Source: Candidatus Hadarchaeales archaeon | Lineage (GTDB): Archaea; Hadarchaeota; Hadarchaeia; Hadarchaeales; WYZ-LMO6 | Length of the DNA: 64,000 bases | Assembly: GCA_038736355.1 (NCBI GenBank) | Contig: JAVYML010000001.1 | Coordinates: 244,908 to 308,907, forward strand | Reading direction: 5' to 3' | In this document: one piece after another, positions 1 through 64,000 of the stretch | Layout: every line of letters begins with the position of its first letter | Position numbering within the stretch: the stretch's first letter is position 1 | Position numbers and translations under genes: made by a program | The notes under the pieces: model-generated | What the model was told of the DNA's origin: nothing | The model's database searches: none | The model's input: the letters and a program-made list of their open reading frames with translations, nothing else

Positions 1-2276
1 TTCTCGTATTCACCCATTAACCTGTAACACCTCACCAGGATCCTCCAAAGGTTCGGCTTCAAGGGCAAGGAAATGCCCCTTGCCATTTCCCTAAGGATTT
101 TCACATCCCCCTCCTCTCCCTTAAGCTTCTCTGCCAGCTCGGAGAGCTTCCTGGAGAGGATAAAGGAGAGGCGGGGCTCGTCGATCCTGAGCGAAAGTTC
201 CTTCATCTCCTCCATTGTTTCCGCCACCTTCCCGAAGTTTCCCTCTTCCATTTCTCTCCTGAGTTCTAAGTTCAACCATAATTCCAGCAGGGGGGAGAAT
301 TCTGCAGGAAGGCCCCTCTCACCCTTTTTGGGAGAGGGAAGAAGGCCCACCGCCTCCTCCAGTAAGAAGACGAGAGCGCCCAACCTCTCCTCCACCATCC
401 TCTCCAGTACTTCCCTTTTCGAGTCCTCGAGCAAATGACGCACGGAGAATTGGAAGGGAAAATGTTTTTCTATCTCTCTCATCACTTCACCCATTCCCTC
501 CCTGAAGGCCTTCGCTATACTCTCCACCAGCTTGGAAGGAAGCTCCCCCCTTCCCTCCCTCAAAAAAGCTAAAGGAAAGCCCCAGGGGGAGAGGAGAGCA
601 CAGAATTGGAAGGAGGAACTCTCCCACGTGAGCTTGGAGGAAAGTTCGAGCCATCCCATCCTCAACCTTCCCTCCCCCTCTTCCCCGTGCTGGAAACCTC
701 CCCTCACCTCGAAGGAATGAAAGCGGGAAGGAAGGGAGGAACGGAAGAGGGAGAGAATCACCAGCGTGGAGGCCACTCTGAGGACGGTGTAGGCGGAAGG
801 TCTAACCAACTTCTCGTAAACCCCTGCTCCCGTTCCGAATTCGGGAAGGTTGCTTGGGGCCCTTTCCAGTTTCCTGAGGAATTCTTGCTCCAAATCCAAA
901 CCCGTGACTTCCTTTGCCAGCTGGAGGGCCCTTGCCGCATGCCTCAGGATGATCACCGTTTCCAGTCCCGAGAGCTCATCGAAGAACCAACCGCAGCTCG
1001 CATACATGAGCAGGGCATGTCTCTGCATCTCCATGAGCTTCAGGATCTTAACCTTCTCTTCCTCGGGCAATCTCCCTGCCCCCTGTCTTTCCAAGAAGCC
1101 CTCCACTACCTCCCTGGAGCGATCGAGGACGACCTTCACGTATTCATTCCTAGCCCTCCACGGATCCACCAACCATTTCTTTGCCTCACGTTCGTAGAGG
1201 GTGGCGAGGGTATCCCTGAGCCAGTTCAGTGCATCTCTGAGAGGTTCCCTCCACCTCTGATGCCAATCGGGCTTGAATCCGAGCCTGCATCCGCAGTCCT
1301 TTCTCCACCTTTCTACCCCATGTGCACAGCTCCAAGAGGTGTTCTCAAAAATCTGTACCTCGTGGGTGGGTGGATATCTCTCCAAGTATTCCCCATAGAC
1401 AGTGAGCTTGGCTCCTCCTTCCCTTTCCAAGTACCTGAGACAATAGGCCAAAGCCATATCACCGAATTTGTGATGGTGGCCATAGGTTTCTCCATCGGTG
1501 GCTATGTGGGCGAGTTGGGGTTCGGGTCTGGATGAGAAAATGCCCAACAATCTCTTCGCAAGCTGCTCCCCGCTGTGGAGGAGGCCTCCAAAAGCCACAT
1601 CGAAAGCCACACCGCCGTGATAGAAGAAAAGGGAGAGAGAGCGGCCAGAAGGAAGCCTACAGAGATAGGGCATGGTCACATCCACCTTCCCCCCCGAGAC
1701 ATCCACCCATTTCCTCTCACCCAGCGGTCTCACCTTGGCGGCCTGATGGGGTGCGAGGATGGTGAACTTTATGCCAACCCTAGCGAGGAAGTCAAGGGTT
1801 TCCAGATCCACCGCCGTTTCAGGAAGCCACATCCCCTCCGGCTTCCTACCGAACCTCCTCTGAAAGTCCCTCACTCCCCAGAGGATTTGGGTACACTTGT
1901 CCCTCCGGTTGTCCAAAGGGAGGATGGAATGGGAATAGGGATGGGCGAGGGCAGAACCATGTCCAGAAAACTTCTCCCTACTCTCCCTGTCCGCCTCTAA
2001 GATGGCCCTGTAAACTTCCTTCTCTTTCTTCTCCAACCAAGAGAGGAGGGTGGGACCAAAGTCGAAGCTTATCCTCGAATAGTTGTTTACCAGCTCCTTC
2101 ACCCTGCCCCTTTCATCCAAAAGGGGGGAGGCAGTGTTGGGGGCATAGCATTCTTCCGTGATCCTTTCATTCCAATCGTGGTAGGGATAAGCCCCCTCCT
2201 CCACCTCCACCTCCCCGAGCCAGGGATTCTCCCTAGGAGGTTGATAGAAATGGGCATGGATACAAACATACTTCAT
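1..2276 (-). CDS. GH57 glycoside hydrolase with DUF3536, C-terminus beyond window
   Basis: Cytoplasmic alpha-glucan-active glycoside hydrolase of family 57. The frame is open from ATG at 2276 to the window edge, so about 758 residues are visible and the C-terminus is missing. The N-terminus reads MKYVCIHAHFYQPPRENPW, the usual GH57 opening. Further motifs are GMWLPETAVDLETLDFLA near residue 185 and ATDGETYGHHHKFGDMAL near 259-276, where Glu263 is the likely nucleophile by family analogy. The part after about residue 280 (for example LMEMQRHALLMYASCGWFFDE) matches DUF3536, typical of large GH57 proteins of 800 or more residues. It starts one base after the stop of the upstream branching enzyme, so the two are probably one glycogen-metabolism operon. 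The exact substrate is not known for this subfamily. Confidence 0.9.
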   Translation of the reverse strand, partial: MKYVCIHAHFYQPPRENPWLGEVEVEEGAYPYHDWNERITEECYAPNTASPLLDERGRVKELVNNYSRISFDFGPTLLSWLEKKEKEVYRAILEADRESREKFSGHGSALAHPYSHSILPLDNRRDKCTQILWGVRDFQRRFGRKPEGMWLPETAVDLETLDFLARVGIKFTILAPHQAAKVRPLGERKWVDVSGGKVDVTMPYLCRLPSGRSLSLFFYHGGVAFDVAFGGLLHSGEQLAKRLLGIFSSRPEPQLAHIATDGETYGHHHKFGDMALAYCLRYLEREGGAKLTVYGEYLERYPPTHEVQIFENTSWSCAHGVERWRKDCGCRLGFKPDWHQRWREPLRDALNWLRDTLATLYEREAKKWLVDPWRARNEYVKVVLDRSREVVEGFLERQGAGRLPEEEKVKILKLMEMQRHALLMYASCGWFFDELSGLETVIILRHAARALQLAKEVTGLDLEQEFLRKLERAPSNLPEFGTGAGVYEKLVRPSAYTVLRVASTLVILSLFRSSLPSRFHSFEVRGGFQHGEEGEGRLRMGWLELSSKLTWESSSFQFCALLSPWGFPLAFLREGRGELPSKLVESIAKAFREGMGEVMREIEKHFPFQFSVRHLLEDSKREVLERMVEERLGALVFLLEEAVGLLPSPKKGERGLPAEFSPLLELWLNLELRREMEEGNFGKVAETMEEMKELSLRIDEPRLSFILSRKLSELAEKLKGEEGDVKILREMARGISLPLKPNLWRILVRCYRLMGEYE

Positions 2277-2277
2277 C

Positions 2278-4161
2278 TCATCCCTCCGGCTTCAGGTAGA
2301 GACACCCCAAAGGTGGGAGGGTAAGGGGAAGAGAATAAGGGCGACCATGCCAAGGAACGGGATCCGCCCAAACTCCTCCAAGGTTTCCCAATCCGCTTCC
2401 CCCGTATTCTCTAGCATCGCTGTTCAGCACTTCCCTCCAGAAACCCCCCTGGGGCACCCCTATCCTGTATCCGTACCTGGGAACGGGGGTGAAATTGCAG
2501 ACCACCAAGATGGGTGGGCTGTTCCTTCCCTTCCTCAGGAAGGAAATAACGCTCTGCTCGACATCCTTGAAATCCACCCATTCGTAGCCTTCAGGTTCGA
2601 AATCCAGCTCGTGGAGGGAAGGTTCCCTCCTGTAAAGATGGTTGAGGTCCCTCACCCACCGCTGGAGTCCCCTGTGATCCTCGTACTCGAGGGCATGCCA
2701 TTCCAAGCTTTCATCGTGAACCCATTCCCTCCACTGCCCGAATTCCCCACCCATGAAAAGGAGTTTTTTACCGGGATGGCCGTACATGTAACCAAAGAGG
2801 AGCCTGAGGTTGGCGAACTTCTGCCAAACATCCCCCGGCATCTTCCCGAAGAGGGAACCCTTCCCGTACGTAACCTCGTCATGGGAGAGGGGAAGGATGA
2901 AGTTCTCGGAATAGGCGTACCACATGCTGAAGGTGATCAGATCATGATGATACTTTCTGTAGATGGGGTCCATCGAGAAATAGCGGAGGGTATCATGCAT
3001 CCATCCCATCTTCCACTTCAGGCCAAAACCCAAACCACCCACGTAGGTGGGTCTGGTGACCAAGGGCCAAGCGGTGGATTCCTCGGCTATCATCTGTACG
3101 TCAGGATATTCACCGTAGACCACCTCGTTCAGTCGACGCAGGAAGTGGATGGCTTCCAGATTTTCCTTCCCCCCATACTCGTTGGGTATCCACTCCCCTT
3201 CCCTTCTTCCATAGTCGAGGTAAAGCATGGAAGCGACGGCGTCTATCCTAAGACCGTCCGCATGATATTTGTCCAGCCAAAAGAGGGCACTGCTTATCAA
3301 GAAGGCCCTAACTTCATGGCGACCATAGTTGAAAATACAGCTTCCCCATTCGGGATGGATACCTTTCCTCGGATCGGCGTGCTCGTACAGGTGGGTGCCA
3401 TCGAAAAAGACCAAACCATGTCCATCTGAGGGGAAGTGGGATGGAACCCAGTCGAGGATCACTCCTATTCCCCTCCTGTGGAGGGCGTCCACCAGCTCCA
3501 TGAACTGCTGTGGAGTTCCGTATCTGCTCGTAGGGGCAAAATAACCCGTAATCTGATATCCCCATGAGCGATAGAAGGGATGCTCCATCACCGGAAGAAA
3601 CTCCACGTGGGTGAAGCCCATTTCCTCCACGTATTCCGGAAGCAACTTGGCCAGCTCGGAATAGGTGAGAAAGCGATTCCCCTCCTCTGGTACCCTCCTC
3701 CAAGAACCAAGATGGACCTCGTAAATCGACATGGGGGAGGAAAGGGAGTTCCTTTCCTTCCTCGAACGCATCCATTCCGCATCCTTCCAATCGTAATCCA
3801 AATCCCAAACCACCGAGGCCGTGGCGGGAGGAACCTCGTTGAAAAAGGCGAAGGGATCTGCCTTGTCCGCCGCATATCCCCCATACCTCGAGAGGATGCG
3901 GTACTTGTAGAGATCACCCTTTCTCACCCCCTCCACAAAACCCTCCCAGATGCCCGAACCGTCCTCTCTGGGCCTGAGGGGGTTGGCCCCGGGGTCCCAG
4001 TCGTTGAAGCTCCCTATCACCGAGACATAGGAAGCATTTGGGGCCCAGACGGCGAAGTGGGCACCCCCATCCACTAAATGGGCGCCGAGCTTCCGGTAGA
4101 GGCGGAAATGTTCTCCCTTCCTGAAGAGATATATATCGTAATCAGTGAGTGGGCTCCACAT
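2278..4161 (-). CDS. glgB: 1,4-alpha-glucan branching enzyme, GH13
   Basis: Forms alpha-1,6 branches in glycogen. The 627-residue protein has an N-terminal CBM48 domain ([21 protein letters not shown] around 32-52) and a GH13 barrel. Catalytic residues are visible: Asp307 in DGLRIDAVA, Glu360 in MIAEES and Asp428 in [11 protein letters not shown]. The start at [18 protein letters not shown] fits the family. Many archaea use a GH57 branching enzyme instead, so this bacterial-type GH13 form suggests acquisition from bacteria (inference). It lies one base upstream of the GH57 gene and is divergent from topA; their start regions lie within about 75 bases. Confidence 0.95.
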
Positions 4162-4195
4162 CTCTTGCCTCCTGGAAAAGAAGGCTTCTCATCTG

Positions 4196-4204
4196 CTTAT
4201 ATTC
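4196..4204 (+). promoter_or_regulatory. candidate TATA box for topA
   Basis: CTTATATTC lies about 35 bases before the ATG at 4235, which would give a transcript with a very short leader. It sits inside the start region of the divergent glgB gene. Position and composition are the only evidence. Confidence 0.35.
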
Positions 4205-4234
4205 CATCCCCCAGCAAAAAGATTGCCGGAAGAC

Positions 4235-6301
4235 ATGGAGAAAATCTTCATCCTCTGCGAAAAACCCGATGCCGCCGCCAAGATCGCCTCCGCCTTGGGA
4301 AAAGCCAGGAGGGAGGAAAGGAGGGGGGTGCCTTATTACGAGTTGGAGCTCGATGGTAAGAAGGCGGTGGTGGTTCCGTCGCTGGGACACCTCTTCACCC
4401 TCAAAAATACCAAACCCTTGAAGGACTATCCTGTCTTCGAGGTGGAATGGGTTCCCTCTTATCAAGTGGATCGAAAGGCTTCGAGAACAAAAGTCTTCTT
4501 GGAAACCATCAGGGAACTGGCGCAGGGCAGCTCGGAATACGTGGTTGCCACCGACTTCGACGTGGAGGGGAGTGTGATAGGCTGGACGGTTCTGAAATTT
4601 CTCTGTGGGGAAGAAGCGGTGAGAAAAGCTAAGCGCATGAAGTTTTCTACCCTCACCGCCCAGGAACTCAGGGAGGCCTACAGGAACCTTTTACCAAGGC
4701 TAGATTTTGAGCAGGTAAACGCCGGAATCGCCAGACATGTGCTGGACTGGTATTGGGGAATGAACGTGAGCAGAGCACTGAGCTCTTCCGTGGAGAGGGT
4801 GATGGGTTCCTTCGCAAAGCTCTCGGCTGGTAGGGTACAAACGCCCACCCTGAAAATCCTCGCGGAAAGGGAGGAGGAGATCAGGAAGTTCGTGCCCAGA
4901 CCCTTCTGGACTCTGAAGCTGGTGGTAGAAGTGGATGGAAAGGAGCTGGTGGCCGAACATGAAGTGGAGCGCTTCTGGGAGGAAAACGAAGCCAAGAAAG
5001 CGGTGGGAAAGTGTGGGGGGGAAGCCGTGGTCAAAAGGGTGGAGATAAGATTATACCACCGCCATCCTCCCACCCCTTTCGATCTCGGAACCCTGCAGAT
5101 GGAAGCCTACCGGTGTTTCGGCTATACCCCTCTGCGCACCCAACAACTCGCCCAAGACCTTTACTTGGCGGGGGCGATCAGCTATCCACGTACCAGCTCC
5201 CAGAAACTCCCACCCGCCATCGGATACAGGAGAATCCTAGAAGGACTAGGGGAAATGGAAGAGTATAGGAAATCCGTAGAAATTTTGCTTTCGAAAGAGA
5301 AACTGAAGCCAAGGGAGGGTGAAAAAACCGATCCTGCCCATCCCAGCATTTATCCCACGGGGGAAAAAGCAGGAGAACTCACGGGGGGCCACCGCAACCT
5401 CTTCGATCTGATCGTGCGCAGGTTCCTAGCCGTCTTCGGCGATCCGGCAGTAGTGGAGGGGAAGAGGATAGAATTGGTTTGTGGAGATCAAATCTTCCAC
5501 CTTTCGGGAAGAAGGGTAGTAGAAAAGGGATGGCTGGAACTGTATGGGAAATATGCGGAAGTGGAGGAGGTTTACCTCCCCCTACTGGAGGAAGGACAAA
5601 AGTTGAAAGTTAAGGAAGTGAGGATGGAGAAGGGTGAAACCCAACCTCCTCCCAGATACAATCCTGCCTCCATCCTCAAGGAAATGGCGGAACGTGGGTT
5701 GGGCACCAAGGCCACCAGAGGTCCCATCCTCCAAAACCTCTACGACAGGGGATACATCCATGGAGAGCGGATTACCGTGACGGAGCTTGGAATGGGGGTG
5801 GTGAGCGCCCTGAAGGAATGGTGTCCGGAAATCGTGAGCGAGGAGCTTACTGCTTCCTTCGAAAGGGAAATGGAAGCCATCCAAGAGGGCAAGATCAAAA
5901 AGGAGGAAGTGGTGGAAAAAGCCAGGATCAAGTTGGAAGAAATCCTGAGAAAATTCAGGGAAAGGGAGTTAGAAATAGGAAAAAAATTGGCCGAAATGTA
6001 TAGGAGAACCAGACTTGCACAAAGGACCTTAGGGAGATGTAAATGTGGGGGGGAGCTGAGAATAATTCCAACCAAGAATGGGAAGCGCTTTGTGGGGTGC
6101 TCCAACTTCGAAAAGGGATGCAGGATAACCTATCCTCTTCCCTCCTCAGGTACTATCGTGACCCTTGGAAAGAACTGTCCATGCTGTGGCACTCCACTCA
6201 TCCTCGTGGGAAGAACGGGAAGAAGGCCCTATAAGATGTGCCTAGAACCTAGCTGTCCCAGTAAGAAGAGATGGGAAAAGAATAGAATGGGAAAATCTTA
6301 A
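4235..6301 (+). CDS. topA: DNA topoisomerase I, type IA
   Basis: Relaxes negatively supercoiled DNA through a transient 5'-phosphotyrosine. With the start at MEKIFILCEKPDAAAK the protein has 688 residues. The TOPRIM domain shows Glu9 and the Asp107-x-Asp109-x-Glu111 triad (ATDFDVEG), and the catalytic tyrosine is Tyr317 in AISYPRTSSQK. Two C-terminal zinc ribbons follow (CKCGG...CSNFEKGC and CPCCG...CLEPSC). A longer frame opens at 4145, but those 30 residues have no family counterpart and overlap glgB, so 4235 is preferred. With the reverse gyrase at 38033 the cell has two type IA enzymes of opposing effect. Confidence 0.95.
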   Translation: MEKIFILCEKPDAAAKIASALGKARREERRGVPYYELELDGKKAVVVPSLGHLFTLKNTKPLKDYPVFEVEWVPSYQVDRKASRTKVFLETIRELAQGSSEYVVATDFDVEGSVIGWTVLKFLCGEEAVRKAKRMKFSTLTAQELREAYRNLLPRLDFEQVNAGIARHVLDWYWGMNVSRALSSSVERVMGSFAKLSAGRVQTPTLKILAEREEEIRKFVPRPFWTLKLVVEVDGKELVAEHEVERFWEENEAKKAVGKCGGEAVVKRVEIRLYHRHPPTPFDLGTLQMEAYRCFGYTPLRTQQLAQDLYLAGAISYPRTSSQKLPPAIGYRRILEGLGEMEEYRKSVEILLSKEKLKPREGEKTDPAHPSIYPTGEKAGELTGGHRNLFDLIVRRFLAVFGDPAVVEGKRIELVCGDQIFHLSGRRVVEKGWLELYGKYAEVEEVYLPLLEEGQKLKVKEVRMEKGETQPPPRYNPASILKEMAERGLGTKATRGPILQNLYDRGYIHGERITVTELGMGVVSALKEWCPEIVSEELTASFEREMEAIQEGKIKKEEVVEKARIKLEEILRKFRERELEIGKKLAEMYRRTRLAQRTLGRCKCGGELRIIPTKNGKRFVGCSNFEKGCRITYPLPSSGTIVTLGKNCPCCGTPLILVGRTGRRPYKMCLEPSCPSKKRWEKNRMGKS

Positions 6302-6308
6302 GGAAAAA

Positions 6309-6821
6309 GTGGATCCTCGAATCGTAAAGGTGGAAAGGATACTTCTCTTCGTGTATGGAAATTTGACAAACCCACGAACAGTTTCCTCCAGGTTAGAGGG
6401 ACTGAAAGCCAGGTTCCGTTATCAGGATGCCCGCATTCTAGACTTCATCTTGCTGAGACACGGGGCGAGGGGAAAATACGATACTCTCTTTCCCTTCAAG
6501 GGAGGAGCCACTTGGGGAAAGTTACTGGAAATAGAATGCGATTCCAAGGAAAAGGTGCTGAAACGCTTGGATGAGTACGAGGGAGTGCCCGATTCCTACG
6601 AGAGGTTCGAATTCCGTACTAAAGATGGAAGGAATGTTTATGTGTACCTTTCCAACCCCTCCAAGGTGAAAATCGAAGGCTATCACTCGGCGGTGGAGAG
6701 GGACCTGCAGGAAATCCTGCAAAAGGGAGGATGGAAGTCCTATCTAACCCTGACAGGAAGAAAACCGCTGATAGAAGGGGTGGGAAAGAAGGGAGAATGG
6801 CATGAAGTAAAAAGCCAATAG
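6309..6821 (+). CDS. gamma-glutamylcyclotransferase-like (GGCT/AIG2) protein
   Basis: 170 residues starting at GTG, seven bases after topA. The N-terminus has LLFVYGNLTNPRTVSSRL, the Y-G-x-L substrate-binding loop of the GGCT-like fold, and LDEYEGVPDSYERFEF around residues 89-104 carries the acidic residue used as general base in this family. Members cleave gamma-glutamyl amine or peptide bonds to release 5-oxoproline. The substrate cannot be told from sequence. It is probably co-transcribed with topA. Confidence 0.75.
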   Translation: MDPRIVKVERILLFVYGNLTNPRTVSSRLEGLKARFRYQDARILDFILLRHGARGKYDTLFPFKGGATWGKLLEIECDSKEKVLKRLDEYEGVPDSYERFEFRTKDGRNVYVYLSNPSKVKIEGYHSAVERDLQEILQKGGWKSYLTLTGRKPLIEGVGKKGEWHEVKSQ

Positions 6822-6867
6822 CTGGGGCAAAGGAGTAGCCTTAACCCCCCTGAAAAGGAAATTATAT

Positions 6868-7614
6868 GTGTACGATCCCCTTCAGCTAGCCCAAGAAGTA
6901 GAAAAAATGGTGGTGGAAGGGGAGAAGAGAAGGTACTACAGGATTCCTAGGCCGGGGGACTGGTATGGTGGAATCGCCACGGCGGATTGTTGTGGATGCT
7001 GTCTGAAGTGTGTGTTCTGTTGGAGCGGAGCCCCTAGGGACAATCCCTCCATGGGAAAGTTTTACTCACCGGAGGAGGTCTTCAGAGAACTCCAAGCCTG
7101 CGCTAAGAGGTTCCAGTACAACAAGCTTAGGGTGAGTGGAAATGAACCTACCATAGGCAAAAAGCACCTCCTTCGCTTGTTGGAGCTGGTGGAAAAGAGT
7201 CCCTATACCTTCATCCTAGAAACCAACGGCATGCTCATCGACGAGAGGTATGCCAAAGACCTTTCCGAGTTCAAGAACCTCCACGTCAGGGTCTCCCTGA
7301 AAGGGACCAACCCCCAAGAGTTCTCACGCCTCACGGGTGCTAAACCTGAAGCCTTCGAGCTGGCCCTGAAGGCCCTGAAGAACCTGCTGGACCATGGAGT
7401 GGCCTGTCATCCGGCCGTGATGCTTTCTTTTAGCCCCAGGGAAAACTTGGTGGGTCTTAAGCGCAGACTGGAGGAGATAGATCCCCTCCTTTCCAGGAAC
7501 CTAGAAGAGGAATACGTCTTCCTCTACCCACACGTGGAGGAAAGACTAAAGAGGGCCGGGATCAAGCCCTTCCTCTCCTACCATCCTGGCCATATCCCCA
7601 AGAAGTTCAGGTAA
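6868..7614 (+). CDS. radical SAM protein
   Basis: 248-residue predicted Fe-S enzyme of the radical SAM superfamily. The cluster motif C-x3-C-x2-C is seen in DCCGCCLKCVFCWSGA at about residues 35-50. The SAM-binding segment NKLRVSGNEPTIGKKHLLRL and ILETNGMLID follow in the order expected for PflA-like activases. GTG at 6868 is the start that keeps the whole domain. It ends just before the convergent hdrCB gene. No partner glycyl-radical enzyme is adjacent, so the reaction is unknown. Confidence 0.8.
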   Translation: MYDPLQLAQEVEKMVVEGEKRRYYRIPRPGDWYGGIATADCCGCCLKCVFCWSGAPRDNPSMGKFYSPEEVFRELQACAKRFQYNKLRVSGNEPTIGKKHLLRLLELVEKSPYTFILETNGMLIDERYAKDLSEFKNLHVRVSLKGTNPQEFSRLTGAKPEAFELALKALKNLLDHGVACHPAVMLSFSPRENLVGLKRRLEEIDPLLSRNLEEEYVFLYPHVEERLKRAGIKPFLSYHPGHIPKKFR

Positions 7615-7631
7615 TCCAGACCCTGAGCTCC

Positions 7632-9047
7632 TCAGACCAGGGAAAGCTCTTCCAGCAAGGGCTGAGGAGAAATGGAATGGGTTTGGATGCCCACCACCCT
7701 CCAAGGATCCGCACCTAAGGAAAGGGCTAGAAGTTGCCCGTAATTCATATGAACCATCCCGAACTTTTCTCCCGTTTTCTCTTCTAGGTATTTCTGGTTT
7801 CTGTCCAGCGTTACCTGACAACCCGGGCAGGCGTGCACCACTATCCTCGCCCTTGAGCTTTTCAAGGCCCTCAACTTCCTCAGAGCTACGGATCTCACCA
7901 GCTCCCTATTATCCAACGTATGCCTGAACCCCATACCACAGCAGAGGTTCTTCTCCTCGTAGTCAACCACCCTTGCACCCGTCACTGCCACCAGTTCTTC
8001 CAGCAAGTTAGGCGTCGCATACTCCCTGAACATCTTGGTGTAATGACAACCTTGATGAACAGCCACTCTGAGACCGGAGAGGTCGTGACTAACTAGGGAC
8101 CTGAGCTTTCCCCTGAACGCATACAGGATCTCCGAGAGGTGATAAACCCCCACTCTCCCCCTATATCTCATCCCTATCCCTTTGAGCAGCCCATTCACTT
8201 CTTCCCCCAGTTTCCCGCCCAAGAGCTTCCAGCACTCGGTGAGAATACCGTAGGAGGTCACGCACACCGTGGCCACCGTCTCGAAACCCCCTTCTTCCGC
8301 TAGGGCAAAGTTCCTAGCGTTCAGAGCCAAGAGAGCTGGAAGGGAAACCTCGTCAGCATAATAGCCGAAACCACCACAACTGGACTGCCTCTCGTCGTCA
8401 AGGTACTTCAGGTCAAGCTTCTCTAGTAAGTATTTCAAGGAAAGGGTAACACCTGGATAGTGGGTGTCCATCACACAGCTTTTGAAGAGGTAGATTCCTC
8501 CAAGAGGATTGGGTCTTTTACACCCTTCTCCATGTCCTCCTCCGATTAACTTCAAAGAGGAACTCATCTCCAAGAGCCTCTGAATCTGTTGAAGGGCTTC
8601 TTCTGGTATTTTTCTATACAGGTCCTCTAAGCCGAGCTCCCTGCGGACGTTTGGCATTTCCTTCAGTATTCTGTCGAAACCCTTCCAGTCCTCCCACGTC
8701 CCGGATCTAAAGCTCTCCGGCGTCAGGCACAAGCCTTTCTCGTAGAGGGAGCGGTAAAGGGGGCCCTGATATACCCCATTCTTTCTTTCCCTAAGGACCT
8801 TGATGAGATCCGAAACGCTATTGCCCACCCTACAGGCCCACTTACAGGTGTAGCAGTGGAAGCACTTGTCTAGGGGAAAGTCTCCAAGGGAGGAATGGAG
8901 CCTCATGAGGCCCACTAGCTTCATGGGATTGAACTCTTCAGCTAGGAAGCCCTGATGATAAGCATAAGTGGCCGGACAAGAAGAAACACACGAACCGCAC
9001 TGCATACAGGAGAGATAATTCGGCAATCTGGGGTCCTCTCCATCCAT
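7632..9047 (-). CDS. heterodisulfide reductase-like HdrC-HdrB fusion
   Basis: 471-residue protein in which an HdrC-like N-terminus (two [4Fe-4S] motifs: Cys14/17/20/24 and Cys62/65/68/72) is joined to an HdrB-like part with two CCG repeats. In HdrD or HdrB such repeats bind the non-cubane clusters that reduce CoM-S-S-CoB. The distal repeat is intact (Cys334, Cys369-Cys370, Cys407 and Cys410 in CPGC). The proximal repeat keeps Cys191, Cys224 and Cys262 but has Ser223 and Ser265 where the family has cysteines (SSCGG, CVTS). It is divergent from the CoM biosynthesis genes. It could be a true heterodisulfide reductase, an electron donor to the ComF-like ferredoxin protein, or a GlcF/LldE-like reductase. 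Confidence 0.85.
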   Translation of the reverse strand: MDGEDPRLPNYLSCMQCGSCVSSCPATYAYHQGFLAEEFNPMKLVGLMRLHSSLGDFPLDKCFHCYTCKWACRVGNSVSDLIKVLRERKNGVYQGPLYRSLYEKGLCLTPESFRSGTWEDWKGFDRILKEMPNVRRELGLEDLYRKIPEEALQQIQRLLEMSSSLKLIGGGHGEGCKRPNPLGGIYLFKSCVMDTHYPGVTLSLKYLLEKLDLKYLDDERQSSCGGFGYYADEVSLPALLALNARNFALAEEGGFETVATVCVTSYGILTECWKLLGGKLGEEVNGLLKGIGMRYRGRVGVYHLSEILYAFRGKLRSLVSHDLSGLRVAVHQGCHYTKMFREYATPNLLEELVAVTGARVVDYEEKNLCCGMGFRHTLDNRELVRSVALRKLRALKSSRARIVVHACPGCQVTLDRNQKYLEEKTGEKFGMVHMNYGQLLALSLGADPWRVVGIQTHSISPQPLLEELSLV

Positions 9048-9161
9048 CTTTGGGGTTTAACGCTCTTTTCTTTAAAAAATGTCAATATGTTTTCCTTATG
9101 AGGAAAAAATTTCCCGTCCTTTCCCCCTCTTTCTTTCACTAAGAAGTATTATTATCCACAC

Positions 9162-9172
9162 TTTTTTTATAA
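9162..9172 (+). promoter_or_regulatory. candidate TATA box of the CoM operon
   Basis: TTTTTTTATAA lies in the 143-base AT-rich gap between the divergent hdrCB-like and comF-like genes, 19-29 bases before the ATG at 9191. The gap holds no other gene. The spacing is rather short if the Shine-Dalgarno at 9181-9187 is to be in the transcript. Confidence 0.4.
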
Positions 9173-9190
9173 CATGGGATGAGGAGGTCG

Positions 9191-10441
9191 ATGAAAACGG
9201 TGGAAGAAATAAACCGCAGGATAAGGGAAGGAAAAGCTGTGGTAATGACGGCTGAAGAATTCAAGAAAGCAGCCGAAAGCGGACTCTCCCCTCAAGAGGT
9301 GGATGTGGTCACCTGTGCCACCTGTGCCCTCATGTCCGGCACCTTCGCCCTCCTCTCCATCCCAGTTGCCGAGAGGGGAAAATTCGAAAAGGCTGAAAAA
9401 GTCTGGCTCAATGGAGTCCCAGCTTTTCCAGGACCCTGTCCCAACGAGCGACTGGGGATAGTGGAAGCCATCGTCTACGGGACCTCAAGGTCTGAACTTT
9501 CTCCCGGGAAATATGGAGGTGGACATCTCTTCAGAGAGCTGGTGGAGGGAAAGGAAGTGGAAGTAGAAGTCAGAGCAGGAGGAAAAAAGTTCATGAGGGA
9601 AGTGAGGCTTGAAGAGATGGAGCTGGCGAGGATCTTCACCAGTCGCAGTGCCTTCAGGAACTACATGGCCTTTGTCCACGGGGGAAAGGGAAGGGTGAAG
9701 ACCATCTTTTCGGTGCTCGGTCTTAGGGGTCGGCTGACTGAAGCTTCCGTCTCTGGGTGCGGGGAGCTCAATCCTTTAGAGAACGATCCTAAGCTCCTGA
9801 CGGTGGGGATTGGAACGAGGATCCTCCTCAACGGAGCCATGGGGTACATCATGGGGGTAGGAACGCGTTTCTCCAAAGAAAAACCCAATCTCTCCTTGAC
9901 AGCGGATATGAAGGGAATGATCCCGAAGTTCATGGGCGGTTTTGTCACCTCGGCTGGACCAGAGTGCATCACCTCCGTAGCCATGGCCATACCCGTCTTG
10001 AACGAAGAGGTCTTCAAGGGATTGAAGGTGAGGGACGAGGAAGTGGAACTTCCCATTGCCGACGTGAGGGACAGGGTACCCTTCGAGCACACCCAATACT
10101 CCAAGGTCTGGAAGGGAGTCGATCTGAAGGTGGAGTATCTGCCATCCTCATGCGCCGAGCACAAAGCCTGCCCCGTGGAGAGGAAATGTCCTACGGGCGC
10201 TTTCAGAAAAGGAAAGGGAATTGACCTGGAAAGGTGCTTCGATTGCGGGACCTGTATACAGCTCTGCCCCTCCTCTTTCCGCGGAAAATTGGGAACATTG
10301 CCCGTCGGGAACAGGGAGGTACCCATCACCCTTCGACAATCCTGTAGAAGGAAAGCCGTGGAACTTGCTGAACTCCTCAAGAAGAAAATCTTGGAAGGAG
10401 AGTTCCTCCTTTCCGAACCCTTGCAACCACTGGGAGGATGA
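9191..10441 (+). CDS. comF: ComF-like sulfurtransferase: DUF39 (HcyBio) domain plus ferredoxin
   Basis: 416-residue protein of the DUF39/COG1900 family, which inserts sulfide into an aldehyde and reduces it: aspartate semialdehyde to homocysteine, or sulfoacetaldehyde to coenzyme M. The conserved cysteine is Cys190 in SVSGCGELNPLENDP. The C-terminus (about 317-365) is ferredoxin-like with seven cysteines (321, 327, 333, 349, 352, 355, 359). Because cysteate synthase and comDE follow directly, the last step of CoM synthesis is the better assignment. ATG at 9191 is chosen because GAGGAGG sits just upstream and the family begins MKTVEEINRRI; an in-frame ATG at 9179 is possible. Its stop overlaps the region where the next gene starts. 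Confidence 0.8.
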   Translation: MKTVEEINRRIREGKAVVMTAEEFKKAAESGLSPQEVDVVTCATCALMSGTFALLSIPVAERGKFEKAEKVWLNGVPAFPGPCPNERLGIVEAIVYGTSRSELSPGKYGGGHLFRELVEGKEVEVEVRAGGKKFMREVRLEEMELARIFTSRSAFRNYMAFVHGGKGRVKTIFSVLGLRGRLTEASVSGCGELNPLENDPKLLTVGIGTRILLNGAMGYIMGVGTRFSKEKPNLSLTADMKGMIPKFMGGFVTSAGPECITSVAMAIPVLNEEVFKGLKVRDEEVELPIADVRDRVPFEHTQYSKVWKGVDLKVEYLPSSCAEHKACPVERKCPTGAFRKGKGIDLERCFDCGTCIQLCPSSFRGKLGTLPVGNREVPITLRQSCRRKAVELAELLKKKILEGEFLLSEPLQPLGG

Positions 10442-10444
10442 GGC

Positions 10445-11718
10445 GTGGGATCCTACACTCTCGTCTGCTTAGAATGCGGCCTCAAGATGGAAGACCGCCT
10501 TCAGAATTGGTGTCCCCTTGGGCACGATGCTCTCCTCAGGAGCGAATACCGGGAAAGGAAACTGAAGGTGAAGAACTTTCAGGCATGTGGAAGTTTTTGG
10601 AGTGGCTCCCCTGCACTTCCCCCTTGCCTACGGAGGGAGAGGTCCTTACCTACAAGAGCGAAGGATTGGCCAGGGAGCTAGGGCTCAAGGACCTCTACAT
10701 AAGCTTCAGCGGTTATTGGCCCGAACGTGGGGCGAAACTCATGAGTTGTTCCTTCAAGGAACTCGAGGCTTCTTCCGTGCTGGCCAGAACCAAGGAGAGG
10801 AGCAGGGGAATCATGGTAGTTGCTTCTGCCGGCAACACGGCGAGGGCTTTTGCCCTCCTCTCAGAAAAGACCTCCGTCCAAGTGATGGCGGTAGTTCCCC
10901 GCCCGTATTTGTCCAGGATATGGGTACCGGGGGAGAAACCCTCCCACTTCCTGTTGCTGGGAGCGGAAGGAGGATACCGGGAAGCCATCCAATGGGTCGA
11001 GAGGATCTCTAGACTTGAAGGCACGATAGCGGAGGGAGGGGCTAGGAACGTGGGGAGAAGGGATGGAATAGGTACCCTTCTTCTAAGTGCCGTGCTCGAG
11101 ATGGGGAGACTTCCAGATCATTACTTCCAGGCGGTGGGAAGTGGGGTGGGAGCCCTTGCCGTATTGGAGGCTTCTCTCAGGCTTCTGGCCGATGGAGGTT
11201 TCGGGAAAAAACTCCCTAGGCTCCATCTTTCCCAGAACCTACCCTTCGCCCCCATGTTTCACGCTTGGAAAGAAGGCAGGAATAGGATCTTACCTGAGCT
11301 GGACCTCCCTTCCCCGGAAGAAGCCGAGAAGGAAATGTACGCTACCATCCTCTCCAACCCCTCCCCACCTTATTCCGTGAAAGGTGGAGTATATGAAGCA
11401 CTGAGAATGAGCGGGGGGAGGATGTACGGAATCTCCAACAAGGAAGCCCTCGAGGCATGGAAATGGGTGCGAGAGGAGGAAGGCATAGACTTAGATCCGG
11501 CCGCCTCCGTGGCGGTAGCTTCCCTCGTCCAGGCAGTAGAAGAAGGAGAGGTGAAAGAAGAAGAGATGGTGCTCCTCAACTTGAGTGGGGGTGGTTACGA
11601 GAGGATCAGGGAAGATTTTTCACTTTCCCCCATAGAACCTTCTCTGATCCTAAACAAGGATACTTCTCTTGAGGAAGTGAAGGAAGTCATGAAAGGGTGG
11701 TGTTCCCTTGCTCGCTGA
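10445..11718 (+). CDS. cysteate synthase, PLP-dependent, broken by a one-base frameshift near 10579
   Basis: Converts O-phosphoserine and sulfite to L-cysteate, the first step of CoM synthesis in the Methanosarcina-type route. The N-terminal zinc-ribbon part (SYTLVCLECGLKMED, then NWCPLGHDALL) is read from GTG 10445, which has GGAGG six bases upstream. The rest, from GMWKFLEWLP through SFKELEASS (PLP lysine), VASAGNTARAFA, DHYFQAVGSGVG and LLNLSGGGYERI, is in the -1 frame. One missing base near AACTTTCAGGC (10574-10584) would rejoin both parts into about 424 residues. A frame opening at 10438 gives unrelated N-terminal residues. Assembly error, real mutation and slippage are all possible. Threonine synthase is the closest alternative. 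Confidence 0.8.
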
Positions 11719-12823
11719 GAAACTTCTGCAGATACTCGAGGAGGAGGGGATCAACCTCGTTCCCTATTTACCATGTGAAAAAATCCGTTATCTCCTCCAC
11801 CTCCTCCACTCCAGGCCTATCCTCCATCCCCTCCTCCTGAACAGGGAAGAGGATGGAATAGGAATAGGTGGAGGATCCTATCTCGTTGGGGGAAAGCCAG
11901 CACTCCTCATCCAGAGCTCGGGCCTGGGCAATTCTCTGAATGCCCTTCTTTCCCTCTCCGTCACTTACGGTCTCCCCCTTCCCATTCTGGCCAGCTGGAG
12001 GGGGACTAGGGAAGAGAAAATCCCAGCTCAAATCCCTTTCAACCGCCCCCTCCCGGAAGCCCTTAGAGTCTGGGGGATCAAAACCACCAAAATAGAAAAA
12101 ACCTCGGAGCTAGAGGAAGCGAGAAAAACTATAAGAAAAGCCTATGAGGAAGAGAGACCCAGAGTGATCCTTTTATCCCCTAGGCTCTGGGAGGGAGAGC
12201 CAGAGGTCCAACCTTCCTTTCCCCCTCGAAAGAGGGAGATAAAGCTAAGATATAGGAAGACCTTTGTCCCCCCCGAAATGACGCGGTACGAGGCAATAAA
12301 AGTGGTGGCGGAAGAAGTAGAGGAGGAAGAGATATTGGTCTCCAATCTGGGCTTTCCCAGCAGGGAACTCTATCAGATCAAGGATAGACCCCTCAACTTC
12401 TACATGCTGGGGAGCTATACCCAAGCCTCTTCGATAGGTCTGGGGATGTCCCTCTCAACGGAAAGAAAGGTGGTGGTGCTGGAAGGAGATGGGAGCGTGC
12501 TCGGCTCTAGCCTCCTCTCCGTGCTCGGGGCTGAGGGGAGGGAAAACCTGCGTGTGGTGTGTCTCGACAACGGCACCCTTGGCAGCACGGGGGACCAGCT
12601 CACCTACTCCTATCTGAGGGTAGACTTGGAACTCATGGCCCTAGCAGCAGGAGTTAGGACCACGAGGGCCTTCTCACCCGGGGAACTCAGAAAGGCCTTG
12701 GGGGAAAGGGGCCCATGCTTTATACACGTTCCGGTCAAACCCGGTAATGAAAAAGTGGGTCTCATACCCCTCACTCCGGAAGAAATCAAAAGGAGGTTCA
12801 GGAGGGCGGTAGGAGTTGACTGA
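11708..12823 (+). CDS. comDE: sulfopyruvate decarboxylase, fused alpha and beta subunits
   Basis: TPP enzyme that decarboxylates sulfopyruvate to sulfoacetaldehyde in CoM synthesis. The first half (to about residue 155) matches ComD: NLVPYLPCEKIRYLLHLL, NREEDGIGIGGGSYL, IQSSGLGNSLNAL and KIPAQIPF. The second half (about 195-371) matches ComE, with the TPP-binding GDGS...N pattern in LEGDGSVLGSSL and CLDNGTLGSTG. Fused ComDE proteins are known from Methanosarcina. The start is TTG at 11708, overlapping the previous gene by 11 bases. The gene order ComF-like, cysteate synthase, ComDE supports the assignment; the cysteate aminotransferase is not in the window. Confidence 0.9.
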   Translation: MLAEKLLQILEEEGINLVPYLPCEKIRYLLHLLHSRPILHPLLLNREEDGIGIGGGSYLVGGKPALLIQSSGLGNSLNALLSLSVTYGLPLPILASWRGTREEKIPAQIPFNRPLPEALRVWGIKTTKIEKTSELEEARKTIRKAYEEERPRVILLSPRLWEGEPEVQPSFPPRKREIKLRYRKTFVPPEMTRYEAIKVVAEEVEEEEILVSNLGFPSRELYQIKDRPLNFYMLGSYTQASSIGLGMSLSTERKVVVLEGDGSVLGSSLLSVLGAEGRENLRVVCLDNGTLGSTGDQLTYSYLRVDLELMALAAGVRTTRAFSPGELRKALGERGPCFIHVPVKPGNEKVGLIPLTPEEIKRRFRRAVGVD

Positions 12824-13241
12824 ATATCAGTTGAGGGAAGCCAGCGAAGAAGATGCCGAACAGGTAGAGGCCTTGGCCAAGCTCTGTCAACCACTCAGGG
12901 CCTCCGTGAAGGGCACCTACGAGTACTTGGCCCTTTGCTTTCCCAAGTACTTCCTGGTCGCCCTAGGACCAACTGGGATGGCCGGCTTCGTAATAGGCCT
13001 CCCCAGCCTGAGCGGGGAGGCCTGGATCTACCAGATCTGCGTCCACCCAGACCACAGGAGGAGGAGGGTGGGAGAGCTCCTGATGGAAGAGGAGCTGAGG
13101 AGGTTCCGTTCCGACCGCTTTCCCAGGGTGAGGGCCAGGGTACTGGAAACCAATCAACCCTCCCTCTCCCTCATGCGCAAGATGGGCCTCAGGGAAGTGG
13201 GAAAGAAGGGGGAGTGGGTAGAGCTCCAAAGGGAGCTCTAG
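12816..13241 (+). CDS. GNAT-family N-acetyltransferase
   Basis: 141 residues, acetyl-CoA-dependent N-acetyltransferase fold. The acetyl-CoA site is [20 protein letters not shown] at about 71-90, and [17 protein letters not shown] gives the usual C-terminal motif. It begins at TTG inside the end of comDE (8-base overlap), so it is probably translated with the CoM genes. The N-terminal half has some similarity in pattern to EctA-type acetyltransferases. The substrate is unknown. Its 3' end overlaps the convergent rfcS gene by four bases. Confidence 0.75.
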
Positions 13242-14197
13242 GAACCCACGAGGGCGAACTGGGCCAACATGGCCTCCAGCTGAATCCTCTCGTTTGCACC
13301 CTCCACGATTCTGAAGGAAAATTCTCCCAGCTTTTCTATCAGCTCCAGCTTTTTCCTTTCTGGGATCTTCAGGTTCAGGACCTGCCTGTGCACCTGGTTT
13401 AACACATCTTCTCCTGACAGGCCCTGATCGATGAGGAGCTCGTAAAGTTTTTTCCTGGCCTCCTCAAAATCTCCCTTCAAGGCCAGCTCCACCATCTCCC
13501 TCACCTCCTCAGGGTGGGCCACGGCAGCCACCTCGTATACCGCCTTCTCCGTCACGTGCTTCTTCACCGCGGCAGCGGCCTGCAAGAGGTTGATGGCCCT
13601 CCTCAGGTCTCCTTCGCTCACCCTGATGATGGCCTCCACGGCCTTTGGGTCCAAGGTGAGCTTTTCCTCCTTCGCAATCCTCTCGAGCATTCCCCTGATG
13701 TCCTCGTCCGTCAGCCTGCGGAAGCGGAAGAGGGCACACCTGGACTGGATGGGTTCGATGATCCTGCTGGAATAGTTACAATCCAAGATGAACCTGCAGG
13801 TCCTAGAGTACATCTCCATCGTCCTCCTCAGGGCCTGCTGGGCTTCAGCGGTGAGGGCATCGGCTTCGTCCAATAGCACGATCTTGTAGGGGACTTCCCC
13901 AATGGGCATGGTACGGGCATAGTCCTTCACCCTCTCCCTTATGGTGTCTATCCCCCTCTCGTCGCTCGCGTTGAGCTCCAACAGATTCTGTCTCCAGTAT
14001 TCCTCCCCAAAGAGTTCCCTCGCCAGACAAAGCGCAGCGGTCGTCTTTCCAGTCCCCGGTGGCCCAGCGAAGAGGAGATGCGGTAGAGCCTTGGTTCTCA
14101 CGAAGTTCTTGAGCCTAGCCACGATTTCCGCCTGCCCTACCATCTCGTCCAGCTTTTTGGGCCTGTACTTCTCCGTCCAGATCTCCGTTTCCTCCAA
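13238..14197 (-). CDS. rfcS: replication factor C small subunit
   Basis: Clamp-loader AAA+ ATPase subunit that loads PCNA onto primed DNA. 319 residues with Walker [16 protein letters not shown] near 45-59, Walker [16 protein letters not shown], the SRC sensor motif in [14 protein letters not shown], and the RFC C-terminal helical domain. The start [22 protein letters not shown] is canonical. No large subunit gene is adjacent. A TTTAAACTATTTATT stretch at 14222-14236, read on this strand, is a plausible promoter element. Confidence 0.97.
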
Positions 14198-14255
14198 GCT
14201 CTCTTCCTCCTAGGAAGGACGAATAAATAGTTTAAACTCCAAGAAAACTGAGAGC

Positions 14256-14681
14256 TTGTCCCAAGGCCTAGGCTATGCTCCTCCTCAAACTGGCTGGGAG
14301 GGATACAGAAACCTTGCCATGCTCCTGCTCGGGGGAGTCCTCTGCCTGACGGGCGTCCTCCTCATCAATCAGGGCGTGGACTTGGCCAAGGAGGTGGGGC
14401 CGAGGCTGGTGGTGAGCATCGGACTCCTCGCTGCTGGCTGCCTTCTCTTATTGGTGGCCCTGAGCCATCCCTGGCCTGGGGTAGGGGCAACCACCCTTCT
14501 CTTCCTCTTGGGTCTCCTCTGTCTGGTGGGGAGTGGACTGGCGGCGGCCGAGAACCCCAAGGGAATAGCCTATGCGGTGGCCCTTACCCTCATAGGCATC
14601 TCCCTCATCGTCTTGGGGGTGAGGGTGGCTGCCAGGTCCTGGAGGTCGGTGGTGGGCAGGGAGAGAAAGGATAGGGGCTGA
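14256..14681 (+). CDS. small membrane protein with four predicted helices
   Basis: 141 residues of unknown function. Four hydrophobic segments are visible at roughly 19-37 (LAMLLLGGVLCLTGVLLI), 50-67, 76-96 and 104-123, ending in a basic tail (RSWRSVVGRERKDRG). The TTG at 14256 is the only in-frame start that includes the hydrophilic N-terminus; ATG 14319 would begin inside the first helix. It lies between rfcS (divergent) and ileS. No family was recognised. Confidence 0.6.
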   Translation: MSQGLGYAPPQTGWEGYRNLAMLLLGGVLCLTGVLLINQGVDLAKEVGPRLVVSIGLLAAGCLLLLVALSHPWPGVGATTLLFLLGLLCLVGSGLAAAENPKGIAYAVALTLIGISLIVLGVRVAARSWRSVVGRERKDRG

Positions 14682-14720
14682 GCGCAGTCGTTTTAATCCA
14701 CTCGGGAAGTATCTTAGACT

Positions 14721-17678
14721 ATGAGACCGGCTTCCAAATCCTATCATCCGCCCGAGGCGGAGAAGAGGATACAGAAATGGTGGGAGGAGAGGGGAATCTA
14801 CGGGAAAGTCAAGGAGAAAGTTAAGGATAGAAGACCCTGGTATTTCCTGGACGGTCCTCCCTACGCCAGCGGTTCCATCCACCTGGGAACGGCGTGGAAC
14901 AAGATCCTGAAGGACGTCTTCTTGAGGTACTGGACTATGAGGGGGCTGAACGTCAGAAGACAACCCGGCTGGGACTGCCACGGTCTTCCCATTGAGGTGA
15001 TGGTGGAGGAGAGACTGGGGATCCGATCCAAGAAGGATATAGAAAAGAAAATCGGGGTGGAGAAGTTCATAGAAGAATGCAAGCGCTGGGCGCTGGAACA
15101 CGTAAGGCTGATGACCGAACAGTTCAAGCGCCTAGGAGTCTGGATGGACTGGGATGAGCCCTACCTCACCCTAACCAACCAATACATAGAATCCGCCTGG
15201 TGGACCCTGAAGAAAGCCCATGAGAAGGGTCTGCTCCGTAAGGATCTGAGGGTGATCCACTGGTGTCCCAGATGCGAGACCGCCCTGGCCGAACACGAAG
15301 TGAGGGGTGAATACTACGAGGTAAAAGATCCTTCCCTCTACGCCAAGTTCAAGCTGAAAGGAGAGGAGGGCTATCTGCTGATCTGGACCACCACCCCCTG
15401 GACCCTTCCCGCCAACTTAGCCGTATGTGTCCACCCGGAGTTTATCTATGCTAAGGTGAAGGTTGGGGAGGAAATCTATTTCCTCGCCGAGGGCACCCTC
15501 CCACGCGTGGCGAAGGAGTTGGGCTGGGAGGAATACAGGATCTTGGAGAGGAGGGAGGGAAAGGAGCTGGAAGGGTTGCGCTACGAACATCCCTTACTGG
15601 AGGAGGTACCCAAGCAAAGGGAATTCGTGGAGCATCACAGGGTGATCTGTGGGGAACATGTGGTACTGGAGGAAGGAACGGGATGCGTCCATACCGCTCC
15701 GGGTTTTGGGGAAGAGGATTTCCTGGTAGGAGGGAAGTATGGCCTTCCCGTCTTTAGCCCCGTGGGTCCGGATGGAAGGTTCACGGAGGAAGCTGGAAAA
15801 TATGCTGGATTGGGGGTGAAAGAAGCCGATCCCCTCGTGCTGGAGGATCTGAAGAAGAAGGGGCTCCTGGTGAAGGGAGGAACGGTAATCCACTCCTATC
15901 CCCACTGCTGGAGGTGCAAGACCCCCTTGATCTTCAGGGCCACGGAACAATGGTTCCTGAAGGTCTCGGAGATCAAACCCCTTCTGCTGGAAAAGAACGA
16001 ACGAGTGGAATGGGTTCCAGCTTGGGTAAGGGAAAGGTATGTGAACGGTGTCCTCTCGGTGGGGGACTGGTGCCTCTCCAGACAGAGGTACTGGGGGATT
16101 CCCCTTCCCCTCTGGATCTGCTCCTCCTGCGGCAACTCCGTGCTGGTGGGGAGTCTGGAGGAGCTGAGGAGGCTTACCGGAGAAAAAGGTGAGCTGGACC
16201 TCCATCGTTCCGACCTCGATAAACTCAAGGGAAAGTGCCAGGTATGCGGGGGGGAGATGGAAAGGGTGCCGGATGTCCTGGATGTCTGGTTCGACTCCAG
16301 CATCGCCTCCTGGGCCAGCTTGGGCTTCCCCCAGCAGAAGGAGGCCTTCGAGAGACTTTGGCCCAGCGCCTTCATCACCGAGGGGGAAGACCAAGTGACC
16401 AAATGGTTCTATGCCCAGCAGGTCTCCTCCATCCTGGCCTTTGGGGAGATCCCCTATCGGAGGGTGCTCACCCACGGTTTTGCCCTGGATGCGCAGGGAA
16501 GGAAGATGTCCAAATCTTTGGGAAACGTGATCGATCCCGTGGAAGTGGCGGAGGAGCATGGGGCCGATGTGCTCAGGCTCTACATCCTCTCCGCCAATCC
16601 TCCCTGGGAGGACCTGAAGTTCAACCTCACCGAGCTGAAACAGGTGGGAAGGGCCCTCAACGTCCTCTGGAATGTCCATGTCTTCGCCACCACCTACATG
16701 GCTTTGGATTCCTTCGACCCAAGTCGCCACACGCTTCGGTCCCTCTTCCCCCACCTCCTACCCGAGGACAAATGGATGCTTTCGAGGGTTCAAGGTCTTG
16801 TGGAAGAGGTGACGAAAGCCCTAGAGGGATGTGAAGTACACCGGGCCGTGAGGGCCCTCCTCTTCTTCGTGCTGGAGGACTTGAGCAGGTGGTATGTGAG
16901 GGCCATCCGCCCGCGCACCTGGGTGGAAAAGGAACATCCCTCCAAGCTTGCCGCCTATGCCGTCCTCTATTATTCCCTGGAGCGCCTTCTCAGGTTGCTC
17001 GCTCCCTTCGCCCCCCATCTCTGCGAGGTCATGTATGCTGATCTCAGGATGGGCGATTCACCGGAAAGCGTGCACCTGCTCGATTGGCCCCTGCCCGAAG
17101 GGGAACTGAGGGATCAAAGGCTGGAGAGGGCCATGGAACTCGCGAGGATCCTCACGGAAGAGGTGGCGGAGGCCAGACAGAAGGCCGGACTCAAGCTCAG
17201 GTGGCCGGTGGCGGAGGTGGTGGTGAGGCTTCCGGAGGAAGAGCTGGAGCTCCTCCACGGTCTGGAAGACTTCCTGAGGGAGAGGTTCAACTGTAAGAGG
17301 CTCCTCCTGCTGGAAAGGAAGATGGAAAGACCCCAAGGGGATTACTCCATTGTTGAGACGGAGAACAGGGAGGTGGCGGTGAGCAGGATCCTTTCACCGG
17401 AACTGAGGGGGGAGGCGCTCGCGAGGGAGCTCGTGAGACGCCTCCAAGTGATGAGGAAGGAAATGGGTCTGGAGATGGAGGAAAGGGTGGAAGCTGAACT
17501 GGGAATGGGAGAGGAGGATGCCAAGGCTCTGGAGCCCCACCTCGAGTACTTGAAGAGGGAAGTGAGGATAGAGGGACTGAGGATCTGCAGAAGGGAAGAG
17601 GTGGGGAAGGAGGGCTATGTGAAGGACTGGGAGATAGAGGGAGAAACCTTCAGGCTCCTTCTGAGGAGAAGGGGCTAA
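14721..17678 (+). CDS. ileS: isoleucyl-tRNA synthetase
   Basis: Class I aminoacyl-tRNA synthetase of 985 residues, charging tRNA-Ile and editing valine. HIGH-type signature GSIHLGTAWN (His54), KMSKS at 595-599 (GRKMSKSLGNVIDP), and the CP1 editing domain with TTTPWTLPANLAV and GTGCVHTAPGFGEEDF. A zinc-type cluster WRCKTP and CSSCG...CQVCGG is present in the insert. The C-terminal anticodon-binding domain is of the archaeal/eukaryal type. TTTTAATCC at 14691-14699 is a likely TATA box about 26 bases before the ATG, suggesting a leaderless message. Confidence 0.97.
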   Translation: MRPASKSYHPPEAEKRIQKWWEERGIYGKVKEKVKDRRPWYFLDGPPYASGSIHLGTAWNKILKDVFLRYWTMRGLNVRRQPGWDCHGLPIEVMVEERLGIRSKKDIEKKIGVEKFIEECKRWALEHVRLMTEQFKRLGVWMDWDEPYLTLTNQYIESAWWTLKKAHEKGLLRKDLRVIHWCPRCETALAEHEVRGEYYEVKDPSLYAKFKLKGEEGYLLIWTTTPWTLPANLAVCVHPEFIYAKVKVGEEIYFLAEGTLPRVAKELGWEEYRILERREGKELEGLRYEHPLLEEVPKQREFVEHHRVICGEHVVLEEGTGCVHTAPGFGEEDFLVGGKYGLPVFSPVGPDGRFTEEAGKYAGLGVKEADPLVLEDLKKKGLLVKGGTVIHSYPHCWRCKTPLIFRATEQWFLKVSEIKPLLLEKNERVEWVPAWVRERYVNGVLSVGDWCLSRQRYWGIPLPLWICSSCGNSVLVGSLEELRRLTGEKGELDLHRSDLDKLKGKCQVCGGEMERVPDVLDVWFDSSIASWASLGFPQQKEAFERLWPSAFITEGEDQVTKWFYAQQVSSILAFGEIPYRRVLTHGFALDAQGRKMSKSLGNVIDPVEVAEEHGADVLRLYILSANPPWEDLKFNLTELKQVGRALNVLWNVHVFATTYMALDSFDPSRHTLRSLFPHLLPEDKWMLSRVQGLVEEVTKALEGCEVHRAVRALLFFVLEDLSRWYVRAIRPRTWVEKEHPSKLAAYAVLYYSLERLLRLLAPFAPHLCEVMYADLRMGDSPESVHLLDWPLPEGELRDQRLERAMELARILTEEVAEARQKAGLKLRWPVAEVVVRLPEEELELLHGLEDFLRERFNCKRLLLLERKMERPQGDYSIVETENREVAVSRILSPELRGEALARELVRRLQVMRKEMGLEMEERVEAELGMGEEDAKALEPHLEYLKREVRIEGLRICRREEVGKEGYVKDWEIEGETFRLLLRRRG

Positions 17679-18352
17679 CTCCCCATCCTGCGCTGCCTTC
17701 TCTCGAACTCTTCCAAGCACCTCTCCAAATCCTCCCTGGTGAAATCGGGCCAGTACTTGTCCACGAAGAAGAGCTCGGCGTATGCTGCCTGGTAGAGGAG
17801 GAAGTTGGAGAGCCTGTGCTCCTTTCCGGTCCTGATCACCATGTCCACGGGCCTCTTCACCCATAGATACCTCTCCAACACTTCCCTCGTTAGCCTGGCC
17901 GGTCTGCTCGCCATGAGCCTTTTCAAGGCGGAGAAGAGCTCATCTTGGGCGCTGTAGGCTATCAGGAAGTTCAGATGCCTACAGTTGTAAGACTTGGTGG
18001 CCTCCACCACCCTCCTCACCCCCGTCAGGAGAAAGCCGGGCAACCTATTCAACCTCCCCAAAACCCTCACCCTCACCTCCTTCTCATGGATCGTGCGATC
18101 CTTTTCCACCCTATGCAAACACTGATTCATCAACCTGAAGAGATGGCGGAGTTCCTCCGCCGGTCTTCTCTCCAAGTTCTCCAAGGAAAGGGTGTAAACG
18201 GTAACCTCTGGGATATCTTCCTCCAGACACCAATGGAGAAAATCTTCAAGGACCCGTACTCCCCTTTCGTGACCCTGCCAAACCTCCAGACCATGTTCCC
18301 TCGCCCATCTCCTGTTCCCATCGGGTATCAGACCCAAATGGTGGGGCCTCAT
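17675..18352 (-). CDS. uppS: cis-prenyltransferase (polyprenyl diphosphate synthase)
   Basis: Builds a long-chain cis-polyprenyl diphosphate, the lipid carrier for glycan assembly. With the start at MRPHHLGLIPDGNRRWARE the protein is 225 residues. The catalytic Asp lies in IPDGNRRWA; LSLENLERRPAEE, SYNCRHLNFLIAYSAQDEL and RTGKEHRLSNFLLYQAAYAEL are family motifs. The frame extends upstream to 18643, but that part lies inside the suhB-like gene and is not prenyltransferase-like; GGGGGGAGG precedes the ATG at 18352. It is probably co-transcribed with the upstream phosphatase. Confidence 0.93.
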   Translation of the reverse strand: MRPHHLGLIPDGNRRWAREHGLEVWQGHERGVRVLEDFLHWCLEEDIPEVTVYTLSLENLERRPAEELRHLFRLMNQCLHRVEKDRTIHEKEVRVRVLGRLNRLPGFLLTGVRRVVEATKSYNCRHLNFLIAYSAQDELFSALKRLMASRPARLTREVLERYLWVKRPVDMVIRTGKEHRLSNFLLYQAAYAELFFVDKYWPDFTREDLERCLEEFERRQRRMGS

Positions 18353-18375
18353 CCTCCCCCCTTTTCCTTCCCCTT

Positions 18376-19161
18376 TTAAAGACCTTCCAGCAATCCGAGA
18401 AGCTGGGAATGCAGCTTTCCGTTGGAAAAGAGCAGATCCATCCTCTCCGGTCTCCACCTTCCCCCTCGGAAATCCGTGACCTTCCCACCCGCCTCTTCCA
18501 CCAAGAGGACGGAAGCTGCCACGTCCCAAGGCTGGAGGGCGGTGGCAGCATAGGCATCCCCCTTTCCGCATGCCACCCAGGCCGCTTCCACCCCCGCCGA
18601 ACCCAGCTTCCTCAAATCCCTCACCCTCGGATAGAGGGTACACACGATTTTCCCCGTTCTTTCCCTGTTCGTCTCGCTCCCCTCACAGGAATATACGTAG
18701 GCCCTTTCCAACTCCTCCACTCCGGACACATGGATGGGGATCCTCTCCCCCGTTTCCCTTCTTTCCAAGAAGGCCCCCTTTCCTCTCTCGGCCAGAAAGA
18801 GCTCCTGGAGCACGGGGAGGAAGGTTATCCCCAGGATTGGCTCCTCCCTCCTCAAAAGAGCTAAAGTAATACAGAAAAGGGGGTTGCCGGAAGCGAAGTT
18901 CGTGGTCCCGTCCAAGGGGTCCACCACCCAAGTGAACTCCGATCCCCTCTCCACCAGACCCGTTTCCTCCGTCAGAAGGTTGTGGTCGGGATAGGAGGAG
19001 GAAAGCCCTTCCACCAGTACCCTATCCGACTTGAGGTCATATGGGGTGGTAAGACCCTTGGCCGTTCCTCGCATTCCCAGAAACCCACTCCTACGAAAAC
19101 CTTCCCTCAGCACCTCCCCCGCCTTCAAAACCAAGGGGATCACGTTCTCCAGTTCGGACAT
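18376..19161 (-). CDS. inositol monophosphatase / fructose-1,6-bisphosphatase family
   Basis: 261-residue Mg-dependent sugar or inositol phosphatase of the SuhB/IMPase superfamily. Metal-binding motif WVVDPLDGTTNFASGNPLF at about 77-95, an upstream EETG (VTEETGLVERG for the first metal Glu), and the C-terminal WDVAASVLLVEEAGGKVTDF. Archaeal members often act on both inositol-1-phosphate and fructose-1,6-bisphosphate; which applies here is not visible. 23 bases separate it from the prenyltransferase. Confidence 0.9.
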   Translation of the reverse strand: MSELENVIPLVLKAGEVLREGFRRSGFLGMRGTAKGLTTPYDLKSDRVLVEGLSSSYPDHNLLTEETGLVERGSEFTWVVDPLDGTTNFASGNPLFCITLALLRREEPILGITFLPVLQELFLAERGKGAFLERRETGERIPIHVSGVEELERAYVYSCEGSETNRERTGKIVCTLYPRVRDLRKLGSAGVEAAWVACGKGDAYAATALQPWDVAASVLLVEEAGGKVTDFRGGRWRPERMDLLFSNGKLHSQLLGLLEGL

Positions 19162-19191
19162 CGGAAAAAATGGGAAACCTAGCCTTTATCC

Positions 19192-20478
19192 TCACAGGTC
19201 CGAGGAGAGGACCCTCTCCCTCAGCTTGGAGAGGATTTCCCTTACCGTAGTAGAGGGAAGCTTCCCTTCCCTCTTCACCCCTTCCTTTCCCACCGTGAGG
19301 AGCACACCCATCCTCACCCTCCTGGGACCCTTCAACCCGGCGAACCTCAAATCCTTCTCGGAGAGTTCATAATCCAGTTCCTCCTTCCCCCTCCCTTCCG
19401 CCACCGGAACCACCACCACCTCCTCCCCCAACTGGTTGTACCTGTCGGAAGAGACCACCAAGGCCAACCTCTCCCCTGCAGGGGTTTTTACCCTCACCAG
19501 TTCTCCCTGCCTGATTTGGTCTCCTGCCATCACCCTTTTCTCCCCCTCTTCTATGAAAGCCTTCTCTTCCGCCAACCTCGACCCCGCCAGCTCCTTCTCC
19601 TCCCTTCCCAGCAAGGAGACTCTTTTCACCCTTTCCCCCTTCACCTCCTTGACATCGTAAGATCCCAACAACCTCACGTGCACCCTCTTCTCCTCTATAG
19701 CCCGCAACGCTTCTTCCACCCTCTTTTCCCCCTCCCTTCCCTCGAAATCCACGAAGAACACGTATTCTCCCAACACCCCCCTGTCCGGCCTGGACTCTAT
19801 CCTCGTGAGGTTGATTCCCCTCGAAGAAAACTCCCGCAGGATTTCCTGGAGAATGCCCGGCCTATCCTCAGCCAGTTCCAACAGCACGGAGGTTTTCACG
19901 GGTCTGATGCCTGGAAGGGGCTGCCGACCCAAAACGAAGAATCTGGTGAAACTAAGGCCCTGGTCGTGAATGTTCCTCCTCACTATCTTCAACCCGTAAA
20001 TCTTCGCGGCCCTTTCCCCCGCCACAGCCGCCACCGAGGGATCGGAAGCCGCCAGTTCTGCGGCTGCTGCCGTGCTGGGCATCTCCCTCAACTCCGCGTG
20101 GGGTAGATTCTCCCTCAAGTATCTCCTGCAATGGGAGAGGGCCTGATGGTGGGAAGCCACCACCTTTATTTTCCCCAGCTCCCCGTGCCTGGCCAAGAGG
20201 TGATGGACAACGGGCATCCTGATCTCCCTCAACACCCTCAGTCCGTGATATCTCCGGAGGAGATCCAACACGAAGGGAACCTCCCCCTCCACCGAATCCT
20301 CCACTGGCACCACCCCCAAAGCCTCTGGGTGGGTGAAGACATACTCAAAAACCTCTGCCACGGGAAAGAGGTACCTCCTAGGGGCTCCCCTGGGAAGGAG
20401 GTCGGTGAGGGCTTCCAAAGCCCTCTCGGTATGGGTTCCCTCCGGACCCAGCAACGCCACTTCCTTAGGTGGACTCAA
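19192..20478 (-). CDS. pheA: prephenate dehydratase with ACT domain and C-terminal PemK/MazF-like domain
   Basis: Converts prephenate to phenylpyruvate in phenylalanine synthesis. The N-terminal dehydratase (about 1-185) starts VALLGPEGTHTERA and carries the catalytic TRF motif at 178-180 (SFTRFFVLG). An ACT domain follows (about 195-275) with the ESRP Phe-binding segment (IESRPDRG). After a charged linker, residues about 318-425 look like a PemK/MazF fold: GELVRVKTPAGERLALVVSS, then NQLGEEVVVVPVAEG and RRVRMGVLLTVGKEGV. I know of no described fusion of this type, so the last third may be regulatory or RNA-active. The frame is continuous. Confidence 0.85.
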   Translation of the reverse strand: MSPPKEVALLGPEGTHTERALEALTDLLPRGAPRRYLFPVAEVFEYVFTHPEALGVVPVEDSVEGEVPFVLDLLRRYHGLRVLREIRMPVVHHLLARHGELGKIKVVASHHQALSHCRRYLRENLPHAELREMPSTAAAAELAASDPSVAAVAGERAAKIYGLKIVRRNIHDQGLSFTRFFVLGRQPLPGIRPVKTSVLLELAEDRPGILQEILREFSSRGINLTRIESRPDRGVLGEYVFFVDFEGREGEKRVEEALRAIEEKRVHVRLLGSYDVKEVKGERVKRVSLLGREEKELAGSRLAEEKAFIEEGEKRVMAGDQIRQGELVRVKTPAGERLALVVSSDRYNQLGEEVVVVPVAEGRGKEELDYELSEKDLRFAGLKGPRRVRMGVLLTVGKEGVKREGKLPSTTVREILSKLRERVLSSDL

Positions 20479-20505
20479 CCTCTCCCCAACCCTTTCCCAC
20501 CCCGA

Positions 20506-20868
20506 TTAAACCCTTTTGCCCTCCAAGAAACGCCTGTTCTCCTCATCCAGCTCCAAGATGAGGGCTAAGGCCTCTTCCTCCGTGAGGAACTTGGAAGGCC
20601 CCTTCCCCTTGGGGCATTTCACGGTCTCCACCACCCCAAAGAGCCTGCAGGGAAGGAAGCGCACAGGCCAGATAGAACATCTTCCCCCTTCCGCGTAGGG
20701 GCATCTCTCCCCCACCTTTCCCACCCTTTCTTCCCTTCCCCTCTCCTTCAACCATCTTCTCACCCTTTCCTCCTCCAGAGGAGTACGGCTGGGCCAAAAA
20801 CAACACTCGGTACATCCCTCCTCGCATTCCATCGAAGGGATCTTAGCCCAGATCTCCTCCAGCCCCAT
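20506..20868 (-). CDS. YkgJ-type CxxCxxCC iron/zinc-binding domain protein
   Basis: About 120 residues. Cysteine-rich motifs ECEEGCTECCFWP near the N-terminus and GERCPYAEGGRCSIWPVRFLPCRLFG match the CxxCxxCC (PF03692) family of putative metal chelators. The frame opens at 20952, but the first 28 residues are not family-like and MGLEEIWAKIPS at 20868 is the better start. The function of the family is unknown. Confidence 0.7.
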   Translation of the reverse strand: MGLEEIWAKIPSMECEEGCTECCFWPSRTPLEEERVRRWLKERGREERVGKVGERCPYAEGGRCSIWPVRFLPCRLFGVVETVKCPKGKGPSKFLTEEEALALILELDEENRRFLEGKRV

Positions 20869-20951
20869 TCCTCCACCCAAAACGCGATTGATTGAGGGAA
20901 AAATCGGTCTTGAACGGCTTAAAGCAATCCTTAGACTCTTCGTCACACCCA

Positions 20952-21467
20952 CTATTCCTTGAAGACCTCATAACAGACGAGTTCGTCCAGTTCCTTCCTG
21001 TATTTGGGTAGGGGCTCATCCGCAGGATAACCAACGGGGAGGAGTGCCACCACCTTGTACTTTTCGGGTATACCAAGAATCTTCCTCACCTCTTCTTGGG
21101 AAAAGGAACCAATCCAGCAGGTCCCCAGTCCCTCTTGTACGGCCGCCAAAGTGAGATGGTCCACTACGATGGCCACATCCACGGCATAGGAAGGAACCCC
21201 GCACCTCATCACCCTTTCAGGATCCAAAGCCACGGCCGCTATCACCACGGGGGCCTCTGCCACGAACTCCTGTCCGTAGGCGGCCTCCGCCAGCTTTTTC
21301 CTTCGCTCCGGGTCCCTAACCACCACCAACTTCCAGGGTTGAAGGTTCTTAGCGGAGGGGGCGAGCCTGGCTGCCTCCAGCATCCTCCTCAAGGCTTCTT
21401 CCGGAACTGGCTCCTGACGATAGGCCCTCACACTCCTTCGCTCTCTTATGGCCGAATATACGTCCAT
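20952..21467 (-). CDS. nitroreductase-family flavoprotein
   Basis: 171-residue FMN oxidoreductase. The FMN-phosphate site is RERRSVRAYRQEPV at 8-21, with PSAKNLQPWKLVVVRD and GLGTCWIGSFSQEEVRKILGIP later in the chain, all typical of the family. The substrate is unknown. It is transcribed in the same direction as the YkgJ-like gene, 84 bases downstream. Confidence 0.88.
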   Translation of the reverse strand: MDVYSAIRERRSVRAYRQEPVPEEALRRMLEAARLAPSAKNLQPWKLVVVRDPERRKKLAEAAYGQEFVAEAPVVIAAVALDPERVMRCGVPSYAVDVAIVVDHLTLAAVQEGLGTCWIGSFSQEEVRKILGIPEKYKVVALLPVGYPADEPLPKYRKELDELVCYEVFKE

Positions 21468-21504
21468 TCCATTTCCACCTCCCCAGCCCGTTATTTATCC
21501 TCGG

Positions 21505-21723
21505 CTATTCTTTCTTCTTCCTTCCAGGAGGATATACCGTAAGACCGGCCTTTCGCTTGGCCTTGGCCCAAGAGCCAAAATACCTAACCGCCGCGCTCAC
21601 CAAGGAGGGAGAAACATCACGCGCCCTGGGTGCCCTACCATGTTTTTCGGCCCACTCCTTCATTTCCGAAAGCACGCGCTCCTCGCTCCATTTTTCATAC
21701 TTCTTCTTTCCAAACAAGCCCAT
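21505..21723 (-). CDS. small basic protein resembling the homing-endonuclease-associated repeat
   Basis: 72 residues, very basic at both ends. The middle EMKEWAEKHGRAPRARDVSP and AVRYFGSWAKAKRKAGL have the pattern of the HNH/homing-endonuclease associated repeat, a small DNA-binding helix unit (G.aP...F.....FGsW..A...AG). Here a single unit stands alone with no nuclease domain, so a DNA-binding role is inferred. It lies 37 bases downstream-wise from the nitroreductase start and 45 bases from the DUF131-like gene. Confidence 0.6.
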   Translation of the reverse strand: MGLFGKKKYEKWSEERVLSEMKEWAEKHGRAPRARDVSPSLVSAAVRYFGSWAKAKRKAGLTVYPPGRKKKE

Positions 21724-21768
21724 CTTCCCACCTTCTTCCTCCCACCTGCCCTCTAAAAAACCTTCCAG

Positions 21769-22002
21769 CTAACCCCTCCACACGAGAAGGATGAAGAGGA
21801 GGGCCAAAATCAAACCCACGGCCGCCATCAGTTTGGCTATGGTCTCACTGGTACCGAAGGCTATGGGGAAGGGTCCTATCACCACCACCCCCCCACCCTC
21901 TACCCTCCCCCTCTCCGCCATCCCCCACACTCCGAGGGTGAGGAAGAGGATACCCAAAAGGAGGAGCAGGAAACCCACCAGCAGGAAACCCTCTGGTTTC
22001 AT
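21769..22002 (-). CDS. DUF131/TIGR00304-like small membrane protein
   Basis: 77 residues with two hydrophobic helices (about 6-27 and 57-75) flanking a short loop VVVIGPFPIAFGTSE. The loop VxxGPFPIxFG is characteristic of the archaeal TIGR00304 (DUF131) family. Function unknown. The start is at ATG 22002, which is divergent from ubiX by about 50 bases. Confidence 0.75.
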   Translation of the reverse strand: MKPEGFLLVGFLLLLLGILFLTLGVWGMAERGRVEGGGVVVIGPFPIAFGTSETIAKLMAAVGLILALLFILLVWRG

Positions 22003-22053
22003 CTTTCCCTTTTCCCTAGGCAGCTTTTAACTCCCCCTCTCCAGAAAGAAGAG

Positions 22054-22611
22054 ATGCACCTCATCGTTGCCCTCACAGGCTCCAGCGGAGTGGTTTATGG
22101 AGTGCGCTTCTTAGAGGTTTGCAGGGAGTTGGGAATAGAAACGGACCTCATCCTCTCGGAGGCTGGAAAGGAAATCCTGAGGCTGGAGATGGGAAAGGAA
22201 CCGGAAGAAGTGGAAAAACTGGCCAGCAGGAAATACGGAGAAAATGAACTCACCTCTCCCCTCTCCAGTGGCTCCTACGAGGTGGACGGAATGGTGATCG
22301 TCCCCTGCAGCATGAAGACCTTGGCCTGTGTGGCGAATGGGATTTCAGGAAACCTCATCACCAGGGCTGCTGATGTCATGCTCAAGCAGGGAAAGCCCCT
22401 CGTTTTGGTTCCACGTGAGACCCCCCTCAGCCTCATCCACTTAGAAAACATGCTAAAGGCGAAAAGGGCAGGCGCGGTGGTTCTTCCTGCCTGTCCTGCC
22501 TTCTATCATGGGGCAAAAAACCTCTCGGACTTGGTGGACTTCATCGTGGGCAAAATCCTAGATGTGCTGGGGATAAAGCACCGTCTCTATCGGAGATGGG
22601 GGGGAGGATGA
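22054..22611 (+). CDS. ubiX: flavin prenyltransferase
   Basis: Makes prenylated FMN, the cofactor of UbiD decarboxylases, from FMN and dimethylallyl phosphate. 185 residues starting MHLIVALTGSSGVVYGVRFLE (FMN-binding GSSG). Conserved motifs VDGMVIVPCSMKTLACVANG, NLITRAADVMLKQGKPLVLV and PRETPLSLIHLENM are present. It shares an ATGA overlap with the ubiD-like gene, so cofactor maker and user are co-translated. Confidence 0.95.
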   Translation: MHLIVALTGSSGVVYGVRFLEVCRELGIETDLILSEAGKEILRLEMGKEPEEVEKLASRKYGENELTSPLSSGSYEVDGMVIVPCSMKTLACVANGISGNLITRAADVMLKQGKPLVLVPRETPLSLIHLENMLKAKRAGAVVLPACPAFYHGAKNLSDLVDFIVGKILDVLGIKHRLYRRWGGG

Positions 22612-23849
22612 GCCTCAGGGAATTCGTGGAAAGGCTGGAAAGAAAAGGACTCCTCCTCAAGGTTAAAAGGGAGGTGAGTCCCCGATACGAAATCACCTCC
22701 TTACTCCTGAAGGCGGGGGAAAAACCGGTTAAGTTCGAGAAGGTGAAGGGATCCCCTTTTCCCCTAGTCTCCAACGTTTGTGCTTCTAGGGAGCTGGTGG
22801 CCCTAGCCTTGGGAGTTAAACCTTCCGATCTCCTGCGCACCCTACTGAAGGCCATAGAAAATCCTAAAGAACCGGAGAGGATGGAGGCGAGGGAATACAG
22901 GGAACTTCCACCCGACTTGAGAAAACTACCCATCCTTCTCCACTACCCCTTCGACGGCGGGAAGTACATCACGGGAGGAATAGTGGTCGCTGAGGATCCA
23001 GAGCTGGGAATAAACCTATCCTTCCACAGGATGATGGTGGTGGGGAAAGACAGGGTGGTGATGAGGATCCTTCCAAGACACTTCCACACCTTCCTGGAGA
23101 GGGGACTGAAGGAATTCGCGGTGTGTATTGGATGTGATGTGCATGTCCTCCTCTCAGCCGCCACCTCCTTAGAGCTCGGAAGGAGTGAACTTGGAATGGC
23201 CAGCGCCCTCCGGAAGACGAAGGTGGTGGAGCTGGGAGGACTCCTCGTACCGGAAGCGGAAATGGTGATGATCATGGAAATGACAGGAGAAGAAAGGGAA
23301 GAAGGACCTTTCCTCGATCTCACGGGAACTCTGGATATGGTGAGGAAACAGAAAGTGGCTAGGGTGAAGAAGCTTTTTGTAAAAGAAGAAGCCCTTTACC
23401 ATGCCATCCTCCCAGCCGGACCGGAACACAAGATCCTGATGGGTATGCCCAGGGAACCCACCATCTTCAGGGAGGTGAACAAGGTATGTGAATGCAAGGA
23501 TGTCTACCTCACACCTGGAGGGTGCTCTTGGCTGCATGCGGTGGTGAGTATAAAGAAAAGGAAACCGGACGATGGAAAAAAAGCGATAGAGGCGGCCTTT
23601 AGGGGGCACTCCTCCCTCAAACACGTTTGGGTGGTGGACGAAGACATAAACCCAAGGAACCCGGAAGAGGTGGAGTGGGCCATGGCCACGCGCTTCCAGG
23701 GTGACCGGGGAATGGTGGTGAAAAAGGAAAGGGGTTCCTCCTTGGACCCCTCCGCCGATCCCGAGACGGGCCTCACCACGAAGGTGGGCTTCGACCTCAC
23801 CATCCCCCCCGACCGTCCCCGCTCTTCTTTCCTCCGCCCTAGGAGGTGA
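22608..23849 (+). CDS. UbiD-family decarboxylase, probable anhydromevalonate phosphate decarboxylase
   Basis: 413-residue prFMN-dependent decarboxylase. The start at ATG 22608 (MSLREFVERL) overlaps the ubiX stop; an in-frame ATG at 22596 is possible. Family motifs are PFPLVSNVCASRELVALALG, the central NLSFHRMMVVGKDRV region, SLELGRSELGMASALRK and HVWVVDEDINPRNPEEVEWA. Because genes for both AcnX subunits follow at once, it most likely acts in the archaeal mevalonate pathway, turning trans-anhydromevalonate 5-phosphate into isopentenyl phosphate. Other aromatic or enoic substrates cannot be excluded from sequence alone. Confidence 0.88.
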   Translation: MSLREFVERLERKGLLLKVKREVSPRYEITSLLLKAGEKPVKFEKVKGSPFPLVSNVCASRELVALALGVKPSDLLRTLLKAIENPKEPERMEAREYRELPPDLRKLPILLHYPFDGGKYITGGIVVAEDPELGINLSFHRMMVVGKDRVVMRILPRHFHTFLERGLKEFAVCIGCDVHVLLSAATSLELGRSELGMASALRKTKVVELGGLLVPEAEMVMIMEMTGEEREEGPFLDLTGTLDMVRKQKVARVKKLFVKEEALYHAILPAGPEHKILMGMPREPTIFREVNKVCECKDVYLTPGGCSWLHAVVSIKKRKPDDGKKAIEAAFRGHSSLKHVWVVDEDINPRNPEEVEWAMATRFQGDRGMVVKKERGSSLDPSADPETGLTTKVGFDLTIPPDRPRSSFLRPRR

Positions 23850-23852
23850 GGG

Positions 23853-25031
23853 ATGCATCTCACGAAAGAACAGGAAAGGATGCTCGATGGGGAGGAGGGA
23901 GAGATAGTGGAGAAGATGTTCCGCCTCCTCGTCAAGATGGGTGACCTCTATCAGGCCGATAGGATGATCCCCGTTTCTTCATGCCAGGTCTCTGGGGTCT
24001 CCTATAAATCCGTGGGGGAGCCCGGTCTGGAGTTCCTAGAGGATCTGGCAGCCAAGGGGGCTAGGGTAAGGGTGAGAACCACCCTTAACCCTGCAGGTCT
24101 GGACCTCGAAGAATGGAGGGCGATGGGTTTCCCCGAGGACTTTGCGGAGAAACAACTCAGAATCCTCAAGGCCTTCGAAAGACTGGGAGCAGAACCCACC
24201 GTTACCTGCACCCCCTATTTGGCCGGTCTAGTACCCTCGAGGGGGGAACATCTGGCCTGGTCGGAATCCTCGGCCGTGGTCTTCTCGAACTCGGTGCTGG
24301 GTGCTAGGACGAACAGGGAAGGTGGGCCCTCTGCCCTGGCGGCAGCCATCTGTGGACTCACCCCAAGATATGGGCTCCACTTAGAGGAAAACCGGTGGCC
24401 CAGCCTAGTGGTGGAAGTGGAAGGAGAGCTGGAGGGTCCCTCGGACTTCAGTGCCTTGGGCTATTGGGTGGGGAGGGAAGTGGGCGGAGGGATACCCTAT
24501 TTCAGGGGGATAAAAAGGGCCGGGATCGAAGAGCTGAAAGCCTTGGGGGCAGCCATGGCAGCTTCAGGGGCGGTGGCCCTCTTCCATGTGGAGGGAATCA
24601 CGCCCGAGGCCGATCCAGAAAAAACCAAGGGACTGGAAAGGATGAGGGTGGGGAGGGAAGAGGTGGGGAAAGTCTATGAGGAATTGAGCACGGGGGGAGA
24701 ACCGGAACTGGTGGTATTGGGCTGTCCCCACGCTTCTTTGGAAGAAATCTCCCGCCTTCTTCCCCTATTGGGGAAAAATCCAAAGCCCTTCTGGATCTGT
24801 ACCAGCAGGAGGGTCAAGGAAAAAGCCATGCGCTCCGGGCTTGGGAAAAAGGTGGAGGAGGCTGGTGGAAGAATGGTGGCGGATACCTGTGCGGTCGTTT
24901 CCCCTCTGGAAAAACTCGGCTTCAAGACGGTGGGGGTGGATTCCGCCAAGGCTGCCCACTACCTTCCTTCCCTCTGCCGGGTGGAAGTGATCTTTTCCCC
25001 TCCAGGGGAGCTCCTGAGGGGGGGAAGATGA
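23853..25031 (+). CDS. phosphomevalonate dehydratase large subunit (AcnX, DUF521)
   Basis: 392-residue aconitase-X catalytic subunit. Starts MHLTKEQERMLDGEEGEIVE and has conserved segments PVSSCQVSGVSYKSVGEPGLEF's cysteine, TCTPYLAGLVPSRGEHLAWS and SNSVLGARTNREGGPSALA, which in this family include Fe-S and substrate residues. Dehydrates mevalonate 5-phosphate to trans-anhydromevalonate 5-phosphate in the archaeal pathway. Three bases separate it from the decarboxylase, and its stop overlaps the small subunit start. AcnX homologs elsewhere act on hydroxyproline derivatives, but the gene context favours the mevalonate role. Confidence 0.9.
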   Translation: MHLTKEQERMLDGEEGEIVEKMFRLLVKMGDLYQADRMIPVSSCQVSGVSYKSVGEPGLEFLEDLAAKGARVRVRTTLNPAGLDLEEWRAMGFPEDFAEKQLRILKAFERLGAEPTVTCTPYLAGLVPSRGEHLAWSESSAVVFSNSVLGARTNREGGPSALAAAICGLTPRYGLHLEENRWPSLVVEVEGELEGPSDFSALGYWVGREVGGGIPYFRGIKRAGIEELKALGAAMAASGAVALFHVEGITPEADPEKTKGLERMRVGREEVGKVYEELSTGGEPELVVLGCPHASLEEISRLLPLLGKNPKPFWICTSRRVKEKAMRSGLGKKVEEAGGRMVADTCAVVSPLEKLGFKTVGVDSAKAAHYLPSLCRVEVIFSPPGELLRGGR

Positions 25032-25426
25032 GGGGGAGAACCGTTAATCCGGGTAAGGCAAGGGGGGAAGCTCTAGTCTCCCGTTCCCCTCTCAGTTTTT
25101 ACGGAGGGGTGGATCCGAAAACGGGAATGGTGGTGGAGAGGGGGCACGAACTCGAGGGTAAATCCGTGAAAGGGAAGATCCTGATCTTCCCCCGAGGGAA
25201 GGGGTCCACGGTGGGGTCCTATGTGATCTATGCCCTGAAGAAAAATGGGGTAGCCCCCTTAGCCATCGTCAACGAGGAAACGGAACCCATCGTGGCCGCC
25301 GGGGTCATCCTGGCGGACATACCCTGCGTGGACAGGGTAGACCTGAGTCTGCTGGAAACCGGAGACCTAGTGGAGGTGGACGCAGACCAGGGGAAAGTGG
25401 AGATCCTCGAGAAACGAAAGTCATAG
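25028..25426 (+). CDS. phosphomevalonate dehydratase small subunit (DUF126)
   Basis: 132 residues, the swivelling domain subunit of AcnX. The conserved serine lies in PRGKGSTVGSYVIYALKKNG at about 57-76, and VNEETEPIVAAGVILADIPC follows. It begins at an ATGA overlap with the large subunit and closes the four-gene cluster. Domain and neighbour agree, so the identity is firm at the family level. Confidence 0.92.
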   Translation: MRGRTVNPGKARGEALVSRSPLSFYGGVDPKTGMVVERGHELEGKSVKGKILIFPRGKGSTVGSYVIYALKKNGVAPLAIVNEETEPIVAAGVILADIPCVDRVDLSLLETGDLVEVDADQGKVEILEKRKS

Positions 25427-25462
25427 ATGTGCCAGGGGAAACCAAAGCTACTGGCGGTAGGC

Positions 25463-25469
25463 TTTTAAA
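25463..25469 (+). promoter_or_regulatory. TATA box of the 55-residue gene
   Basis: TTTTAAA centred 25 bases before the ATG at 25491, the spacing expected of a leaderless archaeal message. A pyrimidine run fills the gap and no Shine-Dalgarno is present. Confidence 0.45.
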
Positions 25470-25490
25470 CCGGTTCTCCGTTTTTTCTTT

Positions 25491-25658
25491 ATGCCCAAGA
25501 AATGTAAAGCCAAGCCCAAGAAGAAAAAGAAACCAGCGCCGAAGCCTTCCCCCAAACCCAAACCCCAACCCGAAGTCTCGGAAATGGAAACTTCGGAACC
25601 AGAAACCGAAGCTTGGGAAGAGGAGTGGGAAGGAGGGGAAGAAGAGGAGGCCTATTGA
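25491..25658 (+). CDS. small two-faced (basic then acidic) protein, unknown
   Basis: 55 residues. The first 30 are Lys/Pro-rich with repeated KPKP-like steps (MPKKCKAKPKKKKKPAPK), the last 25 almost entirely acidic with aromatic residues (ETEAWEEEWEGGEEEEAY). It has its own TATA-like element and is followed by a T-rich stretch (25676-25686) that could terminate transcription from both sides, since the acyl-CoA dehydrogenase gene converges on it. Low complexity makes a chance frame possible, but promoter, start and length fit a real gene. No family was recognised. Confidence 0.5.
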   Translation: MPKKCKAKPKKKKKPAPKPSPKPKPQPEVSEMETSEPETEAWEEEWEGGEEEEAY

Positions 25659-25684
25659 GCCTCGGCTTCGGCGCCTTTTTTCTT

Positions 25685-26944
25685 TTAGATGGTCTTACAC
25701 TCGTAAAAGTACCTGGTAATCTCTATCATATCCAACTGTCTTCCGCCCATCCAAAGGGTAAGCATTTTCGAGTCCCTCCAGTGCTTTTCCACGTCGAATT
25801 CTCTGGAGTAACCGTAGGAGCCCATGAGCTCCATGGCCCTGTTGGTACAATGAACAGCCTGATCGCTACAGAAAAGGGAGACTGCCCTAGTCTTCGCTAC
25901 GATCTTTTCCGACCATGGTTCCCCATAGATTTCGGGACGATCGTACATCCTGGCCGCCATGTAGAGGGCGTGGGTACAGATCTCAGCGGCGGTGGCGATC
26001 TCGCTTAGGTTCACCGCACTTATCGAGTGCTCCTTGAGGGGTTTTCCTGCCACTACCCTCTCATCCACCCATTTCTTCAGGATTTCGTAGGTATCCTTGA
26101 TCACGCCCACGGAGAAGCCTGCGGTGGCGATGTTCGCTACGGTGATGAGCTCCCTGAAGTACTTGGCATCGAGACCCGGTCCATGGGCCCTGTAGTAGGC
26201 TGGAACCCTCACTTCCTCAAACCAGATGTCCGTGTTCATGTCCGCTGCCATTCCAGCCTTCTGATAGGGCTCCCCCACCCTCACCCCCTCGGCATCGGCC
26301 GGGACGTAGATGTAGGCCATCCCCTCTTCCCCAGCCGAGGGGTTGGTGGTGCACACCACTCCAAAGAGGTCAGCGATCCTTCCGGAATTGGTGGGCCAGA
26401 TCTTGTGACCCTTTATCACCCATTCATCCCCCTCCAGCCTAGCAATGGTCCTGATCGTCCTCCCCTTCATGGCCCCCAAGTTCTCTATGTCCGAACCCCC
26501 CTGAGGTTCCGTCATGGCGTTACATCCCACATAGAGTTCCTCTCCGCAGAACTTTGGGGCGAACTCCTCTATCAGCCTCTCGTTCTTGTGTGGCTCCACC
26601 GCAATCATCACCATAGGCCAGAGGGAAACCATTACGGAAACGGCGAACCCTGAGTCCAGTCTTCCCAGCTCTTCACTCATCACCGCCGTCATGGTTCCCA
26701 GTATCTCCCTGGGCAAACCCAGACCACCGTACTCCTCCGGCCAGAGGGCCTTGTTCACTCCCAAATCCACCAGCACTTCCTTCAGGAGGGGCTCCACGAG
26801 CTTGTGCTCTCTCCAGTCCTCGTCTATCTTCCTCCTGAGAGGCCGGTATCTCTTTTCTCCAAAGTCCCTAATCATTTGAGCGAACTGATAAGCCACATCC
26901 GGAATCCATTCCACCGGCTTGGTGAAGTCATCGGCCGTCGGCAC
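25685..26944 (-). CDS. acyl-CoA dehydrogenase family protein
   Basis: 419-residue FAD-dependent acyl-CoA dehydrogenase fold. Motifs: VNKALWPEEYGGLGLPREI, GCNAMTEPQGGSDIENLG, WVIKGHKIWPTNSGRIAD and MELMGSYGYSREFDVEKHWRDSK. The start is GTG at 26944. In most family members a catalytic Glu sits in the motif YEGT near the C-terminus; here that position reads LWMGGRQLD (Met399), so the base must come from elsewhere or the reaction differs. No electron-transfer flavoprotein or other beta-oxidation gene is beside it. It converges on the 55-residue gene. Confidence 0.9.
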   Translation of the reverse strand: MPTADDFTKPVEWIPDVAYQFAQMIRDFGEKRYRPLRRKIDEDWREHKLVEPLLKEVLVDLGVNKALWPEEYGGLGLPREILGTMTAVMSEELGRLDSGFAVSVMVSLWPMVMIAVEPHKNERLIEEFAPKFCGEELYVGCNAMTEPQGGSDIENLGAMKGRTIRTIARLEGDEWVIKGHKIWPTNSGRIADLFGVVCTTNPSAGEEGMAYIYVPADAEGVRVGEPYQKAGMAADMNTDIWFEEVRVPAYYRAHGPGLDAKYFRELITVANIATAGFSVGVIKDTYEILKKWVDERVVAGKPLKEHSISAVNLSEIATAAEICTHALYMAARMYDRPEIYGEPWSEKIVAKTRAVSLFCSDQAVHCTNRAMELMGSYGYSREFDVEKHWRDSKMLTLWMGGRQLDMIEITRYFYECKTI

Positions 26945-27028
26945 TCTTTTTTCTTTAATCTAGTCCTCTATAAATCTTCCCAAAGTCGGCACCGCTTCCA
27001 ATAAAGGCCCGAAAGGAGAAAAGAAACG

Positions 27029-27667
27029 ATGGAGCTGGAGCTCAAGAAGAAGATCGTGGAAGGGGGAAGGAGGATGGTGGAGAAGGGACTGGCCCATGGA
27101 AGCATGGGGAACCTGAGTATCAAAATCCCAAGTAAAAATCTGGTGGTGATCTCCCCCAGCCATATCCCCTACGAGTGCATGCAGCCCGAACAGGTTTCCG
27201 TGGTAGACTTACAGGGAAACCTGTTGGAAGGACTAACCCCTTCGACCGAGCTCCCCATGCACCTGGCAGTCTATCGTGCAAGGCCTGAGGTGGGGGCGGT
27301 GGTGCATGCCCATCCGGTCTACGCCAGTGCCCTCGCCTCCGTGGGGCTTGGGATTCCGTCCTTCCTAGAGGAGGTGGTGGTGCTCTTCGGAGGGGAGGTG
27401 GAGGTGGCAGAGTATGCCCCTCCGGGAAGTGAGGAACTCGCCAAGAACGTGGTAAAGGCGCTGAATAAGAAGAACGCTGTTCTCCTCTCCAACCACGGGA
27501 CCCTGTGCTGCGGTCGCGATCTGGAACAGGCCCTGGAGCTCTCGGAAGCCCTCGAAAGAACTTGTAAAACTTACCTCCTCTCCCTCTTGCTGGGGGGACC
27601 CAGATATCTGCCAGAAGAGGTGGTAAAACTCCAAAGGGAACTCTTCGAGTCGTTGGGTGGACTCTAA
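27029..27667 (+). CDS. class II aldolase (fuculose-phosphate aldolase-like)
   Basis: 212-residue zinc aldolase of the FucA/adducin family. HGSMGNLSIKIPSKNLVVIS near the N-terminus, TPSTELPMHLAVYRARPEVGAV's Glu, the zinc histidines in VVHAHPVYASAL and the third His in LLSNHGTLCCGRDLEQALE are all present. GAAAGGAG precedes the ATG. Archaeal homologs include enzymes that make lactaldehyde for F420 synthesis; here the substrate is undetermined. It is divergent from the acyl-CoA dehydrogenase gene. Confidence 0.88.
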   Translation: MELELKKKIVEGGRRMVEKGLAHGSMGNLSIKIPSKNLVVISPSHIPYECMQPEQVSVVDLQGNLLEGLTPSTELPMHLAVYRARPEVGAVVHAHPVYASALASVGLGIPSFLEEVVVLFGGEVEVAEYAPPGSEELAKNVVKALNKKNAVLLSNHGTLCCGRDLEQALELSEALERTCKTYLLSLLLGGPRYLPEEVVKLQRELFESLGGL

Positions 27668-27741
27668 CCCATCGTGATCCCAACGGGAAAAAGCCCCCAG
27701 TAATCCGGTGAAGTTAAGTTCCTTCCTTCCCTTTCACCAAG

Positions 27742-28314
27742 ATGGAACCTCGACGGCAACTGGAGAGGGCCGTGGCCTCTTGCAAACTTTGTCCTTTCGT
27801 GGACCAGCCCTTCCTCCTCGATCGGGTTTACTCCTGGCTTCCCCCCAAGGTGAAGGTACTGGCCGTGGGAGAATCCCCTCCTCCTGGAAGGAAGGTGGGT
27901 TCCCTCTACCATCTGGAGACCTTCGACAGGCTCAGGCTTTCCCTCAGTCTTATCCTCGGAGTGGGTATGGAAGAGGTCCTAGAGACCCTGAGGAGACATT
28001 CCATCTTTTTCACCGCCGCGGTGAAGTGTAGACCGCCAGACAAGAAAAGCGTAGAAAGAATGAGGAGGAACTGTGTCCCCCTCCTTAAGGGGGAGCTGGA
28101 AATCCTCCGTCCAGAAAGGGTGGTGGCCATGGGAAGATTCGCCTCGGCCTCCATTTGTGAACTCATGGGAGTGAGTCCGCCAGACGACCTGAGGAAGATC
28201 ACTCGCACAAGAGTGGGGAGAAAGGAAATCTTTTTCACCCCCCATCCCAACCATCTCTTCAGGTTCAGGAGGGAGCTTTGCCCTAAGGTAAGGGAAATCT
28301 TGCTTCCCCCATGA
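27742..28314 (+). CDS. uracil-DNA glycosylase superfamily protein
   Basis: 190 residues. Four cysteines in the spacing used for the Fe-S cluster of family 4/5 UDGs are visible (ASCKLCPF near the start, AVKCRPPDK and RRNCVPLL near the middle). The motif A region reads AVGESPPPGRKVGSLY rather than the usual GEAPGxxE, and the C-terminal motif is FTPHPNHLFRFRRE. This departs from classical family 4, so activity on uracil is only inferred. It could instead belong to a less studied branch. Confidence 0.7.
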   Translation: MEPRRQLERAVASCKLCPFVDQPFLLDRVYSWLPPKVKVLAVGESPPPGRKVGSLYHLETFDRLRLSLSLILGVGMEEVLETLRRHSIFFTAAVKCRPPDKKSVERMRRNCVPLLKGELEILRPERVVAMGRFASASICELMGVSPPDDLRKITRTRVGRKEIFFTPHPNHLFRFRRELCPKVREILLPP

Positions 28315-28321
28315 ACCCATC

Positions 28322-28939
28322 CTATTCGGGGGTTCCTTCGGGGAGGGAAGGATGCTCTAAGAAAAGAAGGGGAAAGATGAAATCACTGGTACAACAGGGG
28401 AGCCAGACGGCTAGGAAGAGGAGGAAAAAAAGGGCTGGAAGGAAGGGAAGCCAACTGGAGGGTGATCCAAAGGCGGTTAGGTAGAAGGTGGAAGCATAGG
28501 TGCTGACCAACACATGACCGGAATGGGGAAGTTCCGTGCTGGGTCTCATCATCCCCAAACCCATCCCGAGCATGACTGCAGGAAGGACGAGGTAGGGATG
28601 CTCGAGCAAGCAGAGATGGAAATGCATGGGAATCCCCAGCACCAAACCACCCAAATGGGGAAGGAAAATGTCGCTAAGTGTACAGATACCCACCGATCCG
28701 AAAAACCCCACCACCAAAGCCTCTCCCCTCCCCTTCCCGTACTTCCTGTAGATGGCTGTGGTCACCGTGGCGCTCAGGAAGAGATGGAGGGGATGGAGGA
28801 AATGGAAGAGGTGCTCGTGCTCCATTCTCGTCAGGAGCTCCACGGTGAGGACCAAGAGGAGAATACCCGTGAGAGCACCCAAAGCAGTGAAGGGAGCGTG
28901 ATGTCTGAGCTCCCTCAGAATCAGGTCCGCCTTTACCAT
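28322..28939 (-). CDS. His-rich polytopic membrane protein, candidate metal transporter
   Basis: About 205 residues with six or so hydrophobic segments and many histidines (MEHEHLFHFLHPLHLFLS, GIPMHFHLCLLEHPYL, TELPHSGHVLVS) and a C-terminal PCCTSDFIFPLLF. Its start ATG at 28939 overlaps the stop of the DtxR-type regulator (TAATG), so the two are co-translated. A frame opens a little upstream at 28954. No named family was recognised. A role in moving or sensing divalent metal is inferred from the His/Cys residues and the regulator. Confidence 0.65.
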   Translation of the reverse strand: MVKADLILRELRHHAPFTALGALTGILLLVLTVELLTRMEHEHLFHFLHPLHLFLSATVTTAIYRKYGKGRGEALVVGFFGSVGICTLSDIFLPHLGGLVLGIPMHFHLCLLEHPYLVLPAVMLGMGLGMMRPSTELPHSGHVLVSTYASTFYLTAFGSPSSWLPFLPALFFLLFLAVWLPCCTSDFIFPLLFLEHPSLPEGTPE

Positions 28940-29349
28940 TATTTCCCCTCGCACTTCCCAATGGGCTTGCCACAGGGGCAGGTGGAGGGATGTCCCAATG
29001 CCTCACACAGGGAATCCGCCAAGGAAGTGGAAACGAAAAGGAGAGAGGAGGCCTCCTTACAAGCGGTTTGGGAATCACAGCCAAGCAATCTGTGGAGGAG
29101 GAACTCGAGGAGCCTATGCTTTCTCAGGAGCTCACTCCCCTCCTTCCTCCCGCGGGGGGTAAACTCTACCCCTCTGTAGGGTTTGTAGCGGAGAAGACCC
29201 TTCGAAGCCAATTTGCGGAGGGTCTGAGTGGCCGTGGCCGGCCTCACTCCCATCTCCCTTGCCAAAGCAACCGTCCCTACCTTTTCCCCCTCTTCCTCCT
29301 GCTTCCTGTAGAGGAAGAGCACATACCTGGCCTCCGTTTCCGTGAGCAT
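28939..29349 (-). CDS. DtxR/MntR-family metal-dependent regulator
   Basis: 136 residues. N-terminal winged helix with VALAREMGVRPATATQTLRKLASKGLLRY (helix-turn-helix) and VEFTPRGRKEGSELLRKHRLLE, then the dimer/metal domain ending in the family signature HPSTCPCGKPIG. Such proteins repress metal-uptake genes when Mn or Fe is bound. Its operon partner is the His-rich membrane protein downstream, its probable target. The upstream stretch 29350-29400 is AT-rich and may hold its promoter. Confidence 0.88.
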   Translation of the reverse strand: MLTETEARYVLFLYRKQEEEGEKVGTVALAREMGVRPATATQTLRKLASKGLLRYKPYRGVEFTPRGRKEGSELLRKHRLLEFLLHRLLGCDSQTACKEASSLLFVSTSLADSLCEALGHPSTCPCGKPIGKCEGK

Positions 29350-29422
29350 CCAAAAGTTAGGTAGTATCTAAATTAAAGGATACCCAAGGTGATTATAAGT
29401 TGGCGAATTCGCTCTTTGATTG

Positions 29423-30352
29423 ATGAGGACTTGTGTAAGGTGCGGAGGAGATGCGGAGGTAAGGCTGGACTACGCCAGGCTGAACCTCTGCTCCCGTTGT
29501 TTCATCTCCTTCTACGAAGAAAAGGTAAGAGAAACCGTGAAAAAGTACGGGATGCTGAAGAGGGGGGAAAGGGTGGCGGTGGCCGTCTCGGGAGGTAAAG
29601 ACAGTGCCTCCCTCCTCTTCGCCCTCCACAAAACCTTTCCTGACCTCTCCCTCACGGCCCTCCACCTCAATCTGGGTATTCCGGAGTACTCGGAAGAATG
29701 CGAAGAAAAGTTCTGGAAGCTTGTGGAGAGGGTGGGGGTAAAAGGCGTGGTTTACGACCTGAAAAAGGAATTGGGGATTACCATCCCAGACCTCCAAGAA
29801 GTCCACGGAAGGCTTTGTTCTCCCTGCGGAACGATCAAGAGGTACCTCCTCAACAAGCTGGCTTGGGAAGGGGGTTTCAACAGGCTGGCAACGGGACACC
29901 ATCTGGACGACACGGCAGAGGTCCTCTTCCACCTCTACCTCCAAGGTGACTTCCAGCAACTCGTGAGGCTCAAGCCCGTTTCCCCCTCCACCCATCCCAA
30001 GCTGGTGACGAAGGTGAAGCCCCTCTGGAGGATGACCGAGAAGGAAAACCTGCTCTATGCCCTAGCCTGTGACCTTCCCTTCAGGAAAAAGGAATGTCCC
30101 TTTGCCCAAGGAAGCAGAAGCTTGAGGAGGAAGAAACTCATGTGGAAAATAGAGGAGGAGATAAGGGGATTCAGGCGCACGCTCGTTTCCTCCCATCTCA
30201 AACGCTTCCTCCCCCTCCTGGAGAAAGTGGTGGAACCCCCTCCCCTTCTGGAATGTTCCAGGTGCGGCATGCCTGCTTCTTCCGATCCCTGTGCCTTCTG
30301 TAAGAAGGTGGAGCTGGCCAGAAAAATCGGACTGAAGGAGGTGGGGAAATGA
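29423..30352 (+). CDS. ttuA: tRNA-5-methyluridine(54) 2-sulfurtransferase family (TtuA)
   Basis: 309-residue PP-loop ATPase that thiolates tRNA, probably at position 54, a thermophile modification. N-terminal zinc finger CVRCGGD...CSRCF, P-loop AVSGGKDSASLLFAL, the central Fe-S cysteines CSPCG and ECPFA, GHHLDDTAEVLF, and a C-terminal zinc finger CSRCGMP...CAFCKK. This two-finger layout separates TtuA from TtcA. ATG 29423 is preferred to TTG 29420. It overlaps the next gene by ATGA, and a JAMM protease gene lies nearby. Confidence 0.88.
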   Translation: MRTCVRCGGDAEVRLDYARLNLCSRCFISFYEEKVRETVKKYGMLKRGERVAVAVSGGKDSASLLFALHKTFPDLSLTALHLNLGIPEYSEECEEKFWKLVERVGVKGVVYDLKKELGITIPDLQEVHGRLCSPCGTIKRYLLNKLAWEGGFNRLATGHHLDDTAEVLFHLYLQGDFQQLVRLKPVSPSTHPKLVTKVKPLWRMTEKENLLYALACDLPFRKKECPFAQGSRSLRRKKLMWKIEEEIRGFRRTLVSSHLKRFLPLLEKVVEPPPLLECSRCGMPASSDPCAFCKKVELARKIGLKEVGK

Positions 30353-31323
30353 GGGTCCTTCCGCTGGCCTTTGATTCGATGGGAGTGAGAAGCATGTGTA
30401 CCTTCTTGGAGGTGGGAAAACTCAAGCTCCTGATCGATCCCGGAGTGGCCCTCGGTCCCACGAGATACGGGCTGGGTCCCACCAAGGAGGAATGGAAGGC
30501 CCTGGAACTCTCCCGTGCCCTCATCATGGAGGCTGCGGGGAGGGCGGAAGCCGTGGCCGTCACCCACTATCACTACGACCACCATCCCTTCCCGGAGGAT
30601 GGGGAGATGTATGAGAGGTGCTTTGGAGGGAAGATGGTGATGGCCAAAGACAGGAGGAAAAACATCAACCTCTCCGGAAAGAAGCGTGGGGCCCTCTTCG
30701 AGGAGAGGGTGATCCGCGTGACCGATAGGTTGGAGTGGGCGGACGGAAGGGAGTTCGAGGTGGGGGAGAGGGTGGAGTTCTCCCCGGCGGTCTGGCACGG
30801 AGACGTGGGGAGCAAAGTGGGGACGGTGATAATGGTTTATGTGGAGAAAGGAGGCTTCCTTTTCGGTTCGGATGCCCAGAGTTTGGCGGATCCCGAGGCC
30901 CTGAAATGGGTGCTGGAGAAGAACCCGGAGTTCATGATCCTGGATGGCTACCCCACCATCTTCGTGGGATGGCGTATGAGCCAAAAAGCCTTCGAGGCCT
31001 CCATGGAGAACCTGAAGAGAGCGGTGGAAGAAACCCAAGCCGAGACCATTCTGCTCGAACACCACATCCTCCGTGACCTAAACTACAAGGAAAAGATGGA
31101 AGCTGTCTTCAAGGCTGCGGAGAGGAAGGGAAAACGTCTTCTCTCCGCGGCCGAATTCCTAGAGCTGGAAAACTTCTTCCTAGAGGCCTGGAGAAAGGAA
31201 CTGAGCGAGGGGAAAAGAAGGGTTGAAGTGGAAGAATATTACAAGAAGCTATGCTCAAAGGTAGGAGTGGCCTTCTCCTCCCTGAAAAGTAAAGGAATGG
31301 AAAGGGGAATAGGACTGGAATAA
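30349..31323 (+). CDS. UPF0282 metallo-beta-lactamase-fold protein
   Basis: 324 residues. Metal-binding HYHYDHH in VAVTHYHYDHHPFPEDGE at about 65-82, AVWHGDVGSKVGTVIMVY, FGSDAQSLADPEAL and LLEHHILRDLNYKE are the conserved residues of the archaeal UPF0282 family. The function of the family is unknown. It starts within the ttuA stop and is probably in the same operon. Confidence 0.85.
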   Translation: MRVLPLAFDSMGVRSMCTFLEVGKLKLLIDPGVALGPTRYGLGPTKEEWKALELSRALIMEAAGRAEAVAVTHYHYDHHPFPEDGEMYERCFGGKMVMAKDRRKNINLSGKKRGALFEERVIRVTDRLEWADGREFEVGERVEFSPAVWHGDVGSKVGTVIMVYVEKGGFLFGSDAQSLADPEALKWVLEKNPEFMILDGYPTIFVGWRMSQKAFEASMENLKRAVEETQAETILLEHHILRDLNYKEKMEAVFKAAERKGKRLLSAAEFLELENFFLEAWRKELSEGKRRVEVEEYYKKLCSKVGVAFSSLKSKGMERGIGLE

Positions 31324-31394
31324 CTCGTTCCCAAGCCCTACCACTTGAAGGCCTCCAGCTTCCTCTTCAAGTCTCTGTTTCTTGTTTCCTGAGT

Positions 31395-31793
31395 TTATCG
31401 GAGGGAAAGGGGAATCCTCCTCCCCTTCCCGTCGTATACCGCCACATTCTCCTCGTTCAGATAGGGAAAACCCATGATCAGCATCACCTTGCCGAAAAAG
31501 CGGTTGAGGTCGGTGGGGGAGGGAGAAAGGTTCCCGGAGGGGTGGGAATGGGCGGTACCCACAAGGGAGGGATCGAGGGGAAGGGCTTGGACGGAGAAAG
31601 AGGCGAAATCCTTCCCCCTAGCGGAAAAAGGAGGGAAAAGGAATTCGGTGATTTCCACTCCCCCCTTTTCCTTCCTTCCCCTGAGCAAGAGGAGGATCTC
31701 TCTCGGATGGAGTCTCCTAGCACCCTCCAACAGGGCCTCCAAAAGCTGCCTGTCCATCACCACCTTGAATTCCTCCTTCAAGACGATCGGCAT
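31395..31793 (-). CDS. JAMM/MPN-domain metalloprotease, desampylase-like
   Basis: About 132 residues, a single MPN+ domain. The JAMM zinc motif is complete: an upstream Glu in PREILLLLRG and then GTAHSHPSGNLSPSPTDL (His-x-His-x10-Asp). Archaeal JAMM proteins remove ubiquitin-like SAMP modifiers. TtuA also depends on a ubiquitin-like sulfur carrier in Thermus, so its neighbourhood with ttuA and UPF0282 fits a sulfur-carrier role (inference). Start ATG 31793; a GTG two codons earlier is also possible. Confidence 0.85.
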   Translation of the reverse strand: MPIVLKEEFKVVMDRQLLEALLEGARRLHPREILLLLRGRKEKGGVEITEFLFPPFSARGKDFASFSVQALPLDPSLVGTAHSHPSGNLSPSPTDLNRFFGKVMLIMGFPYLNEENVAVYDGKGRRIPLSLR

Positions 31794-31827
31794 AGGCACT
31801 TTTTAATTTGGGATTTTAAAGGGAATT

Positions 31828-32550
31828 GTGCAAGAAAAGGCTTTACCCAAGGTCTTTTCCCCCCTTCCCGACGAGGAGGTTCTGAGGGTCCTCAAACCAG
31901 AGCGCATGGCTTTCCTTTGGCTCTTCCTGGGAATGGGGGTCCTAGTGGGTCTGGGCCTGGTTTTCTTCCGCTTCTTCCTTCCCGTGGGGTTCTTTCTAAC
32001 GGCCGTGGGAATCCTTGGCCTCCTAGCCTCCTTCTTCTACAGTGGTGCCTTCACCTATTACCTCACTACCAAGAGGATCCTCCTTTACCGCAGGTTCATC
32101 ACCATCTCCTCCAGACAAATCCAGTATGATGATCTTTCCGACGTAATGGTAGATCAGGGGATCATTGGACGCCTGTTCGGTTTCGGAAATGTGATTCCCA
32201 TCACCAAGTCGGGACTGGGAACCGAGATGAGGGGATGGCAAATGGGGGGAGGATGGGGCGGAAGAACGGGACCCATCGTGGTCACGGGACCCATGGTCGG
32301 GGAAATTGCCCCCTCCACCTCCCCCTCAACTTGCCTGTATGGAATCAAGAACCCCTTCGAGATCAAGGATCTCATCTTCAAGTACCAAGAAGAATATGCC
32401 GAGGCACCTTATTTGAAGAGGATAGCCAAAACGGTAGAAAAGAGACCCGGAGCAATCAAGGGGATGAAGTATTGTCCTTTCTGCGGTTCTAAGTTGGAAG
32501 TGGAAGGAGCGCGCTTTTGTCCTTTTTGTGGGAAGGAAGTAAAGGTCTAG
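31828..32550 (+). CDS. membrane protein with bacterial PH domain and zinc ribbon
   Basis: 240 residues from GTG 31828. Two transmembrane helices at about 28-48 and 50-72, then a PH-like domain (PF03703) with YYLTTKRILLYRRFITISS, and a C-terminal two-knuckle zinc ribbon YCPFCGSKLEVEG...CPFCGKEVKV. A glycine-rich insert (MGGGWGGRTGP) lies around residue 140. Function unknown; the architecture is common in archaeal membrane proteins. Confidence 0.78.
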   Translation: MQEKALPKVFSPLPDEEVLRVLKPERMAFLWLFLGMGVLVGLGLVFFRFFLPVGFFLTAVGILGLLASFFYSGAFTYYLTTKRILLYRRFITISSRQIQYDDLSDVMVDQGIIGRLFGFGNVIPITKSGLGTEMRGWQMGGGWGGRTGPIVVTGPMVGEIAPSTSPSTCLYGIKNPFEIKDLIFKYQEEYAEAPYLKRIAKTVEKRPGAIKGMKYCPFCGSKLEVEGARFCPFCGKEVKV

Positions 32551-32936
32551 CCCAATCCCCAGCTCACCTTCTTCTCCGGAATGAGCTTGAGGATGGGCGC
32601 TTCTCCCTCCTCCCAGGGATCCTTTCTAGCCCACTCGAATTTCCGATAGAATTCCTCCCTGATCTTCCTGAACTCCTTTCCCCTCTCCAACACCTCCATT
32701 CTCCCCTGCACCATCACAGCTTTGTGGGGCTTGTAGGTATCCACCACCAAAGCTACCTTGGGGTTTTCCTTCACATTCCTGTACTTCTTTGTTCCATAAT
32801 CCGTAGCCACGTAGAAGAATCCTCCCCTAAAGAGGTAGCAAACCGGGACCACATGGGGAAGGCCGTCCCTACCCACCGTTGCCAGCCTACCCACCTCATT
32901 CTCTTCTAAAAATTTCCTTTCCATCCTACTGAACAT
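32547..32936 (-). CDS. pyridoxamine 5'-phosphate oxidase-fold flavoprotein
   Basis: About 129 residues with the split-barrel flavin fold: LEENEVGRLATVGRDGLPHVVPVCYLF, then YVATDYGTKKYRNVKENPKVALVVD. Members bind FMN, F420 or heme; an F420-linked role is possible in this archaeon but unproven. The frame opens at 32966, but MFSRMERKF at 32936 is the natural start. Its start overlaps the end of the CDF transporter gene by about ten bases. Confidence 0.8.
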   Translation of the reverse strand: MFSRMERKFLEENEVGRLATVGRDGLPHVVPVCYLFRGGFFYVATDYGTKKYRNVKENPKVALVVDTYKPHKAVMVQGRMEVLERGKEFRKIREEFYRKFEWARKDPWEEGEAPILKLIPEKKVSWGLG

Positions 32937-33789
32937 CCTTTTTCCACCTCTTCGAGGGTTCCACATGTACTACCACGGATGAGAGCCCAGGCATCCTGCG
33001 CTTGAGCCTCCTCTCCACCTCACTGGCCACTTCATGTGCCTTTTCCACACTGAGGGAAGGATCCACTTGCAAGTGGAGGTCTGCGTAGATCTTGGAGCCC
33101 ACCTTCCTAGCCCTGCACCGGTGATAGCTCCTCACCCCCCTCACACCCAGACAAGCCTTTCTGACCTCTGAGGTGAAATCTTTAGGGGCCTCACCCATGA
33201 GGGACCCCACCGCTTCCCTCCCCACGCAGATTCCCCAATACATCAGGAGAAGGGAAATGAAGAAGGAAGAAAGGGCATCCACCCACCTCCTCCCCATCCT
33301 CACGAAGACTATGGTAGTAAGGACCAAGATGGAAGCCAAGGCATCGGAAAGGGTGTGATAACCATCCGCTACCACGGAGGGATTATCCCACTCCCTCCCG
33401 ATTCTGAGCTTGGTGATTCCCAAGATCGAAAAAAGGGGTATAGTAACCCCCGCTACCAAAAGCAACCACACGGGAGGCTCTGCGGGCTCGCTCCCTTGGA
33501 AGGACAACAGGATGATCCTCACAGCTGCAAGAATGAGGACGCAGGAGAGGAGGAGAGAAACCAGCATCTCCGCCTGTCCGTGACCATACTGATGGTTACG
33601 GTCTGCAGGACGTCTAGAGACCCTCAGACCCACCCATACACAAAGGGAGGTGAAAGTATCAAAAAGGGCATCCAAACCCGCCGCCAAGAAAACGAGCAGG
33701 CCGAAAACCGACCAAAGCCCCACCTCCACCAGTCCCAACCCTCCGGTAAGGGCCATGGAAAGCAGGACGATCTTATCCGGTGCTCGCAC
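32926..33789 (-). CDS. cation diffusion facilitator (CDF) metal transporter
   Basis: 287 residues, six predicted membrane helices and a C-terminal cytoplasmic domain. The transport site is formed by AAGLDALFDTFTS (DxxxD) and DGYHTLSDALAS (HxxxD). The C-terminal part (YADLHLQVDPSLSVEKAHEVASEVE, with a His pair at VVVHVEPS) is the usual metal-sensing domain. It exports Zn, Mn, Fe or similar ions by proton antiport; the metal is not predictable. Start GTG 33789. Confidence 0.92.
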   Translation of the reverse strand: MRAPDKIVLLSMALTGGLGLVEVGLWSVFGLLVFLAAGLDALFDTFTSLCVWVGLRVSRRPADRNHQYGHGQAEMLVSLLLSCVLILAAVRIILLSFQGSEPAEPPVWLLLVAGVTIPLFSILGITKLRIGREWDNPSVVADGYHTLSDALASILVLTTIVFVRMGRRWVDALSSFFISLLLMYWGICVGREAVGSLMGEAPKDFTSEVRKACLGVRGVRSYHRCRARKVGSKIYADLHLQVDPSLSVEKAHEVASEVERRLKRRMPGLSSVVVHVEPSKRWKKDVQ

Positions 33790-33860
33790 ATAAGAAATAA
33801 GAAACCACCTTAAAGGATGTTCCCATTCGTTTAAGAAGTTCGGAAAAAAAAGAATAGCAA

Positions 33861-34415
33861 ATGAACGTGGTCTGGACGGTCCTAGGGACGATGGCCATCT
33901 TCTTGGCCCGCCTGCTTCAGAGCATCCTTTTCACCATCAAGGAGATCCTGATGGTGAGGGGAAATAGGACGGAGGCTAGCCTTCTGAGCCTGGCGGAAAC
34001 CACGGTCTGGTTCGTGGCTTTTTGCGTGGTGATGAAGGACCTTCTTTCTGGACCCTTTGGTCCCACGGCCGCGGTAAAAGCCACGGCTTTCCTCCTCGGA
34101 TGGTCCGTCGGAACTTTCCTCGGCATGGAGGTGGAGGAGAGGATGGCCAGGGGATACGCCACCGTCCAAGTTATTTCGGTGGAAAGGGAAAACGAGCTGA
34201 GGGAGAGGCTCCTCTCAAGTGGTTTCCCCCTCACCTCCATAAAGGCCCAAGGAAGGAAGGGACCCAGAACTATTTACCAAATCGTCACACCACGGAGGGA
34301 ACTTCCCAAGCTCTTGCGTTCCATAGACGAGGTGGATCCTAAGGCATTCGTCACCATCTTGGAAACCAAGAGGGTGATGAGGGGGGTAGGAAATTCCCCC
34401 TCTGGGGTAGAGTAA
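33861..34415 (+). CDS. UPF0316 membrane protein (DUF5698 + DUF2179)
   Basis: 184 residues. Three N-terminal helices (about 5-25, 40-60 and 72-90) with the conserved RLLQSILFTIKEILMVRGNR segment, then a soluble DUF2179-type domain (YATVQVISVERENELRERLLSSGF ... IYQIVTPRRELPKLL). This matches UPF0316. The family has no assigned function. It is divergent from the CDF gene by about 70 bases. Confidence 0.82.
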   Translation: MNVVWTVLGTMAIFLARLLQSILFTIKEILMVRGNRTEASLLSLAETTVWFVAFCVVMKDLLSGPFGPTAAVKATAFLLGWSVGTFLGMEVEERMARGYATVQVISVERENELRERLLSSGFPLTSIKAQGRKGPRTIYQIVTPRRELPKLLRSIDEVDPKAFVTILETKRVMRGVGNSPSGVE

Positions 34416-34468
34416 AAACTTTTGCGCTTCAATTTTTTTGGTCCAACACCCTATTTCAAAAGAGTGTT

Positions 34469-35833
34469 GTGAAGGTAACCGTCTTTGGAGGGGCGGGAGA
34501 GATAGGAGGCAACCAGATCCTGCTGGAGGGGAGGGAGAGTAAGATCTTTTTGGACTTCGGGAAAAATTTTGCCAGGGAAAGCAGGTACTTTGAGGATCCC
34601 TATCTCATCCCTAGAAAGCCTCAGCAACTCTACGAACTGGGTCTCCTTCCCAACCTTCCAGGTCTCTATCCCTGGCAGGAAGAAGAGCCGGAGATCGCGG
34701 GTATCCTGCTTTCCCATGCCCATCTGGACCACATGGACTACGCAAGATACACCAAGCAGGAAATTCCTCTCTGGGCTGGAGAGGGGACTTGGAGCGTCAT
34801 CTTCGCTAGGGAGATCATCGGAAGAAGAAAGGAGGAGGAAAGACTGGCGAAGTTCGAGGACCGTGGCTCAGTCCCCTTCTATAAGTGCTTTGCTCAGTAC
34901 CGTCCAAACCTCATGAACTTCAGAACGGGGAGAGAGGTGAAGGTGGGGGAGTTCACGGTGAGGCCCGTCCACGTGGACCATTCCATCCTGGCCTCCTATG
35001 GATTCGTTCTCGAAGGACCGGAAGGGAAGATATCTTACACGGGGGATCTCAGGTTTCACGGACCCAAGAATTTTTCAGAGGATTTCTTGAAGGAGGCGGA
35101 GGGATGTGACGTGCTGATCATGGAGGGGACCAACGTACTGGAATCCAGGCCCTTCAGCGAAGGGGAGGTGAGGGAGAAGGTGGAAAAAATCGTGACGAAA
35201 ACGAAGGGACTGGTGGCAACGAGCTTCGCGAGCATGGATATCGACCGCCTCAGGACCTTTTTCGAGGTGGCCGATAAACACGGAAGGATACTGGTGCTTT
35301 CCACAAGGCAGGCTGTCCTCCTCGAATACATCAGGCAAGAAATAGAGAAGGGGCCCGTGGACTTTCCCTTCAAGCTGGGGGACCCCAGGGTGAAGATCTA
35401 CGGCAAGGAAAAGGAGAATAGTAAGTGGGAACAGAAACTGAAAAGCCTCTACGAAACAGTGAATAGTTCTTGGGTTTCACAGAATCAGGAAAAAGTACTA
35501 CTTTTCGCCACCTACTATGACATGCTTGAACTCCTGAGTATCAAGCCCAATCCAGGATCCGTCTTCATCTATTCCGAAAGCGAGCCCTTGAACGAAGAGG
35601 GGGAAATAGAGTTCGAGAAGCTGGAAAACTGGCTGGAGCTCCTGGGCATGCCCATGTTCCATGTCCATGCCTCAGGGCATGCAAGTTCCTTGGAACTGGC
35701 GGAGATGGTGGAAAGGCTTTCCCCGAAAAAGGTCATAATAGTGCATTGCGAGCGTCCCATGCTCTTCAAAAAATTTCTCAAGACCCGTGCGGAGGTAATT
35801 TGCCCTGAAAGGGGAAAAACTATTCACCTTTAA
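34469..35833 (+). CDS. RNase J-like beta-CASP ribonuclease
   Basis: 454 residues of the metallo-beta-lactamase/beta-CASP class. Zinc motif LLSHAHLDHMDYARY at about 78-92, VRPVHVDHSILASYGFVLEG, SYTGDLRFHG, then beta-CASP segments (SFASMDIDRLRTFFEVADK) and the C-terminal HVHASGHASSLELAEM. Archaeal RNase J is a 5'-3' exonuclease in RNA turnover. Start GTG 34469 with a 6-bp inverted repeat directly before it. Some members have other RNA-processing roles. Confidence 0.85.
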   Translation: MKVTVFGGAGEIGGNQILLEGRESKIFLDFGKNFARESRYFEDPYLIPRKPQQLYELGLLPNLPGLYPWQEEEPEIAGILLSHAHLDHMDYARYTKQEIPLWAGEGTWSVIFAREIIGRRKEEERLAKFEDRGSVPFYKCFAQYRPNLMNFRTGREVKVGEFTVRPVHVDHSILASYGFVLEGPEGKISYTGDLRFHGPKNFSEDFLKEAEGCDVLIMEGTNVLESRPFSEGEVREKVEKIVTKTKGLVATSFASMDIDRLRTFFEVADKHGRILVLSTRQAVLLEYIRQEIEKGPVDFPFKLGDPRVKIYGKEKENSKWEQKLKSLYETVNSSWVSQNQEKVLLFATYYDMLELLSIKPNPGSVFIYSESEPLNEEGEIEFEKLENWLELLGMPMFHVHASGHASSLELAEMVERLSPKKVIIVHCERPMLFKKFLKTRAEVICPERGKTIHL

Positions 35834-35867
35834 AATTTAAAATTCCGGGAGGAAAAAAACAAAAGGA

Positions 35868-37217
35868 ATGAAGGGCTTCACCCTCCTCCTCTCCCTTCTG
35901 GTAGTTCTCGCCTGGTTCCAGCCACCTGTGAGTGCCTGTGAAGATCTCTCTCCTTTGACCCCTTTAAAAGGCGGAAGGCTGGAGAATGTGGGAGGAAAAT
36001 ATCTCCTAAGGGTTGAGGGTTCGCCCTACGAGATGGGGTATCAACATGGCTACCTGCTGGCTAAAGGTGTCCAGAGGATGACCAAAGAATTCATCTATGC
36101 AGTGGTTGAAAGTTATGGTATACCGAGGGAGTTGACGGACCTCCTAAAACCCTTGATAATAGCTATGTGCCATGCGAACGAGAAGTTTGTCCCAAAGGAA
36201 TTCAGGGAAGAAATGAAGGGAATCGTGGATGGCGCAAACGACTACGGCAACCTTTACCTCGAGAACTGGGAAAACTTGTCCTACGAGGATGTTCTCCTCC
36301 TCAATCTAGGGTTCGACATCTTGTTGAGTATAGCTTATCCTATCATCACCCCCCTACTTCCCCTTGAGAAAGTAGGGATCTCCCCCCTCTCCTGCGACGG
36401 ATTCGTCGTGAAGAACAGAGCCACCGCCGATGGCAAGGCAAGAATGGGAAGAAACTTCATGTTCACAGCTAAGGTCTTTAGCGAAGAAGCTTTACTCATT
36501 GAACACGTTCCCAGCAAGGGGAAGAGGTTCGTCAGCGTAACAGCTCCAGGATTTGTGGGTGTGACCTCGGCAATGAACGAAGAGGGCCTTGCCATAGGAA
36601 TGGACATGGTACCAGCCATGAACACCCATCCAGCCGTTGTGGGAATGGGCTGTCTTCTCTTGGCGAGGAAGGTGGTCCAATATTCCAGAACGTTGGAGGA
36701 AGCCGTCTGGACCATAAAGAAGGCCGTGAGGGGTACACCGTGGCTTTACATAATAGGGGATGGAAAGGGAAGAAGGAGATTTGGGGCGGTAATAGAAACC
36801 TCTGCCGATTTTTGTGAGGTGAGATACAACGACTACATCTATCCCTCCAAGTTCCCTCTCCTTCCCAAACAGATAGAGGAGTACGAAGACGTGGTTGCAC
36901 TCGCCAACCATTACATCATTCCAGAAATGGTTCTTAAAACAGGAAGTTATCCCGTTCGCGATTCCCTCTCCAGATACGAGGAACTCGTGAGACGCCTGAC
37001 CGAAGCTTACGGAAGAATAGACGACGCCCTGGGAAGGGAACTGGTAAACTATCTTTGGCACTGGGGATACTATGGAGCGGATCCAAGCCAGCCCATCGGT
37101 GGAAGCAGAACTCTCTACAATCTGACCGACAAAAGACTCTATGCCCTCTTCGGAACCTATGCCGACAATTGGGCCTGTTATGACTTCTCTACCCGAAGAT
37201 TCTACGTTCTGCCCTGA
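35868..37217 (+). CDS. secreted C45-type Ntn hydrolase / acyltransferase
   Basis: 449 residues with a clear signal peptide (MKGFTLLLSLLVVLAWF, cleavage around the VSA-C site, possibly a lipoprotein-like Cys). The body matches the peptidase C45/acid-amidase superfamily: GSPYEMGYQHGYLL, and the likely autocatalytic cysteine in SPLSCDGFVVKNRATADGK at about residue 179, followed by ARMGRNFMF and GFVGVTSAMNEEGLAIGMD. Such enzymes hydrolyse amide bonds of small molecules. A strong TTTAAAATTTAAAAT element at 35830-35844 is its probable TATA region. Confidence 0.75.
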   Translation: MKGFTLLLSLLVVLAWFQPPVSACEDLSPLTPLKGGRLENVGGKYLLRVEGSPYEMGYQHGYLLAKGVQRMTKEFIYAVVESYGIPRELTDLLKPLIIAMCHANEKFVPKEFREEMKGIVDGANDYGNLYLENWENLSYEDVLLLNLGFDILLSIAYPIITPLLPLEKVGISPLSCDGFVVKNRATADGKARMGRNFMFTAKVFSEEALLIEHVPSKGKRFVSVTAPGFVGVTSAMNEEGLAIGMDMVPAMNTHPAVVGMGCLLLARKVVQYSRTLEEAVWTIKKAVRGTPWLYIIGDGKGRRRFGAVIETSADFCEVRYNDYIYPSKFPLLPKQIEEYEDVVALANHYIIPEMVLKTGSYPVRDSLSRYEELVRRLTEAYGRIDDALGRELVNYLWHWGYYGADPSQPIGGSRTLYNLTDKRLYALFGTYADNWACYDFSTRRFYVLP

Positions 37218-37235
37218 GTAAAAAAGGTTTGAGGA

Positions 37236-37985
37236 CTAAACGGGAATGATCTTAGCTTTAGCGCTCAACTGTGGAGGTTTGCGTCCCAACTCCCAACCCT
37301 CTGTCGTCTCGCAATAAGCGTAGATCTTTCCATTGTATTCGTAGTAAGTGAGGGGATAATATCGATTCCACCTCTCCACCATCTCCCTGGAAATGGCCAC
37401 ACCCACCGCCATGTGCCTGTCTTCCTCGAGGAGAAGAAGCACCACTTCATATCCGAGGGCTTTCACTAGGGAAGCGAAGAGGATGGAGGTATCTTCGCAA
37501 TCTCCCCCACCATCCACGATGGTCTCGATGGGATACCTAGGATATTCATCGTATCCAGTGGTGACATCGTCCGAAGTATAGGGCCATCCCTGCACGAAGG
37601 AAAGCACGAAATCCAGTTTTTCGAAATCTCCCCATCCCTTAACCGCGTTCTCGAGAAGACCCGCCAGATGTGAAATCCACTGGTCGTCCGCGGGATTATC
37701 CACGTACTCACTGTAATCTCTGACCCTGGGCCTACTCCTGAACCACTTATAGGCCTCCACCTTTATCCTAGTATCATAAATCCAGGTCTTTCCCCCCCAC
37801 CCTCTGGGGTATCTCCATTCGTAGTGAACCACATAATAGCCGTTCTCTATCCTGACGGTGGGTGGAGGTGGGGGAGGTCTGTAGAGGAGGGAAGGGAGAA
37901 AGGAGGAAAAGAAGTGGAAAACCAAAAAAGCGAGGAACAATCCCAGGAGGGCTCCGAGGAGAATCGCCAGTGGGTTCTTTTCCAT
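37236..37985 (-). CDS. membrane-anchored transglutaminase-like cysteine hydrolase
   Basis: 249 residues. N-terminal helix (about 7-34) followed by a Pro-rich stretch (RPPPPPPTVRIE), then a transglutaminase-like domain with the catalytic Cys in DGGGDCEDTSILFASL at about 160-175 and the His in EEDRHMAVGVAI. The active site faces outside the cell if the N-terminal helix is an anchor. Archaeal members are thought to act as peptidases. It converges on the C45-type hydrolase with a gap of 18 bases. Confidence 0.8.
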   Translation of the reverse strand: MEKNPLAILLGALLGLFLAFLVFHFFSSFLPSLLYRPPPPPPTVRIENGYYVVHYEWRYPRGWGGKTWIYDTRIKVEAYKWFRSRPRVRDYSEYVDNPADDQWISHLAGLLENAVKGWGDFEKLDFVLSFVQGWPYTSDDVTTGYDEYPRYPIETIVDGGGDCEDTSILFASLVKALGYEVVLLLLEEDRHMAVGVAISREMVERWNRYYPLTYYEYNGKIYAYCETTEGWELGRKPPQLSAKAKIIPV

Positions 37986-38032
37986 CCCCTTGGGGTGGGA
38001 AAGGAGGAATAAAGAACTTCTCTGGTCACCTT

Positions 38033-41000
38033 TTAGGGAACTGGATTCCCGGAACTGGAGATCTCCCTCCTCACCTCTTCCTCCATCCCCTTCAGAACGT
38101 CTTGGAAGTGGATCTTTCCGTTCTCGATGGCATCGATGGTTTCTTCCAGGTCCCTCGTCAGTCCCTCCGAAACGAGCCTCCCAAACCTCTCTTCCAGGTA
38201 TCTGTAAACCATCCTTCCGAGAGGGGTAACGAAGAGCTTCCCTCCTTTCTCAAAGACATATCCTCTTTTGAACAGGGTTTCGATGATCTTCGAGTAGGTG
38301 CTTGGTCTCCCTATCCCCTTCTCCTTCATCAGGGCTATGAGATCTCCTTGGCTGTAAGGTCTCACCGAGGATTCATACCTCACCTTCGTCTCCATCACCC
38401 TGAAGCTTCCCTCTTCCACCCTACCTTCCACCCTCAGGGTCTGATGGACCTTCAAGAAACCCTCCTCGATGATTCCTACCACCCTCCTCTCCCTCACTTC
38501 CTTTCCCCACACCTTCACCTTGAATTCCTGAACCAAGATCCTGGCTTCCTTCATCTGGCTGGCGATGAACCTTCTGAAGATGAGATCGTATAATCTGAAA
38601 TGATCCGGCCCGAGTTTTTGGGGTATCCTCACGATCCCGGCGGAGAGGTAAAAGCGTAATTGCTGGAGACTCAAGAGTTTGGTGGGTCTTATGCACTCAT
38701 GGGCCCCTTCCTTCGAGTATTCCCTGGGCTTGGAAAGACCGGGATAATTCTCTTCGACAAACTTACGGGCGAGCTCCATCCCCACGATCGAAACCCTCGT
38801 GGAATCCGTCCGATGGTAGGTGATCAGGCCACACTCGAAAAGGGTCTGAGCAAGCTCCATCGTATGACTCGCCGAGAAGCCCAGCCTCTGGGAAGCTTCC
38901 CTCAGCATGGCATCGGTCGTGTAGGGAGGAGGGGGGAGGACCTTTTCTTCCCTTGTGGAGAGGTCCGTTACCTCTGCCTCCTGGGGAGGAGGTCCCTCCG
39001 GATTTTGGATCCTGAGAACCAGACCGTTCTCCAATCTCACCGTGGCCACGGGTATTTTCCTCTTCAGTTCTTCCGTCTGCCTCAACACCCACCCCAAAAC
39101 AGGTGTCTGAACCCTTCCGGCCGAAAGGTTCCTTTTCCCAAAGACCTCCCAGAGCTTTCTGCTCAACTCGAATCCAACCCACCTGTCTTCTATCCTCCTC
39201 ACGACTTGGGCTTGAACATAGGAAGGCCTTAGCCCTCCCGGCTCTTCCAGGGCCTTCCTCAGGGCCTTTCTCGTGACCTCATGGAACTCCAGCCTCCTGA
39301 TGTTCCTGCAGTAGGGGGAAAGGACGACGTAGAGATCGTATCCTATTTTTTCCCCCTCAGCATCTGGGTCCGTGGCTATGAACACTTCGTTTACTTCCAA
39401 GGAAAGCTTCTGGAGGAGTTCTACGGTTTCCTTCTTCGTTCTGAGGTTTGCCGATCCACAGAAAGGACAGGTCTCATGATCGGTGAACTGTTCTCCACAG
39501 TCAGCACACCTCCTGATGTCCGTGTAAACGGGTAAATAATTCCCGTCTTCCTTCCTAACCCCGTGGAAACCCTCAAGGGTGGTGAGATCGAAGAGATGCC
39601 CAGCGGATGCCACAACGGTGAGAACATGTTGCCCGCTTGCCACTTCGTAGAAGGTAAAACCGTCGAGGGTCCTCTGAGCAGGGTTCCCGAAGAGGTAAGC
39701 TATCGTTCTGGCCTTCGTGGGAGATTCCACCACCAATAGGGAGGAGCGCAGGAGATCCAGCACTTCCGGCTTTACCTCTCCCCTCCTGATCCTCCTTATC
39801 GTTTCCCTGTCCCTGTCCACTTTTTCGAATTCTTCTTTCACTTTCTCCGGAACATATTCCTCGAATTCCTCATCAGCGAGCAGACGCAGTCTCCTGCTCA
39901 GCCCGGAGAAGGCTTTTTCGTCGTCCACGACGACGATGGAAACCCCCCTGCTTATCCCCATCGCATAGAACCTGGAGGCCCTTCCAGAGGCCTGCAGGTA
40001 GCCGTCCGTGTCCGGTGAGATGAAAACCCACTCCCCTCCCTCCATCCTCATCTCCACGTCCAGCCTCCCCACCTCTTTCCTGAGCTCTTCATCTCCCATC
40101 GCTTCCTCCAGAATTTCCCTCGCCTCCAAAACCACCTTCCTGAGATGGGCTGCAAAACCTTCCAGCTGTGTTTTACCCTCATCCGCCTCCCTCAGCTTCT
40201 GGATGAGTTCACCTCTCACGGGAATTACCTTGGAGAGGGAAGAAAGAACGGAAGCCATCCTCTTTCCCATCCTCTCCCCAAGCAAAGGAGAAAGGGCCTT
40301 GAGGGCGACTAAGAGTTTCTGGGGATTACATTCCTTCACCTCCACCTTCATTTCCCTCCTCGGCACCCCGGCGAAGACCACATACCTAACCGTTTCGGGC
40401 AAATCCAGACCCCTCGCAAGTGGACTCCTGCTGCTCGCGATGCCCACGAGAACGGCATATTCCCCCTTGCGGAACTTTTCCAGCATCCCGGGTGACATCC
40501 TCTCGTAGAGGAAAACGCTCATCCCCTCTTTTTCCAGGGTTTCCGCTATCTTCTCCGCATACTCCAGACCCTTGGCCTGGGGAACGAAGACAAGGCAACC
40601 TGGACCATACTTCTTAACCAAGTCCGCCACTTCTTCCTCCACCTTCCGTTTCGGTCTGAGCGCGAAATTGGCTATGTTCCTGACGAACTCTAGCGTGAAA
40701 CCTGGCTCGAAACCCAAGAGTTTTCTGAAGACCCTTAATCTTTTGGTCCTCTTCCCCTTCAAGGTGGCACCGGAAACCACCAGTACCCTTTCCCTCCTCC
40801 CCTCCACCGGCTCGTCCGAGAGTGCCTTCTCCACCTCCTCCGAACTGAAACCAAGTAAAAAGGCCACTTTGTCTATGTTCTTTGGGGACTTCAGAAAGGA
40901 ATCCACATCGTCAACGAAAATGAAATCAAAATTCAGGGAGTGGAGCAGGTCAAACTTGGTGTAGAGGAACCTGTCTGTGGTGATGAGAACGGAGAACTCA

Positions 41001-41503
41001 CCCTCTCTTATCTTCTCCAATACCCCTTCACTTTCTGGCATCCCAGAATAATATCCTAGTACCACGGCCGCTTTCCCCGCCCTTTTCAACAATTCCTCTG
41101 CTCTGTCAAGCAAATGTTTGACCAAAAGACTGGTCGGGACTACGATGTAACTCCTTTTGCCTTTCTGGGCGAGGTAGAGTGCCATCACCAAACCAAAGTG
41201 AGTTTTGCCTATCCCAGTGGGGGCCACGAGCGAAAAGCTCCTTTTGAGCAAGACCCTCCTGGCCCAGACCTCCTGGAGGGCCCAAGGTTTGGAGTCCATC
41301 AACATGGCGAAGAACTTGCAGAACTCCTCCACCTCCTCTTCCACTCGCAGTACCTCGGCATACTTTCCAGGCCTCGCCAAACCACGTCCGTTGGGAGAAA
41401 AGCAGCGGTAACAGACACCTCGGTTCACCAGTTCCGAATCTTTGATATCACCGCCGCAATTGGGACACATCCCCTTATATGTAGCTCCTAAAAGTCCCTC
41501 CAT
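38033..41503 (-). CDS. rgy: reverse gyrase
   Basis: ATP-dependent enzyme that introduces positive supercoils, a hallmark of thermophiles. About 1156 residues: N-terminal zinc finger (CPNCGG...CYRCF), SF2 helicase-like half with Walker A APTGIGKTHF near 95 and DDVD, SGRASRFYAMG, then a type IA topoisomerase half with TOPRIM VVESPTKARTIAYLFG and ATDPDAEGEKIGYD, an inner zinc motif (CADCG...CPFCG), and the catalytic Tyr at about 896 in GLITYHRTDSTRVS. ATG 41503 is preferred to TTG 41509. All key residues are intact. Confidence 0.97.
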   Translation of the reverse strand: MEGLLGATYKGMCPNCGGDIKDSELVNRGVCYRCFSPNGRGLARPGKYAEVLRVEEEVEEFCKFFAMLMDSKPWALQEVWARRVLLKRSFSLVAPTGIGKTHFGLVMALYLAQKGKRSYIVVPTSLLVKHLLDRAEELLKRAGKAAVVLGYYSGMPESEGVLEKIREGEFSVLITTDRFLYTKFDLLHSLNFDFIFVDDVDSFLKSPKNIDKVAFLLGFSSEEVEKALSDEPVEGRRERVLVVSGATLKGKRTKRLRVFRKLLGFEPGFTLEFVRNIANFALRPKRKVEEEVADLVKKYGPGCLVFVPQAKGLEYAEKIAETLEKEGMSVFLYERMSPGMLEKFRKGEYAVLVGIASSRSPLARGLDLPETVRYVVFAGVPRREMKVEVKECNPQKLLVALKALSPLLGERMGKRMASVLSSLSKVIPVRGELIQKLREADEGKTQLEGFAAHLRKVVLEAREILEEAMGDEELRKEVGRLDVEMRMEGGEWVFISPDTDGYLQASGRASRFYAMGISRGVSIVVVDDEKAFSGLSRRLRLLADEEFEEYVPEKVKEEFEKVDRDRETIRRIRRGEVKPEVLDLLRSSLLVVESPTKARTIAYLFGNPAQRTLDGFTFYEVASGQHVLTVVASAGHLFDLTTLEGFHGVRKEDGNYLPVYTDIRRCADCGEQFTDHETCPFCGSANLRTKKETVELLQKLSLEVNEVFIATDPDAEGEKIGYDLYVVLSPYCRNIRRLEFHEVTRKALRKALEEPGGLRPSYVQAQVVRRIEDRWVGFELSRKLWEVFGKRNLSAGRVQTPVLGWVLRQTEELKRKIPVATVRLENGLVLRIQNPEGPPPQEAEVTDLSTREEKVLPPPPYTTDAMLREASQRLGFSASHTMELAQTLFECGLITYHRTDSTRVSIVGMELARKFVEENYPGLSKPREYSKEGAHECIRPTKLLSLQQLRFYLSAGIVRIPQKLGPDHFRLYDLIFRRFIASQMKEARILVQEFKVKVWGKEVRERRVVGIIEEGFLKVHQTLRVEGRVEEGSFRVMETKVRYESSVRPYSQGDLIALMKEKGIGRPSTYSKIIETLFKRGYVFEKGGKLFVTPLGRMVYRYLEERFGRLVSEGLTRDLEETIDAIENGKIHFQDVLKGMEEEVRREISSSGNPVP

Positions 41504-41736
41504 TATCAATTTTTCTGCCTGTGGAATCCTTAAATCGACTCCTCGAGCGAGCCTCGAACAAGAAATAAATCAGCTTTTTTTCTGGTTCTGAGTATCGCAA
41601 AATAGCAGTTGCGTATGGAGGGTTTCGATTGTGGGCTATTGCCTGCGGTATGAGATGATGAAATTCAGGTTTTCGTTGGCAATACTCATCCCCCATATTG
41701 AGATCCGAAGGACCGGGAAAGCTGGTCGGAGAAAAA

Positions 41737-41824
41737 TGGTGCGGGGGAGGGGATTTGAACCCCCGAACCCCTTCGGGACCAGACCCTGAATCTGGCGCCT
41801 TTGACCTGGCTTGGCTACCCCCGC
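41737..41824 (-). tRNA. tRNA-Leu (anticodon CAG)
   Basis: Class II tRNA. Acceptor GCGGGGG pairs with CCCCCGC, discriminator A and an encoded CCA follow. The anticodon stem CCAGA/TCTGG holds the loop TTCAGGG, giving anticodon CAG. A long variable arm (TCCCGAAGGGGTTCGG) and a T loop TTCAAAT are present. No intron is seen. A run of five Ts follows the CCA on this strand and may terminate it. Confidence 0.95.
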
Positions 41825-41977
41825 CAATCTTTTTTGTCTTCCCATACCCAAAAACCTTAGGGCCCAGCAAGTTCGCTTAAATGGGGGGATAAAATCTCCC
41901 AAAACTATTCCACCATCCCCAGTAAGGAGAGACGAACCAGCCAACCTCCTTGATCTTTGAAGGATGAGAAGGATTAC

Positions 41978-42883
41978 TCAGGCCCTGAGGAAGGACCTAG
42001 CCTCAAGGGCGGCCACCATTCCCTGAGCCACGGCTGAAACCACTTGTTTCACGGGAAAATCCGTCACATCACCCGCTGCGTAGATTCCTTCTAAGCTCGT
42101 GCGTTGCCTCCTGTCCACCACAATATATCCAGCCTCGTCCGTCTTTATCCCCGCCTTCTTCGCCAGCTCGCTGTTTGGTTCCTCTCCCACCATCACGAAA
42201 ACCCCATCCGTCTCCACTTCCTCTTCTCTTTCCGTCCCCACTTCCTTGAGCCTTACTTTAGCCACCCTCCTCTCCCCCTCTATTCCCTCCACCACCCTAT
42301 TCCAAAGGATCCTGACCTTCCCCCCCAGTCTCTCCACCAACAAGGGGTCCGCCCTAAGCTTGTCCCTGCGGTGTATGAGTACCACTTCCGAAGCCAAGTT
42401 GCTCAGGTAAAGGGCAGTGGAGACTGCCGAGTTTCCTCCACCCACCACCACCACTCTCTTTCCTTTGAAGAGGGGACCATCACAAACTGGGCAATAACTG
42501 ACCCCCCTCCCCAAAAACTCTTCCTCTCCCGGTACCCCAAGCTTTCTATGTCTTACCCCCGTGGCGAGCACTATGGCACCGGCCCTGTATTCCCCCTTTC
42601 CCGTTACCACACCCTTTTCCTCCCCCACGAGGAGCTCCTTTACCTCTTCACCCTCTCTCACCTCCGCACCCACTCTCTTGCAGTGCTCCGCCATTTTGGA
42701 AGCCAGCTCCCATCCCTGCATGGGCTGAACCCCAGGATAGTTTTCTATGAGGGGTGCCTCCGTCATCCTCCCGCCCACCACCTTCCCCTCGAGCACAAGG
42801 GTCCTCAGGCCCCCCCTAACCCCATAGATTCCAGCCGTGAGACCAGCCGGACCTCCTCCAACCACGATCAAATCCCACTCCAT
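41978..42883 (-). CDS. trxB: thioredoxin reductase
   Basis: 301-residue FAD/NAD(P)H disulfide reductase. FAD site VGGGPAGLTAGIYGVRGG, redox pair in YCPVCDGPLFKG (Cys-x-x-Cys), NAD(P) site VVVVGGGNSAVSTALYL and FAD site IYAAGDVTDFPVKQVVSAVAQG. Keeps thioredoxin or a glutaredoxin-like protein reduced. The gene overlaps the end of hel308 by 16 bases. Confidence 0.94.
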   Translation of the reverse strand: MEWDLIVVGGGPAGLTAGIYGVRGGLRTLVLEGKVVGGRMTEAPLIENYPGVQPMQGWELASKMAEHCKRVGAEVREGEEVKELLVGEEKGVVTGKGEYRAGAIVLATGVRHRKLGVPGEEEFLGRGVSYCPVCDGPLFKGKRVVVVGGGNSAVSTALYLSNLASEVVLIHRRDKLRADPLLVERLGGKVRILWNRVVEGIEGERRVAKVRLKEVGTEREEEVETDGVFVMVGEEPNSELAKKAGIKTDEAGYIVVDRRQRTSLEGIYAAGDVTDFPVKQVVSAVAQGMVAALEARSFLRA

Positions 42884-45030
42884 TCCCTCCCCTCCACCTG
42901 GCGTTTGATGCTCTTCGCCGTTTCCAGTCCTATCGTGGGGACGGAAGCGAGCTGCTCCACCGTCGCCCTCTTTATGTCCTCCAACCTCTTATAACCTGCC
43001 TTCCAGAGGTTCCTGGCCCTTACCCTCCCTATTCCTGAAAGCTGTATAAGCTCCAGCAATTCCTCCTTCACCCCATACTTCACCCTCTCTTCCAGCTTCC
43101 TCAGGGGCCTCAGGGCCTTTTTCACCTTCAGGAGCCGGGCGAGTTCGTGGGCTGCGTGAAGGAGCCAAGAGGCCGTCTCCACCATCCTCCGGATATCTCC
43201 CGCCCCCACTCCGAATTCCTCGTGAATCCTCTCTTCGTGTACTTCCTCCACCCAGCTCTCCAGCATCCTAGCGGTCTTCACCTCCGCCAGGAAGAACTCG
43301 AAGTCTTCCGGATCCTCGGGAATGGGGACCAGGAATTCCTTCCACCTCTCCTCCACCAAGTTCTCGAACTCCATTTCTTCCCCCCTTCCGAGATAGAGCT
43401 TCTCCATGTCGGGTGTCCTGCAGATCAAATGTAAAAGACCCAAGGTGGTGGGCTCTCCTTCCGAGATCCCCTCCAGCCCTTCCCTCATCAAAACTCCGGA
43501 AAGGGGATCGATGTAAAGGCGGGAGACCAGTTCTCCAAAGGGGGTTGCCAAGAGTCTTTCCCCTTCCTTCCTCACCATTCCCTCCTCCTCCAAAAAGTCC
43601 AGCACCCTCTCCACCACTCCCTTCATGGTCTTCACCTCGAACTGATAGGAGAAGAACGTTCCCTTCATGAAACCCAAAACATCCCCCACCGTGGAAGCAT
43701 ATCCCGAGGCCACACAGGCCAGAACGTGTGTCCTCAGAGCAGGCTCCGTTCCCAGCTTCGAAACCAACCTCTCCGGTTCCCCTTTCACATATTCTTCCAT
43801 CAGTACCTCCACCTCCCCCTCGCTCTTCGCAATTAGGACTGCCTCCCCATACCTGTCGTACTTCGGCCTTCCCGCCCTCCCCATCATCTGCTGGATCTCG
43901 AGCACGGGAATGAGGGTGGAACCGAAGTCTTCCGAGTATCTCCGATAATCCCTCACCACCACCCTCCTTGCGGGAAGGTTCATTCCAGCCGCCAAAGTGG
44001 GAGTGGCACAAACGACCTTCAGGAGGTTCCCCCTGAAGGCATCTTCCACTTCTTTCCTTTGGTCGGCATGGAGGCCGGCATGGTGGAAGGCTACGCCCCT
44101 CCTCACGCACTCCGCTAGGAGTTTGCAGGTTCTGGTGGGTTCACCCAGCGCCCCCTCCACCCTCTTGGCCACTTGTCTCAACTTTTCCCTTTCCTCTTCT
44201 CCCAACAACATGACCACCTTTTCCGAAAGGGAAGAGGCGACGGTCTGAGCAGACTTCCTCGTGTTCACGAAGATGAGGACTTGCCCTCCTTCCCTGAGGG
44301 TATCCAACGTGAGAATGGAAAGGGCCTCCCCCTCTCCTATTTTCCTCTTCTCTCCATCCTCGAAGATGATCTTCCCATCCCAGAAGACTCCCCTCTTGAG
44401 GGGAACGGGCCTCCAGTCGCTCCTCACCAGCTCGGCCCCCAACCATTCCGCCAGCTCCTCCGCGTTCCTCACAGTGGCACTCAGGGCCAGCACCTGTACC
44501 TTGGGGTTTACCTGTCTGAGCCTCGCGGTGAGGACTTCCAAAGTAGGCCCCCTTCCGGGATCGTTGATGAGGTGGACCTCGTCTAGTACCACCACCGAAA
44601 CCACATCCGCCAACCACTTCGCCCTGTGCCTGAGGAGGGAATCTACTTTCTCCGAGGTAGCCACCAAGAGGTCGTATTTCGCCAGCCTAAGGTCCGCGGT
44701 GTCGAAGTCTCCGGTGCTTATTCCAACCTTCACCCCTAGAGGACTATACCTTTCCCTGAATTCCTCGTACTTTTCGCTGGCCAGTGCCCTCAGGGGGACG
44801 ATGTAAAGGGCCTTTCCCCTCTCCACCAGGATCGAGCGAAGCATACAGAGTTCTGCCACCAGAGTCTTCCCTCCCGCCGTGGGTACGGCTAAAACTAGGT
44901 TCTTTCCTTCCATCACCCCCTTCCTTATCGCCTCTTCCTGTGGGGGGTAGAGGGAGAGAATGCCTTCCCTTTCCAGCACCTCCGCCACACCCGGAATCCC
45001 CCACTTCTCGCAGACTTCCCTAACCCTCAT
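42868..45030 (-). CDS. hel308: Hel308-type DNA helicase
   Basis: About 720-residue Ski2-like superfamily 2 helicase that unwinds stalled forks. Motifs: Q-type LYPPQEEAIRKG, Walker A AVPTAGGKTLVAELC, DEVH in VVLDEVHLINDPGRG, SAT in ALSATVRNAEE, and motif VI QMMGRAGRPKYDRYG. The C-terminal ratchet and HhH elements (LIQLSGIGRVRARNLWKAGY) are present. MRVREVCEKW at 45030 is preferred to the frame opening at 45051, since GGGAG lies just before it. It is divergent from elp3, with a gap of 50 bases. Confidence 0.95.
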   Translation of the reverse strand: MRVREVCEKWGIPGVAEVLEREGILSLYPPQEEAIRKGVMEGKNLVLAVPTAGGKTLVAELCMLRSILVERGKALYIVPLRALASEKYEEFRERYSPLGVKVGISTGDFDTADLRLAKYDLLVATSEKVDSLLRHRAKWLADVVSVVVLDEVHLINDPGRGPTLEVLTARLRQVNPKVQVLALSATVRNAEELAEWLGAELVRSDWRPVPLKRGVFWDGKIIFEDGEKRKIGEGEALSILTLDTLREGGQVLIFVNTRKSAQTVASSLSEKVVMLLGEEEREKLRQVAKRVEGALGEPTRTCKLLAECVRRGVAFHHAGLHADQRKEVEDAFRGNLLKVVCATPTLAAGMNLPARRVVVRDYRRYSEDFGSTLIPVLEIQQMMGRAGRPKYDRYGEAVLIAKSEGEVEVLMEEYVKGEPERLVSKLGTEPALRTHVLACVASGYASTVGDVLGFMKGTFFSYQFEVKTMKGVVERVLDFLEEEGMVRKEGERLLATPFGELVSRLYIDPLSGVLMREGLEGISEGEPTTLGLLHLICRTPDMEKLYLGRGEEMEFENLVEERWKEFLVPIPEDPEDFEFFLAEVKTARMLESWVEEVHEERIHEEFGVGAGDIRRMVETASWLLHAAHELARLLKVKKALRPLRKLEERVKYGVKEELLELIQLSGIGRVRARNLWKAGYKRLEDIKRATVEQLASVPTIGLETAKSIKRQVEGREWSGI

Positions 45031-45080
45031 CACTCCCTTTTTTCTCCCCACGATTTATTTTCCGGGGAAGAGGTGGAAAG

Positions 45081-46475
45081 ATGCAAGCGGTGAAAAAACC
45101 CGTGCGTAGCCTGAGTGGGGTGTGCGTGATAACCGCGATGGTGGAGCCCAGGCCCTGTCCGCATGGCAGGTGCACTTACTGTCCGGGTGGGCCGGAAAAT
45201 GGGGTTCCCCAATCCTATACCGGAAAGGAGCCCGCTTCGGCCAGGGCCCTCCAGCACGGGTACGACCCCTACTCGCAGGTGAAGAGCAGGGTGAAACAGC
45301 TGAAGGAAATAGGGCACAGAGTGGACAAGGTGGAACTCCTCCTCTTCGGAGGGACCCTCACCTCCTATCCACGGGAATACCTGAGGTGGTTTGTAAAGGA
45401 ATGTCTCGATGCCCTCACCGGAACCCGTTCCTCCACCTTGGAAGAAGCCCAGGGCAGGGCAGAGGTGGCGGAGATAAGGGTGAGCGACATAGGGATGGAA
45501 ACGAGACCAGACTGGTGTCTGGAAGAACATGTGGACCTGATGTTGGAGTTGGGAATAACGAGGGTAGAGTTGGGAGTCCAAACGATCGACGAAGGGATTT
45601 TGAAGGAGGTGAGGAGGGGACATGGAAAGAGGGAAGTGGAGGAAGCGACGAGGATAGCAAGGGATGCCGGGCTCTCCCTTGTATACCATCTCATGCTGGG
45701 CCTTCCCGGATCGGATCCCGAGAAGGATTTGGAGATGTGCAGGAGGATCTTCGAAGAAGAAGGTTTCAAACCGGATGCCATCAAGCTCTACCCCACTCTC
45801 GTCCTACCCGGAACGGGACTCTATGAGAGATGGAGGAAGGGAGAGTACCAACCCTATCCCCTGGAAACGCTGGTGGAGCTCCTCATGAAGATCAAGCTCC
45901 TCGTCCCACCCTGGATAAGGATCCAGCGCATCCAAAGGGATATTCCCCTCGATTTGGTCTCCGCTGGTCCAGAGAGGGGTGATCTAAGGGCACTGGTTCA
46001 GTGGAGGATGGCCTCCTCCGGCCTCCGCTGCCGTTGCATTCGTTGTAGGGAAGTTGGACGTTTCAAGGGGGAATTGAGCCTGGAGGAACTGGAACTGGTG
46101 AGGAGAAGCTACAGGGCCTCCGGGGGGGAGGAGATCTTCCTCTCTTGGGAGGCTCCTGAAAAGGACGTGCTCTTGGCCCTTTTGAGGCTAAGGCTTCCCT
46201 CCTCCAAGGCCCACCGTCCGGAGCTGGAAGGAGCAGCCGTGGTGAGGGAACTACATGTGTACGGTCCTCTGGTGCCTGTGGGAGAAGCCCCAACCGAAGG
46301 GGCTTGGCAGCATCGGGGACTGGGAAAGTCACTGTTGGAAGAGGCCGAACACTTGGCGGAGGAAAGAGGAAAGGAAAAGATTGCCGTGCTCTCGGGAATA
46401 GGGGTGAGGGAGTATTACAGGAAGTTGGGGTATAGCAGACAAGGGCCTTACATGTGCAAGGGGGTGGGGGAGTGA
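45081..46475 (+). CDS. elp3: Elp3-type tRNA uridine(34) acetyltransferase, short N-terminus
   Basis: 464 residues: radical SAM domain plus GNAT acetyltransferase, making carboxymethyl-type modifications at wobble U. The Fe-S motif is in PHGRCTYCPGGPENGVPQSY, preceded by KPVRSLSGVCVITAM, and the GNAT domain is at the end (HRGLGKSLLEEAEHLAEERG, YYRKLGYSRQGPYM). Typical archaeal Elp3 proteins have about 70 more residues before KPTRTxSG; here only four residues precede that point and the divergent hel308 start leaves no room. This is like the short bacterial Elp3 form. It may have lost part of its tRNA-binding surface. Confidence 0.9.
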   Translation: MQAVKKPVRSLSGVCVITAMVEPRPCPHGRCTYCPGGPENGVPQSYTGKEPASARALQHGYDPYSQVKSRVKQLKEIGHRVDKVELLLFGGTLTSYPREYLRWFVKECLDALTGTRSSTLEEAQGRAEVAEIRVSDIGMETRPDWCLEEHVDLMLELGITRVELGVQTIDEGILKEVRRGHGKREVEEATRIARDAGLSLVYHLMLGLPGSDPEKDLEMCRRIFEEEGFKPDAIKLYPTLVLPGTGLYERWRKGEYQPYPLETLVELLMKIKLLVPPWIRIQRIQRDIPLDLVSAGPERGDLRALVQWRMASSGLRCRCIRCREVGRFKGELSLEELELVRRSYRASGGEEIFLSWEAPEKDVLLALLRLRLPSSKAHRPELEGAAVVRELHVYGPLVPVGEAPTEGAWQHRGLGKSLLEEAEHLAEERGKEKIAVLSGIGVREYYRKLGYSRQGPYMCKGVGE

Positions 46476-47161
46476 GGATAGGGGTAATCTCCGATATCCA
46501 CTCCAACCTACCGGCCCTAAAAGCCGTGCTGGAGGATTTGGGGAGGGTGGACGAACTCCTCTGTGCTGGAGACTTGGTGGGTTATGCCTCCCAACCCAAT
46601 GAGGTGGTTGATCTCTTCCGCATCAAGGGGATCCCCGCGGTGATGGGAAACCACGATTATGCGGCAGTTACGGGGGAAGTCGAGTGGTTCAATCCCTCGG
46701 CTAGGAAGGCTGCCCTTTGGACCAAGGAAAGACTCACGGAACCCAACAGGAAGTACCTCCGCTCCCTTCCGGAAGAACTGAGGATCACCAGGGAGGGGGT
46801 GAGGATCTACATGGTACATGGTTCACCCCGCGATCCCCTTTTCGAATACGTTTTCCCCGATCTTCCACAACATTCCCTTCTGGAACTGGTGGGGAAGATT
46901 GAGGCGGAGGTGATCCTGCTCGGACATACCCACATTCCCATGAAAAGGTTCATCCAAGGAAAGCTGGTACTGAATCCGGGAGGGGTGGGGCAGCCAAGGG
47001 ATAGGGATCCAAGGGCCAGCTACTTGGTGCTGGAGGTAGAAAAGGGTGAGGTGGAGGCGGAATTTAGGAGGGTGGAATACGACGTGGAAGAAGCAGCGGA
47101 GGGAATAAGGAAGGCAGGGCTCCCGCCCGAGCTGGCCTCCCGCCTTTTTGTGGGATGGTGA
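46472..47161 (+). CDS. calcineurin-like phosphoesterase
   Basis: 229 residues from GTG 46472, which overlaps the elp3 stop (GTGA). Metal motifs IGVISDIHSNLPAL (DxH), CAGDLVGYA (GD), MGNHDYAAV (GNHD), MVHGSP and LLGHTHIPM (GHTH). The frame opens at 46454 but those residues lie inside elp3. Substrate unknown; members hydrolyse phosphodiesters such as cyclic nucleotides. Confidence 0.88.
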   Translation: MRIGVISDIHSNLPALKAVLEDLGRVDELLCAGDLVGYASQPNEVVDLFRIKGIPAVMGNHDYAAVTGEVEWFNPSARKAALWTKERLTEPNRKYLRSLPEELRITREGVRIYMVHGSPRDPLFEYVFPDLPQHSLLELVGKIEAEVILLGHTHIPMKRFIQGKLVLNPGGVGQPRDRDPRASYLVLEVEKGEVEAEFRRVEYDVEEAAEGIRKAGLPPELASRLFVGW

Positions 47162-47162
47162 T

Positions 47163-47525
47163 CTAGGTCTTTCCCGAAGTTCCCGTCGGGCTCGTCCCTG
47201 AAGGGGTAGGAGCAGTGGATGGGGTGGGAGTGGCTTCCACAGGTACTCCAGTTTGGGCGACCTTCATGTGGTGGATGGCCAGAACCCTTTCGTTCACCAC
47301 GATGAGTTCCTTGATCGCTATCACGGAACTGTAGGAAATCATTGGGAGACCCCTATCATCCTTGGGGAGATTATCGAGGAGTCCTTTCTCCGCTGGTTTC
47401 ACCACTATGGAGAGGATGGCACCCGTGTTTTCATCCATGATCAAGTCAGAGAGTTTACCCAGGTGAAGCCCCCTATCCGTCACGACGGTCATACCGCGCA
47501 ACTTACTCGCTAGGATCTGCCCCAA
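47163..47525 (-). CDS. PRC-barrel domain protein with Thr/Pro/Ser tail
   Basis: 120 residues. The first 90 form a PRC-barrel (KLRGMTVVTDRGLHLGKLSDLIM, then SYSSVIAIKELIVVNE), a fold used in RNA processing and complex assembly. The last 25 are rich in Thr, Pro and Ser and probably disordered. It ends against the convergent phosphoesterase gene (one-base gap). Archaeal stand-alone PRC-barrel proteins often associate with cell division or ribosomes, but the role here is unknown. Confidence 0.8.
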   Translation of the reverse strand: MGQILASKLRGMTVVTDRGLHLGKLSDLIMDENTGAILSIVVKPAEKGLLDNLPKDDRGLPMISYSSVIAIKELIVVNERVLAIHHMKVAQTGVPVEATPTPSTAPTPSGTSPTGTSGKT

Positions 47526-47570
47526 ACTTTCACCTTTTTTGCTCTCTTTTGCGGATTTAAAAAGATGTCC

Positions 47571-49834
<2,264 letters not shown>

Positions 49835-49959
49835 CGGCAAAACTCTGTTGGGTCTTCCTATATAAATCAAGCGATTTTTTTCTCTTCTTTGGGAAAAAAG
49901 GTTTTCCAAGTAAATACAGGTATAAGAAAACTTTTTCCCCTTCTCACGAGAGAAGAAAG

Positions 49960-50622
49960 ATGTCGCTGGAAGCTCCCAAGAAAGAAATTCTAAAAACCTT
50001 AAGGAATACCCATCCCCGCTACCTAGACTTCGAACAGCTGGCCGCGTGCCTGCGTCTGGAGGAGTCCAAGCTTGAGGAAGAGCTAAGGGAATTACGTTTG
50101 AGAGGCTTTATCGAAGGAGAAAACAAAAAAGTACGCATTACCTCCCTGGGAATAAACGAATTAGCCGAGGAAGAGAGAAAGGAGCTAATGTACGAGTTGA
50201 GGAGAATAACTGAAACAAAAAAAGAACTAGAGGAGAAGGAAGGTTTTCTTAGGTACAAGTTCTGGGGATGGGCCTTGGAAAATCTGGACAAGGTAAGAGG
50301 AGAATTGAAAGACCCAAGGTTTTACGCGAGGTATCGACTCCTCCTGAAAGCCATGGAACTCTACATAGGAATGGAAAGTGCAGAAGAAGGAAAACGTTCG
50401 GTGGAAGAGCTCCTACAATCTTTCAACGAACTGACTGAGGAACTTAAAGAACTCTCAGAAAGCCGGAAGCTAGGGGATTTTCCCAAAATCGTTTCCCTCT
50501 CCCCCGGAAAGGAACCTAGGACATACGGAATCTACATGTGGAAGACCAACGGACCCCTGCTTGATCTAATGCGTTTCTGGCTGAACAAAATCATGACTTT
50601 CTTACTGTCGGAGCTGAAATGA
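49960..50622 (+). CDS. winged-helix-like protein of unknown function
   Basis: 220 residues, highly charged and largely helical. The first 65 residues look like a winged helix (PRYLDFEQLAACLRLEESKL, then LRLRGFIEGENKKVRITSLG). A long coiled helix rich in Glu and Lys follows (EERKELMYELRRITETKKEL). The rest has no recognised motif. It lies alone between the NfnAB and Nuo-like genes on the opposite strand. A DNA-binding regulator of these redox genes is possible but unproven. Confidence 0.65.
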   Translation: MSLEAPKKEILKTLRNTHPRYLDFEQLAACLRLEESKLEEELRELRLRGFIEGENKKVRITSLGINELAEEERKELMYELRRITETKKELEEKEGFLRYKFWGWALENLDKVRGELKDPRFYARYRLLLKAMELYIGMESAEEGKRSVEELLQSFNELTEELKELSESRKLGDFPKIVSLSPGKEPRTYGIYMWKTNGPLLDLMRFWLNKIMTFLLSELK

Positions 50623-51219
50623 CTAGGGGGGAGAGAAAGGCGGATTGGGTCCAAAGGAAGTGATTCTGCCGGTGGGACAAACCCTGTAGCAATAGGAACA
50701 TGTCTTACAGGCCTCTTCCTTCCCAGGCATCAACGCTACCCTTCTCCCCACTCCCCTGCCCACGAAGTCTATAGCATTATCCCATTGGGCTTCGATACAG
50801 CGCCTCACGCAGAGGCCGCAGAGGATACACTTACTGGGCTCCACCAATCCCAAGGAAACGAAGCGTGAGAGGTTCGCTCCGTACTGGAAGGCCAAAGCCC
50901 TCACTTCTCCACCCACATCCTCTCCCGCGGTGATGGCTGCCAGCTCCAAGATGGTCTTTCTCACCCTCTCGATCTTAGGGGTCCTAGTCCTTACCTTCAG
51001 ACCTTCCTCCACGGGATAACAACAAGAAGCTACGGTCCTGGATCTCCCTCCCCTTTCTATTTCCACCACGCAAATCCTACAGACTCCATAGGGTTCCATC
51101 TCCTCGTGATAACATAGGGTAGGAATTTCTATTCCCGCCTCCTTCGCAGCTTGGAGTATCGTCATTCCTTCCTTCGCCCTCACAACCTTCCCATCGATTT
51201 CCAGTGTGACCTCCTTCAC
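50623..51219 (-). CDS. HoxU/NuoG N-terminal-like Fe-S subunit
   Basis: 198 residues from GTG 51219, overlapping the NuoF-like stop (GTGA). N-terminal [2Fe-2S] ferredoxin domain (IPTLCYHEEMEPYGVCRICV, then VASCCYPVEEG) and two [4Fe-4S] motifs (CILCGLCVRRC; CKTCSYCYRVC). The C-terminal molybdopterin-like body of NuoG is absent, as in HoxU-type diaphorase subunits. The longer frame to 51426 lies within the NuoF-like gene. Confidence 0.85.
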   Translation of the reverse strand: MKEVTLEIDGKVVRAKEGMTILQAAKEAGIEIPTLCYHEEMEPYGVCRICVVEIERGGRSRTVASCCYPVEEGLKVRTRTPKIERVRKTILELAAITAGEDVGGEVRALAFQYGANLSRFVSLGLVEPSKCILCGLCVRRCIEAQWDNAIDFVGRGVGRRVALMPGKEEACKTCSYCYRVCPTGRITSFGPNPPFSPP

Positions 51220-53135
51220 TTTCTCACCTCCTTCTTCGCCTTTATTCCGTAAGTGGCTGGGGGAGCCACCGGTGGAGAAAGCTTCTCTACCGCTCCGAAA
51301 GGACAAACGGCATAACATATTCCACACTTGATACATTTCTCCTGCTCGATCACGTGCACCATCTCCCTCTCGCCCTGAATAGCCCCAGTGGGGCAGTTCT
51401 TGAAACATACCAAGCATCCCTGGCACTTGTCGGGGTTTATGAAGTAAGCCGTCAAAGCTTTACAAACCTTCGCAGGACATCTTCCCTTCAGATGGGCCTC
51501 GTACTCCTCCCCGAAGTACCTCATGGTCGTGAGGACGGGATTCACGGCCGTGGTGCCCAAGGCACAGAGGGAGGCTTCGGCCATGGCTTCGCATATCTCT
51601 TCTATGGTCTTCAGATCCTCCTCCTTCCCCTTACCCAAGCAGAGGTCCGTGAGGATCCTGTCCAGCACCCTCAGTCCCTCCCTGCACGGAATGCACTTCC
51701 CACAGGATTCCTCCAGGAGGAAGTGGATGAAGAACCTGGCCACATCCACCATGCAGGTATCCTCGTCCATGACGATCATCCCACCCGAGCCCATCATGGA
51801 ACCCAGCTTCGTGAGCTCATCGAAGTCCACGGGGGTATCCAAATACTGCTCCGGTATAACCCCCCCGGAGGGGCCACCCGTCTGGACGGCCTTGAACCTC
51901 TTCCCTCCCTTTATCCCTCCCCCTATCTCGAAGATGATCTTCCTCAGGGTTATGCCCATGGGTACCTCCACCAATCCCGTGTTGTTGACCTTCCCCACGA
52001 GGCTGAAGATCTTGGTGCCAGGAGAACCCTCCGTCCCTATCTTCCTGAACCATTCCGCCCCGTTGAGGATGATGAGGGGGACGTTGGCCCAGGTCTCCAC
52101 GTTGTTCAGGCAGGAGGGCTTGTCGTGGATCCCCTTCACGGCCGTGTGGATGTACTTGGGCCTGGGTTCGCCCACCCTCCCCTCTATGGCCGTCATGAGG
52201 GCACTCGATTCCCCGGAGACGAAGGCCCCGGCTCCACGGTGGACTTCCACCTCGAAGTCGAAACCCGAACCCAGGATGTCCTCACCCAGCAGGCCGCACT
52301 CCCTGGCCTGCTCTATGGCTATACCTATGTTCTCCACGGCCAGGGGATATTCCTCCCTCACGTAGATGAAGCCCTGATGGGAGCCTATGGCATAGGCCCC
52401 TATGATCAATCCCTCCAGGACGGAGTGGGGATTCCCCTCCATGAGGGAGCGGTCCATGAAGGCTCCGGGATCCCCCTCATCGCAGTTCACGATCACGTAC
52501 TTGGGCTCCCCCGGGGCCTTCCTGGTGGTCTCCCACTTCCTCCCCGTGGGGAAGCCCCCTCCCCCCCTCCCCCTCAGGCCGGAGCGCTTGACTTCCTCCA
52601 GGACCTGTTCGGGGGTGAGCTCGAAGAGGGCCTTGGCCAGGGCCCTGTATCCCCCCTCGGCTATGTAATCCTCTATCCTGGTGGGATCGATCCTACCGTT
52701 GAGGGAGAGGAGGAGCTTTTGCTGGTGGCGGTAGAAGGGGAGGTCGGAGGCCTTCCTGATCCTCTGTCCCGTGACGGGATCCTGATAGAGGAGGCGGTCT
52801 ACCACCTTCCCCTTTTCCACACCCTCCACCAGCTCGGGAACGTCCTCGCTCCTTACCCCCACGTAAAAGGTCTCGTCCGGATAAACCGTGACCACGGGCT
52901 CCTTCTCACAGAAACCGTTACATCCCGTTCTGACGATCCTTCCTGCCAGTCCCCTTCCCTCCACCTCTTCCTCCAGCCTCTTGGCCACTTCCTCGCTTCC
53001 AGCCGCCAGGCCACAGGCCGACCTCACGTTTACCGTGAAGAGCAGCGCGGAGGGATCCCTTTCCCTCCTCAGTCTTTCCCTCCACCTTTCCAATTCCTCG
53101 GGACCCCTCAGGCGCTCCCTCATTCCCTCACCCAT
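51216..53135 (-). CDS. NuoF-like NADH-binding subunit with C-terminal ferredoxins
   Basis: 639 residues. N-terminal thioredoxin-like [2Fe-2S] domain (CGLAAGS, CNGFCEKEP), then the NADH/FMN core: GRGGGGFPTGRKWE, YVIVNCDEGDPGAFMDRSLM and the cluster motif ESCGKCIPCREG. Two [4Fe-4S] ferredoxin motifs (CQGCLVCFKNC; CIKCGICYAVC) close the chain. Passes electrons between NAD(H) and Fe-S partners, as in bifurcating hydrogenases or formate dehydrogenases. It is the middle gene of a NuoE-NuoF-HoxU set; no catalytic module gene is adjacent. Confidence 0.93.
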   Translation of the reverse strand: MGEGMRERLRGPEELERWRERLRRERDPSALLFTVNVRSACGLAAGSEEVAKRLEEEVEGRGLAGRIVRTGCNGFCEKEPVVTVYPDETFYVGVRSEDVPELVEGVEKGKVVDRLLYQDPVTGQRIRKASDLPFYRHQQKLLLSLNGRIDPTRIEDYIAEGGYRALAKALFELTPEQVLEEVKRSGLRGRGGGGFPTGRKWETTRKAPGEPKYVIVNCDEGDPGAFMDRSLMEGNPHSVLEGLIIGAYAIGSHQGFIYVREEYPLAVENIGIAIEQARECGLLGEDILGSGFDFEVEVHRGAGAFVSGESSALMTAIEGRVGEPRPKYIHTAVKGIHDKPSCLNNVETWANVPLIILNGAEWFRKIGTEGSPGTKIFSLVGKVNNTGLVEVPMGITLRKIIFEIGGGIKGGKRFKAVQTGGPSGGVIPEQYLDTPVDFDELTKLGSMMGSGGMIVMDEDTCMVDVARFFIHFLLEESCGKCIPCREGLRVLDRILTDLCLGKGKEEDLKTIEEICEAMAEASLCALGTTAVNPVLTTMRYFGEEYEAHLKGRCPAKVCKALTAYFINPDKCQGCLVCFKNCPTGAIQGEREMVHVIEQEKCIKCGICYAVCPFGAVEKLSPPVAPPATYGIKAKKEVRK

Positions 53136-53652
53136 AGCTCCCCAAGATTTTCTCCAGTTGGGGAAGCTTCAAACGTCCAAAATACTGGTCGTCCACCATC
53201 ATCACCGGACCCATCGCGCAACACCCCAAGCAATTCACGGTCTCCAAGGTAAACTTTCCATCCGCCGTGACCTGCCCCGGTTCCACTCCCAGTAGCTGAC
53301 GGAGCCTCTCGAGGATGGCCGGAGAACCCCTGATCTGACAGGCCGTTCCCATACACACCCTCAGCAAATGCCTCCCCCTGGGAACCAGGGAAAAGGCCTT
53401 GTAAAAGGTGGCTACCTGATAGATCCTCGAGAGGGGAACCCCCAACTTCCTGCTCACCTCCTTGAGGGTCTCCGGAGAGAGCCATCCCTTCTCCCTCTGC
53501 AGGGAGAGGAGCACCTGGATGAGCTTTTCCGGATGTTCGGGTCCACGGAAGAAGGAGGAAACACCCGTAACCTTCTGCCCACACCTGGAACAGGTGGAGA
53601 GCCAGCCCCTATCCTCCCATTCGTTGCCACATTCCACGCATCTGTACCTCAT
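53128..53652 (-). CDS. NuoE-like [2Fe-2S] subunit with N-terminal zinc ribbon
   Basis: 174 residues. The NuoE domain has four cluster ligands in VCMGTACQIRG and NCLGCCAMGPVMMVDD. Before it lies an unusual zinc ribbon (YRCVECGNEWEDRG, then CSRCGQK; residues 3-26). The stop overlaps the start of the NuoF-like gene by eight bases, so the subunits are made together. It probably gates electron flow to the NuoF-like subunit. Confidence 0.9.
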   Translation of the reverse strand: MRYRCVECGNEWEDRGWLSTCSRCGQKVTGVSSFFRGPEHPEKLIQVLLSLQREKGWLSPETLKEVSRKLGVPLSRIYQVATFYKAFSLVPRGRHLLRVCMGTACQIRGSPAILERLRQLLGVEPGQVTADGKFTLETVNCLGCCAMGPVMMVDDQYFGRLKLPQLEKILGSYG

Positions 53653-53746
53653 AAATCAATCATTCAAACTTCCCCTTCATTTAACCTTACCGGAGGAGGA
53701 AGCACAACGGATTTAACCTTTCTTTCCGGTTTGATTTGGTATCCGC

Positions 53747-54403
53747 ATGCGCTTGATGGCAGTGGCTGACTTCCACGGGAAACCGGAAAGCAAGGCCTAC
53801 CTCTCCAAGTGTGTGGAGAGGAAGGACCTGGATGCCCTCGTGATCATGGGAGATCTCACCCAGTTCGGCCCCGTCAGTGCCGGGGAAGAGGTACTGGAAC
53901 CCGTGAAGGACCTGAAGATCCCCGTTCTCTGCGTACCTGGGAACTGCGATCCCAAGACCATGGTGGAGGTGCTGGAGAAGTGGGGCATCAACCTCCATGG
54001 GAAGAGGTTGAGGTTAGGGGAATGGACCTTCCTCGGCTTGGGAGGCTCCAACATCACCCCCTTCAACACCCCCTTCGAGTTCACGGAAAACGAGATCTGG
54101 GAGGCCCTCACCTCCCTCCTCCTGCCGGAAGACAGGAAGGTGGTGCTCATCACCCATACACCCCCCTTCAACTCCTCCTCCGACCTCTGCAGGGGGGGAG
54201 CCCACGCGGGAAGCAAAAGCGTGAGGAGATTCATAGAGGAGAAAAACCCCATCCTCAACCTCTGCGCCCACATCCACGAAGCCAGGGGAATCGAGAGGAT
54301 AGGAAGAACCCTCGTGGTCAACCCAGGACCCCTCTTCGAGGGTTATGCGGCCCAAGTGGTGCTGGAGGGAGAAGAGGCGAGGGCGGAACTCCTCAAGCTC
54401 TGA
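53747..54403 (+). CDS. metallophosphoesterase of the YfcE/MJ0936-like type
   Basis: 218 residues. Metal ligands in LMAVADFHGKPES (DxH), LVIMGDLTQFG (GD), VPGNCDPKTM (GNCD in place of GNHD) and LITHTPPF, with AHIHEARG as the last histidines. The GNxD variant (Cys for His) occurs in an archaeal subgroup. Substrate unknown. It lies 12 bases upstream of metG in the same direction. Confidence 0.85.
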   Translation: MRLMAVADFHGKPESKAYLSKCVERKDLDALVIMGDLTQFGPVSAGEEVLEPVKDLKIPVLCVPGNCDPKTMVEVLEKWGINLHGKRLRLGEWTFLGLGGSNITPFNTPFEFTENEIWEALTSLLLPEDRKVVLITHTPPFNSSSDLCRGGAHAGSKSVRRFIEEKNPILNLCAHIHEARGIERIGRTLVVNPGPLFEGYAAQVVLEGEEARAELLKL

Positions 54404-54415
54404 ACGGGGAAAGAG

Positions 54416-56239
54416 ATGAAGTTCTTCATCACCACGGCGATAGACTATCCCACTTCCTCCCCCCACCTGGGACATGCCTACGAAAAGATCTGTGCGGATG
54501 CGATCGCCAGGTTCTGGAGGTTGAGGGGAGCGAAGGTCCATTTCAGCACGGGAACGGACGAACACGGCCTCAAAATCCAGCGCACGGCAGAAAGGGAAGG
54601 GAAGACCCCCCAAGAACTGGTGGACGAGAGGTCCTCGGAATTCAGGAGGATGTGCGAGGAACTGGGCATCTCCTACGACGACTTCATCAGGACCACCGAG
54701 GAAAGACATCTGAAGGTGGTGGAGGAACTGGTGAGGAAGCTACAGGAGAAGGGTGAAATCTACAGGGGGAGATACGAGGGCTTTTACTGTACGGAATGCG
54801 AGACCTACTATTCCCAGGAGGAGCTGGTGGAAGGGAAGTGCCCCGTGCATGGGATAAAAACGGAGTGGGTGAGCGAGGAGGGATACTTCTTCAAGATGGG
54901 GAAATACAGGGAAAGGATCTTGGAACACCTGAAGAACCATCCGGAGTTCCTCGAACCGGAGGGAAGGAGGAACGAAATCCTGAGGAGGCTGGAGGAACCT
55001 CTGAGGGACCTCTGCATCTCCCGCTCTGGCTTCAGCTGGGGGATTCCCCTTCCCGGACTGGAGGGATACATCCTCTACGTATGGGTGGATGCCCTCATGA
55101 ACTACCTCACGACGGCTGGCTATCCAGGTAAGACCTTCGAGGAGCGCTGGCCCCCAGATCTCCACCTCATAGGGAAGGACATAAGCTGGCATCATTCGGT
55201 GATCTGGACTTCCCTCCTCCTCGCGCTGGATCTTCCCCTCCCCAAGAAGATCTTCGTACACGGCTTCATCACCTACAAGGGGGAAAAGCTGAGCAAGAGC
55301 AGGGGGGTGACGCTCGATCCCCTCCACTTCGCACGCACCTATTCCCCGGATGCCCTGAGATACTTCCTGCTGCGCGAGGTCTCCTTCGGACAGGACGGTT
55401 CCTTTTCGGAGGAGGCCCTGAGGACAAGGCTGAAGGAGGAACTCGTGGGGAATCTGGGTAACTTCGTACACAGGGTGCTCACCTTCACTTGGAACCACTT
55501 CGACGGAAAGGTGCCGGAGGGGAAGGTGGATCCCTCCCTGGAAAGGGAGGTGGCCTCCTGCGCCGAGGAAACCGGGAGGCTGATGGAAGGGTTGAGGCTC
55601 CACCAGGCACTGGAGAGGGTGATGTTGCTGGCCAAGACAGGGAACGAGTACTTCCAGGGAAAAAGGCCCTGGGAAGCCATAAAGGTGAGGAGGGGGGAGG
55701 CTGCCGACTGCCTCTTCAACTCCCTCAACCTGGTGAAGTGCCTTTCCATCCTGCTCTTCCCCTTCCTGCCCTTCACCTCCCAGAAGATGGCCCACATGCT
55801 CGGGGTGGAGGTGAAGGAATGGAAGCAGGCCTACACCTTCGACCTGAAGCCCGGACACCCCATCAGAAAACCGGAAATCCTCTTCAGGGTGGTGGAGGCG
55901 GAACCTGCCGGGAGTACCCTCAAGGCGGAGGAGTTCGAGAAGGTGGACCTGAGGGTGGCGGAGGTGGTGAGGGCGGAAAGGGTTCAGGGATCGGAGAAGA
56001 TGGTGAGGCTGGAGCTCAGACTTCCGGAGGGAAACCGGACGGTGATGGCGGGGATAGGGAAGAGTTACTCGCCGGAGGAGCTGGTGGGGAAGAGGGTGGT
56101 GCTGGTGGCCAACCTCGAAAGGAAAAAGATCATGGGGGTGGAGTCGGAGGGGATGATCCTGGCAGCGGGAGAGAGGGAAGAAGAGCTCTCCCTCATCGTT
56201 CCAGAGAGACCCGTAAAACCGGGAACGAAGGTGAGGTAG
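54416..56239 (+). CDS. metG: methionyl-tRNA synthetase, bacterial-type, with C-terminal tRNA-binding domain
   Basis: 607 residues. HIGH motif HLGH at 17-20 (SSPHLGHAYEKI), the zinc knuckle in YCTECETYYSQE...CPVHG, KMSKS variant KLSKS at 291-295, and the anticodon-binding domain. The C-terminal 105 residues (VDLRVAEVVRAERV, VMAGIGKSYSPEELVGKRVV) form the Trbp111/EMAPII-like tRNA-binding domain. The opening TTAIDYPTSSPHLGHAYEKI and DDFIRTTEERH are of the bacterial Thermus/Aquifex-type MetRS rather than the archaeal type, which suggests lateral transfer. Confidence 0.95.
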   Translation: MKFFITTAIDYPTSSPHLGHAYEKICADAIARFWRLRGAKVHFSTGTDEHGLKIQRTAEREGKTPQELVDERSSEFRRMCEELGISYDDFIRTTEERHLKVVEELVRKLQEKGEIYRGRYEGFYCTECETYYSQEELVEGKCPVHGIKTEWVSEEGYFFKMGKYRERILEHLKNHPEFLEPEGRRNEILRRLEEPLRDLCISRSGFSWGIPLPGLEGYILYVWVDALMNYLTTAGYPGKTFEERWPPDLHLIGKDISWHHSVIWTSLLLALDLPLPKKIFVHGFITYKGEKLSKSRGVTLDPLHFARTYSPDALRYFLLREVSFGQDGSFSEEALRTRLKEELVGNLGNFVHRVLTFTWNHFDGKVPEGKVDPSLEREVASCAEETGRLMEGLRLHQALERVMLLAKTGNEYFQGKRPWEAIKVRRGEAADCLFNSLNLVKCLSILLFPFLPFTSQKMAHMLGVEVKEWKQAYTFDLKPGHPIRKPEILFRVVEAEPAGSTLKAEEFEKVDLRVAEVVRAERVQGSEKMVRLELRLPEGNRTVMAGIGKSYSPEELVGKRVVLVANLERKKIMGVESEGMILAAGEREEELSLIVPERPVKPGTKVR

Positions 56240-56878
56240 ACGCGGCTGGACCTGCACGTCCACACCTCCCACTCCTACGACGGTCGCTGCTCCCTCAGGC
56301 TCCTTTCCAAGCTGTTGAAAAAGAAGGGGCTGAACGGCTTTGCCTTCACGGACCACGATAACCTCGAAGCCCTGAAGGAGCTGCGCCTCCTCTCCCCCCC
56401 CAAAGACTTCCTGATCATTCCAGGGATAGAGGTGACGAGCAGGCACGGCCATATCCTGGGACTGGGGGTGAGGGAGGCCGTGCCACCCCATTTGGAAGCG
56501 GAGGAGACCGTGGAGCTCATAAGGGAACAGGGGGGAATAGCCGTGGCAGCCCATCCCTTCTGGCTCAACGGAAGACCGGGAGCGGTTTTCCATGCCCGCT
56601 TCGATGCCGTGGAGGTTTTCAACTCCAGATCCTACTTCCTCTCCAATCCCCTGGCCCGCAGGTACGCGGAGAGGAAGGGACTACCCATGACGGGGGGCTC
56701 GGACGGACACAGCGAGGAGGAGGTGGGGCTGGCCTATACGGAAGTGGGGGAGGTGAAAGGGGTGGAGGGAGTGCTGGAGGAGATCGAAAGGGGAAGGACC
56801 CTTGTCGGGGGAAGGAACTTCCCCTTCCTCAAGTACCTTGCCGGGGCCGTTAAGAAGGTGGTAGGGGGATCAGGGTAG
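56240..56878 (+). CDS. PHP-domain phosphoesterase, apparent ACG start
   Basis: 212 residues if read from ACG at 56240. The PHP motif begins RLDLHVHTSHSYDGRC, and FTDHDNLEALKEL, GIEVTSRHGHILGLG, AAHPFW and GGSDGHSEEEVGLAY complete the metal site. The frame has no ATG, GTG or TTG between the MetRS stop (TAG, 56237-56239, same frame) and TTG 56315, which would lose the first HxH. AAGGTGAGG lies just before the ACG, and ACG is one base from ATG. A rare ACG start, a sequence error or a mutated start are possible. Members cleave phosphate esters; substrate unknown. Confidence 0.85.
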   Translation, partial: TRLDLHVHTSHSYDGRCSLRLLSKLLKKKGLNGFAFTDHDNLEALKELRLLSPPKDFLIIPGIEVTSRHGHILGLGVREAVPPHLEAEETVELIREQGGIAVAAHPFWLNGRPGAVFHARFDAVEVFNSRSYFLSNPLARRYAERKGLPMTGGSDGHSEEEVGLAYTEVGEVKGVEGVLEEIERGRTLVGGRNFPFLKYLAGAVKKVVGGSG

Positions 56879-57967
56879 GCCCCTCCTGATCCACTCCCTG
56901 AAGAAAACATCGAGGATTTTTCCTCTCTCCACCAGACCCCTCTTTTCTAGGAGCTCCAGTCCCTTCCTGACGTGGGCGGGGGATCTCAATCCGTACTTGG
57001 AGATGAACTCCTGGGAGTAGGGACCCACTTCCTCCTTCGCCAGACCCTCCAGAAGCCTGCGTTGCAGGGGGGTGAGGTTCTCCCAGATCCCGAAGTAGTG
57101 GATCCTCTCGTGGAGGATCACGTTCTCCACGGCCTTCTCCACCGCGGCCTCATCGTCCACCCTTTTCGAGAGAAACCAGAGTTCGTAGCAGAGCTGCTGG
57201 GTAAAGGAGGGATGACCATCCGTGAGGTCAAGGATGTGGGCTATCGCGGCCCCGCTTATTCTCCCCCCCGTCCTTCTGAAGCCCTCCTCTATGTATTTCG
57301 CGAACTCCTCCCTGGGTATGGGTCCGAGCTCCATGGGCTCCCCGAACCTGTAAAAGGCCCGGCGCTCCTCGCTGAAGATCTCGTCCAGAAGGTGCCTCCT
57401 GCTTCCCGTGAAGAGGTAGGTGACCCTTCGGTGGTGCTGGAACCTCGACCTCATCAACTTTTCCATGGCCTCGCCATCCAGGTTTCTTATCTCCTGGAAC
57501 TCGTCGAACGCTATCACCATCCGCAGGCCCTTTTCTTCCGCCACCTTCTCGGGCAGGTCGAGCACCTGCGCGAGATCCTCCTCGGTGGGGGTCCTCAGGA
57601 GCTCAAACCTCACCTCCCCTCCGGGGGTCAAAACCATGTCCACCCTCAGTCCCCTGAGGAAGTCCTGCAGTCCCTTCCTCATCCTCTCGAAGGTACCATA
57701 AACCTTCTTCGCCACCTTCCCCACCAGCTCCCTCGCCAGGGCCTCCCTGCTCTGGATCCCGAAGAGGTCGATGAGGATGGAAGTGTATTTTCCCTCCGTT
57801 CTCCTGAAAAATTCCTCCACCAGGGAGGTCTTCCCCATCCCCCTCGAGGAGTACAGGATAACGCTCCTCCCCGCCTCCACATGTGCCTCCAACTCCGCGA
57901 GTTCCCTTTCCCTGTCTATGAAGTGCTCCCCGCTCACCACCTTCCCGTAGAGGAAGGGATTTTTCAT
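56870..57967 (-). CDS. archaeal AAA-type ATPase (ATPase_2 family)
   Basis: 365 residues of the STAND-like archaeal ATPase group (PF01637). Walker A in LYSSRGMGKTSLVEEFF at about 38-54, Walker B in RMVIAFDEFQEIRNLDGE, sensor YLFTGSRRHLLDEIF, and a C-terminal winged helix (KYGLRSPAHVRKGLELLEKRGL). The start ATG lies inside the last copy of an AAAGGTAT repeat. Such ATPases often sit near small regulators or mobile elements; here an RHH gene is just upstream. Target unknown. Confidence 0.9.
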   Translation of the reverse strand: MKNPFLYGKVVSGEHFIDRERELAELEAHVEAGRSVILYSSRGMGKTSLVEEFFRRTEGKYTSILIDLFGIQSREALARELVGKVAKKVYGTFERMRKGLQDFLRGLRVDMVLTPGGEVRFELLRTPTEEDLAQVLDLPEKVAEEKGLRMVIAFDEFQEIRNLDGEAMEKLMRSRFQHHRRVTYLFTGSRRHLLDEIFSEERRAFYRFGEPMELGPIPREEFAKYIEEGFRRTGGRISGAAIAHILDLTDGHPSFTQQLCYELWFLSKRVDDEAAVEKAVENVILHERIHYFGIWENLTPLQRRLLEGLAKEEVGPYSQEFISKYGLRSPAHVRKGLELLEKRGLVERGKILDVFFREWIRRGLP

Positions 57968-58013
57968 ACCTTTCAGTATACCTTTTGGTATAATACCTTT
58001 ATTTATACCTTTT
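57966..58013. promoter_or_regulatory. array of four AAAGGTAT sites upstream of the ATPase gene (operator)
   Basis: Four copies of AAAGGTAT, read on the minus strand, begin at plus-strand positions 57966, 57978, 57993 and 58005, spaced 12, 15 and 12 bases. Two of them face an inverted TATACC-TTTT-GGTATA at 57977-57992. The last copy includes the ATPase start codon. A fifth copy (58348-58355) overlaps the probable promoter of the RHH gene. The pattern fits tandem binding of a ribbon-helix-helix repressor. Confidence 0.6.
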
Positions 58014-58058
58014 AGTTAAATTCCACAACTGTTTTGTTCAAAAAATTTGGATGAAAAG

Positions 58059-58092
58059 CGGGGGGCAACCTTGGGGGGAAGGTTGCCCCCCG
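58059..58092. terminator. perfect 14-bp inverted repeat between RHH and ATPase genes
   Basis: CGGGGGGCAACCTT (58059-58072) pairs exactly with AAGGTTGCCCCCCG (58079-58092) around a GGGGGG loop. Read on the minus strand it follows the RHH stop by 26 bases and is followed by a T-rich stretch, so termination of the RHH transcript is plausible. A role as a protein-binding palindrome is also possible. Confidence 0.55.
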
Positions 58093-58118
58093 GGCTGGCA
58101 AAGGTGGGGGGGTGATCG

Positions 58119-58313
58119 TTACTTCTTCTTCGCGTATTCCATCAAGCCGCGGAAACCCCCTATGTTGGCCATCACCCAATCGTGGACCATCTTCCTCACG
58201 ACTTCGCTCCGGTTGGTCCCGTAACCCGCGGTGATGAGGTCATCGATGATCCTGAGGTAAAGACCATCCAGGAACACCCTCACTTCCCCCTTCTTCTCTC
58301 CTCCATCTACCAT
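58119..58313 (-). CDS. ribbon-helix-helix DNA-binding protein
   Basis: About 64 residues. The strand GEVRVFLDGLYLRIIDDLIT and the turn YGTNRSEVVRKMVHDWVMAN are the CopG/RHH pattern, with a basic end (EYAKKK). TTG 58322 would add three residues; ATG 58313 is preferred. On this strand ATACCTTTTTATAT (58342-58355) is a likely TATA element containing an AAAGGTAT site, so it may repress itself and the ATPase gene. Confidence 0.8.
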   Translation of the reverse strand: MVDGGEKKGEVRVFLDGLYLRIIDDLITAGYGTNRSEVVRKMVHDWVMANIGGFRGLMEYAKKK

Positions 58314-58347
58314 CCAGCTCAAATCCAGCTATACTCCAGAAATATAA

Positions 58348-58355
58348 AAAGGTAT
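58348..58355. promoter_or_regulatory. single AAAGGTAT site at the RHH promoter
   Basis: An additional copy of the octamer repeated before the ATPase gene, here in the opposite orientation and overlapping the probable TATA box of the RHH gene. This supports autoregulation. Confidence 0.45.
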
Positions 58356-58426
58356 CGGCGGCGATCAAAATATCAAGGGCTGGGAAAAAATGGGGGGGGA
58401 ACGCTTGAGAAATAGGAGAACCTGAG

Positions 58427-58690
58427 ATCCTCACTGATTCCTTTTCCAAACTCCTAAGAAAGGAGCTCGCAAGCGTCTTGACGGGAAGAACCCTGTCGCT
58501 TGAGGTCCTCCCGTTGATTTGGCGGAGTTCCTACAGTTCAAAGGGCTAGAAGTAAAAGAAGAAAGCGACCTTCTGGTCAGGAAAAAGATTCTGAACCTTC
58601 GCGAGTACCTAGAATTCGGCGGTTTTCTATAGGTTGTCCTCACGAGGCTCAAGGATGTAAAGAGGATCCTCAAGGAACTCTTCAATGAAA
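58427..58690 (+). pseudogene. fragment of a DUF4143-type archaeal ATPase
   Basis: Plus-strand reading gives ILTDSFSKLLRKELAS, TGRTLSLEVLPL, then after a frame change AEFLQFKGLEVKEES and LNLREYLEFGGF, a stop, and VVLTRLKDVKRILKELFNEI. These are consecutive motifs of the central part of DUF4143 ATPases (TGSSSKLL, SLEVLPLSFxEFL, YLxxGGFPEVVL). A frameshift near 58515 and a TAG where Glu is expected (58634) show decay. The Walker A half and the C-terminus are missing. Confidence 0.65.
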
Positions 58691-58994
58691 TACATCAATA
58701 ACATAGCAGGGAAGCACAGGGTGAGGTAGACGACCTCAAGGTACTGGCGGTCCTGACAGTGGAAAACTTCTCTCGGAGAGGCCAGAGAAAAAACTAAGCA
58801 AGCTCGCCAACCACGCAGGAGCCATCTTGGTATGCAAGAGGGCTTGCGTACCGTGTAATAAAAAAAATCCGGCCTCACAAGAAATCGGCTCCACAGTAGT
58901 GAAAAAAATTGAAGTTTCTCAGTAAGATTTTGCTGATATCTCCGGACTTTTTGAATTCAGACCTTCAGTCTTAACGGTTAGATTCGTAGACTGG
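58691..58994. other. non-coding stretch, no gene recognised
   Basis: After the ATPase fragment I see no convincing gene. A short open stretch at about 58795-58924 (plus) reads KKLSKLANHAGAILV and may be a further decayed remnant. From about 58900 the composition turns AT-rich, which leads into the glycosyltransferase cluster. Confidence 0.4.
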
Positions 58995-59002
58995 TATAAA
59001 AA
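58995..59002 (+). promoter_or_regulatory. TATA box of the glycosyltransferase cluster
   Basis: TATAAAAA in GGTATAAAAAACTTATG, about 60 bases upstream of the first ATG (59057). It is the clearest TATA element near the cluster and would give a leader of about 30 bases. Confidence 0.5.
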
Positions 59003-59056
59003 ACTTATGAGCACCTTAAAGTGAAATAAGTTCTAGAATGCAGTCTGGTGTGTAGA

Positions 59057-60187
59057 ATGAGGATAGGAATTATCACAGAATTCTTTCCAAAAAGTCCGGA
59101 TGTCGAAGTAAGGGGAGGGGTTGAGGCAAGAGCCTTTCACGTAGCAAGAGAAATCGCAAAGAGCGAGGAAGTAACAGTTTTCACAACCAGAGAGATTGGA
59201 GATCAAAAAGAAAGTAAATTTTTGGGAATTAGAGTCGTCAGACTTGGAAAGGAAAGAAAATATTCCCAGAAGGAAAGTCTTGTGGAAAGACTCAGCTTTA
59301 TCGTTGATGGCATAAAAACGAAGGAAGAACTGGATATCGTTGATGGATACTGTTTTATCGCATATCCCATCGCTTGGCAGATTTCCAAGAAACTGAAGAT
59401 TCCAGCCGTTGCAACATACCATGATGTATGGTTGGGAAGATGGATCAAAAACATTGGGGTAATCGGCGTCGCTGGAGAATTTCTCGAAAGTTTCGTATTG
59501 AGCAGGAAGTGGAACCGATTCATCGCAGTAAGCCAGTTTACCAAAAGGATGCTTATTAGACATGGTATTTGTGAGGAAAAAATAGAAGTAATACCGAATG
59601 GTGTGGATGTTAAGAAGATCCGCAAGTTAGAGGCAAAAAAAGAGAAATACCCAACAATCTGCTGCATATCGAGATTGGTGGAGTACAAGCATGTGGACGA
59701 TATCTTGAGAGCGATCGCGGAGGTCAAAAAGGAGTTACCGGATGTCAAATGTAAGATTGTTGGAACTGGACCTGAAGAAGAGAAACTGAGGAAACTCGCT
59801 ACCAAGCTAGGAATAGAGAAAAATGTAGACTTTCTCGGATTTTTAAAAACTCATGAAAAAGTAATGGAAGTTTTGAAATCTTCACATGTTTTTTGCTTAG
59901 CGAGCACGGTGGAGGGGTTTGGGATCGTGCTGCTCGAGGCGATGGCGGCAGGGGTTCCATTCGTTGCGACGAAAATCGAACCTCTACTCGAAGCCTCCGG
60001 AGGGAAAGGAGGTCTGTTTTTCGGCCCAGGGGATATCAGGGACATGACGAGAAAGATTTTGGCGGTTTTGACGGATAATAACCTGAGAAAGAAGCTTGTA
60101 GAGGAAGGAGAAAAATGGGTGGAGAACTTCAGATGGGAAAAGATTGGAAAGAGAGTCCTGGAAGTTTACCGCGACCTGACGAAGTAA
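59057..60187 (+). CDS. glycosyltransferase family 4 (GT-B)
   Basis: 376 residues. N-terminal GVEARAFHVAREIAKSEEVTVF, YHDVWLGRW, and IEVIPNGVDVKKIRKLEAKK, then the donor-binding C-terminal domain with CISRLVEYKHVDDILRAI and the EX7E motif in STVEGFGIVLLEAMAAGVP. Transfers a sugar from a nucleotide or lipid donor to a growing glycan at the membrane. ATG 59057 is preferred to GTG 59048. First gene of an AT-richer cluster. Confidence 0.9.
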   Translation: MRIGIITEFFPKSPDVEVRGGVEARAFHVAREIAKSEEVTVFTTREIGDQKESKFLGIRVVRLGKERKYSQKESLVERLSFIVDGIKTKEELDIVDGYCFIAYPIAWQISKKLKIPAVATYHDVWLGRWIKNIGVIGVAGEFLESFVLSRKWNRFIAVSQFTKRMLIRHGICEEKIEVIPNGVDVKKIRKLEAKKEKYPTICCISRLVEYKHVDDILRAIAEVKKELPDVKCKIVGTGPEEEKLRKLATKLGIEKNVDFLGFLKTHEKVMEVLKSSHVFCLASTVEGFGIVLLEAMAAGVPFVATKIEPLLEASGGKGGLFFGPGDIRDMTRKILAVLTDNNLRKKLVEEGEKWVENFRWEKIGKRVLEVYRDLTK

Positions 60188-61161
60188 GCGCGGTGATGAC
60201 TGTTTACAACAATGCAGACCAGCTTGCGAAGTTTTTCGAATCTTTTCTCGAGCAAACGTATCCAGTCAGAGAGATAGAATTCGTGATCGTGGATGCGGGG
60301 AGCACGGATGGAACCGTCGAGGTCGCAAAAAAATATTCTGAAAAACTCCCCAAACTGAAAATCATGGTTGAGCCCAAGTGCAACATAAGCAGGGGAAGAA
60401 ATCTAGGAATAAGAGAGACGAATGGGAGATACATTTTAACTTTTAATTCTGATGCCAGACTCGAAAAGAACTGTGTGGAGGAACTCCTGAAGGTTCTGAT
60501 GGAGCATCCGGAAGCCGGGGGTGTGGCCGGCATGCAGGTTTTCCCAGAAAGCCAAAACTTCGTGGCAAAATGTGTTTATTTTATACCTGGCATGGCCCAG
60601 GTCAGTCTGGTCACAACGCCAACGCTAAAAGAGAGAGATATCGTAGAAACCCATTCGATCCCTTGCGAATGTGGAGTGTGGAGAAGAGAAGCTCTGCCCG
60701 AAGGGCTGTTTGACGAAAAAATTCAGTGGGGTGAGGATTCGGAATTTCATTTCAGGATGATGAAATCTGGGTGGAAAATCTACGGAACGAGGAGGGCGAG
60801 ATTTGAGCACTTTTACAAGAACAGCGCGCGGAAGTTCTGGAGGCAGCAAGTTGCGTACGGTTATGGTGCTGGTCTGATGTTCCGACTTGGGAAAGAGATA
60901 GGATGGGGGTTCCGGTGGAAAAAGTATGTTGCGCTATTTTTACCCTTTGCCGTCGTGGCTTGGGCGGTTCTCACAGCTTTCTGGCCTATTCTTGGGCTCC
61001 TGCTTTTCATTCTCGGAATCTCCCCTCTTCTTTTAATATCAGTTAAAGCTGCGGTGGCTGGCGGACCGAAGTTTTTCCCTGGAGTGTTTTCTCTTTTAAT
61101 CGTGAAATATTTTGCGAACGAGGTGGGATTTTGGAAAGCTCTGTTAAGACGTTCTCCGTGA
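60115..61161 (+). CDS. glycosyltransferase family 2 with C-terminal membrane helices
   Basis: 348 residues. GT-A core VSAVMTVYNNADQLAKFFES, VIVDAGSTDGTVEVA, NISRGRNLGIRETNG, the metal-binding FNSDARLEKN (D-x-D-like), and EDSEFHFRMMKSG. Two or three hydrophobic segments near 270-320 (YVALFLPFAVVAWAVLTAF) anchor it. It overlaps the preceding gene by 73 bases if ATG 60115 is used; ATG 60133 is an alternative. Probably extends a surface glycan. Confidence 0.88.
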   Translation: MGGELQMGKDWKESPGSLPRPDEVSAVMTVYNNADQLAKFFESFLEQTYPVREIEFVIVDAGSTDGTVEVAKKYSEKLPKLKIMVEPKCNISRGRNLGIRETNGRYILTFNSDARLEKNCVEELLKVLMEHPEAGGVAGMQVFPESQNFVAKCVYFIPGMAQVSLVTTPTLKERDIVETHSIPCECGVWRREALPEGLFDEKIQWGEDSEFHFRMMKSGWKIYGTRRARFEHFYKNSARKFWRQQVAYGYGAGLMFRLGKEIGWGFRWKKYVALFLPFAVVAWAVLTAFWPILGLLLFILGISPLLLISVKAAVAGGPKFFPGVFSLLIVKYFANEVGFWKALLRRSP

Positions 61162-62012
61162 TCATTCCCACTTATAGAAGACCGGTTGAGCTAGACAGGC
61201 TCCTCACGGATCTGGAGAAACAGAAATTTAAGAAACTCAGGGAAAGAGTTGAGGTAATCATCGTGACCGAGAATCCGGACGAGGATGTTCTTAACATTAT
61301 AAATAGCCACGAAGAAAAGGGCATTCTAGATATTGTCAAAATAATCTTCGATAGGAAGTTGGGATTACCGGGAGCGAGAAACAGGGGAATAGAAAAAGCC
61401 AGGGGAGAGTTCTTGATTTTCCTTGACGACGACGTAAGAATTGATGAAAACTTTCTAAAGGAATGTGAAAGATACTCCGAACTGAAAAATTTCTGCTTCA
61501 GGATAGAGGGAGCGAAATCCCATCTGCTGGACAGAATTTTTGTGGGAAAGATGATTTTCCCTTTAGGTTTGGTTTTCGCCGGGTTTGGAAAAAAGCTGGA
61601 CAAAATCGTTGAAATATCGCATCTTCCAGGAGCTTGCTTCATCGTGCGGAGGAGTTCTGGATTGATATTTGACGAAAAACTAGGGGAGGGAAACGCGTAC
61701 CTTGAGGATTGTGATTTCTCTTTTAGACTTAGAAAGCTTGGGGAGAAACTTTACTATGTTCCATTTTACTCGATCAAACACATGCCACCGGAAAGTGGCG
61801 GATGTAGGGAACCGGATTACAGAAGATGGCTTAGGTATTATTGGAGTCACAAGAGCTATTTCATACGCAAGAATGGAAGTAGCGCTTGCCTGATCGCGGC
61901 GTTTTTTGTGGCATTTCTGGAGTGCTTTTATCTCTCTGTGAGCAAAGGGAAAAACTTTTTCAAGGAGTTATTCCGTGGTTGGAGGGAAGGAATCCTTGGA
62001 AAACTAGAATAA
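61131..62012 (+). CDS. glycosyltransferase family 2
   Basis: 293 residues from TTG 61131. GT-A motifs FSVIIPTYRRPVELDRLLTD, KLGLPGARNRGIEKARGEFL, the DDD metal motif in FLIFLDDDVRID, the acceptor region LPGACFIVRRSSG and the base in YLEDCDFSFRLRKLGEKL. A C-terminal hydrophobic stretch (SACLIAAFFVAFLECFYL) suggests membrane association. The gene overlaps its upstream neighbour by 31 bases, as in a compact operon. Confidence 0.88.
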   Translation: MESSVKTFSVIIPTYRRPVELDRLLTDLEKQKFKKLRERVEVIIVTENPDEDVLNIINSHEEKGILDIVKIIFDRKLGLPGARNRGIEKARGEFLIFLDDDVRIDENFLKECERYSELKNFCFRIEGAKSHLLDRIFVGKMIFPLGLVFAGFGKKLDKIVEISHLPGACFIVRRSSGLIFDEKLGEGNAYLEDCDFSFRLRKLGEKLYYVPFYSIKHMPPESGGCREPDYRRWLRYYWSHKSYFIRKNGSSACLIAAFFVAFLECFYLSVSKGKNFFKELFRGWREGILGKLE

Positions 62013-62038
62013 ACTTCTGTCTCCAAGTGGTTGTGAGG

Positions 62039-63085
62039 ATGAAAAGCGATTTGAAAGTATTCATTTGGCAGGGGGGATGGCTGGGAGGAGCGGAAAGAGT
62101 GATGCTTGGACTTGCGGAGACATTTAAGAGTCATGCCCGAATAGAGCCTGTTTTAGGGGTTTTTGAAAAAAACGAAAACATCGATTTTAAACAGGTTTGC
62201 GTGAACAGAATTTTTCCGGAAAAGGCGGTTGGATATAACACGATTTGGGCCTCGTTTTATCTGAATAGAAAAGGTATTCTTGATGATTTTGATATCGTTA
62301 TAGCCCATGGGGGCGGAATGTGGAAAACTAGGAAAAACTTCTACGTTTGTCATGAAGCAGGGGATCTAGATGCTTTAGCAAAAAACCTGCCCCTATTCTC
62401 CAAGCTCACATTTTTTCCTCTGAAAGAGCTTTACATTTGTTTTATCAAAAAATCTGATCTAATCATATCAGCCACAAGAGAATGTGACAGATTTTTAGAA
62501 AGGCATGGTGTGAGGGATTACGTAAAGGGGCGCAATTTTGTGGATACCAAATTTTTCAGACCAAATGGAAAAAAACCAGGCGGAGCTTTTAAGATTCTTT
62601 TCGTCGGAAGGAATGAACCTAGAAAAAACCTTGGGGCTCTGAAAGAAGTCTGCAGAAAACTTCGTGGAGTTGAGCTCAACATAATCGGAGCGGTAGGAGA
62701 AAATGAGGGGGATGTTAGATATCTAGGTTATGTGAGTGATGAGGAGCTCGCTGAATGGTACAGAAGATCTCATCTTTTTGTTCTGCCATCTTTCTGGGAG
62801 GGCTTTTCTGTTTCAATTCTCGAGGCGATGGCGAGCGGGACCCCTGTCCTAGCTAGCGTATATGCCATTCCGGAAGAATTGAAGAAATTTGCTATTACTT
62901 TTGATCCATACTCAAAAAACGAGCTTTCCAAAAAGATTCAATGGATAATGGAGAACTATAAAGATGTGACAAGGATTGCCAAGAAAGCGAGAAATTTCGT
63001 CGTCAAAAACTATGAGAAAGAGATGGTTTTGAGATGGGAGGTAGAAACGATTCTCGAAAGATTCAGAAGGAGGAAAAGAAGATGA
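62039..63085 (+). CDS. glycosyltransferase family 4 (GT-B)
   Basis: 348 residues from ATG 62039; the frame open from 61886 adds residues that overlap the previous gene. N-terminal FIWQGGWLGGAERVMLGLAE, the C-terminal nucleotide-sugar domain with ILFVGRNEPRKNLGALKEV, LGYVSDEELAEWYRRSH and SFWEGFSVSILEAMASGTP (EX7E). Adds a sugar to a glycan chain. Acceptor and donor are unknown. Its stop overlaps the next start by ATGA. Confidence 0.9.
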   Translation: MKSDLKVFIWQGGWLGGAERVMLGLAETFKSHARIEPVLGVFEKNENIDFKQVCVNRIFPEKAVGYNTIWASFYLNRKGILDDFDIVIAHGGGMWKTRKNFYVCHEAGDLDALAKNLPLFSKLTFFPLKELYICFIKKSDLIISATRECDRFLERHGVRDYVKGRNFVDTKFFRPNGKKPGGAFKILFVGRNEPRKNLGALKEVCRKLRGVELNIIGAVGENEGDVRYLGYVSDEELAEWYRRSHLFVLPSFWEGFSVSILEAMASGTPVLASVYAIPEELKKFAITFDPYSKNELSKKIQWIMENYKDVTRIAKKARNFVVKNYEKEMVLRWEVETILERFRRRKRR

Positions 63086-64000
63086 ACTACAAAGTTCTCT
63101 TCATTCCTGGAAATGTCTACCACGTTAGAATGTTTTCCAAAGTTGCGAAGAAGCTGAAAGGAGATGTACTTGCGATAAGTTTGGAAGGATACGGCGAAAA
63201 GGGTAGAGCTGGGATAGAGCGAGCACTTCAAGAAAACGGAATTCGATTTAAACGGGTTCAAGATTATCGAAAGAAGGATCCGGAGTTTATCCTACGAGAG
63301 GAGAAACCCGACGTTGTGGTTGTTTTAAACGATATCGACCCAGGTTGTCTCTATTTCGTCAGAGGAGCTAACAGACTGGGAATACCAACGCTTCTCATAG
63401 CTGAAGGGATAGTTGTGGACACTCCGCATAGAAGCTTAGGACCAAGTTATTTCATAAATATCATCAAAAATGTTTTGTTCTCTGGAAATATTGCTCATTC
63501 CATAAAACTTCTCGTTAGAAGAACTTCCAGCATATTGTCCGGAAATCCTGAACCAGGATATGATAGGTATGGTGCTGAGTGTATGAAAATTGCTGTCTGG
63601 GGCGAATATTCAAAGAAATTTTTTGAAAGTAGAGGCATACCGTCGGAAAAGATTGTAATCACGGGAAATCCACTGATGGACGATATTTTTAGATTAAAAC
63701 CGAAGGCCGATAAAATAAAAAAGCAATTGGGTTTACCAGCTGGGGCTAAACTCATTGTGTACGCTTCTTGTAATCCTATTGATATTCAGTATTGGACGGA
63801 AGAGGAGACAGCTCATCTAGTGAGACTTTTAAACAAGATAGTGCTAAACATGAAGAACTGCTTTTTGCTTATCAGACCTCATCCAACTGAACCGAACGAA
63901 AGATATCTGCGCTTTTTACAAGGAGAGGATACAAGCAAAACATTCGTGAGCAAAAAGGAGAATCTTTACGATTTGTTGGCTTCTTGTGATCTCTTGATAA
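63082..64000 (+). CDS. GT-B-like glycan biosynthesis protein, truncated by window end
   Basis: At least 306 residues; the frame runs off the window. MNYKVLFIPGNVYHVRMFSK opens a GT-B-like fold, with SCNPIDIQYWTEEE and LLIRPHPTEPNERYLRFL resembling the donor domain of the epimerase/CDP-glycerol transferase-like group, which often holds RPHP. Preceding TLLIAEGIVVDTPHR fits the N-terminal domain. Precise activity cannot be told without the remaining C-terminus. Same operon as the four genes upstream. Confidence 0.75.
   Translation, partial: MNYKVLFIPGNVYHVRMFSKVAKKLKGDVLAISLEGYGEKGRAGIERALQENGIRFKRVQDYRKKDPEFILREEKPDVVVVLNDIDPGCLYFVRGANRLGIPTLLIAEGIVVDTPHRSLGPSYFINIIKNVLFSGNIAHSIKLLVRRTSSILSGNPEPGYDRYGAECMKIAVWGEYSKKFFESRGIPSEKIVITGNPLMDDIFRLKPKADKIKKQLGLPAGAKLIVYASCNPIDIQYWTEEETAHLVRLLNKIVLNMKNCFLLIRPHPTEPNERYLRFLQGEDTSKTFVSKKENLYDLLASCDLLI

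Follow-up and report, generated by a model that had tools for sequence, protein, structure and literature searches.

Monofunctional prephenate dehydratases (PheA; NCBIfam PRK11898) combine a prephenate dehydratase (PDT) domain (PF00800) with an ACT domain (PF01842), and the known members stop after ACT. Fusions of archaeal prephenate dehydratase with chorismate mutase and prephenate dehydrogenase are known (PMC11237513); there the partner enzymes come from the same pathway, and that paper has no mention of a PemK or toxin partner. The second group of interest is the MazF/PemK toxins (PF02452). The Kid/CcdB/PemK/MazF superfamily was said to have no function other than that of toxins, and Myxococcus xanthus has a solitary, active MazF RNase to which a regulator binds (PMC2701414). 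The catalytic pair of MazF is Arg25/Thr48 in the Bacillus proteins, with Lys or Ser as substitutes in some; mutation of either Arg25 or Thr48 strongly reduces activity, and Bacillus T48A is severely impaired (PMC7354611).

The window analysed here is a stretch of 64,000 nucleotides from a Candidatus Hadarchaeales archaeon, and it carries one open frame that is related to both groups (Table 1). Residues 1-280 are an ordinary member of the PDT-ACT family with TRF and ESRP motifs, but the frame runs about 150 residues further. It is like the archaeal fusions in joining a partner to prephenate dehydratase. The added part is like MazF/PemK toxins in fold, profile and catalytic Arg, and it differs from them by a lost Thr, a shorter beta1-beta2 loop, the lack of an antitoxin and the attached enzyme. 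As in M. xanthus, a MazF fold without toxin-antitoxin (TA) partner seems to be recruited to another cell process; the M. xanthus protein keeps its regulator-bound RNase activity, whereas the present domain has lost the Thr and has a biosynthetic enzyme as its partner. Searches of open-access papers returned no report of a PDT-ACT-MazF fusion.

Fused frame and its MazF-like domain

The PDT, ACT and PemK/MazF profiles all lie in one reading frame, each above its Pfam cut-off, and the front part is a prephenate dehydratase by NCBIfam as well. In the full-length model PDT and ACT are confident, the long helix of residues 292-317 has low confidence and the tail is poorly modelled; prephenate dehydratases with bound Phe are among the best fold matches of this model. 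Judged by its domains, the PheA part would perform the ordinary dehydration with Phe feedback of a PDT plus ACT protein. A chorismate mutase domain is encoded elsewhere in the genome.

Table 1. Features of the fused gene, in positions of the window
Feature	Position	Strand	Basis
Whole fused open frame	19192..20478	-	428 codons, TTG start, without internal stop
Prephenate dehydratase domain, residues 7-186	19921..20460	-	Pfam PF00800, E=3.8e-46, 157.6 bits; TRF motif at 178-180
ACT domain, residues 202-262	19693..19875	-	Pfam PF01842, E=2.8e-15, 56.2 bits; ESRP motif at 228-231
Linker, residues 281-316	19531..19638	-	helix 292-317 predicted at low confidence; dN/dS 0.59
Putative internal ribosome-binding site AAGAGGGGGAGAAAAGGGTG, ahead of ATG 19530 (residue 317)	19531..19550	-	pairing energy
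MazF-fold domain, residues 317-428	19195..19530	-	PF02452; Foldseek to MazF structures; dN/dS 0.16

The PemK_toxin profile PF02452 scored 37.3 bits on residues 333-421 of the full protein (E=3.3e-9; the cut-off is 23.1 bits), and it matched the tail alone with E=5.1e-10. Nothing else in the 1.27-Mb genome matches PF02452, even at E<=10, which we rank as the second best hint of a non-toxin use. When residues 313-428 were modelled separately (AlphaFold, mean pLDDT 81), MazF chains made up 50 of the 50 best PDB matches by Foldseek, with TM about 0.75 overall and B. subtilis MazF 4me7 at the top (E=1.2e-7, TM 0.76). Profile and structure search thus agree on the continuous PDT-ACT to PemK/MazF fusion proposed by a sequence-only reading of this DNA, and the structure prediction that it had suggested for the C-terminal part returned a MazF fold. 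That reading had set the MazF-like segment directly after ACT; the segment is present in the extension, but starts near residue 317-330, past a linker of about 40 residues.

In the alignment the catalytic Arg is retained as R337 in the window's genome (G000) and as Arg in a genome of the same genus (G026), with Lys in a genome of another genus (G024). The Thr position holds Ala (A360), Val and Ala, respectively, and Thr is lost in all three subfamily members. The catalytic residues, which had been named earlier as a point to check, are therefore half preserved in the fusion. There is no Ser or Thr adjoining the Ala or Val in the window's genus; the G024 protein has a Ser directly after the Ala, and for this reason it is less certain as inactive, because an active site shifted by one position is possible. 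The beta1-beta2 loop of the fusion has 7 residues fewer than that of the G024 copy. Since the catalytic Thr is replaced and this loop is short, MazF-type RNA cleavage by the domain of the fusion is unlikely.

This result bears on the earlier suggestion of translation control by Phe through an RNase-like fold, in which the MazF-like domain would cut RNA at scarce (or abundant) Phe with ACT as the switch. Such an enzyme could draw on the MazF fold, on R337 as one of the two catalytic residues and on the ESRP motif kept in ACT, but it would have to work with Ala or Val in place of Thr (the change to Ala severely damages the Bacillus T48A mutant; PMC7354611), without a neighbouring Ser/Thr in the window's genus, with a shortened beta1-beta2 loop and with its antitoxin missing. 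We consider it very improbable, and the suggestion is unsupported. Because one of the two residues needed for RNA cutting is lost, a recruited accessory domain is probable and a Phe-switched toxin is not. A domesticated structural role, the other option raised earlier, would be the better fit of the two.

Relatives and genomic neighbourhood

Among 28 genomes of the phylum, close relatives of the MazF-like domain were restricted to the window's family, namely G000, G026 and G024. The domain family has three members, and the complete fused sequence is represented once (n=1, G000). In G026 the two parts, pheA and MazF-like, are each cut short by a contig boundary (end of C39, start of C46), with about 104 nt missing between them if the length is that of G000, and from residue 281 to the end the frame is the same as in G000 without gap. 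In G024 the pheA gene (about 310 aa) stops at TAA, and 38 nt on there is a separate MazF-like ORF of 125 aa in another frame. The search for the same fusion in relatives, which had been advised, gave in G026 two parts that agree with a fusion across a contig break, and in G024 separate genes. The pheA and MazF-like sequences adjoin in two genomes and the third is consistent with adjacency. The other pheA neighbours of the window sit on other contigs in G024; because G024 keeps the pair while the remaining neighbours lie elsewhere, we regard the pheA-MazF pairing as the conserved feature and the fusion as a genus-level variant.

In another genome of the same genus (G025), the gene is unassembled because contigs C57 and C101 stop on its two sides. 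The G026 and G025 assemblies are thus both interrupted within or across the pheA-MazF gene, and strain variation is a possible reason.

It could also be that pheA and the MazF-like gene are truly separate and that a base error in the G000 genome joins them. The different frames of the two genes in G024 would agree with such an error, as would the breaks in both same-genus assemblies, by which a second complete fused sequence is lacking. However, with the G026 frame matching that of G000 from residue 281 onwards, the error would be confined to the roughly 10 codons that follow the end of ACT (LGSY, 271-274) and precede residue 281; homopolymers there reach 5 bases at most, and we judge such an error quite improbable.

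PheA of the sister family ends just after ACT, at about LGSYPKRF, without a MazF-like gene there; the ORF mostly next after it is presumably NAD-synthetase-like, as named from sequence reading. A common extension of archaeal PheA, which had been given as the case against the fusion, is ruled out by these ends. With the narrow profile of the family itself, none of the 80 PheA loci taken from genome contigs showed a MazF-like gene at a distance of up to about 5 kb from pheA. No relatives turned up in viral contigs, plasmids and phage records, and a mobile origin was rejected on this ground. A general MazF-like phage family matches the domain weakly, and defence-system models gave no match to the fusion.

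No antitoxin gene (RHH/AbrB) adjoins the MazF-like part in G000, where its neighbours are pheA on the upstream side and a gene of the inositol-monophosphatase family on the downstream side. In G024 there is none in the 38 nt between pheA and the MazF-like gene, and on the downstream side the contig ends after about 210 nt. An ordinary TA module was rejected for the fusion, because an antitoxin gene is not adjacent and the MazE/AbrB-type matches of the G000 genome lie away from the fusion. An ordinary RHH antitoxin and MazF pair with both catalytic Arg and Thr is present in a sister-family genome (G006, L109:223-812, +), unrelated to pheA.

The fusion stands in a minus-strand run (17675-21467) of nitroreductase, CxxCxxCC protein, fusion, inositol-monophosphatase-family and undecaprenyl-diphosphate-synthase-family genes. 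The order is the same in G026, and G024 has those genes scattered over contigs. On the plus strand, 22054-25426 encodes by Pfam a UbiX-like flavoprotein, a UbiD-like decarboxylase, and the large part and swivel part of aconitase X; such a cluster is known to encode the archaeal variant of the mevalonate pathway, with phosphomevalonate dehydratase and UbiD-type decarboxylase.

Linker, possible internal start and proposed role

Between G000 and G026, dN/dS was 0.07 for PDT, 0 for the ACT part (51 codons compared), 0.16 for the MazF-like part and 0.59 for the linker, with 0.96 in the first 21 codons of the linker. The value of 0.16 indicates purifying selection on the MazF-like domain, which is therefore a working protein part, and the linker sequence appears nearly free of constraint. 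The linker has 31 substitutions in 108 nt and no indels, with the frame open in both species. A neutral simulation kept it open in 52% of runs; because about half of neutral runs also keep the frame, the open linker does not prove that the fusion itself is selected. The ATG at residue 317 shows SD-like pairing of -11.1 kcal/mol in G000, within the strongest 5% of the internal ATGs tested, and of -11.8 kcal/mol in G026. Measured against the common RQG motif, it sits at most one codon from the start of the free G024 gene. As the linker drifts and this ATG with its ribosome-binding site matches the start of the separate gene, fused and free MazF-like products may both be made. An antitoxin-like peptide in the linker had no profile support, with one short conserved stretch only.

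These results suit, in part, two genes that came into one frame by chance, where no stop separates the genes, the cell tolerates the fusion and the functional, independently acting MazF-like protein starts from the ATG at residue 317. The strong ribosome-binding site in both species at the position of the G024 start, the near-neutral linker and the simulation would all be expected then, but without a stop, ribosomes translating pheA must make the fusion unless translation ends otherwise, and the frame has stayed open without indel in two species, though this last point is weak evidence. We think this explanation somewhat unlikely.

We favour, with confidence about evenly balanced, that a solitary, degenerate MazF-fold protein is kept as a non-nuclease partner of the Phe-regulated prephenate dehydratase and is joined to PheA in one genus. 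On this view the gene that follows pheA codes for a MazF-like protein with neither antitoxin nor RNase activity, and it would have been retained as an accessory partner of PheA with a dimerising, regulatory or ligand/RNA-binding role, adding an oligomer or binding contact. In one genus the partner would be a separate protein encoded next to PheA, and in the other it would form the tail of PheA, the two making one polypeptide because no stop lies between them; the internal start may still yield some free MazF-like protein. We infer the accessory function because catalytic residues are absent and the genes are paired. The fold, the dN/dS of the domain, the G024 pairing, the Thr loss in three of three members and the lack of an adjacent antitoxin support this accessory reading, while the three members with only one full fused sequence, the Ser beside Ala in G024 and the little constraint on the linker weigh against it. 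That the toxin-derived MazF fold is now dedicated to phenylalanine biosynthesis and acts, depending on Phe, on RNA or the PheA oligomer, so that an amino-acid sensor would be coupled to a toxin fold that has been domesticated, we hold to be unlikely. If the accessory reading is true, selection maintains a former toxin fold as a metabolic accessory next to a core biosynthetic enzyme and, in one genus, as part of it; with fused and separate forms available in sister genera, the idea can be tested directly.

The stretch RLAEEKAFI (residues 302-310; 19575-19549, minus strand) is identical in G000 and G026 amid the drifting linker. Its coding DNA, GCTTTCATA, is AT-rich within a GC-rich strand, and the stretch is possibly a helix contact or a promoter element.

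Follow-up and report, generated by a model that had tools for sequence, protein, structure and literature searches.

Results

Features of the locus

The window, by which we mean the whole stretch of 64,000 nt of archaeal DNA that was analysed, carries on its minus strand an ATPase gene that is immediately preceded by an array of octamers, and further upstream a short gene labelled RHH-like. The features are listed below in window positions.

56870..57967, minus strand: ATPase, 365 aa, with a PF01637 ATPase_2 core and a C-terminal winged helix (Pfam, AlphaFold2)
57966..58012, minus strand: predicted operator array of four AAAGGTAT half-sites, its two ends overlapping the TATA-like box and the start codon
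58005-58012, 57993-58000, 57978-57985 and 57966-57973, minus strand: the single half-sites, with start-to-start distances of 12, 15 and 12
57977..57992, no strand: exact palindrome TATACC-N4-GGTATA, the core of the array (sequence inspection)
58000..58007, minus strand: TATAAATA, taken as a TATA-like box, overlapping the first half-site
58059..58092, no strand: hairpin with perfect 14-bp arms between the RHH-like gene and the array (z -4.57)
58119..58322, minus strand: RHH-like gene, 67 aa (label from the original prediction; no Pfam match)
58348..58355, plus strand: single octamer AAAGGTAT before the RHH-like gene (motif search)

A position search confirmed the earlier observation of four octamer copies with 12/15/12 spacing before the ATPase. 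Each octamer is a half-site of a palindrome, TATACC-AAAA-GGTATA, which is repeated imperfectly. The last copy runs into the start codon of the ATPase gene, and the first copy overlaps TATAAATA, a putative TATA-like box. Nine copies of AAAGGTAT were found in the 64,000-nt window, compared with 1.41 expected from shuffles. In the whole genome (1.27 Mb) there were 69 copies against 55 for a reversed control pattern, so that a lone octamer is nothing unusual. A search of the whole genome for the clustered form AAAGGTATN{4,10}AAAGGTAT gave three overlapping matches, all of them at this locus, and a Poisson estimate for four same-strand copies within 47 bp was about 2e-8 for the genome. The proposal of an iterated operator had depended on the octamer not being frequent throughout the genome; this holds for the clustered form, which is unique, but not for the single copy, which is common. 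We concluded that the cluster before the ATPase is far beyond chance.

Family and fold of the ATPase

PF01637 is a large family of obscure function, and ATPases of this type go under the family names STAND and MNS. The ATPase of the window matched the PF01637 profile with 44.3 bits (curated cutoff 33.2), and the statement that the system is not explained by a known family was thereby corrected. In alignment A2, which comprised 68 members and did not contain L157, L179 and L181, all 68 members matched PF01637 at E<=0.001, and the residues of the Walker A motif and of an acidic Walker B motif (G45, K46, S48, D155, E156, F157 and Q158) were invariant. The AlphaFold2 model of the ATPase had a mean pLDDT of 93.5 and placed the recognition helix of the winged helix at approx. 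330-342; the winged-helix domain comprises residues approx. 297-365. The best structural matches of the model were 2qen (Z 25.2) and 2fna (Z 23.5), followed by Orc1/Cdc6, CED-4, plant NLRs and TnsC. The alignment to CED-4 and the NLRs revealed an NB-ARC-like layout, in which a single fold unites the nucleotide-binding domain, a helical domain and the winged helix.

The same genome contains a second PF01637 paralogue with 29% identity to the ATPase of the window. PADLOC models of candidate anti-phage defence systems gave weak matches among the 68 members, PDC-S27 in 11 and PDC-S01 in 17, the best at about 1e-7 and 1e-8, respectively. With regard to a virus-borne origin, one of the eight scans that make up viral_contigs yielded 32 pattern matches and no relative. 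Separately, 49 PF01637 matches, several of them broken by stop codons, were seen in G054 (contig C1), a genome of family f9, where PF01637 is a large family that is both expanding and decaying.

Private repeats upstream of relatives

The region before the start codon of each relative was given a generic score for direct and inverted repeats and judged by dinucleotide shuffles (p<0.05). The score was significant in 45 of 71 members, as opposed to 14 of 108 control ORFs (Fisher p 2e-12). Two held-out sets gave 15/21 (Fisher p 1e-7) and 12/19 (Fisher p 1e-5). Into the 71-member set had entered 65 of the 80 named loci, the rest being duplicates, loci with less than 120 bp upstream, or loci that did not fit the start motif used. 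For the held-out sets 26 of 88 and 17 of 47 loci were without an extractable start, and the removal of redundancy reduced them from 36 to 21 and from 30 to 19. In the wider 2fna-like group doubled repeats were present in 15 of 15. DUF234-type members failed the generic score (3/11, p 0.19). By eye, the DUF234-type members L036, L037, L045, L063, L069, L070, L072 and L080 each show a palindrome of their own, such as GAGTATTATACTCATG, that touches or overlaps the start codon.

The repeats differ from gene to gene, as illustrated by TAACCAAAAGGTTATAACCAAAAGGTTATAA upstream of L009 and TTACGATATTTTTCGTAACG upstream of L156, a bacterial member. The repeat of L166, from Elusimicrobia, is TTATACTTTATGGTATAATACCAAAAGGTATAATGG, the half-site of the window in a bacterium. 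The second paralogue of the genome has a different doubled repeat of its own, TTCTGGGGCAGAA. In one member after another, the repeats sit close to the promoter and start codon of their own gene. Most of the relatives, which come from archaea and many bacterial phyla, have private iterated repeats directly upstream of the start codon, and this bears out the earlier assignment of the iterated operator to the ATPase gene.

Operator grammar in the nearer subfamily

Sites of this subfamily took the form TTAnnn-N6-n'n'n'TAA, repeated every 15 bp. Exact sites were found in 25 of 71 members (shuffle mean 0.36) and in 1 of 286 other ORFs; with at most one mismatch the numbers were 51/71 (shuffle mean 5.0) and 11/286. 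The 15-bp spacing was seen in 18 of 23 cases. This grammar was derived from the same 71 members on which it was counted, and was then frozen for new members. In the first held-out set the frozen grammar matched 4 of 21, which was not significant (shuffle mean 0.98, maximum 5), and in the second it matched 11 of 19 (shuffle mean 1.46, maximum 6). Because of the failure in the first held-out set the strict grammar was rejected as a rule for the whole family, and we claim it for the nearer subfamily only.

Residue 335 and the third operator base

Alignment columns were scanned against the operator bases, with 18 of the 68 A2 members left out for lack of a called operator. In the first scan, against the operator triplet, K335 ranked second of 289 columns and F356 first; taken as a whole, the recognition helix did not stand out, with 30% of windows scoring as high. 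When each 50%-identity cluster was represented by a single member, K335 came first among 308 columns for operator base 3; the scans for bases 1 and 2 did not single out this residue. Lys or Arg stood at 335 in 13 of 15 clusters with C at base 3 and in 0 of 7 otherwise (Fisher 2e-4, uncorrected for the number of columns). Ser at 335 was found in 9 of 10 first-set members with A at base 3, mostly from one clade.

Among held-out members, Lys or Arg was present at 335 in 6 of 6 with C at base 3 compared with 2 of 11 without (Fisher 0.0023). This table left out 23 of 40 members lacking a called site, and counted L290 and L305 against the rule, although their called sites look wrong by eye. In disjoint nearest pairs the link between residue 335 and base 3 amounted to 24:0 versus 5:4 (p 0.003; rank 5 of 355). 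Residue 335, in the predicted recognition helix, thus tracks one operator base, Lys/Arg going with C. Since a regulator encoded by a neighbouring gene is not expected to yield such a link, it speaks for the ATPase as the reader of the array.

The RHH-like gene and its surroundings

Of the 26 further genomes of the order, 20 contain the RHH-like gene, each as a single copy. It is a core gene at the level of the order and, going by its label, would be a regulator. Close relatives of the ATPase are, unlike the RHH gene, patchy across the order. Among the 22 genomes with an RHH match, the two genes lie side by side in 2, namely this genome and one of the same genus in which the ATPase is decayed. 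In G005 and G010, which have the closest intact ATPases (that of G005 is 73% identical to the ATPase of the window), they lie on separate contigs. Of two genomes of the same genus, G001 contains the RHH gene and the hairpin together with a decayed ATPase, which is missing its 5' end and the array. In G002, RHH gene, hairpin and far flank are present, and array and ATPase are absent. Between the matched flanks G002 has 96 bases, compared with approx. 1.27 kb (array and ATPase) in the window, and thus represents an empty site. The hairpin is very stable, and probably separates the transcription units of the RHH gene and the ATPase.

Given that the RHH gene belongs to the single-copy core of the order, that its pairing with the ATPase is not conserved and that the flanks occur in one same-genus genome without array or ATPase, we consider it probably a bystander to both. 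The octamer before it had been counted as part of the operator. A lone octamer is expected in any given 120 bp with a chance of about 0.6%, which makes this copy unremarkable, and it is not conserved, G001 having AAACC where the window has ATACC. It was therefore ruled out as an operator and is probably a chance overlap with the TATA region of the RHH gene.

The original prediction had also suggested a search for conserved RHH-ATPase pairs and had seen a likeness to plasmid partition or toxin-antitoxin loci. The genes proved to be unlinked in relatives, and neither likeness gained support: a toxin-antitoxin locus was rejected as the two-gene pair is not conserved, and a ParABS-like partition system as the RHH gene is not conserved beside the ATPase and, among the 54 members whose sequence extends far enough, 40 are not closely followed by a gene on the same strand.

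No long convincing ORFs were seen at window positions 58400-59030, in the interval from the RHH gene to a glycosyltransferase cluster. This region is possibly the remains of a lost gene or element.

Discussion

We propose that the array serves the ATPase gene as a private operator, to which the ATPase is predicted to bind by its own C-terminal winged helix, repressing its own gene with oligomerisation set by nucleotide. We hold this to be likely; as regards autoregulation by the ATPase itself, the proposal rests on the covariation between residue and base. Dimers or higher oligomers of the ATPase would sit on half-sites about every 15 bp. Because the half-sites span the TATA-like box and the start codon, binding should block the initiation of transcription, so that repression rather than activation would be the outcome. 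The nucleotide state (ATP or ADP) of such a STAND-type ATPase may set its oligomerisation and hence cooperative binding or release.

Binding of the array by the ATPase could instead serve a DNA transaction such as partition, replication start or a transposition-like mobility. Orc1/Cdc6 on DNA and TnsC are among the structural neighbours, with Z reaching 18.9 and 16.7, respectively, and the patchy presence, the decayed copies and the empty site suggest mobility. The sites, however, hug the promoter and start codon of their own gene in member after member, and most members (the same 40 of 54) lack a close downstream gene that might serve as partner, and we regard this explanation as unlikely. 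Somewhat less probable still is that the protein on the array is a paralogous ATPase or some other regulator of the host. The genome does encode a second PF01637 protein, but this paralogue has a different doubled repeat of its own, and the operator base tracks a residue of the cognate protein.

The original prediction assigned the array to the RHH protein, as regulator of and unit with the ATPase. The two genes are indeed neighbours in this genome and an octamer stands before the RHH gene, yet the RHH gene is conserved in genomes without ATPase or array, adjacency is rare (one of the two cases involving the decayed ATPase), and the hairpin stands between the two genes. We consider control by the RHH protein very improbable. 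The palindromes could also fold as hairpins in RNA and act as a structured 5' leader. The fold of the leader did not stand out from that of shuffled sequences (z -1.61), 16 of 200 of which were as good. Most of the array would moreover not be transcribed, since it overlaps the TATA-like box; of the explanations considered we give this one hardly any credence.

Our literature search, which did not extend to the SSO1545 report and does not establish absence from print, found no description of operators in the PF01637 family; the available excerpts of PMC5760070, PMC4158269 and PMC6393860 contain no mention of them.

A private operator together with a readable link from residue to base offers a concrete and cheap handle on what PF01637 proteins bind, in a family that reaches dozens of copies in some archaeal genomes, such as the 49 matches in G054. 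If autoregulation by the ATPase is the true reading, a fold with the core of immune receptors would be tied to sequence-specific DNA binding. More speculatively, and with considerable doubt, PF01637 ATPases may be a very large cross-domain class of one-gene switches, each with an NLR-like core, a winged-helix reader, its own iterated operator coded by the recognition helix, and ATP-controlled oligomers on that operator; the winged helix of NB-ARC immune receptors may descend from such a DNA reader.

Among known systems, PABY2304 (2qen) and SSO1545 (2fna) belong to the same family by profile and share the fold over 327 residues at the Z-scores given above. They differ in having 18-22% identity to the ATPase of the window, and are known as structures, with no operator described in the portions of the sources available. 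CED-4 and the plant NLR resistosomes align in nucleotide-binding core and winged helix over approx. 290 residues (about 10-365; Z approx. 15-17). The ATPase of the window, in contrast, is without sensor repeats or effector domain, and its winged helix appears to be a working sequence reader. MalT and, according to PMC5760070, IniR are ATPase-driven STAND regulators of transcription with a DNA-binding domain, as proposed here. In both, DNA binding falls to a separate domain at the C-terminus, and a large sensor is present, whereas the ATPase of the window would use the winged helix of its core. The Orc1/Cdc6 initiators share the combination of AAA+ and winged helix but bind origins, while the sites described here lie at the promoter of the gene itself. 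Stf76 of pSSVx is a self-regulating wHTH repressor that is reported to bind two sites in its own promoter, and differs from the protein of the window in having no ATPase.
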